A stretch of 64,000 nucleotides of DNA from Mycobacteroides chelonae (GTDB lineage Bacteria > Actinomycetota > Actinomycetes > Mycobacteriales > Mycobacteriaceae), in NCBI RefSeq assembly GCF_016767715.1, contig NZ_CP050145.1, positions 2,914,001 to 2,978,000 on the forward strand, in the 5' to 3' direction. Numbering within the stretch: position 1 is the stretch's first letter; every line of letters starts with the position of its first letter. Made by a program: the position numbers and the translations under genes. The notes beneath the pieces were generated by a model, which made no database searches, was not told the origin of the DNA, and saw only the letters and a program-made list of their open reading frames with translations. Below, piece after piece: positions 1-64,000 of the stretch.

Positions 1-1082
1 TCGGCAACGGCGATTCTGCTGATGCGTTCGAAGTCGGTTACCAGCTCGGGGTACGAGGGGCCCATCTCGTCACGCACCACGGCCATCAGCTCACCCATCA
101 TGGGCTTTTCGACGCCAAGCAACTTGGTGGAGCGGATGATCCGGCGCAGCAGGCGGCGCAGCACATAGCCGCGGCCTTCATTGCCTGGGCTGACCCCGTC
201 GCCGATGATGATCGCCGCCGTGCGGGCGTGGTCGCCGATGACGCGGTAGCGCACGTCGTCCTCATGACTGCCCTGCCCGTAGCCGCGCGGGGCAACTGCT
301 GCCACACAGTCGATGACCGGGCGCACCAGGTCGGTCTCGTAGACGTTGTCGACACCCTGCAGCAGACACGCGATGCGCTCGACACCCATGCCGGTGTCGA
401 TGTTCTGGCGCGGCAGCGGGCCGAGTATCTCGAAGTCGGTCTTGGAGGTCCCCTCGCCGCGCTCGTTCTGCATGAACACGAGATTCCAGATCTCGATGTA
501 GCGGTCCTCGTTGGCCTCCGGGCCGCCTTCGACGCCGTACTCGGGGCCGCGGTCGTAGTAGATCTCCGAGCACGGACCGCAGGGGCCGGGGATGCCCATG
601 GACCAGTAGTTGTCGGCCATGCCGCGGCGCTGGATCCGGTCCAGCGGCAGCCCGGCGATGTCCTGCCACAGCCCGATGGCCTCGTCGTCGTCGAGATAGA
701 CGGTGGCCCACAGCCTCTCCGGGTCGAAGCCGTAACCACCTTCGGACAGTGGGTTGGTCAACAGCGTCCAGGCAAGCCGGATCGCCTCGCTCTTGAAGTA
801 GTCGCCGAAGGAGAAGTTCCCGGCCATCTGGAAGAACGTGTTGTGACGGGTGGTGATGCCCACCTCATCGATGTCCGGGGTGCGAATGCACTTCTGGACA
901 CTGGTGGCCGTGTTGTACGGCGGCGTGCGCTGCCCCAGGAAGAACGGCACGAACTGGACCATGCCGGCGTTGACGAACAGCAGGTTGGGGTCGTCGAGGA
1001 TCACCGAAGCGCTCGGTACCTCGGTGTGACCGGCCTTCACGAAGTGGTCCAGGAATCGCTTCCGGATCTCGTGTGTCTGCAT
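1..1082 (-). CDS. alaS: alanyl-tRNA synthetase, 5' part only (runs off the window edge)
   Basis: Charges tRNA-Ala with alanine in the cytoplasm. Only about the first 360 codons are present; the rest lies before base 1. The protein starts [14 protein letters not shown] and continues with the class II synthetase catalytic core ([46 protein letters not shown]), matching mycobacterial AlaS as I remember it. The editing and C-terminal oligomerisation domains are outside the window. The ATG at 1082 is chosen because the conserved N-terminus begins there. The 195 bases upstream (1083–1277) contain no gene and presumably hold the promoter; no T-box-like leader was seen. Confidence 0.95.
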
Positions 1083-1277
1083 GTCGTCCTTGCGTGTAGC
1101 TGGGGAATCTGACCGGACCACCCTACCGGTGTGTCCACCTACCGCCGGTATACGCCAAGGTCACCAGGGACCGCCACCAGGTATCTGCTCCGTCACAATT
1201 CACCGAGCTAACCGCAAACAGCCCCTTCACATGGACAGACGGGCTCCGGCCTGCCTCACAGCAATCGCGGTCCGGCT

Positions 1278-1601
1278 CTAGCCGTACGGAGCGTCGCGGA
1301 TCGAGCTGTCGACGGCTCCGCCGATCGGCGCGGTTGCCAGCCCGGTGAACGGTCCCAGGAACGGGCTCAACAGGATGCCGGCTCCCGCCTCGGCGGCATC
1401 ACCGGCGGCGCCCGCGCCCACGTCGCGGCCGTACTGCTCCACCCACGGATCAACCGGTGCGGGTGGCGGCGGGCCTGGATCTTCGAGGATTGGCGCGGGG
1501 CCCGGTTCGGGTTCCGGGTCTGCCCACGCCACGGCGGGCGCGGCCATCACAGCGAGCGATGCCAGTAGTCCGCCCGCGGCCACACGCATACGTAACGCCA
1601 T
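1278..1601 (-). CDS. small exported proline-rich protein
   Basis: Function unknown. The 107-residue product has a clear Sec signal peptide (RMR, then a hydrophobic stretch at residues 8–24, likely cut after AWA at 27), followed by an acidic/proline-rich segment (DPEPEPGPAPILEDPGPPPP) and a small Gly/Ala-rich tail. This is the usual shape of short secreted mycobacterial proteins. It has no catalytic motif. It lies between rarA and alaS on the same strand but is separated from rarA by a long inverted repeat, so it probably has its own promoter. The coding call rests on the signal peptide and on codon-position GC. Confidence 0.7.
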   Translation of the reverse strand: MALRMRVAAGGLLASLAVMAAPAVAWADPEPEPGPAPILEDPGPPPPAPVDPWVEQYGRDVGAGAAGDAAEAGAGILLSPFLGPFTGLATAPIGGAVDSSIRDAPYG

Positions 1602-1615
1602 GCCATTCAGTATGC

Positions 1616-1671
1616 CGAGTGTGCGATTTGTGTCGGTTTTCTGGCCAGAACCGACAGAATCCGCACACTCG
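1616..1671. repeat. 56-base near-perfect inverted repeat after rarA (likely terminator)
   Basis: The left arm starts CGAGTGTGCG and the right arm ends CGCACACTCG. The arms also share TGTCGGTT…CTGG/CCAG…AACCGACA and meet at CTGGCCAG, with only a few mismatches or bulges. It starts 9 bases beyond the rarA stop and lies upstream of the small exported protein gene. No T-tract follows on either strand, which is common for mycobacterial terminators. A protein-binding palindrome is an alternative. Confidence 0.6.
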
Positions 1672-1679
1672 ATCAGAAC

Positions 1680-3035
1680 TCAGGGCCTTTTCAGCCCGCG
1701 CCGGATGATGGCGCGCAGCTTGTCCAGCCGCGATCCGATGTCACGCTCGGTGCCGTGATCGGTGGGCTGGTAGTAATCGGTGCCAACCAACTCATCGGGC
1801 GGATACTGCTGCGCGACCACCCCGTCGCGGTCGTTATGCGGGTACACGTAGCCGACGGCGTTGCCGAGTTTGGCCGCCCCGCTGTAATGGCCGTCACGCA
1901 GATGAGGCGGCACCAGCCCGGCCTTGCCCGCGCGGATATCACCCATCGCCGCCCCCAGTGCCGCGGGCACCGCACCCGACTTGGGCGCGGTTGCGAGGTG
2001 GATGGTGGCGTGAGTCAACGTCAGCTGCGCCTCCGGCATCCCGATCAGCTGGACCGTCTGGGCCGCCGCCACCGCCACCGGCAATGCGGTGGGATCGGCC
2101 ATCCCGACGTCCTCGCTGGCCAGGATCATCAGTCGCCGGGCGATAAAGCGTGGGTCCTCCCCCGCGATCAGCATCCGCGCCAGATAGTGCAGCGCGGCAT
2201 CCACATCGGACCCGCGGATGGATTTGATGAAGGCACTCACCACGTCGTAATGCTGATCGCCGTCGCGGTCGTAGCGCACGGCAGCGCGGTCCACCGACTG
2301 CTCCACCACCTCGACGGTCACGGTGCCGCCCGCTCCTCCCGCGGTCTCCGCGGCGACCTCCAGCGCAGTCAGCGCGCGTCGTGCGTCGCCCGCAGCGAGT
2401 TGCGCCAGCAGGCTCAGCGCCTCGGGATCGACGGCCACCACGCCGCCGAGCCCACGTTCATCGGCGATCGCACGCGTAAGCACTTCCCGAATATCGTTGT
2501 CGCCCAATGGCTGCAGCTGAAGGATCAGCGAGCGCGACAGCAGCGGTGCCACCACGGAGAAGGAGGGATTCTCGGTGGTAGCGGCCACCAACAACACCAC
2601 CCGGTTCTCCACGGCCGCAAGCAGAGCGTCCTGTTGCGTCTTGGAGAACCGGTGCACCTCGTCGATGAAGAGCACCGTCTGGCGGCCGTGAACGGCCGCG
2701 CGGCGTGCATCATCGATGACGGCCCGCACCTCTTTGACGCCGGCGGACAAAGCGGACAACGCCTCGAACCGGCGCCCGGTGGCACCCGAAATCAAGGATG
2801 CGAGAGTGGTTTTCCCCGTGCCCGGAGGTCCGTACAGGATGACCGAGGCCGCACCTGAGCCATCGACAAGGCGACGCAACGGCGAACCCTGTTTGAGCAG
2901 GTGCCCCTGCCCCACCACTTCATCGAGCGTGGCGGGACGCATCCGGACAGCCAGGGGCGCGTTGGGCGGCACCCCGGCATCCGCCGGGGCCGACTCGAAA
3001 GCGCCCCCGGGCACGTCGAACAGGCTGTCTGACAC
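1680..3035 (-). CDS. rarA: replication-associated recombination protein A (RarA/MgsA AAA+ ATPase)
   Basis: AAA+ clamp-loader-like ATPase that acts at stalled replication forks. It has 451 residues, the usual family length. Walker A is GPPGTGKT at residues 69–76 and Walker B is [10 protein letters not shown] at 121–130. Sensor 1 (AATTENPSF) and the C-terminal MgsA tetramerisation region ([22 protein letters not shown], then a [20 protein letters not shown] segment) follow. It starts with GTG at 3035. It corresponds in position to Rv2559c of M. tuberculosis. DUF3097 lies upstream on the same strand after a 31-base gap, so the two may be cotranscribed. No LexA box was seen in front of it. Confidence 0.94.
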
Positions 3036-3066
3036 GTCTCAGGCTTACCACGTCGGGCCGACGGGT

Positions 3067-3909
3067 TCAGCCCGCCGGTTGGGTCACGAAATCGATCAGC
3101 TCCTCAACACGGCCGATCAGGGCCGGCTCCAGGTCGGTCCAGGTGCGCACCTTGCCGCGGATCCGCCGCCATGCCTCGGCGATCTCGGTCTGGCTGCCGT
3201 GCGGCCAGCCAAGCGCCTGGCAGATGCCGTGTTTCCACTCGATGTCCCGCGGCACGCTGGGCCAGGCATGCAGACCGATCCGCGCGGGCTTGACCGCCTG
3301 CCAGATGTCGACGAACGGATGCCCCACCACCAGGGTGTGCTCGCCATAGGGACCCTTTTGCACCGTTTCGGCGATACGTGACTCCTTCGACCCCTTCACG
3401 AGGTGGTCGACCAGAACGCCGAGTCGACGGCCCGGCCCCGGCTGGAATTCCTTCACGATGGCGGCCAAGTCATCCACCCCGCCGAGGTATTCGACGACCA
3501 CACCTTCAACGCGCAAGTCATGACCCCACACCTGTTCGACGAGCTCGGCGTCGTGACGACCCTCGACGTAGATCCGGCTGGCCAACGCCGTGCGCGCCTT
3601 GAGCCCGTGAACCGCAACCGATCCCGACGCGCTCCGGGTCGCCTTGGTGGGAGTGTGCCGCAACGGCTCCTTGAGAATCACCGGCTTACCGTCGATGAGA
3701 TATCCGGGACCTACCGGGAAGCCGCGAACACGCCCGTGCCGGTCCTCCAAGTCCATCCGGCCGTACTCGATGCGCACCACCGCCCCCACAAAACCCGTCT
3801 GTGCATCCTCCACGACCAAGCCCTTTATCGCCGCGACCTCGGTGGATTGCGGACGCCGCGGAGCGTGCGGGTTGTTGGACAAGATGTCGGTGCCATAGCG
3901 ATCAGCCAC
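3067..3909 (-). CDS. DUF3097 family protein with Toprim-like motifs
   Basis: 280-residue conserved actinobacterial protein of unknown function, recalled as DUF3097. It begins MADRYGTDILSNNPHAPRRP. A middle segment (IYVEGRHDAELVEQVWG, E116 and D120) followed by a glycine turn (EYLGGVDDL) and LGVLVDHLVKGSKE (D168) resembles the strand-glutamate and DxD blocks of Toprim nucleases/primases, although the second acidic residue of a canonical DxD is not present. A role in nucleic-acid transactions is therefore inference. It starts with GTG at 3909, lies 31 bases upstream of rarA, and is likely in the same transcript. No signal peptide or membrane segment is seen. Confidence 0.8.
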   Translation of the reverse strand: MADRYGTDILSNNPHAPRRPQSTEVAAIKGLVVEDAQTGFVGAVVRIEYGRMDLEDRHGRVRGFPVGPGYLIDGKPVILKEPLRHTPTKATRSASGSVAVHGLKARTALASRIYVEGRHDAELVEQVWGHDLRVEGVVVEYLGGVDDLAAIVKEFQPGPGRRLGVLVDHLVKGSKESRIAETVQKGPYGEHTLVVGHPFVDIWQAVKPARIGLHAWPSVPRDIEWKHGICQALGWPHGSQTEIAEAWRRIRGKVRTWTDLEPALIGRVEELIDFVTQPAG

Positions 3910-4075
3910 CCGGCGATCGTAGAAACGCGTCGAGATCCCAGTGCGTTACGACTCGCCCGCGTGATTAGACCGTGACCAGGACCGGCGGGCGCAGGGCGGA
4001 GAGCACCAGCAAGTCGTGCGGCGTACACCGTTTAAAGGCAACTTTCGGTGGACATTCTTCATTTGCTGATTCATA

Positions 4076-5191
4076 GTGCACGAGATGGCTGCGCGTTGGT
4101 TTTGGGATCACTGCCAAGCGGTGGAGCTTCTGGTCCTTGCCTTCGCCGCACCAGCTGTTCTGTACCGCGGGTGGCGATGGTGGACAGGTAGACCATCGCT
4201 TGCGTTAGCGGCAAGTGCGATTTTTGCAGTGTCCATATGGCCGTGGGCGCTGTGCGATATCGAACCAATATGGGCGGCGTTATCGCCGCAAGCACAGGCC
4301 TTTCACGCCGCGGGAGGGATCGGTGTCGTGGCGTCGGCGAGCGCCTGGGTGCTTGTGGTTGAGGCATGCGGTCAGGCCGATCGCCCGATCCGTCGGAAGA
4401 AGATCCAGAGACTCGTTGCGGGAGCGACGATTACGTTCGTAGCCGTTGCAGCGTTGACCGTTTCGACGGTATCAACACCGGGAGGGAGTGACTTCTTCAC
4501 CTACCTGACTGAGCCACGCCGCGACTCACTCAGCCTTTTAGCAGCCACCCTTATCGGCCACAGCTTTGCCGCGGCCGTGTTAGCCCATCTCGCCCTGCTC
4601 GCGATGCGACGGATGGACCACACGCCGGCCGGCCAAGGCCTGGGCTTGCTTGGAGCGGCCGGCGGTGCGGTCGCGATTGCGGTCGTAACTCGCGGAATCT
4701 GCGCCGAGCTTTTCCAGTGGAATGGATATTCACCTCCGACATGGTGTGGGCTAACCGTGCAGACGAGCGCCATCACGGCAGGTGCGGTACTTGCCATTTC
4801 GGCCTTGACGTGGCCCCCCGCAGCGCTACGCCGCCAGGTGCGCCACACGCTGCGCCGACTTCAGCCCTTACGCGATGCATTGATCGAACTGTTCCCCGGG
4901 CTGGCTCCGCCCCGGCAGTTCCGGGTAGGCCTGACGGCGGTGCCACCGGAATGGATTGGCCAAATTCAGGATGGACTAAGCCTGCTCGCGCAGTACCGCG
5001 ATCTGCCACGTGAAGCTTCTTCACCACCTGAAAATCGCACGAAACATATTCAGGCAGTTATTGATTGGATCCATGGACAATCGCCATTAGGCATGAGCAC
5101 CGTATGGCTTCACGCGCCACCACAGCTGACGAACACCGAGTGGATCCAGGTCCTCGCCGATGCATTTATGCCGCGGCGCCCAGTTCAATAG
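4076..5191 (+). CDS. seven-helix membrane protein with cytosolic C-terminal domain (MAB_1171c-like/DUF6545-like)
   Basis: Function unknown. The 371-residue protein has about seven hydrophobic segments in residues 15–250 (around 15–33, 42–60, 75–95, 112–132, 152–175, 185–205, 225–245) and then a soluble tail of about 120 residues (RQVRHTLRRLQPLRDALIELF…). This architecture matches what I recall as the MAB_1171c family putative transporter with a DUF6545 tail, commonly found beside ImmA/IrrE-like proteins. Here the ImmA-like gene is convergent, with 17 bases between the stops. The start is uncertain: GTG 4076 or ATG 4085, neither with a strong ribosome site. Base composition is less GC-rich than the neighbouring genes, which suggests acquisition. 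Transporter activity is not shown. Confidence 0.72.
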   Translation: MHEMAARWFWDHCQAVELLVLAFAAPAVLYRGWRWWTGRPSLALAASAIFAVSIWPWALCDIEPIWAALSPQAQAFHAAGGIGVVASASAWVLVVEACGQADRPIRRKKIQRLVAGATITFVAVAALTVSTVSTPGGSDFFTYLTEPRRDSLSLLAATLIGHSFAAAVLAHLALLAMRRMDHTPAGQGLGLLGAAGGAVAIAVVTRGICAELFQWNGYSPPTWCGLTVQTSAITAGAVLAISALTWPPAALRRQVRHTLRRLQPLRDALIELFPGLAPPRQFRVGLTAVPPEWIGQIQDGLSLLAQYRDLPREASSPPENRTKHIQAVIDWIHGQSPLGMSTVWLHAPPQLTNTEWIQVLADAFMPRRPVQ

Positions 5192-5208
5192 CCAAGCGCC
5201 AGAACCAT

Positions 5209-5745
5209 TCAGCAGAATATGTCGTCAATGCGACGCCGAGACGAGGGCTCCCCGGCCGCACCTGCTCGTTCCAGACGCCGTAAAACCAGACCCGCGAAAC
5301 GTTCGGCATCGATTTCCTCATCGGGCCACGCGCGGGTTTCGTCACACGATCGCTGCAGCATGAAGGCCACCAGATCTATCGAGGCAGCCTCCATGTGCGC
5401 TGTCGCGTACTCGGTGATCGCCTGCCCACGGTGACCTAGGACCATATGACCGAGTTCATGAGCAATGGTCCGCTCTCGCGACAACTCGTCTGATCGAACC
5501 TTCAGCACGTCCCGGTCCGGGAAAGATAACCACTGCCCAAAAACCCCGACCGGCAACCGCCCGTCCTCGATCGCAATTGGCCTGCCGCGCTGCAGGCCCC
5601 ACGTCTCGACGAGCGTCATCAGCGAGGATGTGCCTGCCGGCGCAACAGCGAACACTCCATCGACAGCGGTTTTGATCTCTGCGTTTCTCGACCGGCGTGC
5701 AAGCACGCCAAAATGGGATATGCCTAAACCCCGCCGACTATGCAT
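5209..5745 (-). CDS. ImmA/IrrE-like metallopeptidase-domain protein
   Basis: 178-residue protein with the zinc-peptidase motif HELGH (H96, E97, H100) in RTIAHELGHMVLGH, characteristic of the ImmA/IrrE family whose members cleave phage or stress repressors. An in-frame TGA lies just upstream of ATG 5745, so this is the only likely ATG start. No signal peptide or membrane segment is seen, so it should be cytosolic. No HTH repressor gene, the usual ImmA partner, is adjacent. The convergent neighbour is a seven-helix membrane protein, and the two look like one accessory unit inserted between DUF3097 and a conserved phosphotransferase. Substrate unknown. Confidence 0.8.
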   Translation of the reverse strand: MHSRRGLGISHFGVLARRSRNAEIKTAVDGVFAVAPAGTSSLMTLVETWGLQRGRPIAIEDGRLPVGVFGQWLSFPDRDVLKVRSDELSRERTIAHELGHMVLGHRGQAITEYATAHMEAASIDLVAFMLQRSCDETRAWPDEEIDAERFAGLVLRRLERAGAAGEPSSRRRIDDIFC

Positions 5746-5822
5746 CCGCAGAAAATAACAATCCTCGACTCACCCAGCAAGACATGGCATATCCGCTACC
5801 TCCATACAGAGGCCCTGAGAAC

Positions 5823-6971
5823 TCAGTCCTCCATGAGAGATTCGCCGCGCAGCGCCGCGATGACGTCGGTGGCGTGACCGGCGACAACAGGGTCGCCCAC
5901 ACGCTCAGCGGCCGCATGCAGCGCTACCCATCGCCCCAGCAGCGCGGCATGGCTGGGCGCGGGATTCCCGAAGGCCACAGTGTCGTCGTCGAGATCGACG
6001 TCGATGGTGAAGTACTCGTGCGTGGCGAGCCATACCCACATCAGTCGCGCATCCAGGACGCGCCGCGCAAGCGTCTCGTCGTCGGCCAGCCCGGGGGCGA
6101 TCGACACCACATCGGAGCGCCAGGCTTCGGTCATCGCATCATCGAGCTCGGCGACTTCCTCACGCTCGGCGGCACCGAGAAACTCCGGGTAGACGGTGAG
6201 CGCGTGGGCGATGTCCAGCACGATGTCGCGGAATCCGCCCCATTCGTAGTCAAGAATCCGGACACCATGTTCGGTGACGAGGATATTGTCGGGGGCGACC
6301 TCGGAGGGGCTGAAGGCGCGAACGCCGCCCTTTCCGAAAAGCTCAGCTGTTTGCTGTAAACGAGAAATCAGTGCAGGCGGAACTTCGAGAGCGTACTCGC
6401 TTCTCAGGATCTGCTGCAGTGGGTCAATGGTCTCCGCCCCACCGATGCGCTGCTGCGACGGGTCGACATCGGTCTTCTTCACATCGATGCGCCTGAGCAG
6501 CGCAGCAAAGTCACCTTCACGCCCCACGGTGGCTACGTGCATCCGCCCCAGGGCTTGCGCCCACGCCATCAGCGCATGGTTGATCGCGGCACGATTACGC
6601 TCTGCCAACAGCTCTGACATGGTCGGCGCGGAACCCAGATCGGTAAGCACTATGAGTCGTTCGGCAATCGAGTAGGCAACCAGCTCGGGGCCGGGCCGAT
6701 GCTTGGCCGTCAAGGAGTTTGCGAACTGATACGACACAACCTCGCGGAGCACGGCAGCCTCGGATCCGCCTTCGGGGACCTGCTTGATCACCATCGACTT
6801 GGGCAACGCAAAAGGGTTCTGCACCGCGCGGACCCGAAGGACGATCGCAGGCCCGCTGCCACCGAGATCCTCGGGTTCAGCCAACGTGACGGTTGCCCCC
6901 GCGCGCTTGGAGAGCAACTCCTCGGCTGTGGCGATAACCTGCGCGACGGGGTCTGCCAATAGTGTCGTCAT
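5823..6971 (-). CDS. aminoglycoside-phosphotransferase-like kinase-fold protein
   Basis: 382-residue protein of the APH/choline-kinase fold. A candidate ATP-binding lysine is in MVIKQV (K63), paired with LREVVSYQF (E77). The metal-binding aspartate is in ILDYEWGGF (D241). In the catalytic loop the usual HxDxxxxN reads PSEVAPDN, so the His is lost and the catalytic Asp is Glu (E224), while Asn is kept (N229). That makes phosphotransfer doubtful. The start is ATG 6971 with GAGG five bases upstream. An inverted repeat GTCTT-TAT-AAGAC lies at 6991–7003 in its leader. Substrate unknown. It lies 121 bases beyond the end of the transglutaminase/ATP-grasp operon on the same strand. Confidence 0.82.
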   Translation of the reverse strand: MTTLLADPVAQVIATAEELLSKRAGATVTLAEPEDLGGSGPAIVLRVRAVQNPFALPKSMVIKQVPEGGSEAAVLREVVSYQFANSLTAKHRPGPELVAYSIAERLIVLTDLGSAPTMSELLAERNRAAINHALMAWAQALGRMHVATVGREGDFAALLRRIDVKKTDVDPSQQRIGGAETIDPLQQILRSEYALEVPPALISRLQQTAELFGKGGVRAFSPSEVAPDNILVTEHGVRILDYEWGGFRDIVLDIAHALTVYPEFLGAAEREEVAELDDAMTEAWRSDVVSIAPGLADDETLARRVLDARLMWVWLATHEYFTIDVDLDDDTVAFGNPAPSHAALLGRWVALHAAAERVGDPVVAGHATDVIAALRGESLMED

Positions 6972-7092
6972 TACCGCCTCACCTTACCTCGTCTTTATAA
7001 GACTGTGGGGCGGCACACATTCCTCCCGGTATTCACCTCCACGCATTTGCCGGGCACCTACCAGCGCAGATCTGCCCACCCCTGGCGGGTAG

Positions 7093-8118
7093 TTAGGCGG
7101 CAGCATCCCCCGCCGCCACGACAATCTCGTGGATCAGCCGCATCTTCTCCAGCACCGGACCGGGCAGCACGAAGGGGTACAGGTCATCGCGCCCCATGGA
7201 GCGGTTGACCATATTGAGCGACCACGCCAGCGGCAGCCACATCTCGATGATGGTGTCGAATCCGCTGGGACCTAGAACCCGGCGATCGAAGGTGCCGCCC
7301 GCCGGCGCCAGCGCGAAGGAAGCTGCGGTGTCCAACGTGTCGCGGATATGCAGATAGTGCGCGAAGGTCTCCGCCCAGTCCTCGGCGGGATGCATGGTGG
7401 CATAGGAGGAGACAAAATTGGCCTCCCACCCCTCGGGCACGCCCTGCTGATAGTGGCGATCCAATGCGGCCTGGTAGTCGGCATCCGCATCACCGAACAG
7501 TGCACGGAATCTCTGGACATAGTCCGCAGAAACCCCGACGAGCCGGTAGTAGAAGTAATGCCCGATCTCGTGACGGAAATGTCCGAGCAGGGTGCGATAC
7601 GGCTCGTCCATGGAGATGCGAAGCTGCTCGCGATGCACGTCATCACCCTCGGCGAGATCCAGGGTGATCACCCCGTTGTGATGTCCCGTCATCACCGGTT
7701 CCTGCTCGCTGGAGAGCAGATCGAAGGCCAGCCCGAACTCGGTATCGACATCACGCCCCGTCACCGGTAGCCGCAGCTCCGCGAGTTCGGCGATGAGCCG
7801 GCGCTTGGCCTTCTCCGCCTCCGCGAACGCAGGCAGGGCTGTGCTGTCAGAGTCGTTGGGCCGGGTGCGTGTGAGCTCACAGGATGCGCATAACGTGCCC
7901 GACGCCGTGCCGTACACCAGCCAATTGCATTCGGCCACATGAAGGTTCGCACACAGGCGGTGATCATCGGAGTCGACGAACCCGGGTCCGTCGTCGTTGG
8001 CGATCACCAACAGCGCCTTGTCCTGAAGCGAAAACCCGACGTGACTGCCACAGGACAGGCACACCGAATTTTCGAATGCCAGATGCTGACCACACTGCGG
8101 GCAGATGAAGTCACGCAT
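7093..8118 (-). CDS. putative zinc-binding metallopeptidase (Rv2568c-like)
   Basis: 341 residues. The N-terminus carries a zinc ribbon (C6-x2-C9, C20-x2-C23), further Cys pairs lie near residues 56–80, and the peptidase motif is FRHEIGHYFYY (H183, E184, H187) with a later Glu in WAETFAHYL as the probable third ligand. This matches the Rv2568c family. The start is ATG 8118, giving MRDFICPQCG; the open frame extends further upstream but that part overlaps the preceding gene. It overlaps the upstream transglutaminase gene by 8 bases, so translation is probably coupled. Within this operon it is the likely hydrolase acting on a peptide made by the ATP-grasp protein (inference). Confidence 0.88.
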   Translation of the reverse strand: MRDFICPQCGQHLAFENSVCLSCGSHVGFSLQDKALLVIANDDGPGFVDSDDHRLCANLHVAECNWLVYGTASGTLCASCELTRTRPNDSDSTALPAFAEAEKAKRRLIAELAELRLPVTGRDVDTEFGLAFDLLSSEQEPVMTGHHNGVITLDLAEGDDVHREQLRISMDEPYRTLLGHFRHEIGHYFYYRLVGVSADYVQRFRALFGDADADYQAALDRHYQQGVPEGWEANFVSSYATMHPAEDWAETFAHYLHIRDTLDTAASFALAPAGGTFDRRVLGPSGFDTIIEMWLPLAWSLNMVNRSMGRDDLYPFVLPGPVLEKMRLIHEIVVAAGDAAA

Positions 8119-9040
8119 GCGCTGGGCTCTCCTCACACGGTGCGACGTCCACCGACACTTTGATCGTGCTGCTTTCGGAGTCGGTGTAGATGATGCCGCG
8201 CAGCGGCGGTACATCGGCGTAATCGCGACCCCACGCGACGGTGACGTACCGCTCGTCGGCGACGGTGTCATTCGTCGGGTCGAACGCGACCCATCCGTCG
8301 GGTGGAACCCACACCGCCGCCCAGGCATGGGTGGCGTCGGCACCGACGAGGCGGGGCTGCCCCGGCGGCGGATTCGTCGCCAGATAGCCGGAGACGTAAC
8401 GTGCCGCGAGTCCCTGGGTGCGCAGCGCCGTGACCGCCATGCGCGCGAAATCCTGACAGACGCCTTCCCCCGCGGCCAGCACCTCGCTGACCTTCGTGGA
8501 AATGGTGGTCGATCCCGACCGGTACTGGAAATCGCGATAGATCCGGCCCATCAGATCCACGACAGCCTCCCCGAGCGGACGTCCTGCTGTGAAACTCACT
8601 GCGGCGTAGGCCTCTACGTCGTCGGTAATCTCCGGAGGCACTAAATCCAGCACGAACTCGGTGGCCAGCGCTCCCGCCCCCGACGATTCCGCATAGGCCG
8701 GACGGGCCAGCTCCCATGCCTGCTCCCACCCCGCGCCGGGTGGTGACGGGGCACTGACGTCGACGATGGAGCGGGCAGTCACGCTCAGCTCGCGGTGTGG
8801 CGTGGTGACGTGGAAGTACGAACTGAGGTTCCCGTAGAGGTCTCTACCGGTGGAACTGTCCGAGGGTTCCGGCTCGACGATCAGCTCGTTTGATTCGCAA
8901 CGTTGCCAATCGGTGTCACGTGGCGTGAGATAGCCACGGCCATAGGAGCTTGTGACGTCGTCGGAGTATTGGTACAGGGTGCGGTGCGTCACCTGATACC
9001 GGGTGACCGCTGAGCCGCTTGGGCCAAGACCGTCGGTCAC
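8111..9040 (-). CDS. transglutaminase-like cysteine peptidase family protein (Rv2569c-like)
   Basis: 309 residues. The Bact_transglu_N-type start (RYQVTHRTLYQYSDDV) is followed by the transglutaminase core with Cys195 (GEGVCQDFAR), His238 (ATHAWAAVW) and Asp254 (FDPTND), a complete triad. GTG 9040 is chosen because a strong GGAGG lies 5 bases before it and because it forms a GTGA overlap with the stop of the upstream ATP-grasp gene. These proteins are generally peptidases or amide-bond-forming enzymes encoded beside ATP-grasp/alpha-E proteins. No signal peptide is seen, so it is predicted cytosolic. Confidence 0.9.
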   Translation of the reverse strand: MTDGLGPSGSAVTRYQVTHRTLYQYSDDVTSSYGRGYLTPRDTDWQRCESNELIVEPEPSDSSTGRDLYGNLSSYFHVTTPHRELSVTARSIVDVSAPSPPGAGWEQAWELARPAYAESSGAGALATEFVLDLVPPEITDDVEAYAAVSFTAGRPLGEAVVDLMGRIYRDFQYRSGSTTISTKVSEVLAAGEGVCQDFARMAVTALRTQGLAARYVSGYLATNPPPGQPRLVGADATHAWAAVWVPPDGWVAFDPTNDTVADERYVTVAWGRDYADVPPLRGIIYTDSESSTIKVSVDVAPCEESPAHA

Positions 9041-11700
9041 GGCAACCTCCGCGTCGTGTCGGGTCCCCACAGTGGCTGCATTCCGGTCGGCATGGACAAG
9101 TGTGTCCTCGTGACCACGGTGGACAACTCGCGCAATGCCTGATGCACGTTGTCGAGAGTTTCAGCAAGCGTATCGCGCTGCCCATCCTCACCGGCGGCAT
9201 CCAGATCGGACGGATCAATCCGCCGCAACTGCGTCACCAGATCCTCCACCAGCCGCTCGGGACGCGAGGTCCCCGAGGCGCTCGGCAGTGACTTGAGGTC
9301 GGTGCGCAGCGATTCCACCTGATACAGAAGCGATCTCGGGTTCACAGCATCGAACAGCAGCAGGTCGGCCACCGCCTCCAGGCTGATCTTGCCGCGGGTG
9401 CGGCGGCGGTACATCACCGAGGACTCGCAAGCCACCAGCGTGGATTCAGTGACCGACTGCTCGGCCGCGCGGCCGCGGACCGCCGTCAGCGTGGAACGCA
9501 ACAGCGCCGTCAGGCCGAGGCCACGCTCGATGCGCTTGCCGATATCCATGATCGTCCAGCCGATGTCGTGAACTGTCGACTCCGCCGCCAGGCCTGATAG
9601 CGCGAGAAGCCCTGCCAATACTTGCGTTTGGGTGGCGGCGAGCACTGTGTCATCGGCGCGAGTGGAGTTGCCTCCCGAACGCGTGCTGTCGTCGTACTCC
9701 GCCGCCGCCGCGGCGATGGCCCGGTCCATGCCACCGAGCACCATCCAGGTGTCGTTGGACATCTGGTCGCGAACCGCGCGGGCGGCCAGGCCGAGGCGCT
9801 CCACCGATTGGGCCAGGGAACCGACCCGCTCCTTGTCCACCGTCAGCGACCACACTTGAGTTCCCAGATCTTCGGATCCGGTGTCGGTGCCGGTGATATC
9901 GCCGAGCGCCTTCAGCAGCACCGGGACGCATTCACTGGCCTCCATGAACTGCCGATACCGATACTCGTGGAACCGTTCCCGGGTAACAGACAACAGCCGA
10001 ACGAGATTCTCGGCGCGCTCTCCGTATCGCCCGAGCCAGAACAGATCGGACAACACGCGCGGCGAGCTGACCGCGTCGGCGCCCGCCAATCGCCCGGCGG
10101 GCAGATCCAGCGGCGCGACGGTCAGTGCCCGCTCGGTCTGATCGCGATCCGGCTGCTGGACCCAGATATCTTTGGCGGCAAGGCTGTTGAGTGTCGATCC
10201 CGAGTACCCGGAAGCAGCGACATAACCGAGACCACCGATCATCGGCGCATACCCGCCGCGCTGCGCGACGGTGAACAGCCGCATGCCGATCGGTGCCGCG
10301 GTCAGGGCGCCCGGCCGCAGATAGGTGGGGGCCACCGACAGTTCGGGAAGTTCCTGACCAACCCAGCGCCAGGGTGCCGCCTCGATACGTGCCCGCAATG
10401 TCTCCAGTGTCTCCGAGGACTGCAACGGTCCGGTATACACCTCGTCCGCCACTGTCGATTTGACCAACAGCGTGCCCAGGTTGGCGAGCAGGTGCGAACG
10501 CTCCGCATCGATGCCGCCCCACCAGGTCTGGACGCCCGGCAACGCGAGCGGCTCCTCGAGCAGGCGATACGACAGCTCCGGCAGGAAACGGGCCAGGCCC
10601 GGATTTTCCAGGATCCCGCTGCCCAACGAGTTGACGACGGTGACCGCACCCCGGCGCAGCACCTCGACCAGGCCAACAACCCCCAGACGCGAGTCTGCCC
10701 GCAAGTCCAGCGGATCGGAGTAGCCGGCGTCGACGCGGCGTAGCACCACATCCACTCGGCGCAGGGTGCCCAGCGATCTCATCCAGAGTTTGCCGTCACG
10801 TACCACCAGATCCGCGGACTCGACCAGTGGAAATCCCAGTACCGACGCGAGGTAGGCCTGGTCGAATGATGTCTCGGAGTGGATGCCTGGGCTGAGCACG
10901 ACCACCGTCGGATCCTCGACCGATTCGGGGGCGACATCGATGAGCGCCAGGCGCAGCGCTTGCGCGAACGATGAGGTCGGCCTTGGCGCGACCTTCTCGT
11001 AGAGATCGGGAGCGGCGTGCGCGACCACGCGGCGATCCGCCATCGCATACCCGGCACCCGAGGGCGCCTGTGTCCAGTCGGCGTTCACCCGGAAGTCGCC
11101 AACGCTCGTGCGGCCGATATCGCATCCGAGCAGAAAGAGCTGATGCCTACCGGGCAGGGCCATGCCGTGGGCGGCCCGCACATAACCGGGATGGGCAAAG
11201 AGCAGCTGCGGTGGCAACGCGCCGGATCTGATCAGTTCCTGAGGCCCGTACAGGTCGCTGAGAACGGCGTCCAGCAGCGTGGCCCGCTGGGTGAGACCAA
11301 CCTCCAGCACGCTCCAGTCAGCGGGGTCGAGTAATAACGGGAGCCCATCCAGACGCCACGGCACCGGATGGGTGGGCGCATCGGGCCCGGACGCAGATCC
11401 CGCGACGCGCCGGGGATCCATGTAGGTGATGCCGTCGCTGTCGATCAGAGTGCGGACGCGATCCAGCAGACGGTCCAAACCGGGACGGCCGCGTTGGGCG
11501 ATGGCGTCGGCCAAGTCGGTCCACGCCGGGCGGACGTTCCCGTCGGGCGCCAGGAACTCGTCGTACCCAGCCTGACTGCCCCGCCGGCCGACCTCGAACA
11601 GTGCTCCCTGGGCGCGCGCGCTGCGGTACTGCGCGATCAGCGGGTTATCGGTCAACGGGTAGCCGGGTCCGGCGGGAGCCCCCGAAGCAGGTGCTGCCAC
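9037..11700 (-). CDS. circularly permuted ATP-grasp protein fused to an alpha-E domain (Rv2567-like)
   Basis: 887 residues. The N-terminal two thirds (about residues 85–540) is a circularly permuted ATP-grasp ligase module (DRLLDRVRTLIDSDGITY, DVVLRRVDAGYSDP, VTVVNSLGSGILENPGL, WVGQELPEL). From about residue 548 (VLSDLFWLGRYGERAENLVRL) begins the helical alpha-E domain, which runs to the C-terminus. The family is predicted to form amide bonds between amino acids or peptides; no substrate is known to me. GTG 11700 has GGAAGG about 8 bases upstream. The gene lies 30 bases after the large transglutaminase gene and overlaps the next transglutaminase by 4 bases, so all are one operon. Confidence 0.92.
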   Translation of the reverse strand: MAAPASGAPAGPGYPLTDNPLIAQYRSARAQGALFEVGRRGSQAGYDEFLAPDGNVRPAWTDLADAIAQRGRPGLDRLLDRVRTLIDSDGITYMDPRRVAGSASGPDAPTHPVPWRLDGLPLLLDPADWSVLEVGLTQRATLLDAVLSDLYGPQELIRSGALPPQLLFAHPGYVRAAHGMALPGRHQLFLLGCDIGRTSVGDFRVNADWTQAPSGAGYAMADRRVVAHAAPDLYEKVAPRPTSSFAQALRLALIDVAPESVEDPTVVVLSPGIHSETSFDQAYLASVLGFPLVESADLVVRDGKLWMRSLGTLRRVDVVLRRVDAGYSDPLDLRADSRLGVVGLVEVLRRGAVTVVNSLGSGILENPGLARFLPELSYRLLEEPLALPGVQTWWGGIDAERSHLLANLGTLLVKSTVADEVYTGPLQSSETLETLRARIEAAPWRWVGQELPELSVAPTYLRPGALTAAPIGMRLFTVAQRGGYAPMIGGLGYVAASGYSGSTLNSLAAKDIWVQQPDRDQTERALTVAPLDLPAGRLAGADAVSSPRVLSDLFWLGRYGERAENLVRLLSVTRERFHEYRYRQFMEASECVPVLLKALGDITGTDTGSEDLGTQVWSLTVDKERVGSLAQSVERLGLAARAVRDQMSNDTWMVLGGMDRAIAAAAAEYDDSTRSGGNSTRADDTVLAATQTQVLAGLLALSGLAAESTVHDIGWTIMDIGKRIERGLGLTALLRSTLTAVRGRAAEQSVTESTLVACESSVMYRRRTRGKISLEAVADLLLFDAVNPRSLLYQVESLRTDLKSLPSASGTSRPERLVEDLVTQLRRIDPSDLDAAGEDGQRDTLAETLDNVHQALRELSTVVTRTHLSMPTGMQPLWGPDTTRRLP

Positions 11701-11730
11701 CGTCGCTACCTTCCTTCCTGTTCCGCTCTC

Positions 11731-14700
11731 TCACCTGCGCCCCACCGTCCTCGCACGGCGTAAATCCAGGATGCCGGGCGCGACCGCATCGGTGGACATG
11801 CGGGCTTGTTTCTCGCGCAAGTCTGACAAATCGACACGACCGGTGGTGTAACCGGTGGCATCGAAACGCCGACCGCGGCGTGCTTCGGCCGCCACCGCAT
11901 TGACCGGAGGATCGTCATACGCACGGCCGCCCGGGTGCGATACGTGGTACGTACAGCCGCCGCGAGACAGGGCGTTAGCGGTGTCGATGAGCTCGAATCG
12001 CAACGGGTCATCGACGGTGATGCTCGGGTGCAGAGCGCTGGGCGGCTGCCAGGCCCGATAACGGACTCCGGCCACCTGCACATCCGGGTTTGCCGTCGAG
12101 AGCAGCGGGATGGGCTGACCGTTGCAGGTGATGACGTACCGGGATCGGTCGGCGCCGATGACCCGCACCTGCACGCGTTCGATGGAGGAATCGACGTAGC
12201 GCGCGGTGCCTCCTGCGGTCGCCTCCTCCCCCAGCACCCGCCACGGTTCGATGGCCCCGCGCAGTTCGACCTCGATACCGTCGAACACCGCGGTGCCGAT
12301 CCGTGGGAACCGGAACTCGGTGAAGGGATCGAGCCAGCTTGTCTCGAAAGCGATGCCGTGCGCGCGCAGATCGGCGGCAACCTGAGCGATGTCGTGAATG
12401 ATGAAGTGTGGCAACAAGTAACGGCCATGAAGATTTGCACCGTGTCGTATCAGCGGCGCCCGTAGGGGTTGTTCCCAGAACTTGGCGACCAGCGCGCGCA
12501 CCAACAGAGACTGGACCATCGCCATCTGGAAATGCGGAGGCATCTCGAATCCCCGCAGCTCCAACAGGCCCAGACGCCCGCGCGCACTGTCGGGGCTGTA
12601 CAGCTTGTCGATGCAGAACTCCGCACGGTGGGTGTTCCCGGTGATGTCGGTGAGCAGGTGCCGCAGCGCCCTGTCCACATGCCACGGCGCGGCGTCCGCA
12701 GCACGGTCGGGGCCGGGCGATGTCGTCAATCTCTCGATCTCCGCGAAGGCGATCTCCAACTCGTACAACGCCTCTTCGCGCCCCTCGTCGACACGTGGGG
12801 CCTGCGAGGTGGTGCCGACGAATCGTCCCGAGAACAGATACGACAACGCGGGGTGATGCTGCCAGTAGGTCAGCAGCGAGACCAGTAGATCGGGCCGCCG
12901 CAACAACGGCGACGTCGCCGGGGTCCGGCCCCCCAACGTGATGTGGTTACCCCCTCCGGTCCCGGTGTGGGTGCCGTCGGTGTCGAACGATTCGGTGGTC
13001 AGCCGGGCTTTCCGTGCCTCCTCGTACAACACCTCGAGCTGGCGGGACTGCTCGGCGAAGCTGCCGGTGGGTGTCACGTTGACCTCGATGACACCCGGGT
13101 CGGGAGTCACGCTCATGGCTTCGAGCCGAGGGTCCGGCGGCGGCCCATACCCTTCGATCACCAGTGGGCAGGTGGCTGCCGCCTCGACGCGGGCGATGAG
13201 ATCTACGAAATCGTCGAGGCTCTCCAGGGGCGGCAGGAACAGGTACAGCAGCCCGTCGCGGATTTCGGCAACCATGGCTGTGGTGGGTACACCGTCCGCG
13301 GGCACGACGGCCGCGGATCCGGATCGCTGCGTATCGAGTTCGGCTGCAGCGCTGAGCGGATCCGCCTCGGCCGGGTGTGGGGCCGGCTTCCAGGAGACGG
13401 CGGCCAGTGGGAGCCGCAGACCTGCCGGAGACCGTCCTTCCGTCAGCACGATCCGGCCGCGACGCAGTTGCCAGTCGGCGCTTTCCCAGCCGCTGCCGTC
13501 CTCCCCGCGGTGCAGGGGCAGCAGATGCGCGGCCGGCCGGGTCACCTGTTCGTCCAGGCCTGCCAGCAGCTCCGAACGCCGCTCTTCCGAATCTTCCTGC
13601 GGCGCTAAGTCATCGGCCGTTGATACCGGATCTCCGGCCGGGCGCCGAACCGATGCGGCCAGTCGGGTCAGCGGATCCTCGTACGCCGCGCGCACCTGAC
13701 TCTCGGGCAGCCCAAGATCGCCGGCCAGCGCGATCAACAACGCACGGTCAGCACCGTCCGGCGTGGACCATTCCCGGTCCTCGGCCCACGGGTCCGCCAG
13801 CAGATCGGGGTCAGACCACAGCGGCTGGCCGTCGCGGCGCCAGTACAAGCCGATCTGCCATCGCGGCAACGGTTCACCCGGGTACCACTTCCCCTGACTG
13901 CGCTGCACCAAACCGGTTGGCGCCCAGAGCGATTTCAGGCGGGCAGTCAGATCGGAGGCACGGACCCGCTTCTGGGGGCCGTCGGCCGCGGTGTTCCATT
14001 CCTCGGCAACCTGGTGATCGACCGAGACGAAGGTCGGCTCGCCGCCCATCGTCAACCCCACCCCAGCGCTATCAAGCCGGACATCGATCTCCGCACCCAG
14101 CGCGGTGACCGCCTCCCACGCCGATGCCGTGTAGGGCAGCGTGACTCGGGGGTCCTCATGCACGCGAGTGACCGTGTTGGAGAAATCGAGCGTGGACTCG
14201 CACACGTCGGTGGCGCCGGAGATTGCGGCCGATGTCGACGGATGCGGTGTCGCCGAGAGCGGAATGTGCCCTTCCCCCGCGAGCAGCCCCGATGTGGGGT
14301 CCAGACCGACCCACCCCGCGCCGGGGATGTAGACCTCAGCCCAGGCGTGCAGATCGGTGAAGTCGGCCACCGGACCGGAAGGCCCGTCGATTGCGGCGAT
14401 ATCCGACGTCAGCTGGACCAGGTACCCGGACACGAAGCGAGCGGCAAGACCCTTCTGCCGCAGAATCGAGACCAGTAACCAGGCAGTGTCACGGCAGGAA
14501 CCGATACCCACCGCCAGGGTGGTGTCGGGGCTCTGGACCCCGGGCTCCAAGCGCACGGCGTAGCCGACATCCGAGCACAGCGCCTGATTGATGGTGACGA
14601 GGTAGTCGATGATGCGTGTGTCTGGCGCCATCGTGAAATTGGCCACCCACGCGCGGGCCAGCTCACCGGGCCCCGAGCCGGGAATCGATTCGTCCACCGG

Positions 14701-15057
14701 CTTGAGATAAGGCTCCAGATCGGCGGCCAACGCGGGCGGGTAGGCGAAACCGATGTGTTCGGCCCACTCCTCGATGAAGAAGTCGAACGGATTGACCGAC
14801 TTCAGGTCGGCGATGAGCCCCACGGTGATCGACAATCGACGGGTCCGGTTCGGAAAGACCACGCGGGCAAGGAAATTCCCGAAGGCATCCTGTTGCCAGT
14901 TGATGAAGTGATCATCGGGGGCGATACGCAACGAGTACGCCTCGATCGGTGTCCTGGTATGCGGCGCGGGGCGCAATCGAATCTCGTGCGGATGCACCTG
15001 CACGAGTCTGTCGAATGCGTAGCTGGTCCGATGCTCCAGCGCCACCTTGATGCCCAT
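11731..15057 (-). CDS. large transglutaminase-like/DUF2126 protein (Rv2566-like)
   Basis: 1108 residues. The N-terminal 290 residues form a transglutaminase unit with Cys188 (GIGSCRDTAW), His237 (DLHAWAEVY) and Asp253 (GLDPTSG). The remainder is the long DUF2126 region (MGGEPTFVS, GLYWRRDGQPLW, GRFVGTTSQAPRVDE, RGFEMPPH). ATG 15057 (MGIKVALEHR) is preferred over an in-frame start 60 bases upstream because the conserved family sequence begins there. It is the first gene of a four-gene minus-strand operon with the ATP-grasp/alpha-E, second transglutaminase and zinc-peptidase genes. In M. tuberculosis, as I recall, the homologues are split between strands; here all four are co-directional. Confidence 0.9.
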   Translation of the reverse strand: MGIKVALEHRTSYAFDRLVQVHPHEIRLRPAPHTRTPIEAYSLRIAPDDHFINWQQDAFGNFLARVVFPNRTRRLSITVGLIADLKSVNPFDFFIEEWAEHIGFAYPPALAADLEPYLKPVDESIPGSGPGELARAWVANFTMAPDTRIIDYLVTINQALCSDVGYAVRLEPGVQSPDTTLAVGIGSCRDTAWLLVSILRQKGLAARFVSGYLVQLTSDIAAIDGPSGPVADFTDLHAWAEVYIPGAGWVGLDPTSGLLAGEGHIPLSATPHPSTSAAISGATDVCESTLDFSNTVTRVHEDPRVTLPYTASAWEAVTALGAEIDVRLDSAGVGLTMGGEPTFVSVDHQVAEEWNTAADGPQKRVRASDLTARLKSLWAPTGLVQRSQGKWYPGEPLPRWQIGLYWRRDGQPLWSDPDLLADPWAEDREWSTPDGADRALLIALAGDLGLPESQVRAAYEDPLTRLAASVRRPAGDPVSTADDLAPQEDSEERRSELLAGLDEQVTRPAAHLLPLHRGEDGSGWESADWQLRRGRIVLTEGRSPAGLRLPLAAVSWKPAPHPAEADPLSAAAELDTQRSGSAAVVPADGVPTTAMVAEIRDGLLYLFLPPLESLDDFVDLIARVEAAATCPLVIEGYGPPPDPRLEAMSVTPDPGVIEVNVTPTGSFAEQSRQLEVLYEEARKARLTTESFDTDGTHTGTGGGNHITLGGRTPATSPLLRRPDLLVSLLTYWQHHPALSYLFSGRFVGTTSQAPRVDEGREEALYELEIAFAEIERLTTSPGPDRAADAAPWHVDRALRHLLTDITGNTHRAEFCIDKLYSPDSARGRLGLLELRGFEMPPHFQMAMVQSLLVRALVAKFWEQPLRAPLIRHGANLHGRYLLPHFIIHDIAQVAADLRAHGIAFETSWLDPFTEFRFPRIGTAVFDGIEVELRGAIEPWRVLGEEATAGGTARYVDSSIERVQVRVIGADRSRYVITCNGQPIPLLSTANPDVQVAGVRYRAWQPPSALHPSITVDDPLRFELIDTANALSRGGCTYHVSHPGGRAYDDPPVNAVAAEARRGRRFDATGYTTGRVDLSDLREKQARMSTDAVAPGILDLRRARTVGRR

Positions 15058-15179
15058 CGGCTGATCCCACCATAACCTGGCCTCACCCGCATGGCCTGCG
15101 AATCGGCACACAACCAACCCGCAGGCCCGCAGAGGCCGCGCAGACGCTCTACCGGTAGCTCATCGGCGACCGCTCTCGG

Positions 15180-15626
15180 CTAGTGACGTCGCAGTTCAAA
15201 GATCGGAATCGCCCGGTCGGTCTTCTCCTGATAGTCGGCGAACACGGGAACCTGCTCAACAACCTTCGGGTACAGCGCATCGCGCTCGCTGAGTGAAAGC
15301 TCATGGGCTACCACGTCGTAACCGTCAGTTCCGATGTCGATATGCGCATGCGGATGTGCCCGCAGGTTATGCACCCATGCGGGGTCCTTGTCCGCACCGC
15401 CGAAGGAACCGACGATGTAGATCTTGCCGTCGATATCGAAGTAGGCCAGCGGATTCAGACGCTCCTTTCCGCTCTTGGCACCGGTGTTGGTCAGCAGCAG
15501 GATCGGAACGCCGGCGAATTGACCACCGACCTGTCCACCGTTGGCGCGGAATTCCTGAGTTACGCCGTCATTGAATTCGTTGATCACCGCGGCGGGCTGC
15601 TCATTGAAGGGTGTGTCATCAGTCAC
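15180..15626 (-). CDS. deazaflavin (F420)-dependent nitroreductase-family protein
   Basis: 148 residues if started at GTG 15626 (an in-frame GTG at 15668 would add 14 residues but leaves only 15 bases to the divergent permease gene and lacks a ribosome site). Conserved blocks of the Ddn-like split-barrel family are plain: LLLTNTGAKSGKERLNPLAY, VGSFGGADKDPAWVHNLRAHP and a terminal DYQEKTDRAIPIFEL. Members bind F420H2 and reduce quinones or nitro compounds. Substrate unknown. A divergent promoter must lie in the few bases before 15684 or inside the 5' end of this gene. Confidence 0.86.
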   Translation of the reverse strand: MTDDTPFNEQPAAVINEFNDGVTQEFRANGGQVGGQFAGVPILLLTNTGAKSGKERLNPLAYFDIDGKIYIVGSFGGADKDPAWVHNLRAHPHAHIDIGTDGYDVVAHELSLSERDALYPKVVEQVPVFADYQEKTDRAIPIFELRRH

Positions 15627-15683
15627 CTCACCAGAGTGCCACCGCTGCGCCGGGTTCTCAGGTTGCACTGTCAGGATGACTGG

Positions 15684-16673
15684 ATGACGGTGGCCGCCTC
15701 CCGGGAACGACGCTGGTTCGGCTCGACCGAGGTCTTGGTGGTGGCTCTAATCCTGATGGCCCTGGCTGCCAGCCGGTTACGCGGGATCGTCGACGCCAAC
15801 GAGAAGCTGGCCACCGCCGGAACGGTGTTCTGTGGGGTGTTCGTCCAGGCCGTCCCCTTCCTTGCACTCGGCGTGATCGTGAGCGGGCTCGTCGCGACGT
15901 TCGTCACCCCGGAACGTCTGGCGCGCTGGTTGCCGAACCGGTCCGTTGCCGCGGTGGCGGTGGCGGGAGTCAGTGGCGCCGCGCTGCCCGGCTGCGAATG
16001 CGGATCGGTGCCGGTGGCACGCCGGCTGTACGGGCCGGGATCGGTGGGTGCCGCCGCACTGACCTTCATGTTGTCGGCGCCGGCGATCAACCCGGTAGTA
16101 CTGGTCGCTACCGCGGTCGCGTTCCCCGGCCAGCCGAAGATGGTGCTGGCGCGTGCGGTGGCCTCACTGCTCACCGCGATAATCATGGGGATGGTGTGGT
16201 CGCGGTGGGGGCGGGACAGCTGGGTCACCCGCAAGCTGCCCACGGCCCACGCCGGATCCGGCTCCCGCTGGACGACATTCACCGAGGCAGCCCGCCACGA
16301 CTTTCTACAGGCGGCCTCGTACCTGGCGATCGGGGCGGTGGCCGCGGCGGCCTTGCACGTGCTGGTACCGGCCTGGGTTTTCGAGCATCTGGCGGGCAAC
16401 CTTGTCGTCGGTGTGGTGACCATGGCGCTGCTGGCCGTGGTGCTGGCGTTGTGCTCGGAAGCCGACGCCTTCGTCGCCGCCAGCATCACGATGATGCCGC
16501 TGATCCCGCGCTTGGTGTTCCTCGTGGTCGGACCGGCTGTCGATGTGAAGCTGATCGCGATGCAGTCGGGGATGTTCGGGCGCGCGTTCGCCGCTCGGTT
16601 CGCACCGGTGACATTCGTGGTGGCCACCGCCGTCGCGACAGCCGTCGGACTGGCTGTGCTGGGAACCTCATGA
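15684..16673 (+). CDS. DUF318/ArsP-like permease
   Basis: 329-residue polytopic membrane protein with two sets of hydrophobic helices and the family signature GCECGSVPVARRL containing two cysteines, followed by LSAPAINPVVL; a second block has LCSEADAFVAASI. The family includes organoarsenical and metal-related exporters. ATG 15684 has AGGA 7 bases upstream. The stop overlaps the start of the next gene (ATGA at 16670), so the two are translationally coupled and probably form a complex, as in the YcgR/YcgQ pair of Bacillus (recalled). The transported species is unknown. Confidence 0.85.
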   Translation: MTVAASRERRWFGSTEVLVVALILMALAASRLRGIVDANEKLATAGTVFCGVFVQAVPFLALGVIVSGLVATFVTPERLARWLPNRSVAAVAVAGVSGAALPGCECGSVPVARRLYGPGSVGAAALTFMLSAPAINPVVLVATAVAFPGQPKMVLARAVASLLTAIIMGMVWSRWGRDSWVTRKLPTAHAGSGSRWTTFTEAARHDFLQAASYLAIGAVAAAALHVLVPAWVFEHLAGNLVVGVVTMALLAVVLALCSEADAFVAASITMMPLIPRLVFLVVGPAVDVKLIAMQSGMFGRAFAARFAPVTFVVATAVATAVGLAVLGTS

Positions 16674-17392
16674 GGCGCGATACGGAGAACACCCTGCTGA
16701 TCCTGTTGGGGGTCAGTGTTGCCATGATCGCGGTGACCGGAACCTTCACGCGCTACGTCAAACCCGGGCTGCTGCCGTGGCTCGCCTGTTCGGCGGTCAT
16801 CGTGATCGGACTAGGTCTGGCCGCGATCATCCGCGATGTGCGCCGCGGCCACACCGAGCATGACCACAACCACGAGGGTCACGGAGACCACAGCCACAAG
16901 CACGGCGCCACATGGTTTCTGGTGTTACCAATCGTCTTGCTGATCTTCATCGTGCCCCCGGCCCTGAGCGCTCGATCCATCGCGCCGGCCAACATCTCCG
17001 CCTCGGCCAACACGCCCCGGCGAGCATTTCCCCCACTGCCACCCGGCGACGCACCGTCGGTGCCGCTGCCCGAGATTCTGATGCGCATCGCCGCAGGGTC
17101 CTCGGACACGTTGAGCGGACGCACAATCACCGTCACCGGCTTCACCTTCAAGGACGGTGAACGCACCGACCTGGCGAAGATAGTCATCGTCTGTTGTGCC
17201 GCCGACGCCCAGTTGGCCCGACTGCACATGACGGGACCCGCCGCCGCATCGGCATCGACGCTTCCCGAGAACACTTGGATCTCGGTGACCGGGACCGTAC
17301 CCGGCGGACAGAGCTATCGCGGCCCGTCGTCGATTCCGGCGATCGAGGTCGCCGGTATCACCCGCACCGACCCGCCCAAGAGCACCTACTGA
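16670..17392 (+). CDS. TIGR03943-type permease partner with His-rich loop
   Basis: 240 residues: two N-terminal membrane segments (about 9–27 and 34–52), a histidine-rich stretch at 60–80 (HTEHDHNHEGHGDHSHKHG) that should bind divalent metal, a third membrane segment, and an extracytoplasmic domain with VTGFTFKD…VIVCCAADAQ. This is the usual partner of DUF318 permeases (YcgQ-like). It overlaps the permease gene by four bases. The His cluster and double Cys suggest zinc or another soft metal (inference). No Zur-type site was identified. Confidence 0.84.
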   Translation: MRRDTENTLLILLGVSVAMIAVTGTFTRYVKPGLLPWLACSAVIVIGLGLAAIIRDVRRGHTEHDHNHEGHGDHSHKHGATWFLVLPIVLLIFIVPPALSARSIAPANISASANTPRRAFPPLPPGDAPSVPLPEILMRIAAGSSDTLSGRTITVTGFTFKDGERTDLAKIVIVCCAADAQLARLHMTGPAAASASTLPENTWISVTGTVPGGQSYRGPSSIPAIEVAGITRTDPPKSTY

Positions 17393-17403
17393 ACGGAGTG
17401 ACG

Positions 17404-18081
17404 TTGCGGTACAAGGCATACCTGTTCGATGTGCAGGGCACGCTGCTGGACTTCTTTGAGCCGGTGTCGCACGCGGTTGCCGAGTACGACCCCGACATCG
17501 ACGCTGCCGCCTTCACCCGTGCCTGGCGCGCTGACTATTTCGACCGCGTCGCCAACCTGGCACAGTCGGTCGATGGCTGGACGCGGGTACAGGATCTGTA
17601 CGCACACGGCTTTGCCGATGTCTGTGAGAGCTTCGGGCTGCGGCGCCCCGACTCTGCGACTGCCGAGGTAGTCGCATCGGGCTGGCAGCGCCTCGTTCCC
17701 TGGCCGGACGTACCCATCGGACTGTCTGGTCTGCGTTCGCAGACCGTTATCGCCACGTTGTCCAACACCGACATGGCCACCATGGTCAATCTGTTCAAAC
17801 GCCTGGGCATTTCGTGGGATGCGGTGCTCACCGCAGAGGTATTCGGCAGCTTCAAACCGGACCCGATGGTCTACCGGCGCGCGCTCCGTTACCTCGGGGT
17901 GGAGCCCCACGAGGCGGCGATGGTGGCCGCGCATCCGTACGACCTGCGTGCCGCACAAGAGATCGGCATGGGTACCGTCTTCGTGTCGCGGCCTTACGAG
18001 TACGGAGATCCCGCGCTGGCTCACGACGACCCCGACCGGGAATTCGATCAGCGGGTCACCGATATCGGCGCTATCGCCTAG
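17404..18081 (+). CDS. HAD-family hydrolase (haloacid dehalogenase type II-like)
   Basis: 225 residues. HAD motif I is YLFDVQGTLLDF (nucleophile Asp), motif II ATLSNTD, and the lysine/acidic motif is FKPDPMVYRRAL followed by MVAAHPYDLRAAQ. This is the L-2-haloacid dehalogenase/small-phosphatase branch; substrate unknown. The start is TTG 17404 with GGAG 5 bases upstream; GTG 17398 is possible but its ribosome site would overlap it. It follows the permease pair by 11 bases and may be cotranscribed. Its 3' end overlaps the convergent DUF389 gene by 4 bases. Confidence 0.85.
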   Translation: MRYKAYLFDVQGTLLDFFEPVSHAVAEYDPDIDAAAFTRAWRADYFDRVANLAQSVDGWTRVQDLYAHGFADVCESFGLRRPDSATAEVVASGWQRLVPWPDVPIGLSGLRSQTVIATLSNTDMATMVNLFKRLGISWDAVLTAEVFGSFKPDPMVYRRALRYLGVEPHEAAMVAAHPYDLRAAQEIGMGTVFVSRPYEYGDPALAHDDPDREFDQRVTDIGAIA

Positions 18082-18986
18082 CGCAATCGGCGCGGCCGCA
18101 CCAGCAGGACCAGCACCCCGGCCAGGACGATGCCGAAGAGGTTGACCGCCAGTTGCAGCGCGGACAGTCCCGCGATCTCCCATTCCCCCACGGTCGCCGC
18201 CACCACAGCGAAACCCGCTGCGGGCACGGTGGTCACCGAGATGAAGACACCCACCAGCGCGGCCGATTTCGCGGACATCAGCGAGAGCATGCCGGCCGCG
18301 CCCGCCAACAACGCGACCACCAATGAGAACGGCCCCACCTGGAAGATGAAGTCGACCTGCTGCAGTTCACGCACGCTCTTCAAGGTCACCCACCCTGCGC
18401 TCTCGGCGGCCAGCGCCCCGGCGGCAGTCACCGCCATCGCCACTGGGAATCCCACCACCAACGCCAGCAGCGACCGGCGGGCAAGCGACCATTTACGCCG
18501 CACAATCGAAACCGCCAGCGCGGCAAGCGGACCAAACTCCGGCCCGACAACCATGGCACCGACGATGGTGACCGGCGAATCGGTGACCACACCGACCGCG
18601 GCAATCAGGCAGGCCAGACACAAGAAGGCCAGAAAGGTCAGGTTGAGGGCGGATTCCTCGCGGGTGCGCCCAATCAGCTCATCCCAGATGACTGCGTCGG
18701 CGGGGTCGCCTTCGGCGTCGTCCTCGGCCTCGTAGGCGGTCTGCGAGATCACCGTATCGAGCACTTCGGCGGTGATCGATCCCCGCTTGTCGATATCGAT
18801 CGCCTTGAGCCCGTTGAGTACGTCGTTGGCCGTCTCACGAGCCACGTCGGCGGTGATCACGTCACCCGCCGGGCTGATCGCCGCCTCGGTCACCCGCACG
18901 ATGTGCGCGACTCCCGCTGTGGTGGCGAGGAACTCCACCACCTGGTCGGAGAGATCGGCGGGTGCTATGACCCGAACGTGCAGCAC
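18078..18986 (-). CDS. DUF389 integral membrane protein (Rv2571c-like)
   Basis: 302 residues. A cytosolic N-terminal region of about 110 residues is followed by several membrane helices containing the family signature TDSPVTIVGAMVVGPEFGPL and SVTTVPAAGFAVVAA. Function unknown. It starts with GTG 18986, five bases after the aspS stop, so it is expected to be cotranscribed with aspS, as the gene order in M. tuberculosis (Rv2571c–Rv2572c) also suggests. Confidence 0.86.
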   Translation of the reverse strand: MLHVRVIAPADLSDQVVEFLATTAGVAHIVRVTEAAISPAGDVITADVARETANDVLNGLKAIDIDKRGSITAEVLDTVISQTAYEAEDDAEGDPADAVIWDELIGRTREESALNLTFLAFLCLACLIAAVGVVTDSPVTIVGAMVVGPEFGPLAALAVSIVRRKWSLARRSLLALVVGFPVAMAVTAAGALAAESAGWVTLKSVRELQQVDFIFQVGPFSLVVALLAGAAGMLSLMSAKSAALVGVFISVTTVPAAGFAVVAATVGEWEIAGLSALQLAVNLFGIVLAGVLVLLVRPRRLR

Positions 18987-18991
18987 GTGGG

Positions 18992-20782
18992 TTACGCGTC
19001 CGGCTTAGCCGGTTTGTCCGCCTTCTCGGGCTTGGCATCGATGCCCGATTCCTTGCGCTGGGCCGCCGTGATCGGCGCCGGAGCATCCGTGAGCGGATCG
19101 ACACCGCCACCGGACTTCGGGAAGGCGATGACTTCCCGGATCGACGGTGTACCCGCCAGCAACGCGGTCACCCGGTCCCACCCGAAGGCGATGCCGCCAT
19201 GCGGGGGTGCACCGAAGGCGAAGGCGTCCAACAGGAAGCCGAACTTGTCCTGCGCCTCTTCATTGCTGATGCCCATCACCTTGAACACGCGTTCCTGCAC
19301 GTCGCGGCGATGGATACGAATCGATCCGCCGCCGATTTCGTGTCCGTTGCACACGATGTCGTAGGCGTAGGCGAGGGCTGTTCCCGGATCGGTGTCGAAG
19401 GTGTTCTCCGACTCCGGCTTCGGTGAGGTGAAGGCGTGGTGTACGGCGGTCCAGGCGCCCGAACCGACAGCCACATCACCGGCCGCTGTCGCCTCGTCGG
19501 CTGGCTCGAAAAGTGGGGCGTCGACCACCCAGGTAAATGCCCAGGCGTCCGGGTCGATCAATCCGAGACGCTGCGCGACCTCGCCACGCACCGAGCCCAA
19601 CAACGCGCGCGAGGACTTGACCCCGCCGGCAGAGAAGAAGATGCAGTCGCCGGGTTTGGCGCCGACGTGGGCCGCCAGCCCGTCGCGTTCGGCGTCGGTC
19701 AAGTTCTTGGCGACGGGACCGCCGAGGGTGCCATCCTCCGCCACCAGCACGTAGGCCAGACCCTTGTGCCCGCGCTGCTTGGCGAACTCTTGCCAGCCGT
19801 CCAGGGTGCGGCGCGGTTGATCTGCGCCGCCGGGCATCACCACCGCACCCACATAGGGCGCCTGGAATACCCGGAAGCTGGTGTCGGAGAAGTACTCCGT
19901 GCATTCCACCAGCTCCAGTCCGAATCGCAGATCCGGCTTGTCGCTGCCATAGCGGCGCATTGCTTCGGCGTACGTGATGCGGGCGATCGGGGTCGGCACG
20001 TGATAGCCGATCAGATCCCACAGCGCGACCAGAATCTCCTCCGCCAGGGTGATGATGTCGTCCTGGTCCACGAAGCTCATCTCGATATCGAGCTGAGTGA
20101 ACTCGGGCTGACGGTCCGCCCGGAAGTCCTCATCCCGGTAACAGCGCGCGATCTGGTAGTACCGCTCCATACCCGCGACCATCAGCAACTGCTTGAACAA
20201 CTGTGGGCTCTGCGGCAGCGCGTAGAAACTACCCGGCTGCAGACGCGCCGGCACCAGGAAATCGCGCGCACCCTCAGGCGTCGACCGCGTCAGCGTCGGG
20301 GTTTCCACCTCCACGAAATCATGGCGTGCCAGCACGCTTCGTGCCGAAGCGTTTGCCTTGGAGCGCAACCTGATTGCGTTACCCGGCCCCTCGCGGCGCA
20401 GATCCAGGTAGCGATACTTCAGGCGTGCCTCTTCACCTGCGGTCTCGTCCAGCTGGAACGGCAGCGGCGCACTTTCGTTGAGCACGATCAGTTCGGCGGC
20501 GTTGACCTCGATCTGGCCGGTCGGAATCTCGGCGTTGGCGTTGCCCTCTGGCCGGACCTCGACCACACCGGTGACCTCGACACAGAATTCGGCGCGCAAA
20601 CGATGCGCCTGTTCGAGCACCGCGTCGTCACGGAACACCACCTGAGATACGCCGGAGGCATCACGCAGGTCGATGAAGATGACGCCGCCATGGTCGCGCC
20701 GTCGAGCCACCCAGCCGGCAAGCGTCACACGCTGCCCGGCGTCCGACTCCCGCAACGTCCCCGCGTCGTGAGTGCGCAGCAC
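18992..20782 (-). CDS. aspS: aspartyl-tRNA synthetase (bacterial type, probably non-discriminating)
   Basis: Charges tRNA-Asp, and in mycobacteria usually also tRNA-Asn for later amidation. 596 residues, the family length. The N-terminal OB-fold anticodon domain ([19 protein letters not shown]) is followed by class II motifs ([47 protein letters not shown]; and [17 protein letters not shown]). The bacterial GAD insertion is present. It starts with GTG 20782. A C-terminal Lys/Pro tail ([13 protein letters not shown]) is present. The 102 bases upstream separate it from the esterase gene and should contain its promoter. Confidence 0.96.
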
Positions 20783-20884
20783 AAAAGATCCCTTCGACAG
20801 TGCTTGTTCTACAAGAGGCCAGTATTAGACGTTTGAGCCTAGCGGCCCGCGTTCGTTGCCCTGTCGGGTGCGCCGTGTCGAGGC

Positions 20885-22366
20885 TCAGTGCACCTGGGCC
20901 CAGGCGATCCGGCGCACCGAGTCGGGATCTTCCATGGTGACGTCGGAGCGAGACCGGATGATTCGGGTGCGTCTGCCGTCCGCGCCGTAGAGCGGCCAGT
21001 CGTCGGGGCTGCCCCCGGTGGCGAAATCCAGCCAAGCTCGCTGCATGCGGCGCCCGACCGAGGGCATCATCCGTGCGCCCAGTGGGCTCAGCAGCATCCC
21101 GACGAAGGAACCGTAGCTGTGGTGGACATGCACGATCTCGCTGCCGTGGGTGGCCCCGAGACCCAGGAGCCGGAGGCCCCATGCCGTGTGGTCGAACCTG
21201 TACATGTAAGTGTCGACAAAGGCGCTGTAGGCATCGGCGAAAGCCCACATGGGCGCGGCGAACATGGCATCGGAACCCACCGCCACCAGCGCCGAACGGC
21301 TCGGGTACTGCGGGTACGCGGCAATGATCGCGTCTTGATACTCCGGGCCTATCCGATTGAAGTAACCGTTGACGGTCGGCTCGGTGGTGGGCAGCATCGG
21401 CGGTTTTACGCGCGCGAACATCGACGCCTCGTGGCTGTTTGACCCGATGATGAGCGGCACCTGATGCACCTCGCCGCGTCGCGCAGCCTCAACAGGGTGA
21501 TGCGGCAGCAGATCGGTGCCGTGCGTCAGCCCGTAGCCCAGGACAGGAGTCTCGGTCGCGCTCTCGATCTGCAGCTTGGCTGCACCGCGGCGCAGCTCCC
21601 GTTGCGGCAAGACCTTGAGCCGACTGGGATCGGTCACATCGAGCAGTTCGAGATACCGATGTGCACGCCGGTCCCGCAGCGCCTTGTCGGCAATCAGCGG
21701 CAATGCCGGGCTCTGCGCGATGGCACGCCCGAACAGACCCCCTGCTGCCGGAGTCGCCAGCAGTGCCAGCACCGACGTCGCCCCGGCCGACTCGCCGAAG
21801 ATCGTGACGCGGTCAGGGTCACCGCCGAACGCCGCGATGTTGTCACGCACCCACGTCAGCGCCGCGATTTGATCACGCAGCGCCAGGTTGTCGTCGAAAC
21901 CTTCACCCAGGGCACTGAGTTCCAGCCCGCCCAGGGCTCCGATCCGGTAGGTGACGTTGACGACCACGACGTTGCCGTTGGCCGCGAGCCGCGCACCGCT
22001 GTAGAGCTCCAGCTGTCCGGCGCCGAAAACGAAGGCTCCCCCCGGAATCCACACCATGACGGGCAGGTTTGCGTGGATGTCCGGTGACCAGACCGTGACC
22101 GTCAGGCAGTCTTCGCCGCGAACCTTGGGGTCGTCCCGGCCTGCGCCCACGAACGATTTTCCTTGCGGAGGCAATGGCGCGTGCTCGATGGCGTCACGTA
22201 CGCCGTCCCAGGGTTCCAAGGGGACAGGTGCCAGGAACCTGAGCTGCTCTACCGGCTGACGCGCGTACGGCACCCCGCGCCAGACCGAAACACCGCCTTC
22301 GGTGGTTCCGCGCAGGTCCCCCAACGGCGTGCGCACGACGGTCGGCAGGGCGACGTCAACGGCCAC
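20885..22366 (-). CDS. type B carboxylesterase/lipase family protein
   Basis: 493 residues, alpha/beta hydrolase of the COesterase family. Visible are the EDCL signature (RGEDCLTVTVW), the oxyanion region IPGGAFVFGAG, the nucleophile elbow GESAGATSV (Ser193) and the catalytic His in ATHGSEIVHVHH. No signal peptide is present, so it is probably cytosolic. GTG 22366 is used; TTG 22387 is an alternative with GGAGCG close upstream. The open frame extends further upstream but that part has no conserved sequence and crosses into the divergent zinc-peptidase gene. Substrate unknown. Confidence 0.85.
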   Translation of the reverse strand: MAVDVALPTVVRTPLGDLRGTTEGGVSVWRGVPYARQPVEQLRFLAPVPLEPWDGVRDAIEHAPLPPQGKSFVGAGRDDPKVRGEDCLTVTVWSPDIHANLPVMVWIPGGAFVFGAGQLELYSGARLAANGNVVVVNVTYRIGALGGLELSALGEGFDDNLALRDQIAALTWVRDNIAAFGGDPDRVTIFGESAGATSVLALLATPAAGGLFGRAIAQSPALPLIADKALRDRRAHRYLELLDVTDPSRLKVLPQRELRRGAAKLQIESATETPVLGYGLTHGTDLLPHHPVEAARRGEVHQVPLIIGSNSHEASMFARVKPPMLPTTEPTVNGYFNRIGPEYQDAIIAAYPQYPSRSALVAVGSDAMFAAPMWAFADAYSAFVDTYMYRFDHTAWGLRLLGLGATHGSEIVHVHHSYGSFVGMLLSPLGARMMPSVGRRMQRAWLDFATGGSPDDWPLYGADGRRTRIIRSRSDVTMEDPDSVRRIAWAQVH

Positions 22367-22547
22367 GCATCGAATCGTAATGCGCAAGAGCGCTCCAGAG
22401 CCGATAGGCCCCGCCGGAAAGTCCCGGACCCGACATGAACTCTTCGCCATGTAGCGGTACGTGCGTCTGTGGAGTATGCAAAGGTATCGGCAGCCGGCAG
22501 CAGTCAATAGCTGAGTGGCAGAGCTACGACACGGGAGTGACAGACCA

Positions 22548-23435
22548 ATGACCTTCAACGAAGGCATGCAGATCGACACCAGCACCACCTCGGGTGGCGG
22601 CATGGGGCGCGGCCCCAAGATGGCCATCGGCGGCGGCGTCGGCGGGTTGCTGATCGCGGTGGTGGTGTTGCTGCTCGGCGGCGACCCGAGCCAGGTTCTG
22701 CAACAACAAGGCCAGCAGCAGGCAGGCCCCGCGCAGGAACAGGCGCAGGACTTCAGCCACTGCAAGACAGGCGCCGACGCGAACAAGTCGTTGGACTGCC
22801 GCATCATCGCCACCGGGAACTCGGTGGATGCCGTGTGGACGCAGATCCTCGGGCCCAAGTACCCGCGGCCGGGCGTGAAGCTGTTCAGCGGTCAGGTGAA
22901 CACCGGATGCGGCGCCGCCTCCACGGAGGTCGGCCCCTTCTACTGCCCCGCCGACCAAACCGCGTACTTCGATACCAGCTTTTTCCAGGTGCTGGTGGAC
23001 CAGTTCGGATCCAGTGGTGGCCCGTTGGCCCAGGAGTACGTGGTGGCGCACGAGTTCGGGCATCACGTACAGAACTTGTTCGGCGTGCTGGGTAAGAACC
23101 ACCGTTGCGCCGAGGGGCAAGCAGGTGGCGGCGTGTGCACCGAGCTGCAGGCCGACTGCTACGCCGGCGTATGGGCAAAGCATGCCTCGACCACCGTCCA
23201 GGAAGGCAGCGGCGTTCCGTTCCTGAAACCCTTGACGGAGCAAGACATTCGGGATGCATTGTCGGCAGCGTCCTCCGTGGGCGATGACCGGATCCAGAAG
23301 CGGGCCACGGGGCGGGTCAACCCCGAGGCGTGGTCGCACGGCTCATCCGAGCAGCGTCAGCGGTGGTTTACCCAGGGGTACGACACCGGCGACTTCCGCA
23401 CCTGCGACACCTTCAACGCCGACAATCTGAACTAG
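22548..23435 (+). CDS. neutral zinc metallopeptidase, membrane-anchored (Rv2575-like)
   Basis: 295 residues. A single membrane segment spans about residues 26–44, followed by a Gln-rich linker and the YpfJ-type metallopeptidase domain with HEFGHH (H168, E169, H172) and a downstream TELQADCYAGVW block that supplies the third ligand. Three to four cysteines in the extracytoplasmic part may form disulphides. ATG 22548 has GGGAG about 10 bases upstream and gives the conserved start MTFNEGMQIDTSTTS. The catalytic domain should face the cell envelope. Substrates are unknown to me. Confidence 0.9.
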   Translation: MTFNEGMQIDTSTTSGGGMGRGPKMAIGGGVGGLLIAVVVLLLGGDPSQVLQQQGQQQAGPAQEQAQDFSHCKTGADANKSLDCRIIATGNSVDAVWTQILGPKYPRPGVKLFSGQVNTGCGAASTEVGPFYCPADQTAYFDTSFFQVLVDQFGSSGGPLAQEYVVAHEFGHHVQNLFGVLGKNHRCAEGQAGGGVCTELQADCYAGVWAKHASTTVQEGSGVPFLKPLTEQDIRDALSAASSVGDDRIQKRATGRVNPEAWSHGSSEQRQRWFTQGYDTGDFRTCDTFNADNLN

Positions 23436-23451
23436 GCCCGGCGCCCGGCGA

Positions 23452-24459
23452 TCAGAACAGTGTGGGCTCCAACGCGGGCGTCAATTTAACTGGCCTCGTA
23501 GGGGTTTCCTCACGATGCGACGCCAGCCCGTGCTTACTCACCAATGGCCCCACACGATCACGCAGCCACGCCCGGTACTCGGCGGGTACGTACGCGCCCT
23601 TGCGGTACAGCTCCCGGTATCGACCGACGAGTTCGGGGTGCGCTTGCGATACCCATGACATGAACCAGCCGCGTGTTGTCCCACGCAAGTGCAGAGGAAA
23701 CACGGTGACACCGGCGGCACCGGCATCGGCGATGCGGCCCAATAGGTCGTCGAGATGCTCCACCGTGTCGGTGAGGAACGGAAGCACCGGCGCCACCATC
23801 ACGTGCGGTTCAAACCCGGCCTCACGCGCCGCGGCGATCAGCGACAGCCTCGCCTGCGGTGTCGGCACCCCCGGCTCAACCGCCTGGTGCAACGTCTCGT
23901 CGCCGATGGCCAGCGATACTCCCAGGCTCACCGGGACCTGCTGGGCCGCCTCGGCGAGCAGCGGCAGATCCCGGCGCAGCAGGGTGCCCTTGGTGAGAAT
24001 CGACACCGGCGTTCCCGAATCCGCCAGGGCCGCAATAACTCCCGGCATCAGCTGATAGCGCCCCTCGGCCCGTTGATAGGGATCGGTGTTGGTACCCAGT
24101 GCGACCGTCTCACGGTTCCAGGACTTTCGCCCCAGTTCCTTCCTGAGCACCGGCACCAGATTGGTCTTCACGATGATCTGACTGTCAAAGTCGGCGCCGC
24201 TGTCAAACTCCAGATATTCGTGGGTCGGACGCGCGAAACAGTAGCGACAGGCATGCGCGCATCCACGAAACGCGTTGACAGTAAACCGAAACGGCAGCAT
24301 CGACACCGCGGGCACCTTGTTGAGCGCGGACTTACACAACACCTCATGAAAGGTGATGCCCTCGAACTCGGGCGTACGGACGCTGCGCACCAAGCCAATA
24401 CGTTCCAAGCCAGGGAGTGCACCGTCGTCGGCCGCCAGCGTCTGACCATCCCACCGCAT
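23452..24459 (-). CDS. radical SAM protein, Rv2578c family (SOS-regulated)
   Basis: 335 residues. The radical-SAM cluster motif is C67-x3-C71-x2-C74 in RGCAHACRYCF, followed by spore-photoproduct-lyase-like blocks (VALGTNTDPYQRAEGRY, ILTKGTLLRRDLPLL, MVAPVLPFLTDT, GVTVFPLHLRG). It begins MRWDGQTLAADDGALPGL from ATG 24459; the open frame continues upstream through the LexA box, so a longer protein is rejected. A perfect LexA box (24470–24481) sits 10 bases upstream. DNA-damage-related function is inferred from the SOS box and the lyase-like blocks; the actual reaction is unknown. Confidence 0.9.
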   Translation of the reverse strand: MRWDGQTLAADDGALPGLERIGLVRSVRTPEFEGITFHEVLCKSALNKVPAVSMLPFRFTVNAFRGCAHACRYCFARPTHEYLEFDSGADFDSQIIVKTNLVPVLRKELGRKSWNRETVALGTNTDPYQRAEGRYQLMPGVIAALADSGTPVSILTKGTLLRRDLPLLAEAAQQVPVSLGVSLAIGDETLHQAVEPGVPTPQARLSLIAAAREAGFEPHVMVAPVLPFLTDTVEHLDDLLGRIADAGAAGVTVFPLHLRGTTRGWFMSWVSQAHPELVGRYRELYRKGAYVPAEYRAWLRDRVGPLVSKHGLASHREETPTRPVKLTPALEPTLF

Positions 24460-24469
24460 ACCCTTATGC

Positions 24470-24481
24470 GAACATATGTTC
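24470..24481. promoter_or_regulatory. LexA-binding SOS box
   Basis: GAACATATGTTC is a perfect palindrome and fits the mycobacterial SOS consensus GAACNNNNGTTC. It lies between the divergent radical-SAM gene (start 24459) and the VOC gene (start 24538), 10 bases from the former. The M. tuberculosis counterpart of the radical-SAM gene is known to me as a LexA/SOS-regulon member. Confidence 0.9.
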
Positions 24482-24537
24482 GATACCGCTGTCAATCCCC
24501 TCATCCAGTGTCGGAACACAAAACTAGGCTGGGTTTC

Positions 24538-24969
24538 ATGAAGCAGCAGTTGCACTTCGTCACCATTGCCGCAACGGATCTGGATGCGACGCGACATTTC
24601 TATGGCGCGTTGGGCTGGACTCCACTGCTCGACGTGGAAGGCGAGATCGTCTTCTACCAGTCAGCACCCGGGCAGCTGCTGGGCTTCTTCCTGGCAGACA
24701 AGTTCAACGAAGATCTCGCCACACCCGGTGACCATTCGCGAGTCTCCGGGATCACCCTGGCACACAACGTCGATTCTCCCGAGGACGTGACCGCGCTCTC
24801 CGGCACGATGGCGGCCGCCGGCGGCACGGTTCTCAAGCCGCCGCAGCCGGGGCAATTCGGCGGGGTGTTCCACGCCCACATTCAGGACCCCAACGGGCTG
24901 ATCTGGGAAATCGCCCATAACCCCGGCTGGCGGATAGACCCGGACGGCGTCGTGTACCTCGGCAGCTGA
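24538..24969 (+). CDS. VOC (glyoxalase/bleomycin-resistance) family protein
   Basis: 143 residues with the paired beta-alpha-beta-beta-beta architecture of the VOC superfamily: MKQQLHFVTIAATDLDATRHFYGALGW at the start and FHAHIQDPNGLIWEIAHNPGW near the end, where H and E residues are probable metal ligands. The start is ATG 24538. It is divergent from the SOS radical-SAM gene, and the shared 78-base gap contains the LexA box, so damage induction is possible. Substrate unknown. Confidence 0.85.
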   Translation: MKQQLHFVTIAATDLDATRHFYGALGWTPLLDVEGEIVFYQSAPGQLLGFFLADKFNEDLATPGDHSRVSGITLAHNVDSPEDVTALSGTMAAAGGTVLKPPQPGQFGGVFHAHIQDPNGLIWEIAHNPGWRIDPDGVVYLGS

Positions 24970-25012
24970 GCATCCAGATGCACTCCAGGTGCCGCCCTGG
25001 TTGACTGACCGC

Positions 25013-25363
25013 GTGACGGATACCCCAACCGAGCTCTTGTTCTCCTATGGCACCCTGCAGCAGGCCGAGGTCCAGCGCACCACGTTCGGGCAGGAACTGG
25101 ACGGCCATGCCGATGCCATCGTGGGATTCGATCTGGACTACGTGACCATCACCGACCCGCATGTCATCGCGACCAGCGGCAGCGACCGCCACCCCATCCT
25201 GCGCCCCTCGGCTGATTCCGCAGCGCAGGTCCCTGGCACGGTCTTCTCGATCACCGCGGAGCAGCTGGCCGCTGCCGACGAGTACGAAGTCGATGACTAC
25301 CAACGCATTTCGGTGCCATTACGCTCGGGCGCGACGGCCTGGGTCTACGTATTCGCCGGCTAG
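25013..25363 (+). CDS. gamma-glutamylcyclotransferase-like (AIG2) protein
   Basis: 116 residues. The AIG2/GGCT fold is shown by LLFSYGTLQQAEVQ (YGTL substrate loop) near the N-terminus and the acidic block ITAEQLAAADEYEVDDYQR, then SGATAWVYVF at the end. GTG 25013 is chosen; a GTG at 24989 would add eight non-conserved residues. Reaction assumed to be cyclisation or hydrolysis of gamma-glutamyl amines; substrate unknown. It ends 4 bases from the convergent secreted protein gene. Confidence 0.78.
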   Translation: MTDTPTELLFSYGTLQQAEVQRTTFGQELDGHADAIVGFDLDYVTITDPHVIATSGSDRHPILRPSADSAAQVPGTVFSITAEQLAAADEYEVDDYQRISVPLRSGATAWVYVFAG

Positions 25364-25367
25364 CGGG

Positions 25368-25799
25368 TTACCACTTTCGCAGCGAGCAGGTGACGGCGGT
25401 TTCGCCATCGGCCTGGGTGGCCAGGGCACCATCCACGTACACCTCACAGTGGAAGACAGGTGCGCCGGTAACGGCCTTGGCCGCCGCGCTCGCACTCACA
25501 TATGCCCACTGAGTCGGATCGTTCAACGTGGTCTCCACGACGAATGGAGCATCGGGTGCGATGCGGGTCGATGCGCGCACCAGATACTTGCTCGACTCCG
25601 AGTCATACGCCGATGCGCTCGGCGGCTCGTTCTGCAGCACAAGGGTCTGCGACAGGAAGTCACGGTCGGAGCTGATCACATACTTCACCTGGTGCGGTGC
25701 CGCCTCCGCCATCGGGGCCATGGCCATCGACGCCAGCGTCAACGTTGCGGTACTGGTCGTGGCGAGCAGAGCTGCTGTGATACGTCCCATACGTGTCAT
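25368..25799 (-). CDS. secreted MmpS-like small protein
   Basis: 143 residues. Signal peptide at residues 1–33 (hydrophobic 8–28, probable cleavage after AEA). The mature part begins [13 protein letters not shown] and ends with FHCEVYVDG…AVTCSLRKW, a layout and Cys pair reminiscent of the extracytoplasmic domain of MmpS accessory proteins, but without a retained membrane anchor. The position corresponds to Rv2576c. Its ATG overlaps the hisS stop (ATGA), so it is cotranscribed with hisS here. Function unknown. Confidence 0.7.
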
Positions 25800-27070
25800 A
25801 TCCGCGATGCTAGCCGCGCCGTTACTTCGTCGACAATCGAACCGATCGGCACGGGCTGCTGAACTCCGTCCGCCAGCGTCTTGAGCTCGATGTTTCCCTC
25901 ACCGATTTCCCGGTCCCCGGCGACCAGCGCAATCGAGGCTCCAGAGCGATCGGCGCCGCGCATCGCTCCCTTGAGCCCGCGGTCGCCGTACGCGATATCG
26001 GTGCGAATACCCGCGGTGCGCAGTTGCGCCGCCACCTTGACGAGCGCCGATTTCGCGTCCTGTCCAAGGGGCACGCAGAACACCTCGCAGCGACCGCTAT
26101 CGCCCACCGTCACACCCTCGGCCTGCAGGGCGAGCAGGGTTCTGTCCACACCGAGCCCAAATCCGATACCCGACAACGACTGTCCACCAAGCTGCGCCAT
26201 CAGTCCGTCATAGCGACCTCCGCCACCGATCCCGGATTGCGCACCGAGGCCGTCATGCACGAACTCGAATGTGGTCTTGGTGTAGTAGTCAAGGCCGCGC
26301 ACCAGCCGGGGGTTCACCACGTATTGCACGCCCAGCGCATCCAGATGGCCCAGAACCTGATCGAAATGTGCCTTGGACTCCTCAGAGAGATGGTCGAGCA
26401 TGAGTGGCGCATCGGCCGTCATCTCGCGCACCTCGGGGCGTTTGTCGTCGAGCACCCGAATCGGGTTGATACGGGCCCGCTCTCGCGTCGCCTCATCCAA
26501 ATCCAAGCCAAAGAGAAATTCCTGCAACAGCTCTCGGTACTGCGGGCGGCAGGAGGCGTCGCCCAGCGAGCTGATCTCCAACCGGAAGCCGGTCAGGCCC
26601 AGAGAGCGGTACCCGGCGTCGGCGATGGCGATCACCTCAGCGTCCAGGGCCGGATCGTCCACGCCGATCGCTTCCACGCCGACCTGCTGCAGCTGACGGT
26701 AGCGACCGGCCTGCGGTCGCTCATAGCGGAAAAAGGGGCCGGCGTAACGCAGTTTCATCGGAAGCTGGCCACGATCCAGGCCATGCTCGATGACCGCACG
26801 CATCACCGAGGCCGTGCCCTCCGGACGTAAGGTCACCGACCGATCACCGCGGTCGGCGAAGGTGTACATCTCCTTGCTCACCACATCGGTGGACTCGCCC
26901 ACTCCACGCGCGAACAGCCCGGTGTCCTCGAACACGGGCAGCTCGATGTAGCCGTACCCGGCCAGCCGTGCCTGCTCCAGTAGCCCGTCACGAACAGCCA
27001 GGAACTGCGCGGAGTCCGGCGGCACATAATCCGGGATGCCCTTGGGGGCACTAAAAGTCTTCTCGCTCAC
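25796..27070 (-). CDS. hisS: histidyl-tRNA synthetase
   Basis: Charges tRNA-His. 424 residues. Class II motif 1 region ([32 protein letters not shown]), motif 2 ([33 protein letters not shown]), the HisA signatures ([17 protein letters not shown]) and GGGGRYDGL are all seen, then the C-terminal anticodon-binding domain. GTG 27070 overlaps the stop of the upstream metallo-hydrolase gene by 4 bases (GTGA), indicating translational coupling. Confidence 0.96.
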
Positions 27071-27738
27071 TGGATTCCCTCGAGAAACGGGTTGGCGCGA
27101 CGCTCGTCGCCGATGCTGGTGGCGTTGCCGTGCCCCGGCAACACGACGGTGGAGTCGTCGCGGGTGAGCAACTTGGCCGCAATGGAATCAAGCAGCTGCT
27201 GATGGTTCCCACCGGGCAGATCGGTGCGCCCGATCGACATCTGGAAGAGGGTGTCTCCGCTGAAGACCACGTCGATGGGCCCGTTGTCACTGTCGACCTC
27301 GATGCCGAACACCACAGAGCCACGGGTGTGCCCTGGCGTGTGGTCGACGGTGAGTGTGATCCCGGCGAGCTCGAGCTTGTCCCCATCACCGATCTCGACG
27401 AGCTCCTTGGGCTCGGTGAACTCCACGCCCTGGATGAACTGAGCCAGCCCCGGACCGATGCCGGCGAGCGGGTCGGCGAGCATCACGCGGTCGTCGGGGT
27501 GGATGTAGACGGGAATCCCGTACTCATCGGCGAGCGGCTGCGCGGTCCAGGTGTGATCCAGATGCCCATGAGTGAGTAGCACCGCCTCAGGGGTGAGGTC
27601 GCGCTCGGCGAGGATCTCCTTGACACCAGGGATCGCCTCCTGGCCGGGGTCGACGATGACGGCAGGGCCGCCCTCGTGGGGCGCCACGATATAGCAGTTC
27701 GTGGCGAACATGCCCGCGGGAAAACCGGTGATCAGCAC
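27067..27738 (-). CDS. metallo-beta-lactamase-fold hydrolase, glyoxalase II-like (Rv2581c-like)
   Basis: 223 residues. Metal motif THGHLDHTW (HxHxDH), [26 protein letters not shown] and [20 protein letters not shown] are present, the complete set for a di-metal glyoxalase II-type thioesterase. It is cytosolic, first gene of an operon with hisS and the small secreted protein. It starts with GTG 27738. Its divergent neighbour is ppiB, 101 bases away. Actual substrate unknown; hydrolysis of S-lactoylglutathione-like thioesters is only the family norm. Confidence 0.88.
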
Positions 27739-27839
27739 CCGACCAGCTTAGGCGGCGGGTCCTGCCCCATCTCTCAGGTGTGGCTGGCACACTCTCTGGC
27801 GACCCAAATTCTTCAACGAAAGCCCTAAAGGAGAACCCG

Positions 27840-28760
27840 GTGCCGACCAACGAGCAGCGACGCCAGACTGCCAAGCGCAAGCTGGAGCGACAGCTGGAGA
27901 ACCGTGCAGAGCGCGCCCGTAAGCAGCGGATCTGGGCGATCAGCGGTGCCGCGGTCGTCGCCGTCGTCGTGGCCGTGGCCATCACCGCGTGGCTGGCCAT
28001 CAGCAAGAGCGATAAGACCGATGCGGCTCTGGACGCCTCCACCACCCCGGTCTCCACGGTCGACGCGCCACCAACCTCTTCGTTGCCGACACCCGATGAA
28101 CCGCCCGTCACCGGGCCCGCGCTTCCGAAGTTCGTACCCTCCGCGGAGGTGGGCGCCAACTGCCAGTACCGGCCGGCAGATGCGCCCGCCAAGACCATCG
28201 AGAAGCAGATGCCACGGTCCGGCAAGATCCCAACCGATCCGCCGACCCTCACCGCCAGCATGAAGACCAGCCAGGGCAATATCGGCCTTGTTCTGGACAA
28301 CGCCAAGGCTCCGTGCACGGTGAACAGCTTCGCCAGCCTGGCGCAGGGCGGCTACTTCGACAACACCATCTGCCACCGGATCACCAGCGGCGGGTTGTCG
28401 GTACTGCAGTGTGGCGACCCCAAGGGCACCGGTTCGGGCGGTCCGGGATACGAGTTCGACAACGAGTACCCGACCACTGCGTACAAGGCCGATGATCCGG
28501 CCGCCCAGCAAGCCGTTGTCTATCCGGCCGGCACGTTGGCGATGGCCAATGCGGGGCCAGGGACCAATGGCAGCCAGTTCTTCATGGTCTACAAGGATTC
28601 GAAGCTGCCACCGCAGTACACGGTGTTCGGCACCATCGATAAGACCGGGATGGACACCCTCGCCAAGATCGCCAAGAACGGGATCAAGCCCGGGCCACGT
28701 GGCGCGGGCGATGGCGCACCCGCGCAAGAAGTGAAGATCATCGATTTGCAGCTCGACTGA
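27840..28760 (+). CDS. ppiB: membrane-anchored cyclophilin-type peptidyl-prolyl isomerase
   Basis: 306 residues. A highly basic N-terminus (NEQRRQTAKRKLERQLENR) is followed by one membrane helix (about 31–54), a Pro/Thr-rich linker and a cyclophilin domain from about residue 135 (FCHR-like ICHRITSGG, AMANAGPGTNGSQFFMVYKD, YTVFGTIDKTG). Orientation is probably N-in, with the isomerase outside the membrane. GTG 27840 has AGGAG 7 bases upstream. The beta-lactamase gene begins 1 base after its stop, so the two share a transcript. Confidence 0.9.
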   Translation: MPTNEQRRQTAKRKLERQLENRAERARKQRIWAISGAAVVAVVVAVAITAWLAISKSDKTDAALDASTTPVSTVDAPPTSSLPTPDEPPVTGPALPKFVPSAEVGANCQYRPADAPAKTIEKQMPRSGKIPTDPPTLTASMKTSQGNIGLVLDNAKAPCTVNSFASLAQGGYFDNTICHRITSGGLSVLQCGDPKGTGSGGPGYEFDNEYPTTAYKADDPAAQQAVVYPAGTLAMANAGPGTNGSQFFMVYKDSKLPPQYTVFGTIDKTGMDTLAKIAKNGIKPGPRGAGDGAPAQEVKIIDLQLD

Positions 28761-28761
28761 C

Positions 28762-29631
28762 ATGATCTCGCGTCGCGCAGCACTCGTAGGTGGATTGTCG
28801 GCAGTTGCTCTGGCGGCTGTTGGTTGTTCACAAAGCACCGAAAGCCGAACCTCGCCATCCGAACTCGCCTCCCTCGAAAAGGATTTCGGTGGACGCGTCG
28901 GCGTGTTCGCGCTGGATACGGGTTCGGGCGCCACCCTGGGCCACCGGGCAGATGAACGCTTCCTGATGTGCTCGACCGTGAAGACCTTCATCGTGTCGGC
29001 CATCCTGCACCGCCGCCTGAGTGAACCGGGGTTGCTGGACAAGCGGATTCGGTACGCGCAGTCCGACCTCTTGGAGTGGGCACCGGTCACGTCCCAGCAT
29101 GTGGCCGAGGGCATGACCGTCTCGGAACTGTGCGATGCAACCCTGCGCTACAGCGACAACACCGGCGCCAACCTGTTGATCGCGCAGCTCGGTGGTCCGA
29201 AGCAGACAGAGAAATTCGTTCGGAGCCTGGGCGACAACGTCTCTCGCATGGATCGCACCGAGGATCAGCTGAACGTCCCGGACGGCGATCTGGACACCTC
29301 GACCCCGCAGCAGCTGGTGACCAATCTGCGCAGGCTGGTGCTCGACGAGGGGCTCGATGCGCAGGGCCGTGATCTGCTCACCGACTGGTTGAAGCGCAAC
29401 ACCACCGGCGACCAGTCGATTCGGGCGGGAGTCCCGACGGCATGGACGGTCGGCGACAAGACCGGCAGCGGATTCAAAGGTGAGACCAATGACATCGCGG
29501 TAATCTGGCCGACCGGCCGTGCGCCGATTGTCGTCGCCGTGCTGACGGTCCCCGATGATCCGAAGTCCACTCAGGGCAAGCCGACCATCGCGGCGGCCAC
29601 CCGCATCGCGCTCAAGGCATTCGGCGCCTAG
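28762..29631 (+). CDS. bla: class A beta-lactamase, BlaMab type, exported lipoprotein
   Basis: 289 residues; hydrolyses beta-lactams outside the membrane. The N-terminus has a twin-arginine motif (SRRAAL) and a lipobox ending at Cys22 (AAVGC). Active-site elements are S71-T-V-K74, S131-D-N133, E167 and N171 in RTEDQLN, and K233-T-G235. The SDN (not SDG) motif separates it from M. tuberculosis BlaC and fits the M. abscessus enzyme. ATG 28762 lies 1 base after the ppiB stop, with no separate promoter gap. This gene is the strongest taxonomic marker in the window. Confidence 0.95.
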   Translation: MISRRAALVGGLSAVALAAVGCSQSTESRTSPSELASLEKDFGGRVGVFALDTGSGATLGHRADERFLMCSTVKTFIVSAILHRRLSEPGLLDKRIRYAQSDLLEWAPVTSQHVAEGMTVSELCDATLRYSDNTGANLLIAQLGGPKQTEKFVRSLGDNVSRMDRTEDQLNVPDGDLDTSTPQQLVTNLRRLVLDEGLDAQGRDLLTDWLKRNTTGDQSIRAGVPTAWTVGDKTGSGFKGETNDIAVIWPTGRAPIVVAVLTVPDDPKSTQGKPTIAAATRIALKAFGA

Positions 29632-29656
29632 CCGTCTGGCGCGCCGATAACGGGCG

Positions 29657-32023
29657 TTAGGCGGCCGACGTCACCCGATAAACGTCGTAGACGCCCTCGA
29701 CGTTGCGCACCACGTTGAGAACGTGGCCCAGATGCTTGGGGTCGCCCATCTCAAATGTGAAGCGGCTGATGGCCACGCGATCATTCGAAGTGGTCACCGA
29801 GGCCGACAGGATGTTCACCCGTTCGTCGGCCAGGGCGCGCGTCACATCGGAGAGCAACCGGTGCCGGTCCAGCGCCTCCACCTGGATGGCGACCAGGAAG
29901 ACCGAGGACGCCGACGGCGCCCAATTCACTTCGATGATCCGTTCCGATTGCTGCTGCAGAGATTCGGCGTTGGTGCAGTCGGTACGGTGCACGCTGACTC
30001 CCCCGCCGCGCGTGACGAATCCAAGGATCTGGTCCCCGGGCACCGGGGTGCAGCATTTCGCGAGCTTGGTCAGCACACCCGGTGCGCCCGGGACGGCCAC
30101 GCCCACATCATCGGAACGCCGCTGGCGAATCGGCATGGTCGACGGTGTGGACCGTTCGGCCAGTTCCTCTTCAGCACTGTCCACACCACCGAGCTGAGCG
30201 ACCAGTCGCTGCACGACATGCCGCGCCGACACATGCCCCTCGCCCACCGCGGTGTAGAGCTGCGAGGTGTCCTGGTAGCGCAGCTCGCGGGCCAGCGAGG
30301 CCATACCTTCGCCATTGACCAAGCGCTGCAACGGAAGTCCACCACGGCGCACCTCACGCGCGATCGCGTCCTTACCGGCCTCGAGCGCCTCTTCGCGGCG
30401 CTCCTTTGCGAACCACTGCCGGATCTTCGCCTTGGCGCGCGGCGACACCACAAAGGTCTGCCAGTCGCGTGAGGGACCGGCGTTGGCGGCCTTCGAGGTG
30501 AAGACCTCCACCACTTCCCCGTTTTCGAGCTTGCGCTCCAGCGCCACCAGCCGTCCGTTGACCCGGGCGCCGATGCAGCGATGTCCCACCTCGGTATGCA
30601 CCGCGTACGCGAAGTCGACGGGGGTCGATCCGGCGGGCAAGGTGATGACATCACCCTTGGGGGTGAAGACGAATATCTCCTGCACCGCCAGGTCGTAGCG
30701 CAACGATTCCAGGAACTCGCCCGGGTCGGCGGCCTCACGCTGCCAGTCGAGCAGCTGACGCATCCACGCCATATCGTCGATCTCGGCCGCCGCATGTGAC
30801 TGCGGTACCGCGTTGCGGCCCTTAGCTTCCTTGTACCGCCAGTGCGCGGCAATGCCGTACTCGGCGGTACGGTGCATATCGCGGGTACGGATCTGCACCT
30901 CCAGCGGCTTCCCCTCGGGGCCCACGACAGTGGTGTGCAAGGACTGGTAAACACCGAAACGCGGCTGGGCGATGTAATCCTTGAACCGGCCCGCCATCGG
31001 CTGCCACAGGGAGTGGACCACGCCGACCGCGGCGTAACAGTCACGAATCTCGTCGCACAGAATCCGCACACCCACCAGGTCGTGGATATCGTCGAAGTCA
31101 CGGCCCTTGACGATCATCTTCTGATAGATCGACCAGTAATGCTTGGGTCGCCCCTCAACGGTGGCACTGATTCGCGAACCATTGAGCGTGGCAACGATTT
31201 CCGCGCGCACCTTGGCCAGATAGGTATCGCGCGACGGTGCCCGGTCGGCGACTAGCCGCACGATCTCCTCGTACTTCTTGGGGTGCAGAATCGCGAAGGA
31301 CAGATCTTCGAGCTCCCACTTGACCGTGGCCATACCCAGGCGATGCGCCAGTGGGGCAATGACTTCGAGCGTCTCGCGGGCCTTGCGCGCCTGCTTCTCG
31401 GGCGGCAGGAACCGCATGGTGCGCATGTTGTGCAGCCGGTCGGCGACCTTGATCACCAGCACTCGAGGGTCACGTGCCATCGCGATGATCATCTTGCGGA
31501 TGGTTTCGCCCTCGGCCGCGTTGCCCAGCACCACTTTGTCGAGCTTGGTCACGCCGTCGACCAGGTGGGCGACTTCGGTGCCGAATTCGGTGGTCAGCTG
31601 CTCCAGGCTGTAGCCGGTGTCCTCGACGGTGTCATGCAGGATCGCGGCAACCAGTGTGGTGGTGTCCATGCCCAGCTCCGCCAGGATGTTGGCCACGGCG
31701 ATCGGGTGGGTGATGTAGGGATCGCCCGACTTGCGGAACTGTTCGGCGTGCCGGCTCTCTGCCACCTCGTATGCGCGCTGCAGCACCGAACGGTCGGCCT
31801 TGGGGTAGAACTCGCGATGGACGGCAAGCAGCGGTTCCAGGACCGGGCTGACGGCGCCACGCTGGGCTGTCATCCGGCGGGCCAGCCGGGCCCGCACCCG
31901 GCGCGAAGCACTCATGGTGCCGCTGACCCGCAGCGAATCCGAGGTCGGTGTGGCTGGATCGCTCACGACAGGCAGGGATTCGACCGCGACCTGATTCTCG
32001 CTGGGCGCTTGCTCGTCAGCCAC
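29657..32023 (-). CDS. relA: bifunctional (p)ppGpp synthetase/hydrolase Rel
   Basis: 788 residues; makes and degrades (p)ppGpp in the stringent response. Domains in order: HD hydrolase (residues about 75–220, with [12 protein letters not shown] giving H130-D131), RelA/SpoT synthetase (about 280–400, [18 protein letters not shown]; the RxKD rather than ExDD form fits a bifunctional enzyme), TGS (about 440–505), helical/zinc-finger region (CCTPVPGD) and C-terminal ACT domain. GTG 32023 follows an excellent AGGAGGTG ribosome site. It is the last gene of the yajC–secD–secF–lipoprotein–apt–rel series. Confidence 0.96.
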
Positions 32024-32052
32024 GGTTCACCTCCTACCGCCTAGATTAACGC

Positions 32053-32586
32053 TCAGATCACACGGAGCGCAGTTAATGGCAGCGGCGCCACGACCGCACG
32101 GCCGCCCAGACCAGCGAGTTCCAGAACAACACCGGCGCTGACAACCTCTGCTCCGGCGGTGCTCAAGAGCTTCACTGTCGCCGCGAGCGTGCCCCCGGTC
32201 GCCAGCACATCATCGATGATCGCCACGCGGTGGCCGGTCAGGTCCACCCCGTCAGCGGGAATCTCCAGCGCCGCGGTGCCGTACTCGAGTTCATAGGTCT
32301 GAGAATGCACCGGCGGCGGCAACTTTCCGGCCTTGCGTACCGCCAGGACGCCTACCCCGAGGCGAATCGCCACGGCCGCGCCGAGCAGGAAGCCCCTGGC
32401 GTCGATACCGGCGATGAGCGTGGCACCCGAGGCCGCCTGCGCCAACGCATCGGTGACCTGTGAGAGGCCATCGGCGTCGGCGAACAACGGCGTCAGATCC
32501 TTGAACTGGACCCCGGGCTCGGGGAAGTCGGCGACCTTCCGGGTCAGCCCGTCGATGAGCGCCGTCACGGCGTCGGCCGAGGTCAC
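32053..32586 (-). CDS. apt: adenine phosphoribosyltransferase
   Basis: Salvages adenine to AMP with PRPP. 177 residues; PRPP-binding loop [13 protein letters not shown] at 121–133, and [15 protein letters not shown] and [11 protein letters not shown] blocks typical of APRT. GTG 32586 is chosen because it forms a GTGA overlap with the stop of the upstream lipoprotein gene; the open frame is longer but would run into that gene. The gap to rel is 29 bases. Confidence 0.93.
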
Positions 32587-34259
32587 GCGGGCAACACCCA
32601 ACGGTCCATGTTCCAGCCGGTGCCCCACCGGGTGACGCTCGGGGTGGCGGCGTACATCGTCTTGGGTGCGATCAGTACGCGCGGCTGCCGGTACAGCGGC
32701 AGCGTCGGCAGGTCATTCCACAAAATCGCCGAAGCATCGGCGAGCAGCCTGCTCTGATCCCGGGCGTTGGTGGTCACCGCCAAGGCAGCGATGATGCCGT
32801 CGATCTGGCCGTTGGCATAGTTCGCCGGGTTCTTCCCCTCGCGGGAACGCAGGGCGTACGCATCCATGAGCCACGAACCCGTCGATCCACTTCCGGGGGC
32901 TCCGCCGATGGAGCTGAGCAGCGCATCAATCTGGTTGTTCCGCAACGACTGTGGGGTGATCTCGGGCGAGCTGACGTCCTGCACGGTGATTCCGGCGGGT
33001 TCGCAGGCCTGCGCCATGGCGGAGACGATGGCCGCGCGGCGCGGGTTGGGCGCCTGGTATCCCACCCGGACCGTCAGCGGACGATTGGCCGCGGCAGCGC
33101 GGGCCGCGACGGGGTCCGAACGCATGAACCGTCCCGCCTCGGCGGCGGCCTCCACCGAGGCGAACGAGTCCCCGATGCTGGTATCCAGTCGCGCATTCAT
33201 CACCGGCACCCCGGCGATTCCCGCGATGGCATCGCGCGGAGTGCACAGTGCGACCGCCCGGCGCAGGTCGGGAGCTCCGACCGATCCCCCGGCGCCGAAG
33301 ATGAGTTGTTCCACACCGGAACCGGGCTCCTCGGTACGCGCGAACCCGTCAGGCGCGGTGAGCGTCCCGGCTGATCCGGCAGCGACGTCGACAACCTCGA
33401 GATCACCGTCGGACAGCCGCTTTTGCACGTCGATCCCGCTGGGCCACACCGTGACCCGCTTGGTCACCGGCGGGCTCCCCCACCACTTGTCGTTGGCGAC
33501 AAGCACAACCGAACCATCGTCGTTGTATCCGTCGAGCTTGTAGGGCCCTGACGAGGGGAACTTCGAGAGGTCCAGATCGGAGCCCAGATTCCACTGGTTG
33601 TTCCAGAACTCGGCGATCTTCTGCAGTGTCGGAACGTCATTGGCGGAGATGGCGCCGATCAGGTCCGCGCCCCCACCGAGCTTGTCGGCGATCACATGCC
33701 ACGGCAACATCGTGGTGGCGGCGAACAACTGGGTCCAGTCGGTGAAGGCTCGATCCGGCGCGAAGGTCACCCGGGCGGTCTTCTGTCCGGGCTTGCAATC
33801 CACCGTGGAGATGTCGGCGTATCCCGCCGTGCTTGCCGCATCGAAGTCGGGCAGCCTGCCGGATTGCGCGAACCAGGACAGCACCATGTCTTCACAGGTC
33901 ACCGGCTTGCCGTCGGAGTAGACGGCCTTTTCGTTGATGGTGTAGTCGAGCACCAGCGGAATGCGGCCGACGACCTCGACGCTGCCGAAGTCGTGATCAG
34001 CGATCACCTGACCGTCAGGTCCGTGAAAGCCGAACCCGGTGAGCACTCGATTGAAGGCCTGTGCCCCCGCCGAGGCATTCCCCGCGACACTGTTGACGTT
34101 GTACGTCGTCAGGCGGCCATCGACGGCGTAGTCAAGCGTTTTCGCCGCCGAGGTCCAACACGAGGTCAGCAACCCCGCCGCCAGTAGCACCGTGGTCGCG
34201 ATGGCGCCGATTCGAGCGATCCGTCTTGCCCCGGTCCGTGCTGGACTCCGTGAATCCAT
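32583..34259 (-). CDS. family 5 extracellular solute-binding lipoprotein (Rv2585c-like)
   Basis: 558 residues. Signal peptide with lipobox LLTSC (Cys34 lipidated). The body follows the oligopeptide-binding DppA/OppA fold ([36 protein letters not shown]). No permease or ATPase genes are adjacent, so it is an orphan binding protein, as in M. tuberculosis. The start shares one base with the secF stop (TGATG), so it is translated from the sec transcript. Ligand unknown. Confidence 0.88.
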
Positions 34260-35524
34260 CAGTGCCGCCGTACGTTCCGCTTACCTTGAGGGCGGGCGCC
34301 GGGCCTGGGTTTCGCTGGTCGCACCGTGGTTGTCGAGGTGTCGGAGGTAGCCAATGCCGCTGCCTTGACCGTCTTGGTTCCCGAGCCGGTATCGGCCAGG
34401 GGCGCGGCGTCCGGCTTGCGGCGGCTCAGCACCTTCTTGGTGTGGCTCGCCACCAGCTCAGTGCGCTCACGCAATGCCACCAACAGCGGGGTCGCGAAGA
34501 AGATGGACGAATACGTGCCCACCAGGATGCCGACAAGCTGAACCAGCGCAAGGTCTTTCAGCGTGCCCACCCCCAGCAGCCAAATGGCCACCACGATGAG
34601 CGAGAGCACCGGGATCACCGAGATGAGGCTGGTGTTGATGGAGCGCATGAAGGTCTGGTTCACGGCCAGGTTGGCGTGCTCGGCGAAGGTACGCCGCGAC
34701 GTGTGCTGGAATCCGTGCGTATTTTCCTCGACCTTGTCGAACACGATCACGGTGTCGTACAAGGAGAATCCGAGGATCGTGAGCAGACCGATCACCGTCG
34801 CCGGGGTGACCTCGAAGCCCACCAGCGAGTACACACCCGCGGTGACCAGCAGGTCGAATACCAGCGCGGCCAGTGCGGCGATGGCCATGTAGCGCTCGTA
34901 ACGTACGGCAATGTAGATACCGGACAGCACCAGGAACACACCCAGCGCCCACAGCGCCTTGTTGGTGATCTGTCCGCCCCAGGTTTCCGATACCGCCGAA
35001 TCGCTGATGGCGTTGATGGACGGCTTGCCGTCAGATCCCTTGGGCGCGAACCGATCGAAGAGCGCCTTGTGGAGCTTCGTCGATTCCTCGTTGTCGAGTG
35101 TCTCGGTGCGAATCTGAATCGAGGCCGAGTCACCGGTTCCCGTGACGACGATCGATTCGGCATCGCGGCCCAGTGTTTGACTGAAGACGTCCTCGGTCTG
35201 CTGGACGGTGGCCTGGCCCTTCGGGAACGACACCTTGGTGCCGCCCTCGAAGTCGATACCGAAGACGAATCCCTTGATCGCGATCGACAAGATCGCGACC
35301 ACCATGAACGCGCCACTGATCGCGAACCACAGGGTGCGCTTGCCGACGACGTCGACGGCACCGGTTCCGGTGTACAGCCGATAGAAGAACCCGTGTTCTG
35401 GTGCCGCAGTGGTGGTTTCCACCGCGCTGGACTTGGCGTCCGTCGCGGTGGCCTTGTCCGTGCCGTCCACGACGTCCTTTTCGGTCCCGTTGCCGTTGCT
35501 CACGGTGTCGTTGCTGGTGCTCAT
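34259..35524 (-). CDS. secF: protein translocase subunit SecF
   Basis: 421 residues. Works with SecD/YajC to drive preprotein export with the proton motive force. It has one N-terminal helix ([17 protein letters not shown]), a periplasmic P1 region starting [12 protein letters not shown], then five helices carrying the RND signatures ([18 protein letters not shown] and the [15 protein letters not shown] region). A charged C-terminal tail of about 70 residues follows the last helix. It starts with ATG 35524 and overlaps secD by 4 bases. Confidence 0.96.
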
Positions 35525-37287
35525 GCGTGTGCCGCCGCCTTACGTTCGCGGGCAATCTGCTGGACCGCGCCGAGCCCGTTGTACACGGGCTTGGACAGGG
35601 TCGCGGACTTGGAGGACAGGTAGACAAGCGGCCACGTCACCAGGAACACCACCACGACGTCCAGGATGGTGGTGAGGCCCAGGGTGAACGCGAAGCCCTT
35701 CACCTGCCCGATGGCCAGGGCGTAGAGCACCACGGCGGCCAGCAGGGTCACCGCGTTGCCCGACAGGATCGTCTTACGGGCACGAGCCCAACCGCGCGGC
35801 ACCGCCGAACGGTAGGAACGGCCTTCTCGTATCTCATCTTTGATGCGCTCGAAGAACACCACGAAGGAGTCCGCGGTGGTGCCGATGCCGATGATCAAAC
35901 CGGCGATGCCGGCCAGGTCCAGGGTGTACGAGATGTACCGGCCCAGCAGGACCAGGATGGCGAACACCATGGCGCCGGAGGCGACCAGGGACAGCGCGGT
36001 CAGGATGCCGAGCACGCGGTAATAGATCAGTGAGTACAGCAGCACAATCGCCAACCCGATGGCGCCCGCGATCAGACCGGCCTTGAGCGAGGTCAATCCG
36101 AGTGTGGCTGAAACGGTTTCGGCATCGGAGGATTCAAACGACAGTGGCAGTGAACCGTACTTGAGCGCCGCGGCGAGCTGCTTGGCCGAGTCCGACGTGA
36201 ACTGCCCGCTGATTTCGGTCTTGCCGCCCGGGATGGGTTCGCGGATGGCCGGAGCGCTGATCACCTTGGAGTCCAACGTGAATGCCGTTTGGGTGCCCTG
36301 CTGCCAATGCGCAGAGGTGTAGTCCGCCCAGACCTTCGCGCCGGTCGGCTTGAATTCCATGCTCACCACATAGATACCGCGCTGCTGGTCGAGTCCGGAA
36401 CTGGCGTCCTTGATCTCTTCCCCGCTGATGATCGACTTGTCCAGCAGGTAGGCGGCCTTGCCACCCTGGCTGTCGTCACCGCAGGTGACCAACGGAAGGT
36501 TCGGATCGTCGTTGCCCGCGAGCGGGTCATCGGGGTCGAAGCAGCGCGAGGACTGAACCTGCAGGGCCAGCATCTGGATCCGCGGATCCTCGCTCTGCCT
36601 GATCTGCTTCTCGAAGTCGATCAGTTGCTTGCGTTCCTCGCCGCTACCCGGCTTGGGCGGCAGATCGGCGGGCGGAGCCGCCGGAGACGTTGTGGCATTC
36701 GGCGTCGCGGGCTGCGTCGCCGGTGCTGGCGGCGGAGGTGGCGGCATCGTGGTGGTTTGCGCCGGATACGGACGAGGCTGCGGTTTCGGTGAAGGCGCCG
36801 CGGGTGCGGGCTTGCCACCGCCGGGCTCCGGTGGTGTCGCCTCCTGGCCGGCGCCGCCCGGCTGACCGCCCTGTGGGGCCCCGGGCTGGGGATTCTCCCT
36901 GGGCTGCGCCGGCACCATCTGAATGACGGGCCGGATGTAGAGCTTGGCGGTCTGACCGAGGTTGCGGGCCTCGCTGCCGTCGTTACCCGGCACGGTGATG
37001 ACGAGGTTGTCGCCATCGATGATGACCTCGGACCCGGAGACGCCGAGTCCGTTGACGCGCGCATTGATGATCTGCTGCGCCTGCGTCAGTGCTTCCTTGG
37101 TCGGCTTGGAACCGTCAGGGGTGCGCGCCGTCAGCGTGACGCGGGTTCCACCCTGCAGGTCGATACCGAGCTTGGGTTTGGCGTGCTTGTCGCCGGTCAG
37201 GAACACCAGCAGGTAAGCGCCAATCAGCAACACCAGGAAGGCAGCTAGATAACGCGCGGGGTGCACAGGGGCCGATGGCGAGGCCAC
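35521..37287 (-). CDS. secD: protein translocase subunit SecD
   Basis: 588 residues. The first helix ([20 protein letters not shown]) is followed by the P1 head ([13 protein letters not shown]), a Pro/Gln/Ala-rich insertion at about residues 127–213 that interrupts the periplasmic domain, then the C-terminal helices with [21 protein letters not shown]. The proline-rich insert is typical of mycobacterial SecD but long. It starts with GTG 37287; yajC lies 67 bases upstream with a stem-loop in between. Confidence 0.96.
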
Positions 37288-37337
37288 GTGTCCGGTCTCC
37301 TTGCTTGTCGAGGGCGGGTCGGGAGGCTTTCAGGGGT

Positions 37338-37360
37338 GAGTAACGGCGGAGCCGTTACTC
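37338..37360. repeat. perfect 10-bp stem-loop between yajC and secD
   Basis: GAGTAACGGC-GGA-GCCGTTACTC forms a perfect 10-base-pair stem with a 3-base loop. It includes the yajC stop codon (37355–37357) and ends 50 bases before the secD start. No T-run follows on the minus strand. It may act as a partial terminator, attenuator or mRNA stability element. Confidence 0.6.
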
Positions 37361-37693
37361 CTTGGTCAGCTCGACCCCGGAGCTCTCGACGTCGCGCGAT
37401 GCCTCGCCAGCGGTGTCATCGGCGTCCTCGGCCTCATCGACGATCTTGTCGCGGATTGCGAGCTTCATCCAGCGCGTCACGACACCCGGCGCGATCTCCA
37501 GGTCCACGGTGTCGTCGGTGACGGCGGCGATGGTGCCCTGCAGGCCGGAGGTGGTGTGCACCCGGTCACCGATCGCCAGGGACTCGTGAAGCTCGATGGT
37601 GGCGTCCAGAGCTTTGCGCTGCCGCCGGTTCGCGAAGAAGAGGAACGCGCCCATAACGAGGATGAGCGGCAAAAAGACGATGATCGATTCCAT
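37355..37693 (-). CDS. yajC: Sec translocase accessory subunit YajC
   Basis: 112 residues. A single N-terminal membrane helix (about 4–21), then the YajC cytosolic domain (RRQRKALDATIELHESLAIGDRVHTTSGLQGTI) and an acidic tail. The start is ATG 37693. It heads the sec transcript; the 149 bases upstream to the ruvB stop contain no gene and should hold the promoter. As I recall, in M. tuberculosis gabT, fadD9 and a PE_PGRS gene occupy this gap; they are absent here. Confidence 0.93.
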   Translation of the reverse strand: MESIIVFLPLILVMGAFLFFANRRQRKALDATIELHESLAIGDRVHTTSGLQGTIAAVTDDTVDLEIAPGVVTRWMKLAIRDKIVDEAEDADDTAGEASRDVESSGVELTKE

Positions 37694-37842
37694 GGCGGCT
37701 TTCGGGATTCTTTCCGTTGGGTCTTCACGAGGTCAGGCAGGGTCTGCGTGAAACAAGCACGCGACAAGTCACCAGTGTGCCATCCGACTCTGTGGAATTG
37801 ACGCGAACCCCGGACCTGCGCGTCCTGGACTCAAGCGTCCTC

Positions 37843-38913
37843 TCAATCGAACAGCCCGGCCTGCCCCAGCACTTGCGGCGGCGGGGTGAGACCCAGATGC
37901 GTCCACGCCAACGCCGTGGCCACCCGCCCGCGCGGCGTTCGCGCGAGCATCCCGGCGCGCACCAGGAACGGCTCGCATACCTCTTCGACGGTGGTCGACT
38001 CCTCCCCGACGGCCACCGCCAAGGTCGACAGCCCCACCGGCCCGCCGCCGAAGCTGCGGGTCAGCGCGGAAAGCACCGCCCGGTCCAGGCGATCCAGCCC
38101 GAGTTCGTCCACGTCGTAGACCTCTAGAGCGGACTTCGCAACGTCCACGGTGATGACGCCGTCGGCACGCACTTCCGCATAGTCACGGACCCGGCGCAAC
38201 AATCGGTTGGCGATGCGCGGGGTGCCGCGCGAACGCCGGGCAATCTCCACGCCCGCGTCGGCTCCCAGCTCAATGCCGAGGATTCCGGCCGATCGGGCGA
38301 GCACGAGTTCGAGCTCTTCGGACTCGTAGAAGTCCATGTGCGCCGTGAATCCGAAGCGATCACGTAGCGGCCCGGTCAGCGACCCCGAACGGGTTGTCGC
38401 GCCGACCAACGTGAAGGGCGCCACCTCCAGGGGGATGGACGTCGCACCGGGGCCCTTGCCAACGACGATGTCGACCCGGAAGTCCTCCATGGCCAGGTAC
38501 AGCATTTCCTCGGCGGGCCGGGCGATGCGGTGAATCTCGTCGATGAAGAGCACATCGTTTTCGACCAGATTGCTCAGCATCGCCGCTAGGTCACCCGCCC
38601 GCTCCAGCGCCGGGCCCGAGGTCACCCGCAGCGAAGAGCCCAGCTCGGCGGCGATGATCATCGCCAGCGAGGTCTTCCCCAGCCCAGGCGGTCCGGACAG
38701 CAGGATGTGATCGGGAGTACCGCCGCGATTTTTCGCACCGGACAACACCAGATCCAGCTGCTCACGCACCCGCGGCTGGCCGATGAACTCCCGCAGCGAC
38801 TTGGGCCGAAGTCCGGCGTCGATATCGTTCTCCCCGACGGTGAGCGCACCAGACAGCTCGGGACCGGCATCGAAGTCGTCCTCCGCGCCATCAAACTCGT
38901 CGAAGCGGCTCAT
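37843..38913 (-). CDS. ruvB: Holliday junction branch-migration helicase RuvB
   Basis: 356 residues. AAA+ motor of the RuvAB complex. Walker A GPPGLGKT at 74–81, Walker [10 protein letters not shown], sensor 1 GATTRSGSL, arginine finger region [14 protein letters not shown] and the C-terminal winged helix ([25 protein letters not shown]). ATG 38913 overlaps the ruvA stop (ATGA). Third gene of the SOS-controlled ruvCAB operon. Confidence 0.97.
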
Positions 38914-39509
38914 CGTGTCTTACCCAGTAACGTCAGCGCCGACCGCAGCACGGTCGAGGTGTCTCCCTCGGAATTGTCTTGAGCCAGAACGGTATCGGTG
39001 GCCTGTTCGGCTTGTTTGGCGGCGAATCCGAGGCCGATGAGGGCCTCGACGACCTGGGTGCGCACCAACGATGCGGTACCCCGGCCCAGCTCGGTGGTGC
39101 CACCGGGAGCCGCCGCCACCTTCTCGCGCAGCTCCAGCACCATGCGCTCGGCGCCACGCTTGCCGATCCCCGGCACCCGGGTCAGCGCATTGACATCACC
39201 ATCGGCCAGCGCCTGGCGCAGGGCCGACGCGTCGTAGACCGCGAGCGTGGCCATCGCGATCTTGGGCCCCACGCCGGAGACACCGAGCAGCGTCAGGAAC
39301 AGGTCGCGGGCATCTGTATCTGTGAAGCCGTACAACGTCATCGAGTCCTCGCGCACGATCATCGCCGTGATCAGCCGCACCTGGGCGCCGCGCCGAAGCG
39401 TCGACAGCGTGGCCGGGGTGGCGTTGACGCGGTATCCGACTCCGGCGGCCTCGATCACCACATGATCGAGCGCGATGTCGATGACCTCGCCATTGACCGA
39501 AGCAATCAT
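38910..39509 (-). CDS. ruvA: Holliday junction DNA-binding protein RuvA
   Basis: 199 residues. Begins [20 protein letters not shown], the OB-fold domain, then tandem helix-hairpin-helix motifs ([18 protein letters not shown] and [19 protein letters not shown]) and the C-terminal RuvB-binding domain ([17 protein letters not shown]). ATG 39509 overlaps the ruvC stop by 4 bases and its own stop overlaps ruvB. Confidence 0.97.
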
Positions 39510-40063
39510 CGGGCTACCGCCTTCATCCGGGCCGCGAAGGCTTTCCGCTGCTCTTCGGCGGCGGCCTCCGCTTTCGCCATTCTCGCCAGCATGGGCGCAC
39601 GCCAGCAGTGACAGATTGCCAGGGCCAGGGCGTCGGCCGCGTCGGCGGGCTTCGGCGCCGTCTGCAACTGCAGGATGCGCGTGATCATTGCGGTCACCTG
39701 GGATTTATCTGCCCGGCCATTGCCGGTGACGGCCGCCTTGACCTCCGACGGGGTATGGAAATACACCTCGATGCCCCGCTTTGCGGCACTGAGCGCGACT
39801 ATTCCGCCCGCTTGGGCGGTACCCATCACGGTCGACACGTTCTGCTGAGCGAAGACGCGCTCGATGGCCACCACGTCGGGACGGTGGGTGTCCATCCAAT
39901 GCTCGACGACCTCACTGATCGCCAAAAGCCGTTGCGGCAGAGGCTGATTGGCCGGAGTGCGCACGACGTCGACATCCAGGGCCACCACCTTGCGACCCGA
40001 GGATGCCTCGACCATGGACAGACCACACCGGGTGAGCCCCGGGTCGACTCCCATCACTCGCAC
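39506..40063 (-). CDS. ruvC: Holliday junction resolvase RuvC
   Basis: 185 residues. RNase H-fold endonuclease that cuts the junction. Acidic active-site residues are visible in [10 protein letters not shown] (Asp7), [11 protein letters not shown] (Glu) and the C-terminal [14 protein letters not shown] (Asp). GTG 40063 is used; ATG 40054 would shorten it by three residues. A perfect LexA box lies 21 bases upstream. First gene of ruvCAB. Confidence 0.96.
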
Positions 40064-40083
40064 GCGCCAGCCCTCTCGCCGTA

Positions 40084-40095
40084 GAACAGTTGTTC
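40084..40095. promoter_or_regulatory. LexA-binding SOS box in front of ruvCAB
   Basis: GAACAGTTGTTC fits GAACNNNNGTTC with perfect half-sites. It is 20 bases upstream of the ruvC GTG start, in the divergent gap between ruvC and the TetR gene. DNA-damage induction of ruvCAB through LexA is established for mycobacteria. Confidence 0.9.
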
Positions 40096-40154
40096 GATAG
40101 CATATCGAGAGAGATCACCCATTCGGCATAGCAACACGCGAGGGCTCTGCAAAT

Positions 40155-40170
40155 GTCAACATCCGTTGGC
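40155..40170. promoter_or_regulatory. probable TetR operator upstream of its own gene
   Basis: GTCAACATCCGTTGGC matches 12 of 16 bases of the perfect palindrome at 41363–41378. It ends 13 bases before the TetR start codon, a position suited to autorepression. Inferred from similarity of the two sites. Confidence 0.55.
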
Positions 40171-40183
40171 CTAAGCTCAGCGC

Positions 40184-40756
40184 ATGTCTACCGAACCTCG
40201 GCGATCGGACGCCACTCGCGCGGCCATCCTCGAGGCCGCCCAGGAACACTTCGCGGGCGTCGGCTACGAGAAGGCAACCATACGGGCCATCGCCGCAACT
40301 GCGGGCATCGACCCGTCCCTGGTCATGCGCTACTACGGCAACAAGGCCAAACTGTTCACCGCCGCGGCCAACTTCGACATACATTTTCCCGAAGAACTAG
40401 CCGAGATTCCGCGTGATCAACTCGGAGCGAGCTTGGTCCAGCACTTCCTTACCCAATGGGAAGCCGACGACACCATGGTCGCGTTGCTACGGGCCGCGGT
40501 GTCCCACGAGTCCGCACGGGCGCGCATGGAGGAGATTTTTAGCTGCCAGATGGTTCCGGTCATCGAGTCATTGACCGCGGATCGGGCCATGGAACGCGCG
40601 GCGCTGATCGGTACCCAAATGATCGGCCTAGCGATGTGCCGTTACGTCATCCGGCTCGGCAACGTACCCGCGATGACGCACGAACAGATCATCGAACTCA
40701 TCGCGCCGACCATCCAGGCTTACCTAGATTGCGACTGCGATTGCGAGGCGCCTTAA
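40184..40756 (+). CDS. TetR-family transcriptional regulator
   Basis: 190 residues. The N-terminal HTH spans about residues 8–55 (RAAILEAAQEHFAGVGYEKATIRAIAATAGIDPSLVMRYYGNK), with the YYGNK recognition end; the ligand-binding domain follows and ends in an unusual Cys/Asp-rich tail (DCDCDCEAP). The start is ATG 40184. Its stop overlaps that of the convergent methyltransferase-like gene. Operator-like palindromes sit in front of it and in the 41308–41479 gap, so it probably controls itself, the methyltransferase-like gene and the PAP2 gene. Ligand unknown. Confidence 0.9.
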   Translation: MSTEPRRSDATRAAILEAAQEHFAGVGYEKATIRAIAATAGIDPSLVMRYYGNKAKLFTAAANFDIHFPEELAEIPRDQLGASLVQHFLTQWEADDTMVALLRAAVSHESARARMEEIFSCQMVPVIESLTADRAMERAALIGTQMIGLAMCRYVIRLGNVPAMTHEQIIELIAPTIQAYLDCDCDCEAP

Positions 40757-41307
40757 CGCGCGCTCTCGGGCTGCGTCCACGGGCTCAGCCGTGGCACCCA
40801 CCGCGGTACGTGCTGTGCGTACTCCGCATAGTCGCGGCCGAACCGCCGCAGCAGGCCGCGCTCTTCGACCAGCGGGAAGTAGATCGCGTTGACGGCCACG
40901 AAAACGGCCGCGTAGATCAGCAATCCCATGGAGTTCACCGCCAGCGCCTCACCCAACAGAATGGCGATGACGCCGGTGATCATGGGGTTGCGCATGTGGC
41001 GGTACGGGCCAAGCACGACGAGACGTACTGGAGGATCGAAGGGCGCCAGGGAGCCCTTGCCGGTCTGATGGAAGAGCATGACGGTGCGCGTCACCAGGAA
41101 CAGGCCGGCGGCCACCAGCAGGGTCCCGATCACCGTCGCCGTCATCGACATCTGATCCGACATCCACGACGGCACCTGCATGCCGGATCCGTAGAGGATC
41201 ACCAACGGGATCAGAACCGTCACGGTGACCGGCAGCGCGAGAACCGCGCGCGCAGTGCGCCACAGGGTTGTCGTTTCAGGCGCCGGGGCGACTGTTTGTG
41301 TGGCCAT
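40753..41307 (-). CDS. isoprenylcysteine methyltransferase/NnrU-like membrane protein
   Basis: 184 residues with four to five hydrophobic helices and the family C-terminal signature LGPYRHMRNPMITGVIAILLGE…EERGLLRRFGRDYAEYAQHVPRWVPR, which forms the SAM-binding site in isoprenylcysteine/phospholipid methyltransferase-like proteins. ATG 41307 (MATQTVAPAPE) has GGGGAGG 6 bases upstream and is preferred over an in-frame start at 41358 that would place coding sequence near the operator. Substrate unknown; likely controlled by the TetR gene next to it. Confidence 0.82.
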   Translation of the reverse strand: MATQTVAPAPETTTLWRTARAVLALPVTVTVLIPLVILYGSGMQVPSWMSDQMSMTATVIGTLLVAAGLFLVTRTVMLFHQTGKGSLAPFDPPVRLVVLGPYRHMRNPMITGVIAILLGEALAVNSMGLLIYAAVFVAVNAIYFPLVEERGLLRRFGRDYAEYAQHVPRWVPRLSPWTQPESAR

Positions 41308-41351
41308 GACGGGCCTCCCCTCACTCGTGGATGTCTTATATGTACGCCTGC

Positions 41352-41392
41352 TTGACATTCAAGTCAACAGATGTTGACCAACAGTTGTTGAC
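41352..41392. promoter_or_regulatory. tandem operator palindromes (TetR-type) in a divergent promoter
   Basis: GTCAACAGATGTTGAC (41363–41378) is a perfect 16-base palindrome. It is directly followed by a second copy, ACCAACAGTTGTTGAC (41377–41392), and preceded by TTGAC-ATTCAA-GTCAA (41352–41367). The array lies between the divergent methyltransferase-like (41307, minus) and PAP2 (41480, plus) genes. A related site precedes the TetR gene at 40155–40170. Confidence 0.7.
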
Positions 41393-41479
41393 GTCACAGT
41401 AACGCCGTCCAGTGACATTTGATTCCCGGCCATCGGCACGATTCGGGCCCGCCGTCTGGGTCCGATTACTGTCGTCGGA

Positions 41480-42091
41480 GTGTCTGTCGGAAAACTGCCC
41501 AGCGAGAAAACGGTTCAGTGGTGGCCTCCCCTCGGCGTGATCTTGATGCTGATACTCGGGTTCTCCGTGGGGAAAGGCTCAACGCCGTTCGACAGGTGGT
41601 TTTTCGATGCGACCCAGGTCGCGTTCGGGGTGCAGCCACGCTGGCTGCTGTTCTTCACCGATTGGGTGTTCCTGGTTCCGGTGCTCGTGGTGTGCATCGG
41701 GTTCGAGCTGTATCGGCGGCGTTGGCGGGTCGCGACAGTTGTCCTCGTCTGCCCCTTCATCGCGAACTGGACCACCCAGGCCACCAAGATGCTCGTCGGG
41801 CGCGAGAAGGGCGGATACCTCGCGTATCCCAGCGGCCACACCACTTTCGTGGTGGCCGTGACGGGGATGCTGGTGCTGGTCGCCGGCGGAGCCCTCTGGG
41901 CATACATCGCGGCCGCGATTGTCAGCATGCTCGGACTACTCGGGCAGGTCGCCTGCGGGTATCACTACTTCACCGACACCATCGGTGCCGTCCTGGTCAC
42001 CACCGCGGTCGTGACCCTGGCGTTCTGGGCTGCAGGTCAGTCTTCGTCGAGCGCGGCGAGCACCTCGTCGGACAAATCCACGTTGGTGTAG
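41480..42091 (+). CDS. PAP2-superfamily membrane phosphatase
   Basis: 203 residues with about five membrane helices. Phosphatase motifs: KMLVGRE (K103, R108) for KxxxxxxRP with the Pro missing, YPSGHTT (S118, H120), and [11 protein letters not shown] (H162, D166) for the third motif. Substrates are likely lipid or isoprenoid phosphates. It starts with GTG 41480 (GGAG overlaps the start, so the site is unsure). Its 3' end overlaps the convergent yebC gene by 55 bases, and the Ser-rich last 20 residues are translated from yebC antisense. It shares a divergent operator region with the methyltransferase-like gene. Confidence 0.82.
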
Positions 42092-42792
42092 ACGTTCTGC
42101 ACGTCGTCGCTGTCTTCCAGTGCGTCGACCAGTTTGAACACCTTGCGGGCGGTGTCGACATCGACCGGCACGCTCATCGACGGCTGGAAGCTGGCCTCCG
42201 CCGACTCGTAGTCGATCCCGGCCTCTTGCAGTGACTGACGGACCGCGATCAAGTCGGTGGGCTCGGAGATGACTTCGAAGGTCTCGCCCAGGTCGTTGAC
42301 CTCCTCGGCGCCCGCCTCCAGTACGGCCGTGAGCACGTCGTCCTCGGACAGACCGTTCTTCTCCAGCGTCACAACACCCTTGCGAGAGAACAGGTACGAC
42401 ACCGATCCCGGATCGGCCATGCTGCCACCGTTGCGGGTCATCGCGACCCGAACCTCACCGGCAGCGCGGTTGCGGTTGTCACTCAGGCACTCGATAAGCA
42501 CCGCGACGCCGTTGGGGCCATAGCCCTCGTACATGATGGTCTGCCAGTCGGCGCCACCGGCTTCCTCGCCGGCACCGCGCTTGCGGGCCCGCTCGATGTT
42601 GTCGTTGGGCACCGAGGTCTTCTTGGCCTTCTGGATGGCGTCATAGAGCGTCGGGTTGCCAGCCGGGTCTCCGCCACCGGTACGCGCGGCGACCTCGATG
42701 TTCTTGATCAGCTTGGCGAACTCTTTGCCACGGCGCGCGTCTTTGACGGCCTTCTGATGCTTGGTGGTGGCCCACTTGGAATGGCCGCTCAT
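42037..42792 (-). CDS. yebC: YebC/PmpR-family DNA-binding/translation-associated protein
   Basis: 251 residues. The conserved start [25 protein letters not shown] and [31 protein letters not shown] are diagnostic. ATG 42792 is chosen for that start; 12 further in-frame codons exist upstream. YebC proteins were described as transcription regulators and more recently as helping ribosomes on difficult sequences. In M. tuberculosis it directly precedes pdxT; here an HD-domain gene stands between them on the opposite strand. Confidence 0.94.
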
Positions 42793-42871
42793 GTACCCGT
42801 GTACTACTTTCTCTAGGTTCTGTCGCACTTCTGCGCTGCCCGAGTGTACTCGCGCACCTAGGGTGAATCAC

Positions 42872-43399
42872 ATGACTGTCCTGGTAGCCGACCCGATTGT
42901 CGACACTGTCCTGGACCGATACGCGTCAACCGTCGGAGACAGCCTCACCGATTACCGCAATCATCTGTACAGGGGCATGAACTACCAGCTCCGTCTTCTC
43001 GGCATGACGCAGGCGCCGCCCGAGATCGCGCTGGCGTGGGCGACGCACGATATCGGCATCTGGACGGCGGGGACCTGGGACTATCTGGATCCCTCGGTGG
43101 CACTCGCCGAGCAGCTGGCACCGGAGTTCGGTATCACCGATATCGATCGTCTCAAGGCAATGGTGGCCGACCACCACAAGCTCAGGTCGGCCGACGATCT
43201 ATGGGTCGAGACCTTCCGGCTGGGCGATCGGATCGATGCTTTCCGCGGCCTGTACGCCTGGACCGGACTGGAACGTGCCGATGTGCGCGAGGTGGTCGAG
43301 GCACTCCCCTACGGCGGATTTCACGGATTCTTATTGCGAACCGCCGGAAAGTGGACGCTCAAGCACCCGTCACGCCCGATGCCCATGCTGCGCTGGTAA
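42872..43399 (+). CDS. HD-domain protein (putative phosphohydrolase)
   Basis: 175 residues. HD-fold metal ligands are suggested by DYRNHLYRG (H31), ATHDIGIW (H59-D60) and MVADHHKLR (D100, H101, H102). Such small HD proteins hydrolyse phosphomonoesters or nucleotides; the substrate is unknown. ATG 42872 lies 79 bases from the divergent yebC start. No membrane segment. It is not part of the M. tuberculosis order at this point, so it is an insertion or was lost there. Confidence 0.78.
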   Translation: MTVLVADPIVDTVLDRYASTVGDSLTDYRNHLYRGMNYQLRLLGMTQAPPEIALAWATHDIGIWTAGTWDYLDPSVALAEQLAPEFGITDIDRLKAMVADHHKLRSADDLWVETFRLGDRIDAFRGLYAWTGLERADVREVVEALPYGGFHGFLLRTAGKWTLKHPSRPMPMLRW

Positions 43400-43408
43400 C
43401 CACCGCGT

Positions 43409-43466
43409 CGAGTGCATACCGCACGCAGATGAATCGAGCAGAATCGCTGCGCCTGGTATGCGCTCG
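43409..43466. terminator. long stem-loop between convergent HD and pdxT genes
   Basis: CGAGTGCATACC (43409–43420) pairs with GGTATGCGCTCG (43455–43466) with one mismatch, and an inner CGCAG/CTGCG helix forms within the loop. It starts 9 bases after the HD gene stop and ends 3 bases before the pdxT stop codon. A bidirectional terminator is likely even without T-tracts. Confidence 0.6.
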
Positions 43467-43469
43467 GCG

Positions 43470-44051
43470 TCAGGCCCCGCGCACCATGTCGACGAACAGC
43501 TGGTGCACTCGCCGGTCTCCGGTGACCTCGGGGTGAAACGACGTCGCCAACGCGCTGCCCTGCCGCACCGCGACCGGATGCCCTTGCGCGGTGGCCAGCA
43601 CCTCGACATCGGTGCCGACCCGCTCCACCCACGGCGCCCTGATGAACACCGCGTGCAGCCCACCATCGAGCCCCACGAAATCCAGATCACCCTCGAATGA
43701 GTCCACCTGGCGCCCGAACGCATTGCGCCGCACCGTCATATCGATCGCGCCCAGCGCCACCGCATCCGGGCGGGTATCGAGTATCTCGCTAGCCAGCAGA
43801 ATCATGCCCGCGCAGGATCCGTAAACCGGCAGACCACCACGCAGACGCTCGGTGAGCGGGTCCAGCAGTTCGAACACGCGCAGCAAGTTGCTCATGGTGG
43901 TCGACTCCCCGCCGGGAATGACCAGCCCGTCTATCTTGGAGAGTTCCTCGGGACGGCGCACGCCAAGCGCGTCCGCACCCGAATCTTCCAGAGCAGCAAC
44001 ATGTTCCCTGACATCACCCTGTAATGCCAGCACGCCGATCAACGGGCTCAC
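43470..44051 (-). CDS. pdxT: pyridoxal 5'-phosphate synthase glutaminase subunit PdxT
   Basis: 193 residues. Releases ammonia from glutamine for PdxS. Class I glutaminase triad: Cys80 ([10 protein letters not shown]), His173 and Glu175 (SFHPEVTGD); the N-terminus [14 protein letters not shown] and [12 protein letters not shown] are diagnostic. GTG 44051 is used because it overlaps the tesB stop (GTGA); the frame is open further upstream inside tesB. Third gene of pdxS–tesB–pdxT. Confidence 0.95.
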
Positions 44052-44902
44052 GCCATGTTCCCCTTGGCGATCGACGCCTCGTCGGGGTTGCGCTCGTACC
44101 GGGTCAGCCCCTCCTGTACCACCGCCGCGACCATCCGGCCCTCGCGATCGAAAATCCGGCCCTGAGTCAGCGCCCGTCCGTATCCGGCCGACGGCGACGT
44201 CTCGTCGTACAGCAGCCATTCATCGGCACGGAACGGACGCAGGAACCACAGCGCGTGATCCAGGGACGCGGTCTGCAGTACCGCGTCGCGGTGCGGCACC
44301 TTGGAAGAGCTCAGCAGCGTCAGATCGCTCATGTAGGCCAGCGCGCAGATGTGCAGCACCGGATCATCGGGAAGCTGCTTGCGGCAGCGGAACCACACCC
44401 GCTGCTGCGCGGCCAGCCGCGGGTTCCGGTCCATCAGCTCGTCGGGGACGATCCGGATGTCCCATTCGGCGAACTGCCGGAAGAGATCGTGACTGAACGA
44501 CCCCTCCGCGTCCTGCACATCGGGCAGGTCCTCGGGGGCCGGGACGGGCGGCATCAGATCCTGATGCTCAATGCCGGTGTCCAGCGTCTGGAAGGAGGCC
44601 GACATGCTGAAGATCGCCTGCCCGTCCTGGATCGCAGTGACCCGGCGGGTGCTGAACGAGCGGCCGTCGCGTACCCGATCAACGAGAAACACAGTGGGCT
44701 CGTTGGGATTTCCGGGCCGCAGGAAGTATCCGTGCAGGGAATGCACCAGGTACTGAGGCTCGACGGTGCGGACGGCCGAGACCAACGATTGCCCCGCAAC
44801 CTGGCCACCGAAGGTGCGGCGCAGGCTGCTCGGGGTCACGTTTCCTCGGAAGATGTCCTTTTCGAGCTGCTCGAGCGTCAGGATCTCTTCGATATCGGCC
44901 AT
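44048..44902 (-). CDS. tesB: acyl-CoA thioesterase II
   Basis: 284 residues, double-hotdog TesB family. Conserved blocks: [53 protein letters not shown], and the C-terminal [25 protein letters not shown] with the catalytic Asp. ATG 44902 lies 9 bases after pdxS, and the gene overlaps pdxT by 4 bases. Why a thioesterase sits inside the B6 operon is not known, but the arrangement is conserved in M. tuberculosis (Rv2604c–Rv2606c). Confidence 0.93.
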
Positions 44903-44911
44903 CAGATGGTT

Positions 44912-45826
44912 TTACCAGCCGCGCTCGGCGAGCCGATGCGGCTGCGCGATGTCCTCCACATTGATGCCGACCATCGCTTCACCCAGTCCGCGCGACACCT
45001 TGGCCAGCACGTCCGGGTCGTCGTAGAAGGTGGTGGCCTTCACGATCGCCGCGGCGCGCTGCTCGGGGTTGCCGGACTTGAAGATTCCGGATCCGACGAA
45101 CACACCCTCGGCGCCCAGCTGCATCATCATCGCGGCATCGGCCGGGGTGGCGATGCCGCCAGCGGTGAACAGCGTGACCGGCAGCTTGCCGGCGCGCGCG
45201 ACCTCGACCACAAGGTCATACGGTGCTTGCAATTCCTTTGCGGCAACGTACAACTCGTCCTCGGATAGCGAGGTGAGCCGACGGATCTCGCCACCGATCT
45301 TGCGCATGTGCGTCGTCGCGTTGGACACGTCGCCGGTACCGGCCTCACCCTTGGAACGGATCATGGCCGCACCCTCGGTGATGCGGCGCAGCGCCTCGCC
45401 CAGGTTGGTGGCACCGCACACGAACGGCACGGTGAACTTCCACTTGTCGATATGGTTGGTGTAGTCGGCCGGGGTCAGCACCTCCGACTCGTCGATGTAG
45501 TCCACGCCCAGGCTCTGCAGGATCTGCGCCTCGACGAAGTGCCCGATGCGAGCCTTGGCCATGACGGGAATGCTGACAGTGCTGATGATGCCGTCGATCA
45601 TGTCCGGGTCGCTCATGCGGGACACGCCGCCCTGCGCGCGAATGTCCGCGGGTACGCGCTCCAGCGCCATGACAGCGACAGCACCGGCATCTTCGGCGAT
45701 CTTCGCCTGTTCCGGCGTAACGACGTCCATGATGACGCCGCCCTTGAGCATCTCGGCCATGCCGCGCTTGACGCGCGCAGTGCCGGTTCCGGTCTCGGGG
45801 GACGTTCCGTTGGTCGTGCTAGTCAA
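44912..45826 (-). CDS. pdxS: pyridoxal 5'-phosphate synthase lyase subunit PdxS
   Basis: 304 residues; builds PLP from ribose 5-phosphate, glyceraldehyde 3-phosphate and ammonia. (beta/alpha)8 barrel with [11 protein letters not shown] (Asp34), [13 protein letters not shown] (Lys91) and [30 protein letters not shown] 45826 is selected because GGAG lies 7 bases upstream; the open frame extends far into the NUDIX gene region and that extension is rejected. First gene of the B6 operon. Confidence 0.95.
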
Positions 45827-45911
45827 CTGAGGGCTCCTGGATGTCGGTTTCTGGCACCAGTCTAATGCGGCCACACCAGCGATTTTGTCCCGGGAGGTGC
45901 GGTGACCGGCC

Positions 45912-46934
45912 TCACCCGATGAGGATCGGGTCGCGGCGCCCACCGGCGGCCACCGCATCCGCGGCAGTGGCGGCCTCTCCGAGCAGCTCTCCCAGCTGAT
46001 TCGGGAACACCTGCTCCCCCGAGGCCGCGAGTGCGGCGATCTCCTCGGCGTCGCACCAGCGGTGCCCGGTGATGTAGCGCTGCTCCAAATTGGTGCGGCC
46101 GTCCGTGGCCGGTTCGAACCTCTTGGTCCGGTGCACGAAGAACAATTCCTCGGAGCGGATGGTGGTTCCGTTGAAGTCGAAGACAGCCACCCGACGCCAC
46201 AGCGGGCCCACCAGGCGCCCGGAGGGAACCGATAAGCCGGTCTCCTCGACCAGCTCGCGCACCGCGCCGTCGCACAGCTTCTCCCCCGGCAACGTCTGTC
46301 CGCCCACGGTGAACCACCAATGCACCGCCGGGCTGGGGGCGGCGGGATCGAAGCCGCGCAGCAGCAGCACCCGGCCATCCTCGTCGAGCAGGATGATCCG
46401 CGCCGAGGTGCGGAAGTTGGCCAGGGCCGGGTCTTCGGTGCCCGCGCCCTGGCGGTCAATGATCTCGAAATACGTTGGCATCGGTGCGGTTCCGCCCAGA
46501 CGCAACCAGCGCACCGGTCGGCGCACCCGCAGGGCCAGAGTGTCGCGTACCGCGTCGTTGTGGAAGCGCCGCGCGATCAGCACCCGCGTCTCGGCGTCGG
46601 CGAGCTCGGCCACCAGCGCAGGGCGCAGCCGCTCGGAGTCGACGGTGGACAACGCTGAGGCCAGCTGGTTCTCCGCATACTCGCGCCGGTCACGTTCGGC
46701 CCGCTCGGCTTTCGCGGCGAGTTTGATCAGTTGGTCGTCCTTGAGCGCATCTCCTACCGCCCGTGCGACGACGGCGCGGCGTGCCATCGCGGCATCGAGG
46801 GCCTGCCAGGACAGGTCGCTGCGCACGTGCAGTCGGTCCAGCCGGTTGGCCACCAGATAGGCCCACAGCAGGCCCAGCGCGACCAGCGTGCCGATGAGGG
46901 CGATGACGATGACGGTCAACGCCGAGAAGGTCAC
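45912..46934 (-). CDS. NUDIX hydrolase with N-terminal membrane helix (Rv2609c-like)
   Basis: 340 residues. An N-terminal helix (about 4–29) is followed by a charged helical linker with several RR/ER pairs and a NUDIX domain whose box is at about 211–234 ([23 protein letters not shown]). GTG 46934 overlaps the pimA stop (GTGA) and is preferred over the TTG one codon earlier. It terminates the pgsA–patA–pimA run, so a role near phosphatidylinositol-mannoside synthesis is suggested by context only. Confidence 0.85.
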
Positions 46935-48058
46935 CAACTGTCGACCTTCACACGCGCACCGGACGCGGTGACGGTCTCGTAGACGAGCATGATCTGCTGC
47001 GCGACCACCGACCAGTCGTACCGCTGCACTGCCTCGGTGCCTGCCGTCACCAGCTTCGCGCGCCCCTCGTCGTCGCCGAGCACGTCGATGATGGCCGCCG
47101 CCAAGGCATCCGCATCACCGGTGGGTGTCAACCGGCCTGCCGAGCCGTCCAGGAGCACACGGCGGAAGGCGTCCAGCGAGCTGGCGACCACCGCGGTACC
47201 CGCCGCCATCGCCTCCACCAACACGATGCCGAAGCTCTCGCCGCCGATGTTGGGGGCGCAGTAGACGTCGGCGCTGCGCATGGCCGAGGCCTTGGTGGCA
47301 TCGTCCACCTGCCCCAGGAAGCGCAGATGTTTCGCCAACGGCCCTGCCTGCGTGCGCAGTTCGGCCTCATCTCCTCGACCGACGATCAGGATCTCCACAT
47401 CGGAGAAACTGGCCGCGATCTTCGGCAGCGCCCCCATCAACACGTCCATACCTTTGCGTGGCTCGTCATAGCGGCCCAGGAAAAGCACCGTCTTACCTGC
47501 CCGCGGGTAGCCCTCCAGCATCGGCGCGCCGGAAAAGGACCGGACATCGACGCCGTTGGGAATCTCGACCGCGTCAGATCCGAGTGCTTCCATCTGCCAG
47601 CGCCGGGCCAACTCCGAGACCGCGATCCGACCGACGATCTTTTCGTGCCACGGGCGCAGCACCGCCTGAAAGACGCTCAGCGTCAACGACTTCGTGGTAG
47701 ACGTGTGGAAGGTGGCGACGATCGGGCCCTCGGCCACCATGAGCGCCAGCATGGACAGACTCGGCGCGTTCGGTTCATGCAGGTGCAATACATCGAAGTC
47801 GCCGTCGACCAGCCAGCGCCGGGTCTTGGCATAGGTGGCCGGACCGAACCGCAGCCGCGCTACCGAACCGTTGTACGGAATCGGGACGGCCTTGCCGCCG
47901 GATACCACGAACTCGGGCAGCTCAACGTCCGACGAGGACGGTGCGAGCAGGCTGACGTGGTGTCCGCGGTCCCTCATGACCTCCGCCAGCTGCACCACAT
48001 GGGACTGGACGCCACCCGGTACATCAAAGGAGTACGGGCAGACCATCCCGATGCGCAT
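46931..48058 (-). CDS. pimA: phosphatidyl-myo-inositol mannosyltransferase PimA
   Basis: 375 residues. GT-B, GT4-family enzyme that adds the first mannose from GDP-mannose to phosphatidylinositol on the inner face of the membrane. MRIGMVCPYSFDVPGGVQSHVVQLAE, FLGRYDEPRKGMDVL and ANIGGESFGIVLVEAMAAG (the donor-site EX7E block) are seen. ATG 48058 shares one base with the patA stop (TAATG). The order pgsA–patA–pimA matches the essential mycobacterial PIM operon. Confidence 0.96.
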   Translation of the reverse strand: MRIGMVCPYSFDVPGGVQSHVVQLAEVMRDRGHHVSLLAPSSSDVELPEFVVSGGKAVPIPYNGSVARLRFGPATYAKTRRWLVDGDFDVLHLHEPNAPSLSMLALMVAEGPIVATFHTSTTKSLTLSVFQAVLRPWHEKIVGRIAVSELARRWQMEALGSDAVEIPNGVDVRSFSGAPMLEGYPRAGKTVLFLGRYDEPRKGMDVLMGALPKIAASFSDVEILIVGRGDEAELRTQAGPLAKHLRFLGQVDDATKASAMRSADVYCAPNIGGESFGIVLVEAMAAGTAVVASSLDAFRRVLLDGSAGRLTPTGDADALAAAIIDVLGDDEGRAKLVTAGTEAVQRYDWSVVAQQIMLVYETVTASGARVKVDSW

Positions 48059-49071
48059 TACGCCTGCCCACCAACGGGATCAGTCTCCCGGGGGGCTGCC
48101 CGACCATCAGTGTCCGATTCCGGGGCGGGCGCGGGATGGTTCTCCGGCGCCGGTTGGACCGGCGAGGTCCGCAACCTAGTTCGACGCTCTTCGGACAGGT
48201 CGTCAAGCCACAGCGGCTGCAACATATGCCAGTCCGCGGGGCGCTCGGCGATATTGGCGGCGAACTCATCGGCGAGCGCCTGGATGACGACCGCGACATC
48301 GCCCGATGACGTATCGATGGGCGCCTGGATCCGCACGCCCCATTGACCGTGCGGCTCGAACCAGCAGTGTGCCGGCAGCAAGCGTGCTCCGGTGTCGATC
48401 GCCAACCGGGCCGGGCCCGCGGGCATCCGAGCTTCTGCGCCGAAGAAGTCGACGGGGACACCACTGCGGCTCAAATCGCGATCGGCCATGAGACAGACGA
48501 CGCGGTTTTCCCGCAGCCGCGTTACCAGCGTCTCGTACGGCCCGGTGGAGTCGCCGCTGGATGCGAGCACCTCGAAGCCCAGGGTTTCCCGGTAGTCCAG
48601 AAAGCGGCGGTACAGCGACTCGGGTTTGAGACGCTCGGCCACCGTGGTGAAGGTCCCGTAGGTTTGGGCCAGCCACACCCCCGCCATGTCCCAGTTTCCG
48701 CTGTGCGGCAGGGCGATGATCGTGCCCCGTCCCTGGGCCTGCGACTCATCGAGATTCCGGCGACCGAACAGGGAACTGTCCAGGCGAGCGGCCAGGCGCT
48801 CCATGTTGTGCGACGGCAGCCGGAATGCTTCACGCCAGTACCGGGCGTAGGAACGCATCGAGTCGATCATCAGCCGGTCAGGCACCTCGCGCGGATGCAC
48901 GCCAAGCACGCGGGCCAAGTTCTTACGCAGCTGTTCGGGTCCACCGTTGCGGGCACCCACCATGGCACCGACATCGAATATGGCGCGGGCGAGCAGATCT
49001 GGCGTCATCTGCGTCAGATTCCAGCCGGCGGCATACCCCCAGTCAGCAGCACGTTCGCCCCACACACTCAT
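48058..49071 (-). CDS. patA: phosphatidylinositol mannoside acyltransferase PatA
   Basis: 337 residues. LpxL/HtrB-like acyltransferase that transfers palmitate to the mannose of PIM. The catalytic HX4D motif is HSGNWD (His123, Asp128). Other family blocks: VCLMADRDLSRSGVPVDFFG and PAGPARLAIDTGARLLP. The C-terminal 30 residues are Pro/Ala-rich. ATG 49071 overlaps the pgsA stop by 4 bases. Confidence 0.95.
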   Translation of the reverse strand: MSVWGERAADWGYAAGWNLTQMTPDLLARAIFDVGAMVGARNGGPEQLRKNLARVLGVHPREVPDRLMIDSMRSYARYWREAFRLPSHNMERLAARLDSSLFGRRNLDESQAQGRGTIIALPHSGNWDMAGVWLAQTYGTFTTVAERLKPESLYRRFLDYRETLGFEVLASSGDSTGPYETLVTRLRENRVVCLMADRDLSRSGVPVDFFGAEARMPAGPARLAIDTGARLLPAHCWFEPHGQWGVRIQAPIDTSSGDVAVVIQALADEFAANIAERPADWHMLQPLWLDDLSEERRTRLRTSPVQPAPENHPAPAPESDTDGRAAPRETDPVGGQA

Positions 49072-49730
49072 GACTGATTCGTCTCCGCGGTGTCCTGTCC
49101 GGCATCGGAATTGGGCAGCAGATCAAGTGCGCCGGGAGATGTGCGCACCGCATGCATGCGCTGCGCCACCGTCACCAGGCTCGCGATCGCGAGCACCCAC
49201 ATCGCTACATGCAGCGGCTCCGGTAACCCGAACCCGCCGCTGAAGATCGCTCCGGCAAGCACGATGATGAGCCGTTCCGGGCGCTCGATCAGCCCACCGT
49301 CGGCACGCAGCCCGGAGGCCTCGGCCCGCGCCTTCACGTACGAGATCACCTGCGAGGTGATCATGCAGATCAGCGTGGCCACGACCAAAGACGTTGATCC
49401 CCAACCGAATGCCGCCCACCACAGCAGTCCGGCGAACACCGCGCCATCGGCCACACGATCACATGTGGCATCCAGCACCGCGCCGAATCTGGTGCCACCA
49501 CCACGGGCTCGCGCCATCGCTCCATCGAGCATGTCGAACATGGTGAACAGCCAGACCGCCATGCCACCCCAGAACAGGTGGCCCGTCGGGAACAGGGTGA
49601 GCGCGGCGACGACCGTCGCCGCGGTCCCGAAGATGGTGACGGTGTCCGGGGTGAATCCGGCGCGCAGCACCGCGCCGGCAAGCGGGTTGATGATCTTCGC
49701 GAACGTCTCCCGGGACAAGAAGCCGCTCAT
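49068..49730 (-). CDS. pgsA: phosphatidylinositol phosphate synthase PgsA1
   Basis: 220 residues, six membrane helices. CDP-alcohol phosphotransferase signature D66-x2-D69-G-x2-AR-x8-G83-x3-D87-x3-D91 is complete. It joins CDP-diacylglycerol and inositol 1-phosphate, supplying the lipid for PimA. ATG 49730 overlaps the HIT gene stop (ATGA). Confidence 0.94.
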   Translation of the reverse strand: MSGFLSRETFAKIINPLAGAVLRAGFTPDTVTIFGTAATVVAALTLFPTGHLFWGGMAVWLFTMFDMLDGAMARARGGGTRFGAVLDATCDRVADGAVFAGLLWWAAFGWGSTSLVVATLICMITSQVISYVKARAEASGLRADGGLIERPERLIIVLAGAIFSGGFGLPEPLHVAMWVLAIASLVTVAQRMHAVRTSPGALDLLPNSDAGQDTAETNQS

Positions 49731-50275
49731 GGCAGCTGCTCCCAGGCGCTGGCGAGTAGCTGGCGGGTGTCCCGCAGGAGCTGCGGCAGCACCTTGGAGT
49801 CGCCGATGATGGTGATGAAGTTGGCGTCGCCGCCCCAGCGCGGCACCACGTGCTGATGCAAATGTTCGGCCAGCGATCCACCTGCCGCCGTGCCCAGGTT
49901 GAGTCCCACGTTGAAACCGTGCGGGCGTGACACCTTTTTGATCACCCGAATCGCCTTCTGGGTGAACGCCATCAGCTCGCGACTCTCATTCTCGGTGAGG
50001 TCCTCGAGCTCGGCGACCTGCCGATACGGCACCACCATGAGATGTCCCGGGTTGTACGGGTACAGGTTGAGCACCGCGTACACGTGCTCCCCGCGCGCCA
50101 CCACCAGACCGTCTTCGTCGGCCATCTCGGGAATGTCGGTGAACGGAGCGGACTCCGCCCCACTCGACTTCACCGCCTCCACCAGATAGGTCATCCGGTG
50201 CGGGGTCCAGAGCCGCTGCAGGTGATCGGGGTCGCCCACTCCCCGGTCGGTGATGGTCGAGTCCTCGTCAGTCAC
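49727..50275 (-). CDS. HIT-domain protein (Ap4A phosphorylase-like, Rv2613c-like)
   Basis: 182 residues. Histidine triad [11 protein letters not shown] (His138, His140, His142), with [15 protein letters not shown] upstream. The M. tuberculosis counterpart has been described as an Ap4A phosphorylase. GTG 50275 overlaps the thrS stop by 8 bases. Linking thrS, HIT and the PIM genes in one overlapping run is conserved in mycobacteria; Ap4A can be made by ThrRS, which gives a plausible functional tie (inference). Confidence 0.93.
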
Positions 50276-52322
50276 GGGTCCCCAGCTTCATCAGTTCGGC
50301 GGTCGGAGAAACGTTCTCGTGTCTGTTCACCCAATCGATGATGGCGGCCACGGCCTCATCACGGGGCACTCCGTTCACCTGGGTACGGTCGCGGAAGCGG
50401 AAGCTCACCGCGCCCGCCTCCACGTCACGATCGCCGGCCAGCAGCAGGAACGGCACACGCTGGTTGGTGTGGTTGACGATCTTCTTGTTCATGCGGTCAT
50501 CGCTGACATCGATCTCGGCCCGAATGCCCTGCGATTTGAGCTGCGAGACAATGTCGCTCAGGTACGGCGCGTGGGCGTCGGCAATCGGGATACCAACAAC
50601 CTGCACCGGCGATAGCCAGGCCGGGAAGGCACCCGCGTAGTGCTCGGTGAGCACACCGAAGAACCGCTCGATAGACCCGAACAGTGCGCGGTGGATGAGC
50701 ACCGGACGCTGACGGGTTCCGTCGGCAGCGGTGTACTCCAGTTCGAATCGCTCCGGCATGTTGAAGTCGAGCTGGATGGTCGACATCTGCCAAGACCGGC
50801 CCAGCGCGTCCTTGGCCTGTACCGAGATCTTAGGACCGTAGAACGCCGCGCCACCCGGATCCGGGACCAGCTGCAGCCCGGAGTCGAGCGCCACCTGTTC
50901 CAGGGTCTTGGTCGCTTGCTCCCAGTCCTCATCGGATCCAACGAATTTCGTCTCATCCTTGGTCGACAGCTCCAGGTAGAAGTCGTCGAGCCCGTAATCG
51001 GACAAAAGATCCAGCACGAACCGCAGCAGCGACGTCAGCTCTTCGTGCATCTGCTCGCGGGTGGTGTAGATGTGCGCGTCGTCCTGCGTCATGCCCCGCA
51101 CCCGGGTCAGACCGTGCACCACACCGGATTTCTCGTATCGGTACACCGATCCGAATTCGAAGAGCCGCAACGGCAATTCACGGTATGAACGGCCCCGCGC
51201 CCGGTAGATCAGGTGGTGCATCGGGCAGTTCATGGGCTTGAGGTAGTAGTTCTGCCCCGGCTTGCGCACGGTGCCGTCGTCATTGAGTTCGGCGTCGATG
51301 TGCATGGGAGGGAACATGCCGTCGGAGTACCAGTCCAGGTGCCCAGAGGTCTGGTACAGGTTTTCCTTGGTGATGTGCGGAGTGTTGACGAATTCGTACC
51401 CGGCGGCGGTGTGCTTGGCGCGCGAGTAGTCCTCAAGTTCCTTGCGGATGATGCCACCCTTGGGGTGGAAAACCGGCAGACCGGAACCGATTTCGTCGGG
51501 GAAGCTGAACAGATCGAGCTCCACACCGAGCTTGCGGTGGTCGCGCCGCAGCGCCTCTTCCAGCAGTTCGAGGTGCTTGTCGAGCGCCTCTTGCGACTCC
51601 CAGGCGGTGCCGTAGACGCGCTGCATGCTGGCGTTGGCCTGATTGCCGCGCCAGTAGGCGGCCGAGCTGCGAGTGAGCCGGAACGCCGGGATGTGTTTGG
51701 TGGTGGGAATGTGCGGGCCACGGCACAGGTCGAACCATTCCCGTTCCCCGGTACGAGGATTCAGGTTGTCGTAGGCGGACAGCTCGTCGCCACCGACCTC
51801 CATCACCTCGGGATCGTCGGCGCCCGACTTATCGGAGACAAGCTCCAGCTTGAACGGCTCGTTGGCCAATTCCGCCTGCGCCTCTTCCACCGAGCCGTAC
51901 ACCCGGCGTGAAAAGCGTTGCCCCTCTTTGATGATCTGCTTCATCTTCTTTTCGAGGGCCGCCAGGTCCTCAGGTGTGAAGGCGTGATCGATCCCGAAGT
52001 CGTAGTAGAAGCCATCGGTGATCGGCGGACCGATACCAAGCTTGGCCTTCGGGAAGAGGTCCTGCACTGCCTGCGCCAGCACGTGGGCGGCCGAGTGCCG
52101 GATGACGCTGCGCCCGTCCTCAGTGTTGGCCGCGACCGGCTCTACCTCGGTGTCGACCTCAGGAGTCCACGACAGATCCTTCAACCCACCGTCCACCCGG
52201 ACGACGACGATGGCGTCCTCGCCCTTGCCCGGCAGACCAGCCTCGCGCACCGCAGTCCCCGCCGTCGTCCCGGCCGGCACCCGGATAGGGGGCACAGGGG
52301 AAGACGGGTTGGGCGCAGTCAT
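50268..52322 (-). CDS. thrS: threonyl-tRNA synthetase
   Basis: 684 residues. Domains in order: short TGS-like N-terminus ([18 protein letters not shown]), the editing/SAD domain ([17 protein letters not shown], HxxxH), class II core with motif 2 ([15 protein letters not shown]) and zinc ligands ([11 protein letters not shown]), then anticodon domain ([14 protein letters not shown]). ATG 52322. Head of a run of overlapping genes thrS–HIT–pgsA–patA–pimA–NUDIX. The 91-base gap upstream should hold the promoter. Confidence 0.96.
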
Positions 52323-52413
52323 CAGCAGTTCTCCACTTCAGAGACGGGGGGTTTGCGAACTCATGCTATCGGTCCACACCAGCGCCTTCCCAGCCGATGG
52401 GCACCGAGAGCAC

Positions 52414-53421
52414 TCAGGCCGAGCGCGCCCGGAAGGTATTCCGGTAAGCGAGCGGGGAGACCCCGGTGAGCCGACGGAACTGCTCCCGGAAATTCGCAGG
52501 TGAACCGAACCCCACCTCGCGCCCGATCCACTCCACGGAGTCCGCCGAACATTCCAGCAGCTGCTGGGCATGACGGACCCGCACGCCGGTGAGCCACTGC
52601 ATCGGCGTCTGTCCCGTTTCGGCCCGAAATCGCCGGTTGAGGCTGCGCACGCTGGTTGATGCCTGGACCGCGAGGTCCTCCAGGGAAAGTTCTCGATGGG
52701 CGTTGTGCTCGATCCACGCCAGCATCTCGCCGAGGCCTGCCTCGGTGCGCTGACGGTTCCGGATGACGTATTGAGCTTGACCGCCGTCCCGGTGCAGCGG
52801 CGCCACGGCCACCCGGGCCGCCTCGGCAGCGACCGCCGTGCCGTGATCGCACGTGACCATGTGCAAACACAGATCGAGCCCGGCCGAAGCCCCGGCGGAG
52901 GTGAGCACCTGGCCCTCGTCCACGTACAGCACATCGGCATCCAGGCGTACGTCCGGATACATCTGCCGAAACAGGTCAGCGGCGAGCCAGTGCGTGGTGG
53001 CACGCTTGCCGTCCAGAATTCCGGCCTCGGCGAGCGTGAAGGCTCCGGCGCAGATGGAAGCGATGCGCGCACCGCGGGCGTGCGCGGCCTGCAGTGCCTC
53101 GATGACGCCGTCGGGCGTGGGCGCGGTCACGTCGTTGCGCGCGGGCACCACGATCGTGTCGGCGTTCGAAAGAGCCTCAAGCCCAAGATCTGTGGCGATG
53201 CCGAACGGTCCGGCAGAGACGACGGGTGCCGTGCCGCACACCCGCACCCGGTAGGGCCGGGTGCCGTCGGCGAGGTGCACGCGGCGAAACACCTCCACAG
53301 CGGTCGCCAGGTCGAACCCGATGGTGTCGGGAAGGGCGAGGACGAGTACCGAGTGAGGCTCGCCCGAACGACCCAAGAGCACCGAGTGAGGCTCGCCCGA
53401 ACAGCCCGGAACGGAATGCAT
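52414..53421 (-). CDS. GlxA-family regulator (DJ-1 domain plus AraC HTH)
   Basis: 335 residues. An N-terminal DJ-1/PfpI-like domain (about 25–190; SICAGAFTLAEAGILDGKRATTHW) is followed by an AraC HTH (about 225–330; ELSLEDLAVQASTSVRSLNRRFRAETGQTPMQWL, FGSPANFREQFRRLTGVSP). ATG 53421 gives MHSVPGCSG. The first residues contain an 11-residue tandem duplication (SGEPHSVL twice), encoded by a 22-base direct repeat; the true start could therefore be at a GTG inside the repeat. It is divergent from a DJ-1 enzyme gene, its probable target. Confidence 0.85.
   Translation of the reverse strand: MHSVPGCSGEPHSVLLGRSGEPHSVLVLALPDTIGFDLATAVEVFRRVHLADGTRPYRVRVCGTAPVVSAGPFGIATDLGLEALSNADTIVVPARNDVTAPTPDGVIEALQAAHARGARIASICAGAFTLAEAGILDGKRATTHWLAADLFRQMYPDVRLDADVLYVDEGQVLTSAGASAGLDLCLHMVTCDHGTAVAAEAARVAVAPLHRDGGQAQYVIRNRQRTEAGLGEMLAWIEHNAHRELSLEDLAVQASTSVRSLNRRFRAETGQTPMQWLTGVRVRHAQQLLECSADSVEWIGREVGFGSPANFREQFRRLTGVSPLAYRNTFRARSA
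53348..53402. repeat. 22-base direct repeat, period 33, in the GlxA-like gene 5' end
   Basis: ACCGAGTGAGGCTCGCCCGA starts both copies (53348–53369 and 53381–53402). The 33-base period equals 11 codons, so the duplication keeps the reading frame and duplicates SGEPHSVL near the protein N-terminus. Confidence 0.85.
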
Positions 53422-53505
53422 GCGGCGAGCGTAACTCGTTGTTGGCAATATCTCGTTGGGTACTGTCTATCTGGCCACTTCTGCCGCCGTGATCGGCCGA
53501 CAACC

Positions 53506-54249
53506 ATGGCAATCATGCAGATAGCGATCCTGGCGTACCCGGGCATGACGGCGCTCGACGCGATAGGCCCCTACGAAATGCTGAGGGGGCTGCCCGAGGC
53601 CGAGTTTCGATTCGTCTGGCACGAGCCGGGGCCGATAGTGACCGATAGCTGTGTCCTGGTGGTCGGCGCCACGCATTCCTTCCAGGAGACCCCGGCACCG
53701 GACATCGTCCTGATCGGCGGCTCGATACCGGCCACCATGAGCACCGCCGCCGACGACGGCGTTCTCACCTGGCTGCGGAAGGTTCACCTGGGCACGACGT
53801 GGACCGCATCGGTATGTAGCGGGTCGCTCATTCTCGGTGCCGCCGGGATCTTGCGGGGAAAGGACGCCACCTGCCATTGGGCCGGGCAGCGGGTGCTCAC
53901 GACCTTTGGGGCCAATCCCCAGCGGGACAAGCGAATCGTCCGTGACGGCAAGGTGATTACCGCCGCAGGGGTGTCCGCAGGGCTCGATCTTGGTCTGTGG
54001 CTCGTCGGCGAGATCGCCGGACAGCCGCGCGCCGAGGCCACTCAGCTGTGCATCGAATACGACCCGCGGCCGCCATTCGATACCGGCCACATCAGCAAGG
54101 CCTCGGCCCGCAACAAGGCAGATGCGGTGCTGATGATGAAGGGCATGATCTCGGCACGCGATGCCGGCGCGGAGGTCGTGGCGGGCTCGAAGGTGCTGTG
54201 GGCGAACGTCATCGACCGGGTGCGGCGAAGGTCAGCCGCCAAGCCCTAG
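53506..54249 (+). CDS. DJ-1/PfpI-family protein (isonitrile hydratase-like)
   Basis: 247 residues. Nucleophile elbow TASVCSGSLILGAAGIL with Cys104, N-terminal MQIAILAYPGMTALDAIGPYEML and VITAAGVSAGLDLGLWL fit the cysteine-hydratase branch near isonitrile hydratases. ATG 53506 or ATG 53515 (MQIAIL) are both possible. It is divergent from the GlxA-like regulator (84-base gap) and overlaps the convergent membrane protein gene by 18 bases. Substrate unknown. Confidence 0.84.
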   Translation: MAIMQIAILAYPGMTALDAIGPYEMLRGLPEAEFRFVWHEPGPIVTDSCVLVVGATHSFQETPAPDIVLIGGSIPATMSTAADDGVLTWLRKVHLGTTWTASVCSGSLILGAAGILRGKDATCHWAGQRVLTTFGANPQRDKRIVRDGKVITAAGVSAGLDLGLWLVGEIAGQPRAEATQLCIEYDPRPPFDTGHISKASARNKADAVLMMKGMISARDAGAEVVAGSKVLWANVIDRVRRRSAAKP

Positions 54250-54645
54250 CGGGCTCTTCAGCCAATGCGCCTCGATTCCGGCCAGCGCGGCGACCCAGCC
54301 GACCGCACCCAACACCCACAGCGTGACCACCACCAACGCCGCGGTGAACAGCACCCCGATCCCCCGCAACCACTGAGGTTGAGTGGAAAACCAGGCCATG
54401 AACCTGTCGTACCGGGCCCTGACTGCGTGAAGAAGCTTTCTTGCCCAAGAGAACTCGGAGGCAAGAATCGCCAGGCCGAGGAAGACGATCGCCCAGCCGG
54501 GCCCCGGATAGGGGATAGCAATGATGCCCGCACCCAGCACTGCCAGACCGATGATCGCAACCGCCATGCGGTAAAAGACGTTCAATGCCGGACGGTCCCG
54601 CACCCCGTCGCGCCATCGGGCCCACCGACGGGTACGGCCGCTCAC
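54232..54645 (-). CDS. TIGR02611-family small membrane protein
   Basis: 137 residues with three to four hydrophobic segments; the signature PYPGPGWAIVFLGLAILASEFSWA is that of the TIGR02611 family of actinobacterial membrane proteins. Function unknown. GTG 54645 is chosen because it makes a GTGA overlap with the thioesterase stop; a longer frame would run inside the thioesterase gene. Cotranscribed with it. Confidence 0.82.
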   Translation of the reverse strand: MSGRTRRWARWRDGVRDRPALNVFYRMAVAIIGLAVLGAGIIAIPYPGPGWAIVFLGLAILASEFSWARKLLHAVRARYDRFMAWFSTQPQWLRGIGVLFTAALVVVTLWVLGAVGWVAALAGIEAHWLKSPLGLGG

Positions 54646-55271
54646 GGCTGACCGGGATTGAGCTTCACAAAGAGAGCGTCGGCCTCGGCGAGCACATCGT
54701 CGCCGTCGAGCAATCTGCTGGTCAGGTACACCTTGCGGCCCTCGACGCGGTCCAGGGTGCAGTCGAACTGCAGCTCCTTCTCGATCGGCGTGACCTTGCG
54801 GTAGTTGATGTTCAGGTACGCAGTACGCAGCTTGCGCAGGTCCGTGAGCAGCATCGTGCCGGTGCCGATGATCGTGTCGAAGAGCAGGCCGAGACATCCG
54901 CCATGCACCGCCCCGTTTCGGCCCAGGTGGTAGCGCCCGAAAGTGGCTGTGCCGGTGAGCACTCCGTTGTCGAAGCTATCGATTGTCATCGGGACCAGCA
55001 GGATGTTTCCACGCAGCGGAAGATCGGTGCGACGGCCCGAGGGCGAGTCCCACTCCGAAACCTCGTACGGGTCCAGCAGCTCGTTCATGGCCTCGAGCTG
55101 GTTGGCCAGATTGGTGATCACCTCATCGGGTGGCAGGGCGGCGCGAGCGCGATCCTGCAGAGTCCGCAGTGCATCGATGAAACGGCCGTAGTCGGGGCCG
55201 CCCTTGAGGGTCGGGTCGGGCGGATTGAACCCGCCACCCTCATGCGCTGTTACTGCTTCCTCGGTGGTCAT
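54642..55271 (-). CDS. PaaI-type hotdog thioesterase
   Basis: 209 residues. The C-terminal hotdog fold has GRYHLGRNGAVHGGCLGLLFDTIIGTG (catalytic His/Asn region and the helix) and RTAYLNINYRKVTPI. The N-terminal 90 residues are helical and unassigned. ATG 55271. The substrate is probably an acyl-CoA. A single-transcript pair with the TIGR02611 gene downstream; divergent from a DUF1990 gene with only 19 bases between starts. Confidence 0.84.
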   Translation of the reverse strand: MTTEEAVTAHEGGGFNPPDPTLKGGPDYGRFIDALRTLQDRARAALPPDEVITNLANQLEAMNELLDPYEVSEWDSPSGRRTDLPLRGNILLVPMTIDSFDNGVLTGTATFGRYHLGRNGAVHGGCLGLLFDTIIGTGTMLLTDLRKLRTAYLNINYRKVTPIEKELQFDCTLDRVEGRKVYLTSRLLDGDDVLAEADALFVKLNPGQP

Positions 55272-55290
55272 ACTCCCCTACGTTATTGGG

Positions 55291-55788
55291 GTGGATATTG
55301 CACGGCTGAGCCAGCTCCCGTTCACCTACTCCGAGATCGGCGCGACGGCCACCGAGTTACCCGCCGGATATCACCATGTGCGCGAATCTCGGCAGATCGG
55401 AACGGGTAGGGCGCGGTTCGACGATGCTGCCGCAAGCCTCATGCGATTCGGTATCCAACGTGGGATCGGGCTGCCCGTACAGACGTCGGCACCGGAGGCC
55501 GCCGCCGGCGTGAACGTGATGACGCGGCTATGGCCGTTCTGGGCGCTGTGCCGCATCGTGTACGTGGTGGACGAGCCGAATCGGCGCGGTTTCGCATACG
55601 GCACGCTTCGAGGACACCCGGAAACCGGCGAAGAGGTCTTCATCGTGCGCTTTGATCCATCCAATGACGTTGTCTCCGTAGAGATAACCGCATTCTCCAG
55701 GCCGTCGTACTGGTGGGTCCGGGTGGGCAATCTGGTGGTCAAGCAGCTACAACGTGTGGTAACTCAGCGCTACCTGCACGCACTGTGA
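55291..55788 (+). CDS. DUF1990 family protein
   Basis: 165 residues. Starts VDIARLSQLPFTYSEIGATAT and contains GYHHVRESRQIGTGRARFDDAAASLMRFGIQRG and GFAYGTLRGHPETGEEVF, all typical of DUF1990 (YndH-like). Function unknown; the second half of the family has a SRPBCC-like lipid-binding look (weak). GTG 55291 has TTGGG just upstream but no clear ribosome site. No signal peptide. Confidence 0.8.
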   Translation: MDIARLSQLPFTYSEIGATATELPAGYHHVRESRQIGTGRARFDDAAASLMRFGIQRGIGLPVQTSAPEAAAGVNVMTRLWPFWALCRIVYVVDEPNRRGFAYGTLRGHPETGEEVFIVRFDPSNDVVSVEITAFSRPSYWWVRVGNLVVKQLQRVVTQRYLHAL

Positions 55789-56022
55789 GCGACGCGCGAT
55801 CGGTTGCTGCACACATAACCCTCCCCCGGTAACCTACATGTTAGCTGGGTGACGGATACAGCTACTTCACTGGCGCGTCGAATAAGCGGGCGTGTCTTGG
55901 TCATTTAGCGCCGAAAGACAAACAGGCGCATTGTTCAGCAAATCTTCCGAGCATTCGAATCGTTATGATGTGTAACCTTTTGTTCAACTTCGATTCATGC
56001 GTTTTTAGGAGCTCTGAACCTC

Positions 56023-56334
56023 ATGGTTTCCCTGCCCGCTGGCATCGCGCTGTTCGCCGGAGCCCTGGGCGCCTCGGCCGCGATGTTCATCGCCCCGGTG
56101 GCGGCTGCAGACCTCCCGGTGTGTTCGGCCGGCGAGACGCCGTACAACCACAGCTGCCGGACCGCGTGCGCGGGCGGCGCACCGCGCGTCGGCGGGGCCT
56201 GCACCCAGCCCGGCACCAACCTGTACGACCGCGGATTTCACGAGCCCACCCATGAGGGCGCCAACCCACGCACGCCGCTGGGCACCAACCCGCAGGTCCC
56301 CTACGGCACGAATACCACAACCGTTCTGCAATAA
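56023..56334 (+). CDS. small secreted four-cysteine protein
   Basis: 103 residues. Sec signal peptide at 1–29 (cleavage after VAAA); mature part starts DLPVCSAGETPYNHSC and has four Cys (34, 45, 49, 59) within 26 residues, then a Gly/Asn/Pro-rich tail (GTNLYDRG, LGTNPQVPYGTNTTT) with repeated GTN motifs. AGGAG sits 11 bases before ATG 56023. The preceding 234 bases are gene-free and AT-richer than average and likely hold a dedicated promoter. Function unknown. Confidence 0.72.
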   Translation: MVSLPAGIALFAGALGASAAMFIAPVAAADLPVCSAGETPYNHSCRTACAGGAPRVGGACTQPGTNLYDRGFHEPTHEGANPRTPLGTNPQVPYGTNTTTVLQ

Positions 56335-56443
56335 AAGATTTCGGCACGGTGCCCGGTTGACAACGTCGTCGGCCGGACACCGCCGTCTCCAGCAGATTCC
56401 GCTCACGGGAATAAGACCCGCCTCCGCGAGGTATAAAGCTGAC

Positions 56444-56875
56444 ATGGAACTCCATGAGGCCGCGCGCACACTCATCGGGGCGGGTGCTGATGCCACGCTG
56501 GTCACCATCAATCCCGACGGCACTCCACAGGTGTCCGTGGTGTGGGTAGCCCTGCAATCCACGCCCGAGGGCGACGAGCTAGTGGCCGCTCATCTGTCCG
56601 GCAATTACAAGAAGCTGCGCAACATCCGGCGCGATCCCCATGTCGCGGTGACCATCCTGGCGCCCAGCCAGCCCGGACAGCAGCGCGAGTACCTGTCCGT
56701 GACCGGTTCGGCTCGCGTAGTAGAAGGCGGCGCACCCGAGCTGCTCAGTCAGCTCGCGATCGCCCTGCTGGGCTCCGACGAGCACTTCCCGCCGCCCGGC
56801 TCTCCCGAGGGGTACCTCACCCGCATCCGTGTCGAGTCGGTTGGCGGCCACGGCCCCTGGGCGCCACAACCCTGA
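56444..56875 (+). CDS. PPOX-class F420-dependent oxidoreductase
   Basis: 143 residues. Split beta-barrel flavin/F420-binding fold: GADATLVTINPDGTPQVSVVW, YKKLRNIRRDPHVAVTIL and YLSVTGSARVVEGG, ending GYLTRIRVESVGGHGPW. ATG 56444. Members reduce or oxidise with deazaflavin F420; substrate unknown. It converges with the LuxC-like gene, leaving only 2 bases between stops. Confidence 0.85.
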   Translation: MELHEAARTLIGAGADATLVTINPDGTPQVSVVWVALQSTPEGDELVAAHLSGNYKKLRNIRRDPHVAVTILAPSQPGQQREYLSVTGSARVVEGGAPELLSQLAIALLGSDEHFPPPGSPEGYLTRIRVESVGGHGPWAPQP

Positions 56876-56877
56876 CA

Positions 56878-58242
56878 TCAGTCGCGGACGATGCCCTTGG
56901 TGCGCATCAAGAAGTCCGCGAGAAATCCGTCGTGTGGGACCTCGGGGTCCGCATACGACGTGAGATGCCTGCCGCTGTACACGTTGGCCACCGTAGGCTC
57001 GTTGAGCAGATCGTCGATCAGCTCCTCGTCCTTGGTAATCGCGTTGATCACCAAGGAATGCCGCAGCGGGGCAAGGCCGTCGGCGCGTGTCCACGGCGAG
57101 ACCCACACGCATGGGAACGCCAGCTCCGTGTTGAGTGGGCCGATGTCTGGTCGCGCCAGCAGGTGTACTGCCGGTCGCAGTACCGCCGAGCCGTCACCGA
57201 GGTCTGCGACCACCTGGTCGGCGCCCAGCAGCGCTGTGGTGCCGACAGATACGGCCGCCAGGTGCTCGGCATAGCGTCTGGCCGCCGCTATGGGCTGAGC
57301 TGGTAGCGCAGCACGTTCGTCGGTGATCGGAAGCGCGGGGATCGTCGCCAGCCTGGCGGTGATCGCTTCGGCCAGGGGTCGCGGATCGCCTTCGTAGAGA
57401 ACGGCGGTGGCGTTGGTGCAGGCCATCCCGCCCTGCCCGCTGATCGACTCGACGATGACGTCAAGGTAGTCGCGCCAGTCCTGTTCGGCGGTGATCAAGA
57501 TCTTGGTGCGGCCCGGCCCGTTCGTCAGCACCGTCGGGTCGTCGGCATAGCCGTCGACGACGTCTTGTCCCCCGTAGACGACGGCGAGGTCGGCGGCGGT
57601 GATGATCTCGGCCGCGCCCGCATGGTCGGTGGGTAGATAGAGGGCGTCTTCGGGCCGAAATCCGGCCTGGCGTAGGGCATTGACAAGCCGGTGTCCGGTG
57701 AAGGGTTCGCGCCGCGATGGACGGATTGCCACCCGGTAACCCACCGCCAGCGCCTGCGCCCACGTGCTGTGCACACCGGGGCTGTTCCCCGACGCGTGCA
57801 CGGCGAGCACCTCACCGCGGCGCGCCCACACCGCGCTTCCTCGCCGGGTGCGCTCGTCGCGCCAGTCGATGGCGGCGCCCATCGGGCGGGCAGGCGCCAC
57901 CGAATCGGCCGCGACCCGTACCGCGTCCGCGACACCACGGGCACTGGCCCGTGCAATCGCGATCGGTAGCCCCGACACCCGGCTGACCACCTCGACGTAT
58001 TGCTCGAAGCCGAGGCCGCCGAGCTGCGCGTCGACGAAGATCGCGGCAGCGTCTGCCAGCGCGGCGTTACACCGATCGTGTGGGAGGGGCTTGACCGTGC
58101 GTTGCGCCTGAATGCTGCGGCTCACATACAGCGGGGGCGCGATGCTCAGCTCGGCGACCGGCGCTCCGGCCACATCGGTGATCACCTCACGGTTTCGGGT
58201 GCGGTACTCGCCACCGGGGCCAAGGGCGTCAAGTGCGATCAC
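56878..58242 (-). CDS. LuxC-like acyl reductase (aldehyde-dehydrogenase fold)
   Basis: 454 residues. ALDH-fold protein with GEVLAVHASGNSPGVHS (about 143–160) and the catalytic cysteine in SGQGGMACTNATAVL (Cys275), the arrangement of LuxC-type acyl-CoA/acyl-enzyme reductases that produce aldehydes with NADPH. GTG 58242 is 2 bases after the stop of the adjacent ligase gene. LuxC normally takes acyl groups activated by LuxE, and the adjacent gene is LuxE-like. No luciferase genes are present, so the aldehyde serves another purpose. Confidence 0.82.
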   Translation of the reverse strand: MIALDALGPGGEYRTRNREVITDVAGAPVAELSIAPPLYVSRSIQAQRTVKPLPHDRCNAALADAAAIFVDAQLGGLGFEQYVEVVSRVSGLPIAIARASARGVADAVRVAADSVAPARPMGAAIDWRDERTRRGSAVWARRGEVLAVHASGNSPGVHSTWAQALAVGYRVAIRPSRREPFTGHRLVNALRQAGFRPEDALYLPTDHAGAAEIITAADLAVVYGGQDVVDGYADDPTVLTNGPGRTKILITAEQDWRDYLDVIVESISGQGGMACTNATAVLYEGDPRPLAEAITARLATIPALPITDERAALPAQPIAAARRYAEHLAAVSVGTTALLGADQVVADLGDGSAVLRPAVHLLARPDIGPLNTELAFPCVWVSPWTRADGLAPLRHSLVINAITKDEELIDDLLNEPTVANVYSGRHLTSYADPEVPHDGFLADFLMRTKGIVRD

Positions 58243-58244
58243 GA

Positions 58245-59336
58245 TCAGTAAACGCCCTCGATCACCGGCTCACCCTCAAAGTTGGCGACCGGGACCACTT
58301 CACTGACGGAATCACCAATCTGATTGTCCGGGCCATTCCTTCGAATCGCAGTGTCGCGTTCGAGGTTGTTCGGAATGAACATGCCCTTGCTGATGTGATT
58401 CATCACCACCTGGCCGCGCTCACCGTAGGGCACACACTCCCCCGTATCGGGATCGATCACCCAGAACACCACGTAGGGTGAGCGCGGATCGAAGACGAAG
58501 GCGTCCCCGTCAACGCGAGTCCTTGCCTGGGACAAGATCATTGTGCTACCGAAGGCCATCGCGATCTCGGCCGTCGGGAAGATCTCGCGGAGCAGATCGA
58601 GAGTGTCCAGGTCTACGTGGGCGCCGCTGATCAGTATGTAGCGGATCTTCTGGTTGACCAGGTCCACCATGGCGTCGTCGCGGGCGATGGCGCCCAGCAG
58701 CGGCGGGCTGGTGTGCAGGTTGGCGACCCGCTGGGTCTGCAGCACGAACCTGGCCTGCTCCAGGACGTGCTCGACATACCCAGACACTTCGGCGGTGGCG
58801 TTGCGTGCGGAGAGTTTCTTGACCCACCGTGGGTCGAGGTCCACCGCATAGAACACCGAACCCAGCCGCTCGCTGACCGCACGCGAGAAATGACCGACCC
58901 CGTGCGGGCCACTGGGCATGAGGAACAACAGACCCTGCCCTGCTACGAAGCCGCCGGCGGTGAAGTCCTCGACCTGCCATTGCGTGACCTGCTCAACCCA
59001 ATCGGGTAGTTGCGCCGTGCGTTTGGGTGCACCGGTGGTGCCACCGGATTCGAAGATCTTGGGCACCGGCGCCGGGGTTCCATAGCCGCGCGGGATGAGG
59101 TCCTCGACGGGTGCATCACGCAGCTCGTTGACCAGGTTCGGGAACAGCCGAAGGTCCTCGAAAACCTTTACGTCGGTCAACGGGTCGAAGTTCAGGGTCT
59201 GCGCGGTGCGCAACCAGAACGCCGACCCGGTGTCCTCGCCGAAATGCCAGGCGATCGCGGCACGCAAGTAGGCCTCGGGATCTGGGACGGGCCCGGTTCG
59301 CGGGACGTCCAACAGCGAGAGGTCGATCTCAGCCAT
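58245..59336 (-). CDS. LuxE-like/phenylacetate-CoA-ligase-like adenylating enzyme
   Basis: 363 residues. P-loop of acyl-adenylating enzymes is FESGGTTGAPKRT (about 95–107); a later block VVFWVIDPDTGECVPYGERGQVV corresponds to the adenylate-forming motif with Tyr/Gly. Short length and no full C-terminal lid domain fit the LuxE (acyl-protein synthetase) group. ATG 59336 (MAEIDLSLLD) is preferred over a start 45 bases upstream. It is immediately before the LuxC-like gene. 93 gene-free bases separate it from the upstream reductase gene. Confidence 0.8.
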   Translation of the reverse strand: MAEIDLSLLDVPRTGPVPDPEAYLRAAIAWHFGEDTGSAFWLRTAQTLNFDPLTDVKVFEDLRLFPNLVNELRDAPVEDLIPRGYGTPAPVPKIFESGGTTGAPKRTAQLPDWVEQVTQWQVEDFTAGGFVAGQGLLFLMPSGPHGVGHFSRAVSERLGSVFYAVDLDPRWVKKLSARNATAEVSGYVEHVLEQARFVLQTQRVANLHTSPPLLGAIARDDAMVDLVNQKIRYILISGAHVDLDTLDLLREIFPTAEIAMAFGSTMILSQARTRVDGDAFVFDPRSPYVVFWVIDPDTGECVPYGERGQVVMNHISKGMFIPNNLERDTAIRRNGPDNQIGDSVSEVVPVANFEGEPVIEGVY

Positions 59337-59429
59337 GCGGCCATCCTGGCGCAGGAAACGCGATCCTAGAAGGAGTTTCACCGCCGTTCGTGGCGCGTTA
59401 ACCCTGCCGGATCGCTGTGGGGCTGTCTA

Positions 59430-60443
59430 CTAGCGGACTTTCGCTGCCGTGCGATCGTCGATTTCGCGGCGCAGTTCTGGCCCCGACCACTTCTCACCGG
59501 ATGCGGTTGCCTGGTGGATCAGGCTGACGAGCGCGGCGTTGACCGGCGCACTGACGCCGAGCTTCTTGGCAAGCTCGACTACTTCCCCGTTGATGTAGTC
59601 GATTTCGGTCGGCCTGCCACGGGTGAGGTCGTCCAGCATGGACGAGCGCGCCTGAGGGTCAATCTCGACCATCTGCCGAGCCGCCCGGGCGAACACGGCG
59701 TCCGGCATCCGCAGCACCCAGGGCATGAACGCGAGCGGCGCCGCAAGAGGACTGACCACTGCCTGGCCACTGCGGCGCAGCAGCCCCAGTGCCTCGCGTT
59801 GCGCGGCGGCCAGGACCAGACGGTAGTCCCGCTGTCCCAGTTCGGCTTTCAGCGGCAAGCCCGAGAGTGCGTTGACCGCATTGTTGAGGTTGACCACGAG
59901 CTTTCCCCACTGAACCGCCGACATGTCCTCACGCACGGCGGTAGGCAACCCGCTCTCGGTCAGTGCCTGTGCCAGGGACTCCGCACCCGTAGAGATCGAC
60001 AACTTTCCCTGCGTGCCCTGATGAAAGTGCGCCGGCCCGACCTGCGCGACGTTGAAGCCGACCATTCCGGTAATGACGCGGTGCTGCGTGACGTATCGCG
60101 ATATCTCGGTGGGGTTGCGTATCCCGTTCTGCAGACTGACCACCACAGCTCCGGGCCGGAGCCGGTCGGCCAGCGACGCCGCCATCTCCGCGGTCGCGGC
60201 CGATTTCACCGTCACCAGCACCACATCGGCGGCGCGGACCGCATCGATGTCTTCGGAGAACACGCATTTGTCTCCGGGAATCGTCGCCGACCAACCCAGA
60301 TAGTCCGAAAGAGCGAGACCACGCTCGGTGATCGACTCGCCTAGGGCGGCGCGGCCGATGTACACCAAGTCATGCCCGGCGGCCTGCAGCCTGCCGCCCA
60401 CATAACAGCCGATGCTTCCGGCCCCCGCGACAGCGATTCTCAT
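59430..60443 (-). CDS. ketopantoate reductase-family (ApbA/PanE) oxidoreductase
   Basis: 337 residues. NADP-binding Rossmann motif VAGAGSIGCYVGG (6–13 GxGxxG), catalytic-lysine region VQWGKLVVNLNNAVNALSG, and C-terminal RGRPTEIDYINGEVVELAKKLGVSAPVN. The family reduces 2-oxo acids such as ketopantoate. In this accessory operon it probably acts on a pathway 2-oxo acid rather than in CoA synthesis. ATG 60443 overlaps the stop of the lactonase-like gene (ATGA). Confidence 0.85.
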   Translation of the reverse strand: MRIAVAGAGSIGCYVGGRLQAAGHDLVYIGRAALGESITERGLALSDYLGWSATIPGDKCVFSEDIDAVRAADVVLVTVKSAATAEMAASLADRLRPGAVVVSLQNGIRNPTEISRYVTQHRVITGMVGFNVAQVGPAHFHQGTQGKLSISTGAESLAQALTESGLPTAVREDMSAVQWGKLVVNLNNAVNALSGLPLKAELGQRDYRLVLAAAQREALGLLRRSGQAVVSPLAAPLAFMPWVLRMPDAVFARAARQMVEIDPQARSSMLDDLTRGRPTEIDYINGEVVELAKKLGVSAPVNAALVSLIHQATASGEKWSGPELRREIDDRTAAKVR

Positions 60444-61309
60444 TGGGCTCCAAACTCAACGCTCTGCGCGGTCGCGCGGGCACGATCCCAATAGTACGGA
60501 TTGTGCGAGTTGATGACCTCCACATCGTCGCGCGTGACCAGCTCACGTAGCTGTTGCGCGTTGTACAGCCGCGAGGTGGCATCGGCCTGCACCAGACTCT
60601 GAAACACCTTGAACACCAACGGGCATCGCGGATCTGTGAGCATTTCATCGGGGTGCATGAAGGCATCACCCGCGTGTACGAGCCACCGCGGGCGCCCGAT
60701 GCCACCGGTGTCGATCACCACGCCGACATGCCCACGGCTATGCCCCGGAAGCGGAATGATCGCGATCTCCTCGGGCAGACCGTGGAGTTGCCGCACGGCG
60801 CGGAAGCCGAACCACTGATCGCCACCGATCGAATACTCGGACCAGCGGTCACCTTCTCTACGTCCCATGAGTTCGGGCTGCCCGCTGTAGCGCACCTTGT
60901 CGTGAAGTGTCAGCTGCGCACGTATGGATTCTGCTTCGATCGCGTGCACATGCAAACGCGCGTTGGGAAAGTCGTCGACTCCGCCGACGTGATCGTGGTC
61001 GTGATGGGTGAGCACGATGTCGGTGACATCGGCAGGGTCATAACCGAGTGCCTGCACCTGGCGCACCGCTGCCTCCGATTCGGCGAACCGAGGGTTGAGC
61101 AGAAGCTTGAGGGGACGGCCGATCCTGGCCACCGGATCGGCGACATCGCGCAGGCCGAATCCGGTGTCGACAAGCAGCAGCCGCGTTCCGGTGTCGACGA
61201 GCAGACAATGGCAAATCAGCCGGCCGCGCTGCCAGGGTGCTCCCGCGCCTTCCATGAGCCGTTTCCCGACGGGCGCCATCGTGCCACAGTTCAGGTGATG
61301 AATGCGCAT
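60440..61309 (-). CDS. N-acyl-homoserine-lactonase-like metallo-beta-lactamase-fold hydrolase
   Basis: 289 residues. MBL fold with LTHHDHDHVGGVDDF, IIPLPGHSRGHVGVV and HAGDAFMHPDEM; the closest family by layout is the AiiA/AttM lactonase group. The metal motif reads HxDxDH, with the second His replaced by Asp, a variant seen in some MBL subfamilies. ATG 61309. Substrate unknown; lactone or ester opening is inferred. It overlaps the reductase gene and follows RidA by 2 bases. Confidence 0.84.
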   Translation of the reverse strand: MRIHHLNCGTMAPVGKRLMEGAGAPWQRGRLICHCLLVDTGTRLLLVDTGFGLRDVADPVARIGRPLKLLLNPRFAESEAAVRQVQALGYDPADVTDIVLTHHDHDHVGGVDDFPNARLHVHAIEAESIRAQLTLHDKVRYSGQPELMGRREGDRWSEYSIGGDQWFGFRAVRQLHGLPEEIAIIPLPGHSRGHVGVVIDTGGIGRPRWLVHAGDAFMHPDEMLTDPRCPLVFKVFQSLVQADATSRLYNAQQLRELVTRDDVEVINSHNPYYWDRARATAQSVEFGAQ

Positions 61310-61311
61310 GG

Positions 61312-61704
61312 TTAATCCTCTGACCCGGAAAGCTTCGCGAGCGCATCTATCTCCACCAGCAGCCCGGGCGGGAGCCCACCAAAAAGGGTGGTCCGCGCCG
61401 GGTAGGGCTTGCTGATGGTGTCCTCGAACGCCTTGTTCAGCTCGGCGAATCCTTCTGGTGCGTGAAGGAATACCCGCAGCATCAGCACATCGCCGAAATC
61501 GGCTCCGGCCGCATTCAAGATCGCCTCGATGTTGCGCAATGCCTGGACGGTCTGCGCGTAGACGGTCTCTCCGGCCAGCGAACGGGTCTGGGCATTGATC
61601 CCCACTTGCCCGGACACCTGCAGGGTGTCACCAATGCGTATGGCTTGCGAGTAGGCGCCGACGGGATCTGGCGCCGCGTTGGTTTCGATCTGAGCCTTGG
61701 CCAT
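61312..61704 (-). CDS. RidA-family enamine/imine deaminase
   Basis: 130 residues. Starts with IETNAAPDPVGAYSQAIRIGDTLQVSGQVG, has the substrate-binding arginine in KPYPARTTLFGGLPPG (Arg104) and the terminal VEIDALA. It hydrolyses reactive enamines/imines formed by PLP enzymes or amine oxidation. AAAGGAG lies 6 bases before ATG 61704. In this operon it suggests that an imine intermediate occurs. Confidence 0.87.
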   Translation of the reverse strand: MAKAQIETNAAPDPVGAYSQAIRIGDTLQVSGQVGINAQTRSLAGETVYAQTVQALRNIEAILNAAGADFGDVLMLRVFLHAPEGFAELNKAFEDTISKPYPARTTLFGGLPPGLLVEIDALAKLSGSED

Positions 61705-61737
61705 CCGAACTCCTTTGCTACCAAATGAATGAGACGG

Positions 61738-62781
61738 TTATGAGGTGGGTCCGCTCGAGGACGGGCGGGGAAGGGTTTCTCTCAGGACGCGCAGGGCATT
61801 GCCGCCGAGAACCCCGGCTGCCCCGGACGCATCGAAGCCGGTGCGCAACAGTGCGTCGATCAGCGACGGAAATCCGGTGGGCCCGTCGAACCCCGGGACA
61901 TACCTGGGTATGCCGTTCATATCCGTTCCAATGCAGAGGTGCTCGGGGCCGACCAGCTCTGCCAGGTGCGAGGCGTGCCGAGCGAATTCATCCAGGTCTC
62001 GCATGCCGATGCCGCGAAATCCCATCGGCCACAATCCGATCAGGCCGCCGGTGGCGGATATCGCACGCGCCTCCTCGTCGCTGATGTAGCGCGGAAATTC
62101 ATGGACCGCCAATGCGCCGGTGTGCGAACTGACCACCGGTGCGGACGTCTGATCGCAGACGGCCAAAGTGGTAGCCGCGTCGGCGTGCGCCAGATCTATC
62201 AGCATGCCCAGCCGGTTGGCTTCTGCGACAACCTCTTTACCGAGGGCGGTCAGACCCGAGGAGTATCGTCCGGACCGCACTGCCCTGCTGCCCCTACTCC
62301 CGGATAGCGACGTACCGATCGTTCCAAGGGCGTTGTCCGCGTAGTGCACCAGACCCAGCACCCGCACCCCCATGCGGTGAAGGTCGATCAGCCGATCCGG
62401 TTGTGCTCCCACCACATCGGCGCCTTCGACACCGAGCATGACTGTGGCAGTGTCGCCTGCTTCGATCTGCTCTACGGTCTCCACCACCGCGATACCCGCC
62501 GCGGAGGCCTCGGCCCGGGCCAGCTCCAGCTGGGCCTTCACGCCATTCCATGGCGAGCGCAGTCGCCATGCGGTACCCAGCAATGCGTCCCCGACTGCGG
62601 TGACGATAGCGAGGTTCACCTTGCCCTTGGGCAACTGCGACAGCGGTTCGGACTGCATGTCTATTGTCTTGGCGCCCAATGTGCGCAGCCATCGCGGCAC
62701 AATGCTCAGGCCGTGGGTGTGCATGTCGATGGTCAGCGCGGTGTCGTTGAGCTTCCTGGCTTGCTCGACCGTGGTGCTCAT
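61738..62781 (-). CDS. membrane-dipeptidase (M19) family amidohydrolase
   Basis: 347 residues. TIM-barrel M19 family: IDMHTHG (His21, His23), MLGVEGADVVGAQPDRL (Glu), VLGLVHYADNALG, MLIDLAHADAATTLAVCD, VVSSHTGALAVHEFPRYISDEEARAISATGG, and IGTDMNG near the end. No signal peptide despite the family name, so it is cytosolic here. ATG 62781. Substrate could be a dipeptide, lactam or N-acyl amino acid. Confidence 0.86.
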   Translation of the reverse strand: MSTTVEQARKLNDTALTIDMHTHGLSIVPRWLRTLGAKTIDMQSEPLSQLPKGKVNLAIVTAVGDALLGTAWRLRSPWNGVKAQLELARAEASAAGIAVVETVEQIEAGDTATVMLGVEGADVVGAQPDRLIDLHRMGVRVLGLVHYADNALGTIGTSLSGSRGSRAVRSGRYSSGLTALGKEVVAEANRLGMLIDLAHADAATTLAVCDQTSAPVVSSHTGALAVHEFPRYISDEEARAISATGGLIGLWPMGFRGIGMRDLDEFARHASHLAELVGPEHLCIGTDMNGIPRYVPGFDGPTGFPSLIDALLRTGFDASGAAGVLGGNALRVLRETLPRPSSSGPTS

Positions 62782-62806
62782 ATCGGGCGCCTCGCGATTC
62801 CGGGCA

Positions 62807-63622
62807 TCATTGGAGGGCCTCGGGGGCGGTTTTGATCACGTCGTCCCAGAGCGGCCGGAACTGGAACCATCCGGCGGCGGGGGTGCCGATCTGGTTGTAG
62901 ACCGAGACGGCGGTGTCATGGTCGATCGATCGTGGTTCACCAGCGGCCATCGCGAGCAGCTGCGCCTGGCAGGAGCGTTCCATCGTGATGAACCACCAGG
63001 CGGCCTCCGCCACCGAGTGGCCCACGGTAAGCAGCCCGTGATTCTGCAAGATCACCGCCTTGGTGGACCCGAGCGCGGATCCGATCGCCCGGCCTTCTTC
63101 GAGGTCGCTAACCACGCCGCGGTAGTCGGTGTACACCGCGTGGTCTTCGTAAAAGGCGCATGCATCCTGCGTGATGGGCAGTAGCGGCTGCCCCAGCGAT
63201 GAGAACGCCTTGCCATGTATCGAGTGCGCGTGCGCCGCGGCGATCACATCGGGCCTGGCCTTGTGCACCTCGGAGTGAATGCAGAACGCCGCCCTGTTCA
63301 CCGGCCGGCTGCCGGTGATCACGTTGCCGTCGTGATCGACCTGGATCAGGTCGGACACGGTGATGTGCCGGAAGTTCATGCCGAAGGGGTTCACCCAGAA
63401 CGTATCGGGGAACTCCGGGTCCCGGACGGTGATGTGCCCGGCCACCCCTTCGGAGAAGCCGAATGCCCCGAATATCCGGAATGCGGCTGCCAACTCACGC
63501 AGTCGGCGATCACGCTCCTGCTCGACCGTCGCCGCCGGGGCCGGACTCATCGGGACGGCATCGGCGGAACCGACCATGTACGCGGACAATCCCTCGTCCA
63601 CCACAACATCTCCGGAGGTCAT
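62807..63622 (-). CDS. class II aldolase/adducin-family protein
   Basis: 271 residues. Metal ligands: IAAAHAHSIHGKAF (HxH) and ILQNHGLLTVG (His), plus the upstream FGFSEGVAGHITVRDPE block whose Glu is the usual catalytic residue. Members are aldolases, epimerases or decarboxylases. ATG 63622 (MTSGDVVVDEG) has AAGGTGGG closely upstream. It is the first gene of the seven-gene minus-strand operon, 25 bases before the dipeptidase gene, and has an operator-like inverted repeat 14 bases upstream of its start. Confidence 0.85.
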   Translation of the reverse strand: MTSGDVVVDEGLSAYMVGSADAVPMSPAPAATVEQERDRRLRELAAAFRIFGAFGFSEGVAGHITVRDPEFPDTFWVNPFGMNFRHITVSDLIQVDHDGNVITGSRPVNRAAFCIHSEVHKARPDVIAAAHAHSIHGKAFSSLGQPLLPITQDACAFYEDHAVYTDYRGVVSDLEEGRAIGSALGSTKAVILQNHGLLTVGHSVAEAAWWFITMERSCQAQLLAMAAGEPRSIDHDTAVSVYNQIGTPAAGWFQFRPLWDDVIKTAPEALQ

Positions 63623-63636
63623 GTACCCACCTTTCA

Positions 63637-63650
63637 ATACATATCTGTAT
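63637..63650. promoter_or_regulatory. operator-like inverted repeat before the class II aldolase gene
   Basis: ATACA-TATC-TGTAT has perfect 5-base arms around 4 bases, 14 bases upstream of the aldolase start. The same TATCTGTAT core recurs at 63826–63834, which supports binding by the divergently encoded TetR protein. Confidence 0.6.
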
Positions 63651-63821
63651 CTGATGATCACAAGCTACCCCCGCTGCGGAAAACCCGTCAAGAGGAGCTG
63701 CATCCGAAGATGCTGGCACGAATAATGCTTGATTACAGATCAACCAGATGACTGATCGTCGCGAATCGCCCTACCGCCATCTCGCGGTTTCTCCAGCTAT
63801 TTTGCGTGCACTCACTGTAGG

Positions 63822-63835
63822 ATACGTATCTGTAT
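63822..63835. promoter_or_regulatory. operator-like inverted repeat before the divergent TetR gene
   Basis: ATACG-TATC-TGTAT, within GATACGTATCTGTATC (63821–63836), matches the site at 63637–63650 except for one arm base. It is 41 bases upstream of the TetR start. An adjacent GAAA-ATACG-TTTC repeat lies at 63837–63849. Confidence 0.6.
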
Positions 63836-63876
63836 CGAAAATACGTTTCACGGATCACACCACAGAAGGGGCGCCC

Positions 63877-64000
63877 ATGCCGACCGGTTCGACGCGCCGA
63901 CGCGAACAGACCCGCGCCCGCCTGATGGAGGCCGCACTCGACGTGTTCGCCGACCGAGGATTCCATGGCGCCAGCATCGAGAACATCTGCGAAAAGGCAG
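63877..64000 (+). CDS. TetR-family regulator, 5' part only (runs off the window edge)
   Basis: First 41 codons of a TetR regulator: MPTGSTRRREQTRARLMEAA then LDVFADRGFHGASIENICEKA, the first two helices of the HTH. AGAAGGGG lies 6 bases before ATG 63877. It is divergent from the seven-gene operon, with two matching inverted repeats in the 254-base gap, so it is the probable repressor of that operon and of itself. Confidence 0.88.
   Translation, partial: MPTGSTRRREQTRARLMEAALDVFADRGFHGASIENICEKA

Follow-up and report, generated by a model that had tools for sequence, protein, structure and literature searches.

Seven co-oriented mycobacterial genes probably form two separate units, an EhpF/EhpG-type carboxylate reductase pair and a TetR-controlled operon

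Seven minus-strand genes of Mycobacteroides chelonae, lying head to tail, raise the question of whether they encode a single pathway. The original prediction placed seven open reading frames between 56878 and 63622 of the window (the whole 64,000-nucleotide stretch of DNA that was analysed), and all are found there. Each is under purifying selection relative to L125 (omega 0.08-0.17), and the six that are also present in L123 give omega values of 0.055-0.19. The class II aldolase, M19, RidA, MBL and ketopantoate reductase (KPR) family assignments were upheld, whereas those to LuxE and LuxC were not. We consider it probable that the run consists of two functionally and regulatorily separate units placed head to tail, a resident mycobacterial pair (unit B) and a TetR-controlled group of five genes (unit A). 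Table 1 lists the features.

Table 1. Features of the locus, in window coordinates.
Feature	Coordinates	Strand	Remark
Unit B reductase (EhpG/GriD-like, ALDH superfamily; luxC-like)	56878..58242	-	Aldedh, 31 bits
Unit B EhpF-like carboxylate-adenylating enzyme (luxE-like)	58245..59336	-	listed ORF, trimmed to begin at Met16
CAGGAT box, conserved	59343..59348	-	6 nt 5' of the luxE ATG
Insertion-like block, five genes plus tetR	59414..64000, on to ~64530 past the window end		seamlessly absent in L126
Unit A KPR, ketopantoate-reductase-family (ApbA/PanE, PRK08229) 2-oxoacid reductase	59430..60443	-	
Unit A MBL-fold hydrolase	60440..61309	-	HxDxDH motif
Unit A RidA-family enamine/imine deaminase	61312..61704	-	
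Unit A M19-like amidohydrolase	61738..62781	-	H-x-H first metal motif
Unit A class II aldolase-fold protein (ald2)	62807..63622	-	near NovR/TqaM
Candidate TetR operator 1	63637..63650		ATAC-N6-GTAT
Candidate TetR operator 2	63822..63835		ATAC-N6-GTAT
tetR, 5' part of gene	63877..64000, on to ~64506 past the window end	+	

The LuxE-like ligase aligns with EhpF (3l2k/3hgu) over its full length, residues 6-363 of 363, at 259 bits; its score against the AMP-binding profile is 23.2 bits, below the 29.9 cut-off. Its LuxC-like partner is a member of the Aldedh superfamily (31.1 bits against a cut-off of 23), in which C275 and C378 are conserved in at least 97% of the 64 rows whose called ORF is 440 aa or longer; C275 would be the active-site cysteine, with a catalytic role. 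Neither window protein had a reported match to Pfam LuxE (PF04443) or LuxC (PF05893) in a search with a limit of E 10, the filters of which discard most matches above about 0.1. Elsewhere in the same genome, PF04443 matches a different locus at 134 bits, and PF05893, with a cut-off of 21 bits, picks out two further loci (25.1 and 23.4 bits); the latter profile also responds in 9 of 14 controls. Luciferase-type LuxC/LuxE membership of unit B was ruled out, there being no match to either Pfam family. The predicted carboxylate-to-aldehyde step survives in altered form, homology upholding a two-protein reductase whose type is, with good support from sequence, EhpF/EhpG rather than LuxE/LuxC. As judged from the homologues, the EhpF-like protein would use ATP to convert an aryl or heteroaryl carboxylate to the acyl-adenylate, and the acyl moiety would then pass to the ALDH-fold partner, probably to Cys275, where NAD(P)H-dependent reduction would give the aldehyde. 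The substrate is most likely an aryl carboxylate.

Unit B could, more specifically, be a detoxification system that turns phenazine-1-carboxylate of outside origin, or some comparable heteroaryl acid, into the aldehyde or alcohol. The pair is carried by three phenazine biosynthesis clusters (L118, L119 and L137), which fall on the mycobacterial side of the branch starred in our trees for both LuxE (97/89) and LuxC (99/100), although both trees have long branches and were rooted at the midpoint, and the LuxE row of L138, a Streptomyces protein that bears the annotation 'phenazine biosynthesis protein', falls on the opposite side. Queries with PhzA/B, D, E, F and G found no phz gene around any of 81 LuxE loci, while finding those of the three phenazine clusters, which served as positive controls; any phenazine would therefore need an outside source. 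A whole-genome search with PF03284 (PhzA/PhzB) was also empty, but the controls were equally silent, making it uninformative. Against a phenazine substrate, only three of the eight plasmid regions opened, out of 28 matches, are phenazine clusters, and another, L121, adjoins menaquinone genes. GriC/GriD, moreover, act on a different aryl acid (PMC10179220). This proposal is therefore an unlikely one, although it retains a real chance of being right.

The separateness of the two units shows in their modular distribution. Co-occurrence across genomes had been suggested as a check on the single pathway, and it speaks against it: the LuxE-like gene is found in 87 of 248 genus genomes but the KPR marker in only 5, where it never lies more than 0.6 kb from luxE, leaving 82 of the 87 LuxE-positive genomes without it. 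In a collection of 80 LuxE loci other than the genus sample, 73 have a co-directional luxC-like gene no more than 200 bp away and 3 have one on the opposite strand; the remaining 4 have no luxC match, and L043, L074 and L080 among these end at or just past luxE. The luxC match is partial in L070 and in two pieces in L068. Unit A genes occur in only 3 of the 80 loci, and the unit B pair is found in several dissimilar gene neighbourhoods. Conversely, M19, RidA, MBL and KPR genes occur in the same order, with unit B not nearby, on the Rhodococcus qingshengii plasmid NZ_CP054208 (L117) and in L143 and L144, none of which has an aldolase or EhpFG match.

The unit A block (five genes plus tetR) is absent from L126 as one seamless block of 5.1 kb, with 7 bp shared at the junction; since L127 and L128 carry other sequence at the site, the seamless site rests on a single relative, and it could instead reflect a deletion. 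GC content does not set unit A apart, its genes having values of 0.62-0.66 compared with 0.651 for the window. The four carriers included in the trees form one group for both LuxE (97/96) and LuxC (99/98). Unit B looks like an old pair, and the units appear to have become neighbours within one mycobacterial group.

Candidate regulatory sites are likewise separate. The LuxE-like gene most likely begins at Met16 (59336), a start adopted because two relatives have in-frame stops at codon 14 or 15. With this start, the KPR-luxE gap is 93 bp, whereas the gaps within the two groups are 2, -4, 2, 33 and 25 bp, so that the spacing is not as uniformly tight as had been claimed; in L122, the LuxE-like protein and KPR of which are 96% and 98% identical to those of the window, the two genes stand 0.6 kb apart with a DUF4333 ORF in between. 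The sequence [CG]AGGAT was found in 68 of 79 luxE upstream regions (200 shuffles gave a mean of 2.7 and a maximum of 7). In 26 of these 68 a TTG, as a -35 element, precedes it with a spacer of 17-18, the window itself being without the TTG. The CAGGAT box may be promoter-like (-10) or ribosome-binding, its AGGA also resembling a ribosome-binding site. A consensus scan of the KPR-luxE gap showed no sigma-70 promoter and no terminator-like site, and folding of the gap gave a z of -0.94. At the far end, tetR (TetR_N, 52 bits) is divergent to unit A and extends beyond the window; its ORF is seen in L002 at 12749-13507, and its start was set downstream of operator 2. The candidate operator occurs exactly twice in the 5.06-Mb genome, each time in the tetR-ald2 gap. 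The ATAC-N6-GTAT pattern recurs upstream of M19 in L117 and L144, both with a related TetR (42-43% identical to that of the window); L143 lacks the operator and gave no tetR match. Unit A would thus be a TetR-repressed operon.

That all seven genes serve one pathway, unit A making an acid and the LuxE/LuxC-like proteins reducing it to an aldehyde, now seems quite unlikely. The units are adjacent and co-oriented in all six carrier loci, which is what a useful association would give, and an aryl acid could come from the NovR-like enzyme discussed below. Transcription may also run on from unit A into luxEC, because no terminator-like site lies between the units. These points are outweighed by the genomes with LuxE but no KPR marker, three loci that have the core of unit A but not the pair, the seamless block absence in L126, the confinement of the operators to the tetR-ald2 gap with a different box before luxE, and the interrupted arrangement of L122. 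A hybrid route confined to one mycobacterial lineage, in which M19, RidA and KPR would release a 2-oxo acid, the NovR-like protein would turn it by oxidative decarboxylation into an aryl carboxylate and the resident EhpFG-type pair just downstream would reduce this to the aldehyde, has a slighter chance still; if true, a new pathway that both shortens and reduces an acid would have arisen from the fusion of two unrelated modules.

The ald2 product is class II aldolase-like by Pfam (PF00596) and has NovR/TqaM among its closest solved proteins at 221 bits, with 4xxf, an annotated aldolase, higher at 245 bits. In the alignment, the H-x-H, His and Glu positions are common to NovR/TqaM and the His positions are also found in 4xxf; ald2 is possibly a non-heme iron decarboxylase of the NovR/CloR/TqaM type. 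Its ATG start was preferred because the GTG at 63661 would place operator 1 within the gene. The M19-like protein scores 189 bits against the membrane dipeptidase profile PF01244 (cut-off 26) but lacks the H-x-D motif. The first metal motif of M19 renal dipeptidase is H-x-D; here, it is H-x-H in 11 of 13 loci scanned by script, which gave no pattern in L008 and L141, although L141 does read H-x-H. RidA scores just above TIGR00004 (106.6 against 106.25 bits). The two hydrolases, M19-like and MBL, would cleave amide bonds and ester or lactone bonds, RidA would hydrolyse the released enamine or imine to a 2-oxo acid, KPR would reduce this acid, and the NovR-like protein would oxidatively decarboxylate the 2-oxo or 2-hydroxy acid. 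The lactone opening that had been proposed as a pathway step looks optional, because the MBL gene is missing from 3 of the 6 carrier loci. Unit A is, most likely, an inducible catabolic or detoxifying operon. The modular distribution, the conserved sites and the placements in families are computed results; the reactions, the substrates and repression by TetR are deduced from them and from homologues.

KPR exceeds the PRK08229/NF006083 2-dehydropantoate 2-reductase equivalog cut-off (423.9 against 371 bits), which would suit degradation of pantothenate or pantolactone by unit A: M19 would free pantoate, MBL would open pantolactone, KPR would act on ketopantoate and the aldolase-fold protein would cleave it. 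However, the name 'ketopantoate reductase' is generic, RidA would be left without a role, and L117, L143 and L144 are without an aldolase match and have KPRs only 25-28% identical to that of the window, the one in L117 being of another subfamily and that of L144 80% identical to it. This route is accordingly very improbable. A point against the two-unit reading is that most of the KPR and MBL relatives that were opened stand apart from the remaining unit A genes: among 29 other KPR loci, with flanks of ~1.5 kb, another unit A gene occurs only in L084, and none was seen in L114-L116 or L130-L132. Inactivation of N-acyl-homoserine lactone signals by unit A is scarcely credible, and a canonical AHL lactonase, as MBL had been read, was ruled out, in that the resemblance to AttM and AiiA amounts to 54 bits or less against an equivalog cut-off of 390, the metal motif of such lactonases is HxHxDH rather than the HxDxDH found in 8 of 8 aligned homologues, and half of the carriers dispense with the gene.

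One story of seven enzymes is thereby replaced by two testable ones. Operons of the M19-RidA-MBL-KPR kind are present in three further loci of actinomycetes, one of them plasmid-borne. Knowing the substrate of either unit would reveal the way environmental mycobacteria deal with foreign metabolites such as aromatic acids. Among the open-access papers searched, we found none pairing EhpF with mycobacteria and none joining at least four of the five module terms.

Among known systems, the LuxC/LuxE fatty acid reductase is distant kin of unit B, in that the homologues of L119 and L120 reach 19.9 and 13.8 bits, respectively, where the LuxC profile has a cut-off of 21. The M. marinum mel2 locus has a LuxC-like MelK, a likeness of description rather than sequence (PMC1793995). 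For unit A, the non-heme iron oxidative decarboxylases NovR/CloR and TqaM are kin of ald2, which may share their dependence on iron and oxygen. GriC/GriD of the grixazone pathway form a two-protein aryl-acid reductase with an acyl-AMP intermediate (PMC10179220); by description, not sequence, unit B is alike in its two-protein architecture and differs in pathway context. From EhpF/EhpG of the D-alanylgriseoluteic acid phenazine clusters, unit B differs in having no phz gene alongside, but it shares with them the arrangement of an adenylating gene followed directly by an ALDH-fold gene.

Seven minus-strand ORFs are present, as the original prediction had claimed, and Pfam and NCBIfam assign them to the class II aldolase-fold (ald2), M19-like, RidA, MBL-fold and ketopantoate-reductase (KPR) families, a weak AMP-binding match (luxE-like) and the aldehyde-dehydrogenase superfamily (luxC-like). 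We refer to the first five, with the divergent tetR, as unit A, and to the last two as the pair; luxE and luxC are shorthand only. The predicted tiny gaps or overlaps hold inside both groups (2 bp within the pair; -4, 2, 33 and 25 bp within the five genes of unit A) and fail between KPR and luxE-like, which are 93 bp apart. In two relatives, in-frame stops (codons 14 or 15) immediately precede Met16 of the listed ORF, so this codon was taken as the luxE-like start. Omega is 0.08-0.17 for all seven genes against the related locus L125, and 0.055-0.19 for the six other than MBL against L123, which itself lacks MBL. The best reading of the region is that, in one lineage, a TetR-linked catabolic operon came to lie next to an old aryl-carboxylate reductase.

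Positions of features in the window and in compared sequences
Feature	Sequence	Position	Strand	Remark
Seven ORFs, ald2 to luxC-like	window	56878-63622	-	
tetR	window	starts near 63877		divergent; extends beyond window end
AraC/DJ-1-type regulator, FtrA/GbdR-like	window	52414-53448	-	profile matches
DJ-1/PfpI-like ORF	window	about 53510-54249	+	identified by eye; divergent from the FtrA/GbdR-like regulator
Meeting points of stretches aligned with L126	L002 (own locus)	8414 and 13532		7 bp in common
Pfam LuxE-family protein	G000:C1 (own genome)	4808500-4809516		134 bits
ATAC-N6-GTAT	L117 (Rhodococcus plasmid)	15674 and 15691		before FAD-binding dehydrogenase adjoining tetR

The EhpF-like/ALDH-fold pair is old and independent of unit A. 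A LuxE scan found 92 relatives, of which 80 loci were kept. In 73 of them a same-strand luxC-like gene is found no more than 200 bp away, and in three (L052, L054 and L077) the luxC-like gene is on the opposite strand; the remaining four have no luxC-like match, three of these stretches ending at or just past luxE. Unit A genes occur in only 3/80, with at least 5 kb of upstream sequence available in 75. At E<=1e-60, LuxE-like proteins are found in 87 of 248 genus genomes versus five for KPR, whose five places all lie within 0.6 kb of luxE. This distribution speaks against the proposal that the seven genes form one coupled set. A joint pathway of both units is possible but improbable; in its favour, the units are adjacent and co-oriented in all six loci carrying both (carriers) and no terminator was found in the KPR-luxE gap.

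The LuxE- and LuxC-like labels given originally to the pair do not stand, since Pfam LuxE and LuxC gave no reported match for either protein (limit E 10, with filters that discard most matches above about 0.1), whereas the profiles find other loci in the same genome, namely a LuxE-family protein far from the seven-gene region and two LuxC matches of 25.1 and 23.4 bits. The ligase instead matches EhpF over its full length at 259 bits. A plasmid protein search returned 28 records, and in three of the eight opened the pair is embedded in a phenazine cluster: Burkholderia ubonensis (48 and 52% identity), an E. coli plasmid (42 and 36%) and Pantoea agglomerans (35 and 33%). Of the other five regions, L120 and L138 adjoin DAHP synthase genes and L121 is near menaquinone genes, the last two being L139 and the unannotated L140. 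In midpoint-rooted trees of 33 LuxE-like and 30 LuxC-like rows, with long branches flagged, a starred branch (97/89 and 99/100, respectively) places the three phenazine rows together with the mycobacterial rows and separates them from L120, L138 and L140. Queries with PhzA/B, D, E, F and G matched none of 81 loci (L002-L082), although the same queries detected the three phenazine clusters that served as controls. Across 64 rows, C275 and C378 of the ALDH-fold protein are each conserved in at least 97%. GriC/GriD is described in PMC10179220 as a two-protein reductase using an acyl-AMP route, and an operon table for phenazines in PMC11278526 names ehpF and ehpG.

Upstream of luxE, 79 regions were compared, our own included and loci with short upstream sequence or a late match start excluded. 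The box [CG]AGGAT stands just ahead of the start in 68 (200 shuffles: mean 2.7, maximum 7); these cases are not independent events, because the sequences are related. TTG occurs at a spacer of 17 or 18 in 26/68 box-bearing regions, with six occurrences at the remaining spacers of 10 to 25 taken together. The window has CAGGAT and no TTG at that spacing. AGGA within the box could alternatively serve ribosome binding. In 16/79 loci, the window among them, GTTAAC is present in the 120 nt preceding the luxE-like start.

The five other genes are a block separate from the pair. In L126, a relative without unit A, the luxE side is joined directly to the GGDEF-gene side; since the aligned stretches meet directly, a 5.1-kb block is absent, comprising the five genes, tetR and the final 15 bp of the GGDEF ORF. 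This block is missing from L127 and L128 too, which have different sequence in its place. The carriers cluster as a single group in the LuxE-like and LuxC-like trees alike, which favours one gain in their lineage, although one relative (L126) does not prove the direction. GC content does not point to a foreign origin (unit A 0.62-0.66, window 0.651). Among the six known carriers (L002, L122, L123, L124, L125 and L008), MBL is absent from L123, L124 and L008, and in L122 a DUF4333 ORF lies between KPR and luxE, 0.6 kb apart.

The four genes M19-RidA-MBL-KPR follow one another in this order in L117, from a Rhodococcus qingshengii plasmid (top-ranked among 241 plasmid records that matched M19, and the single one opened), and in two genomes, L143 and L144; the stretches read there hold no aldolase or EhpFG match. 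The KPR slot of L117 belongs to a different subfamily, and the L144 KPR is 80% identical to it. M19-like proteins at E<=1e-60 occur in 6/201 genomes of the family sample: our own, the two just named, and three without the core, L113 (KPR, dienelactone hydrolase and M19), L141 (M19 near dienelactone hydrolase) and L142 (M19 without other core genes). In G531, from the order sample, M19 and MBL flank a different TetR. Against a fixed module, only one of 29 other KPR loci (L084; flanks of about 1.5 kb) has another unit A gene, and there is none at KPR or MBL relatives L114-L116 and L130-L132.

Searching the 5.06-Mb genome with ATACAGATAYGTAT, at most two mismatches allowed, gave five matches: two exact copies located in the gap between tetR and ald2, one of these copies read in reverse, and two further sites that each differ at two positions. 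One match was obtained with the backward control pattern. The strict predicted operator, ATAC-N6-GTAT, occurs at least once in the tetR-ald2 gap in 6/6 carriers, both sites in four, and L125 carries an additional copy in another part of its stretch. Outside the gap there is none in the 64-kb window, hence none near luxE, nor is there any in the stretches read of L143, L129, L113, L141, L142 and L126. ATACGTTAACGTAT lies upstream of M19 in L117 and L144, each with a TetR 42-43% identical. The sites tabulated for L117 are a separate observation; the dehydrogenase there is suggested to be a further member of that predicted TetR regulon.

Family placements and motifs make four steps plausible for unit A: hydrolysis, imine removal, 2-oxo acid reduction and decarboxylation. 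HxDxDH is found in 8/8 MBL proteins. The M19-like proteins carry H-x-H in 11/13 loci (the pattern was undetected in two), whereas renal dipeptidase has H-x-D at the corresponding position. The aldolase-fold protein matches 4xxf, an annotated aldolase (245 bits), NovR (221) and TqaM (184), and shares histidines with all three. NovR and TqaM also share a Glu with it, whereas 4xxf has none at the aligned place; NovR/CloR and TqaM are described in PMC13111500 and PMC12192607 as iron enzymes of oxidative decarboxylation.
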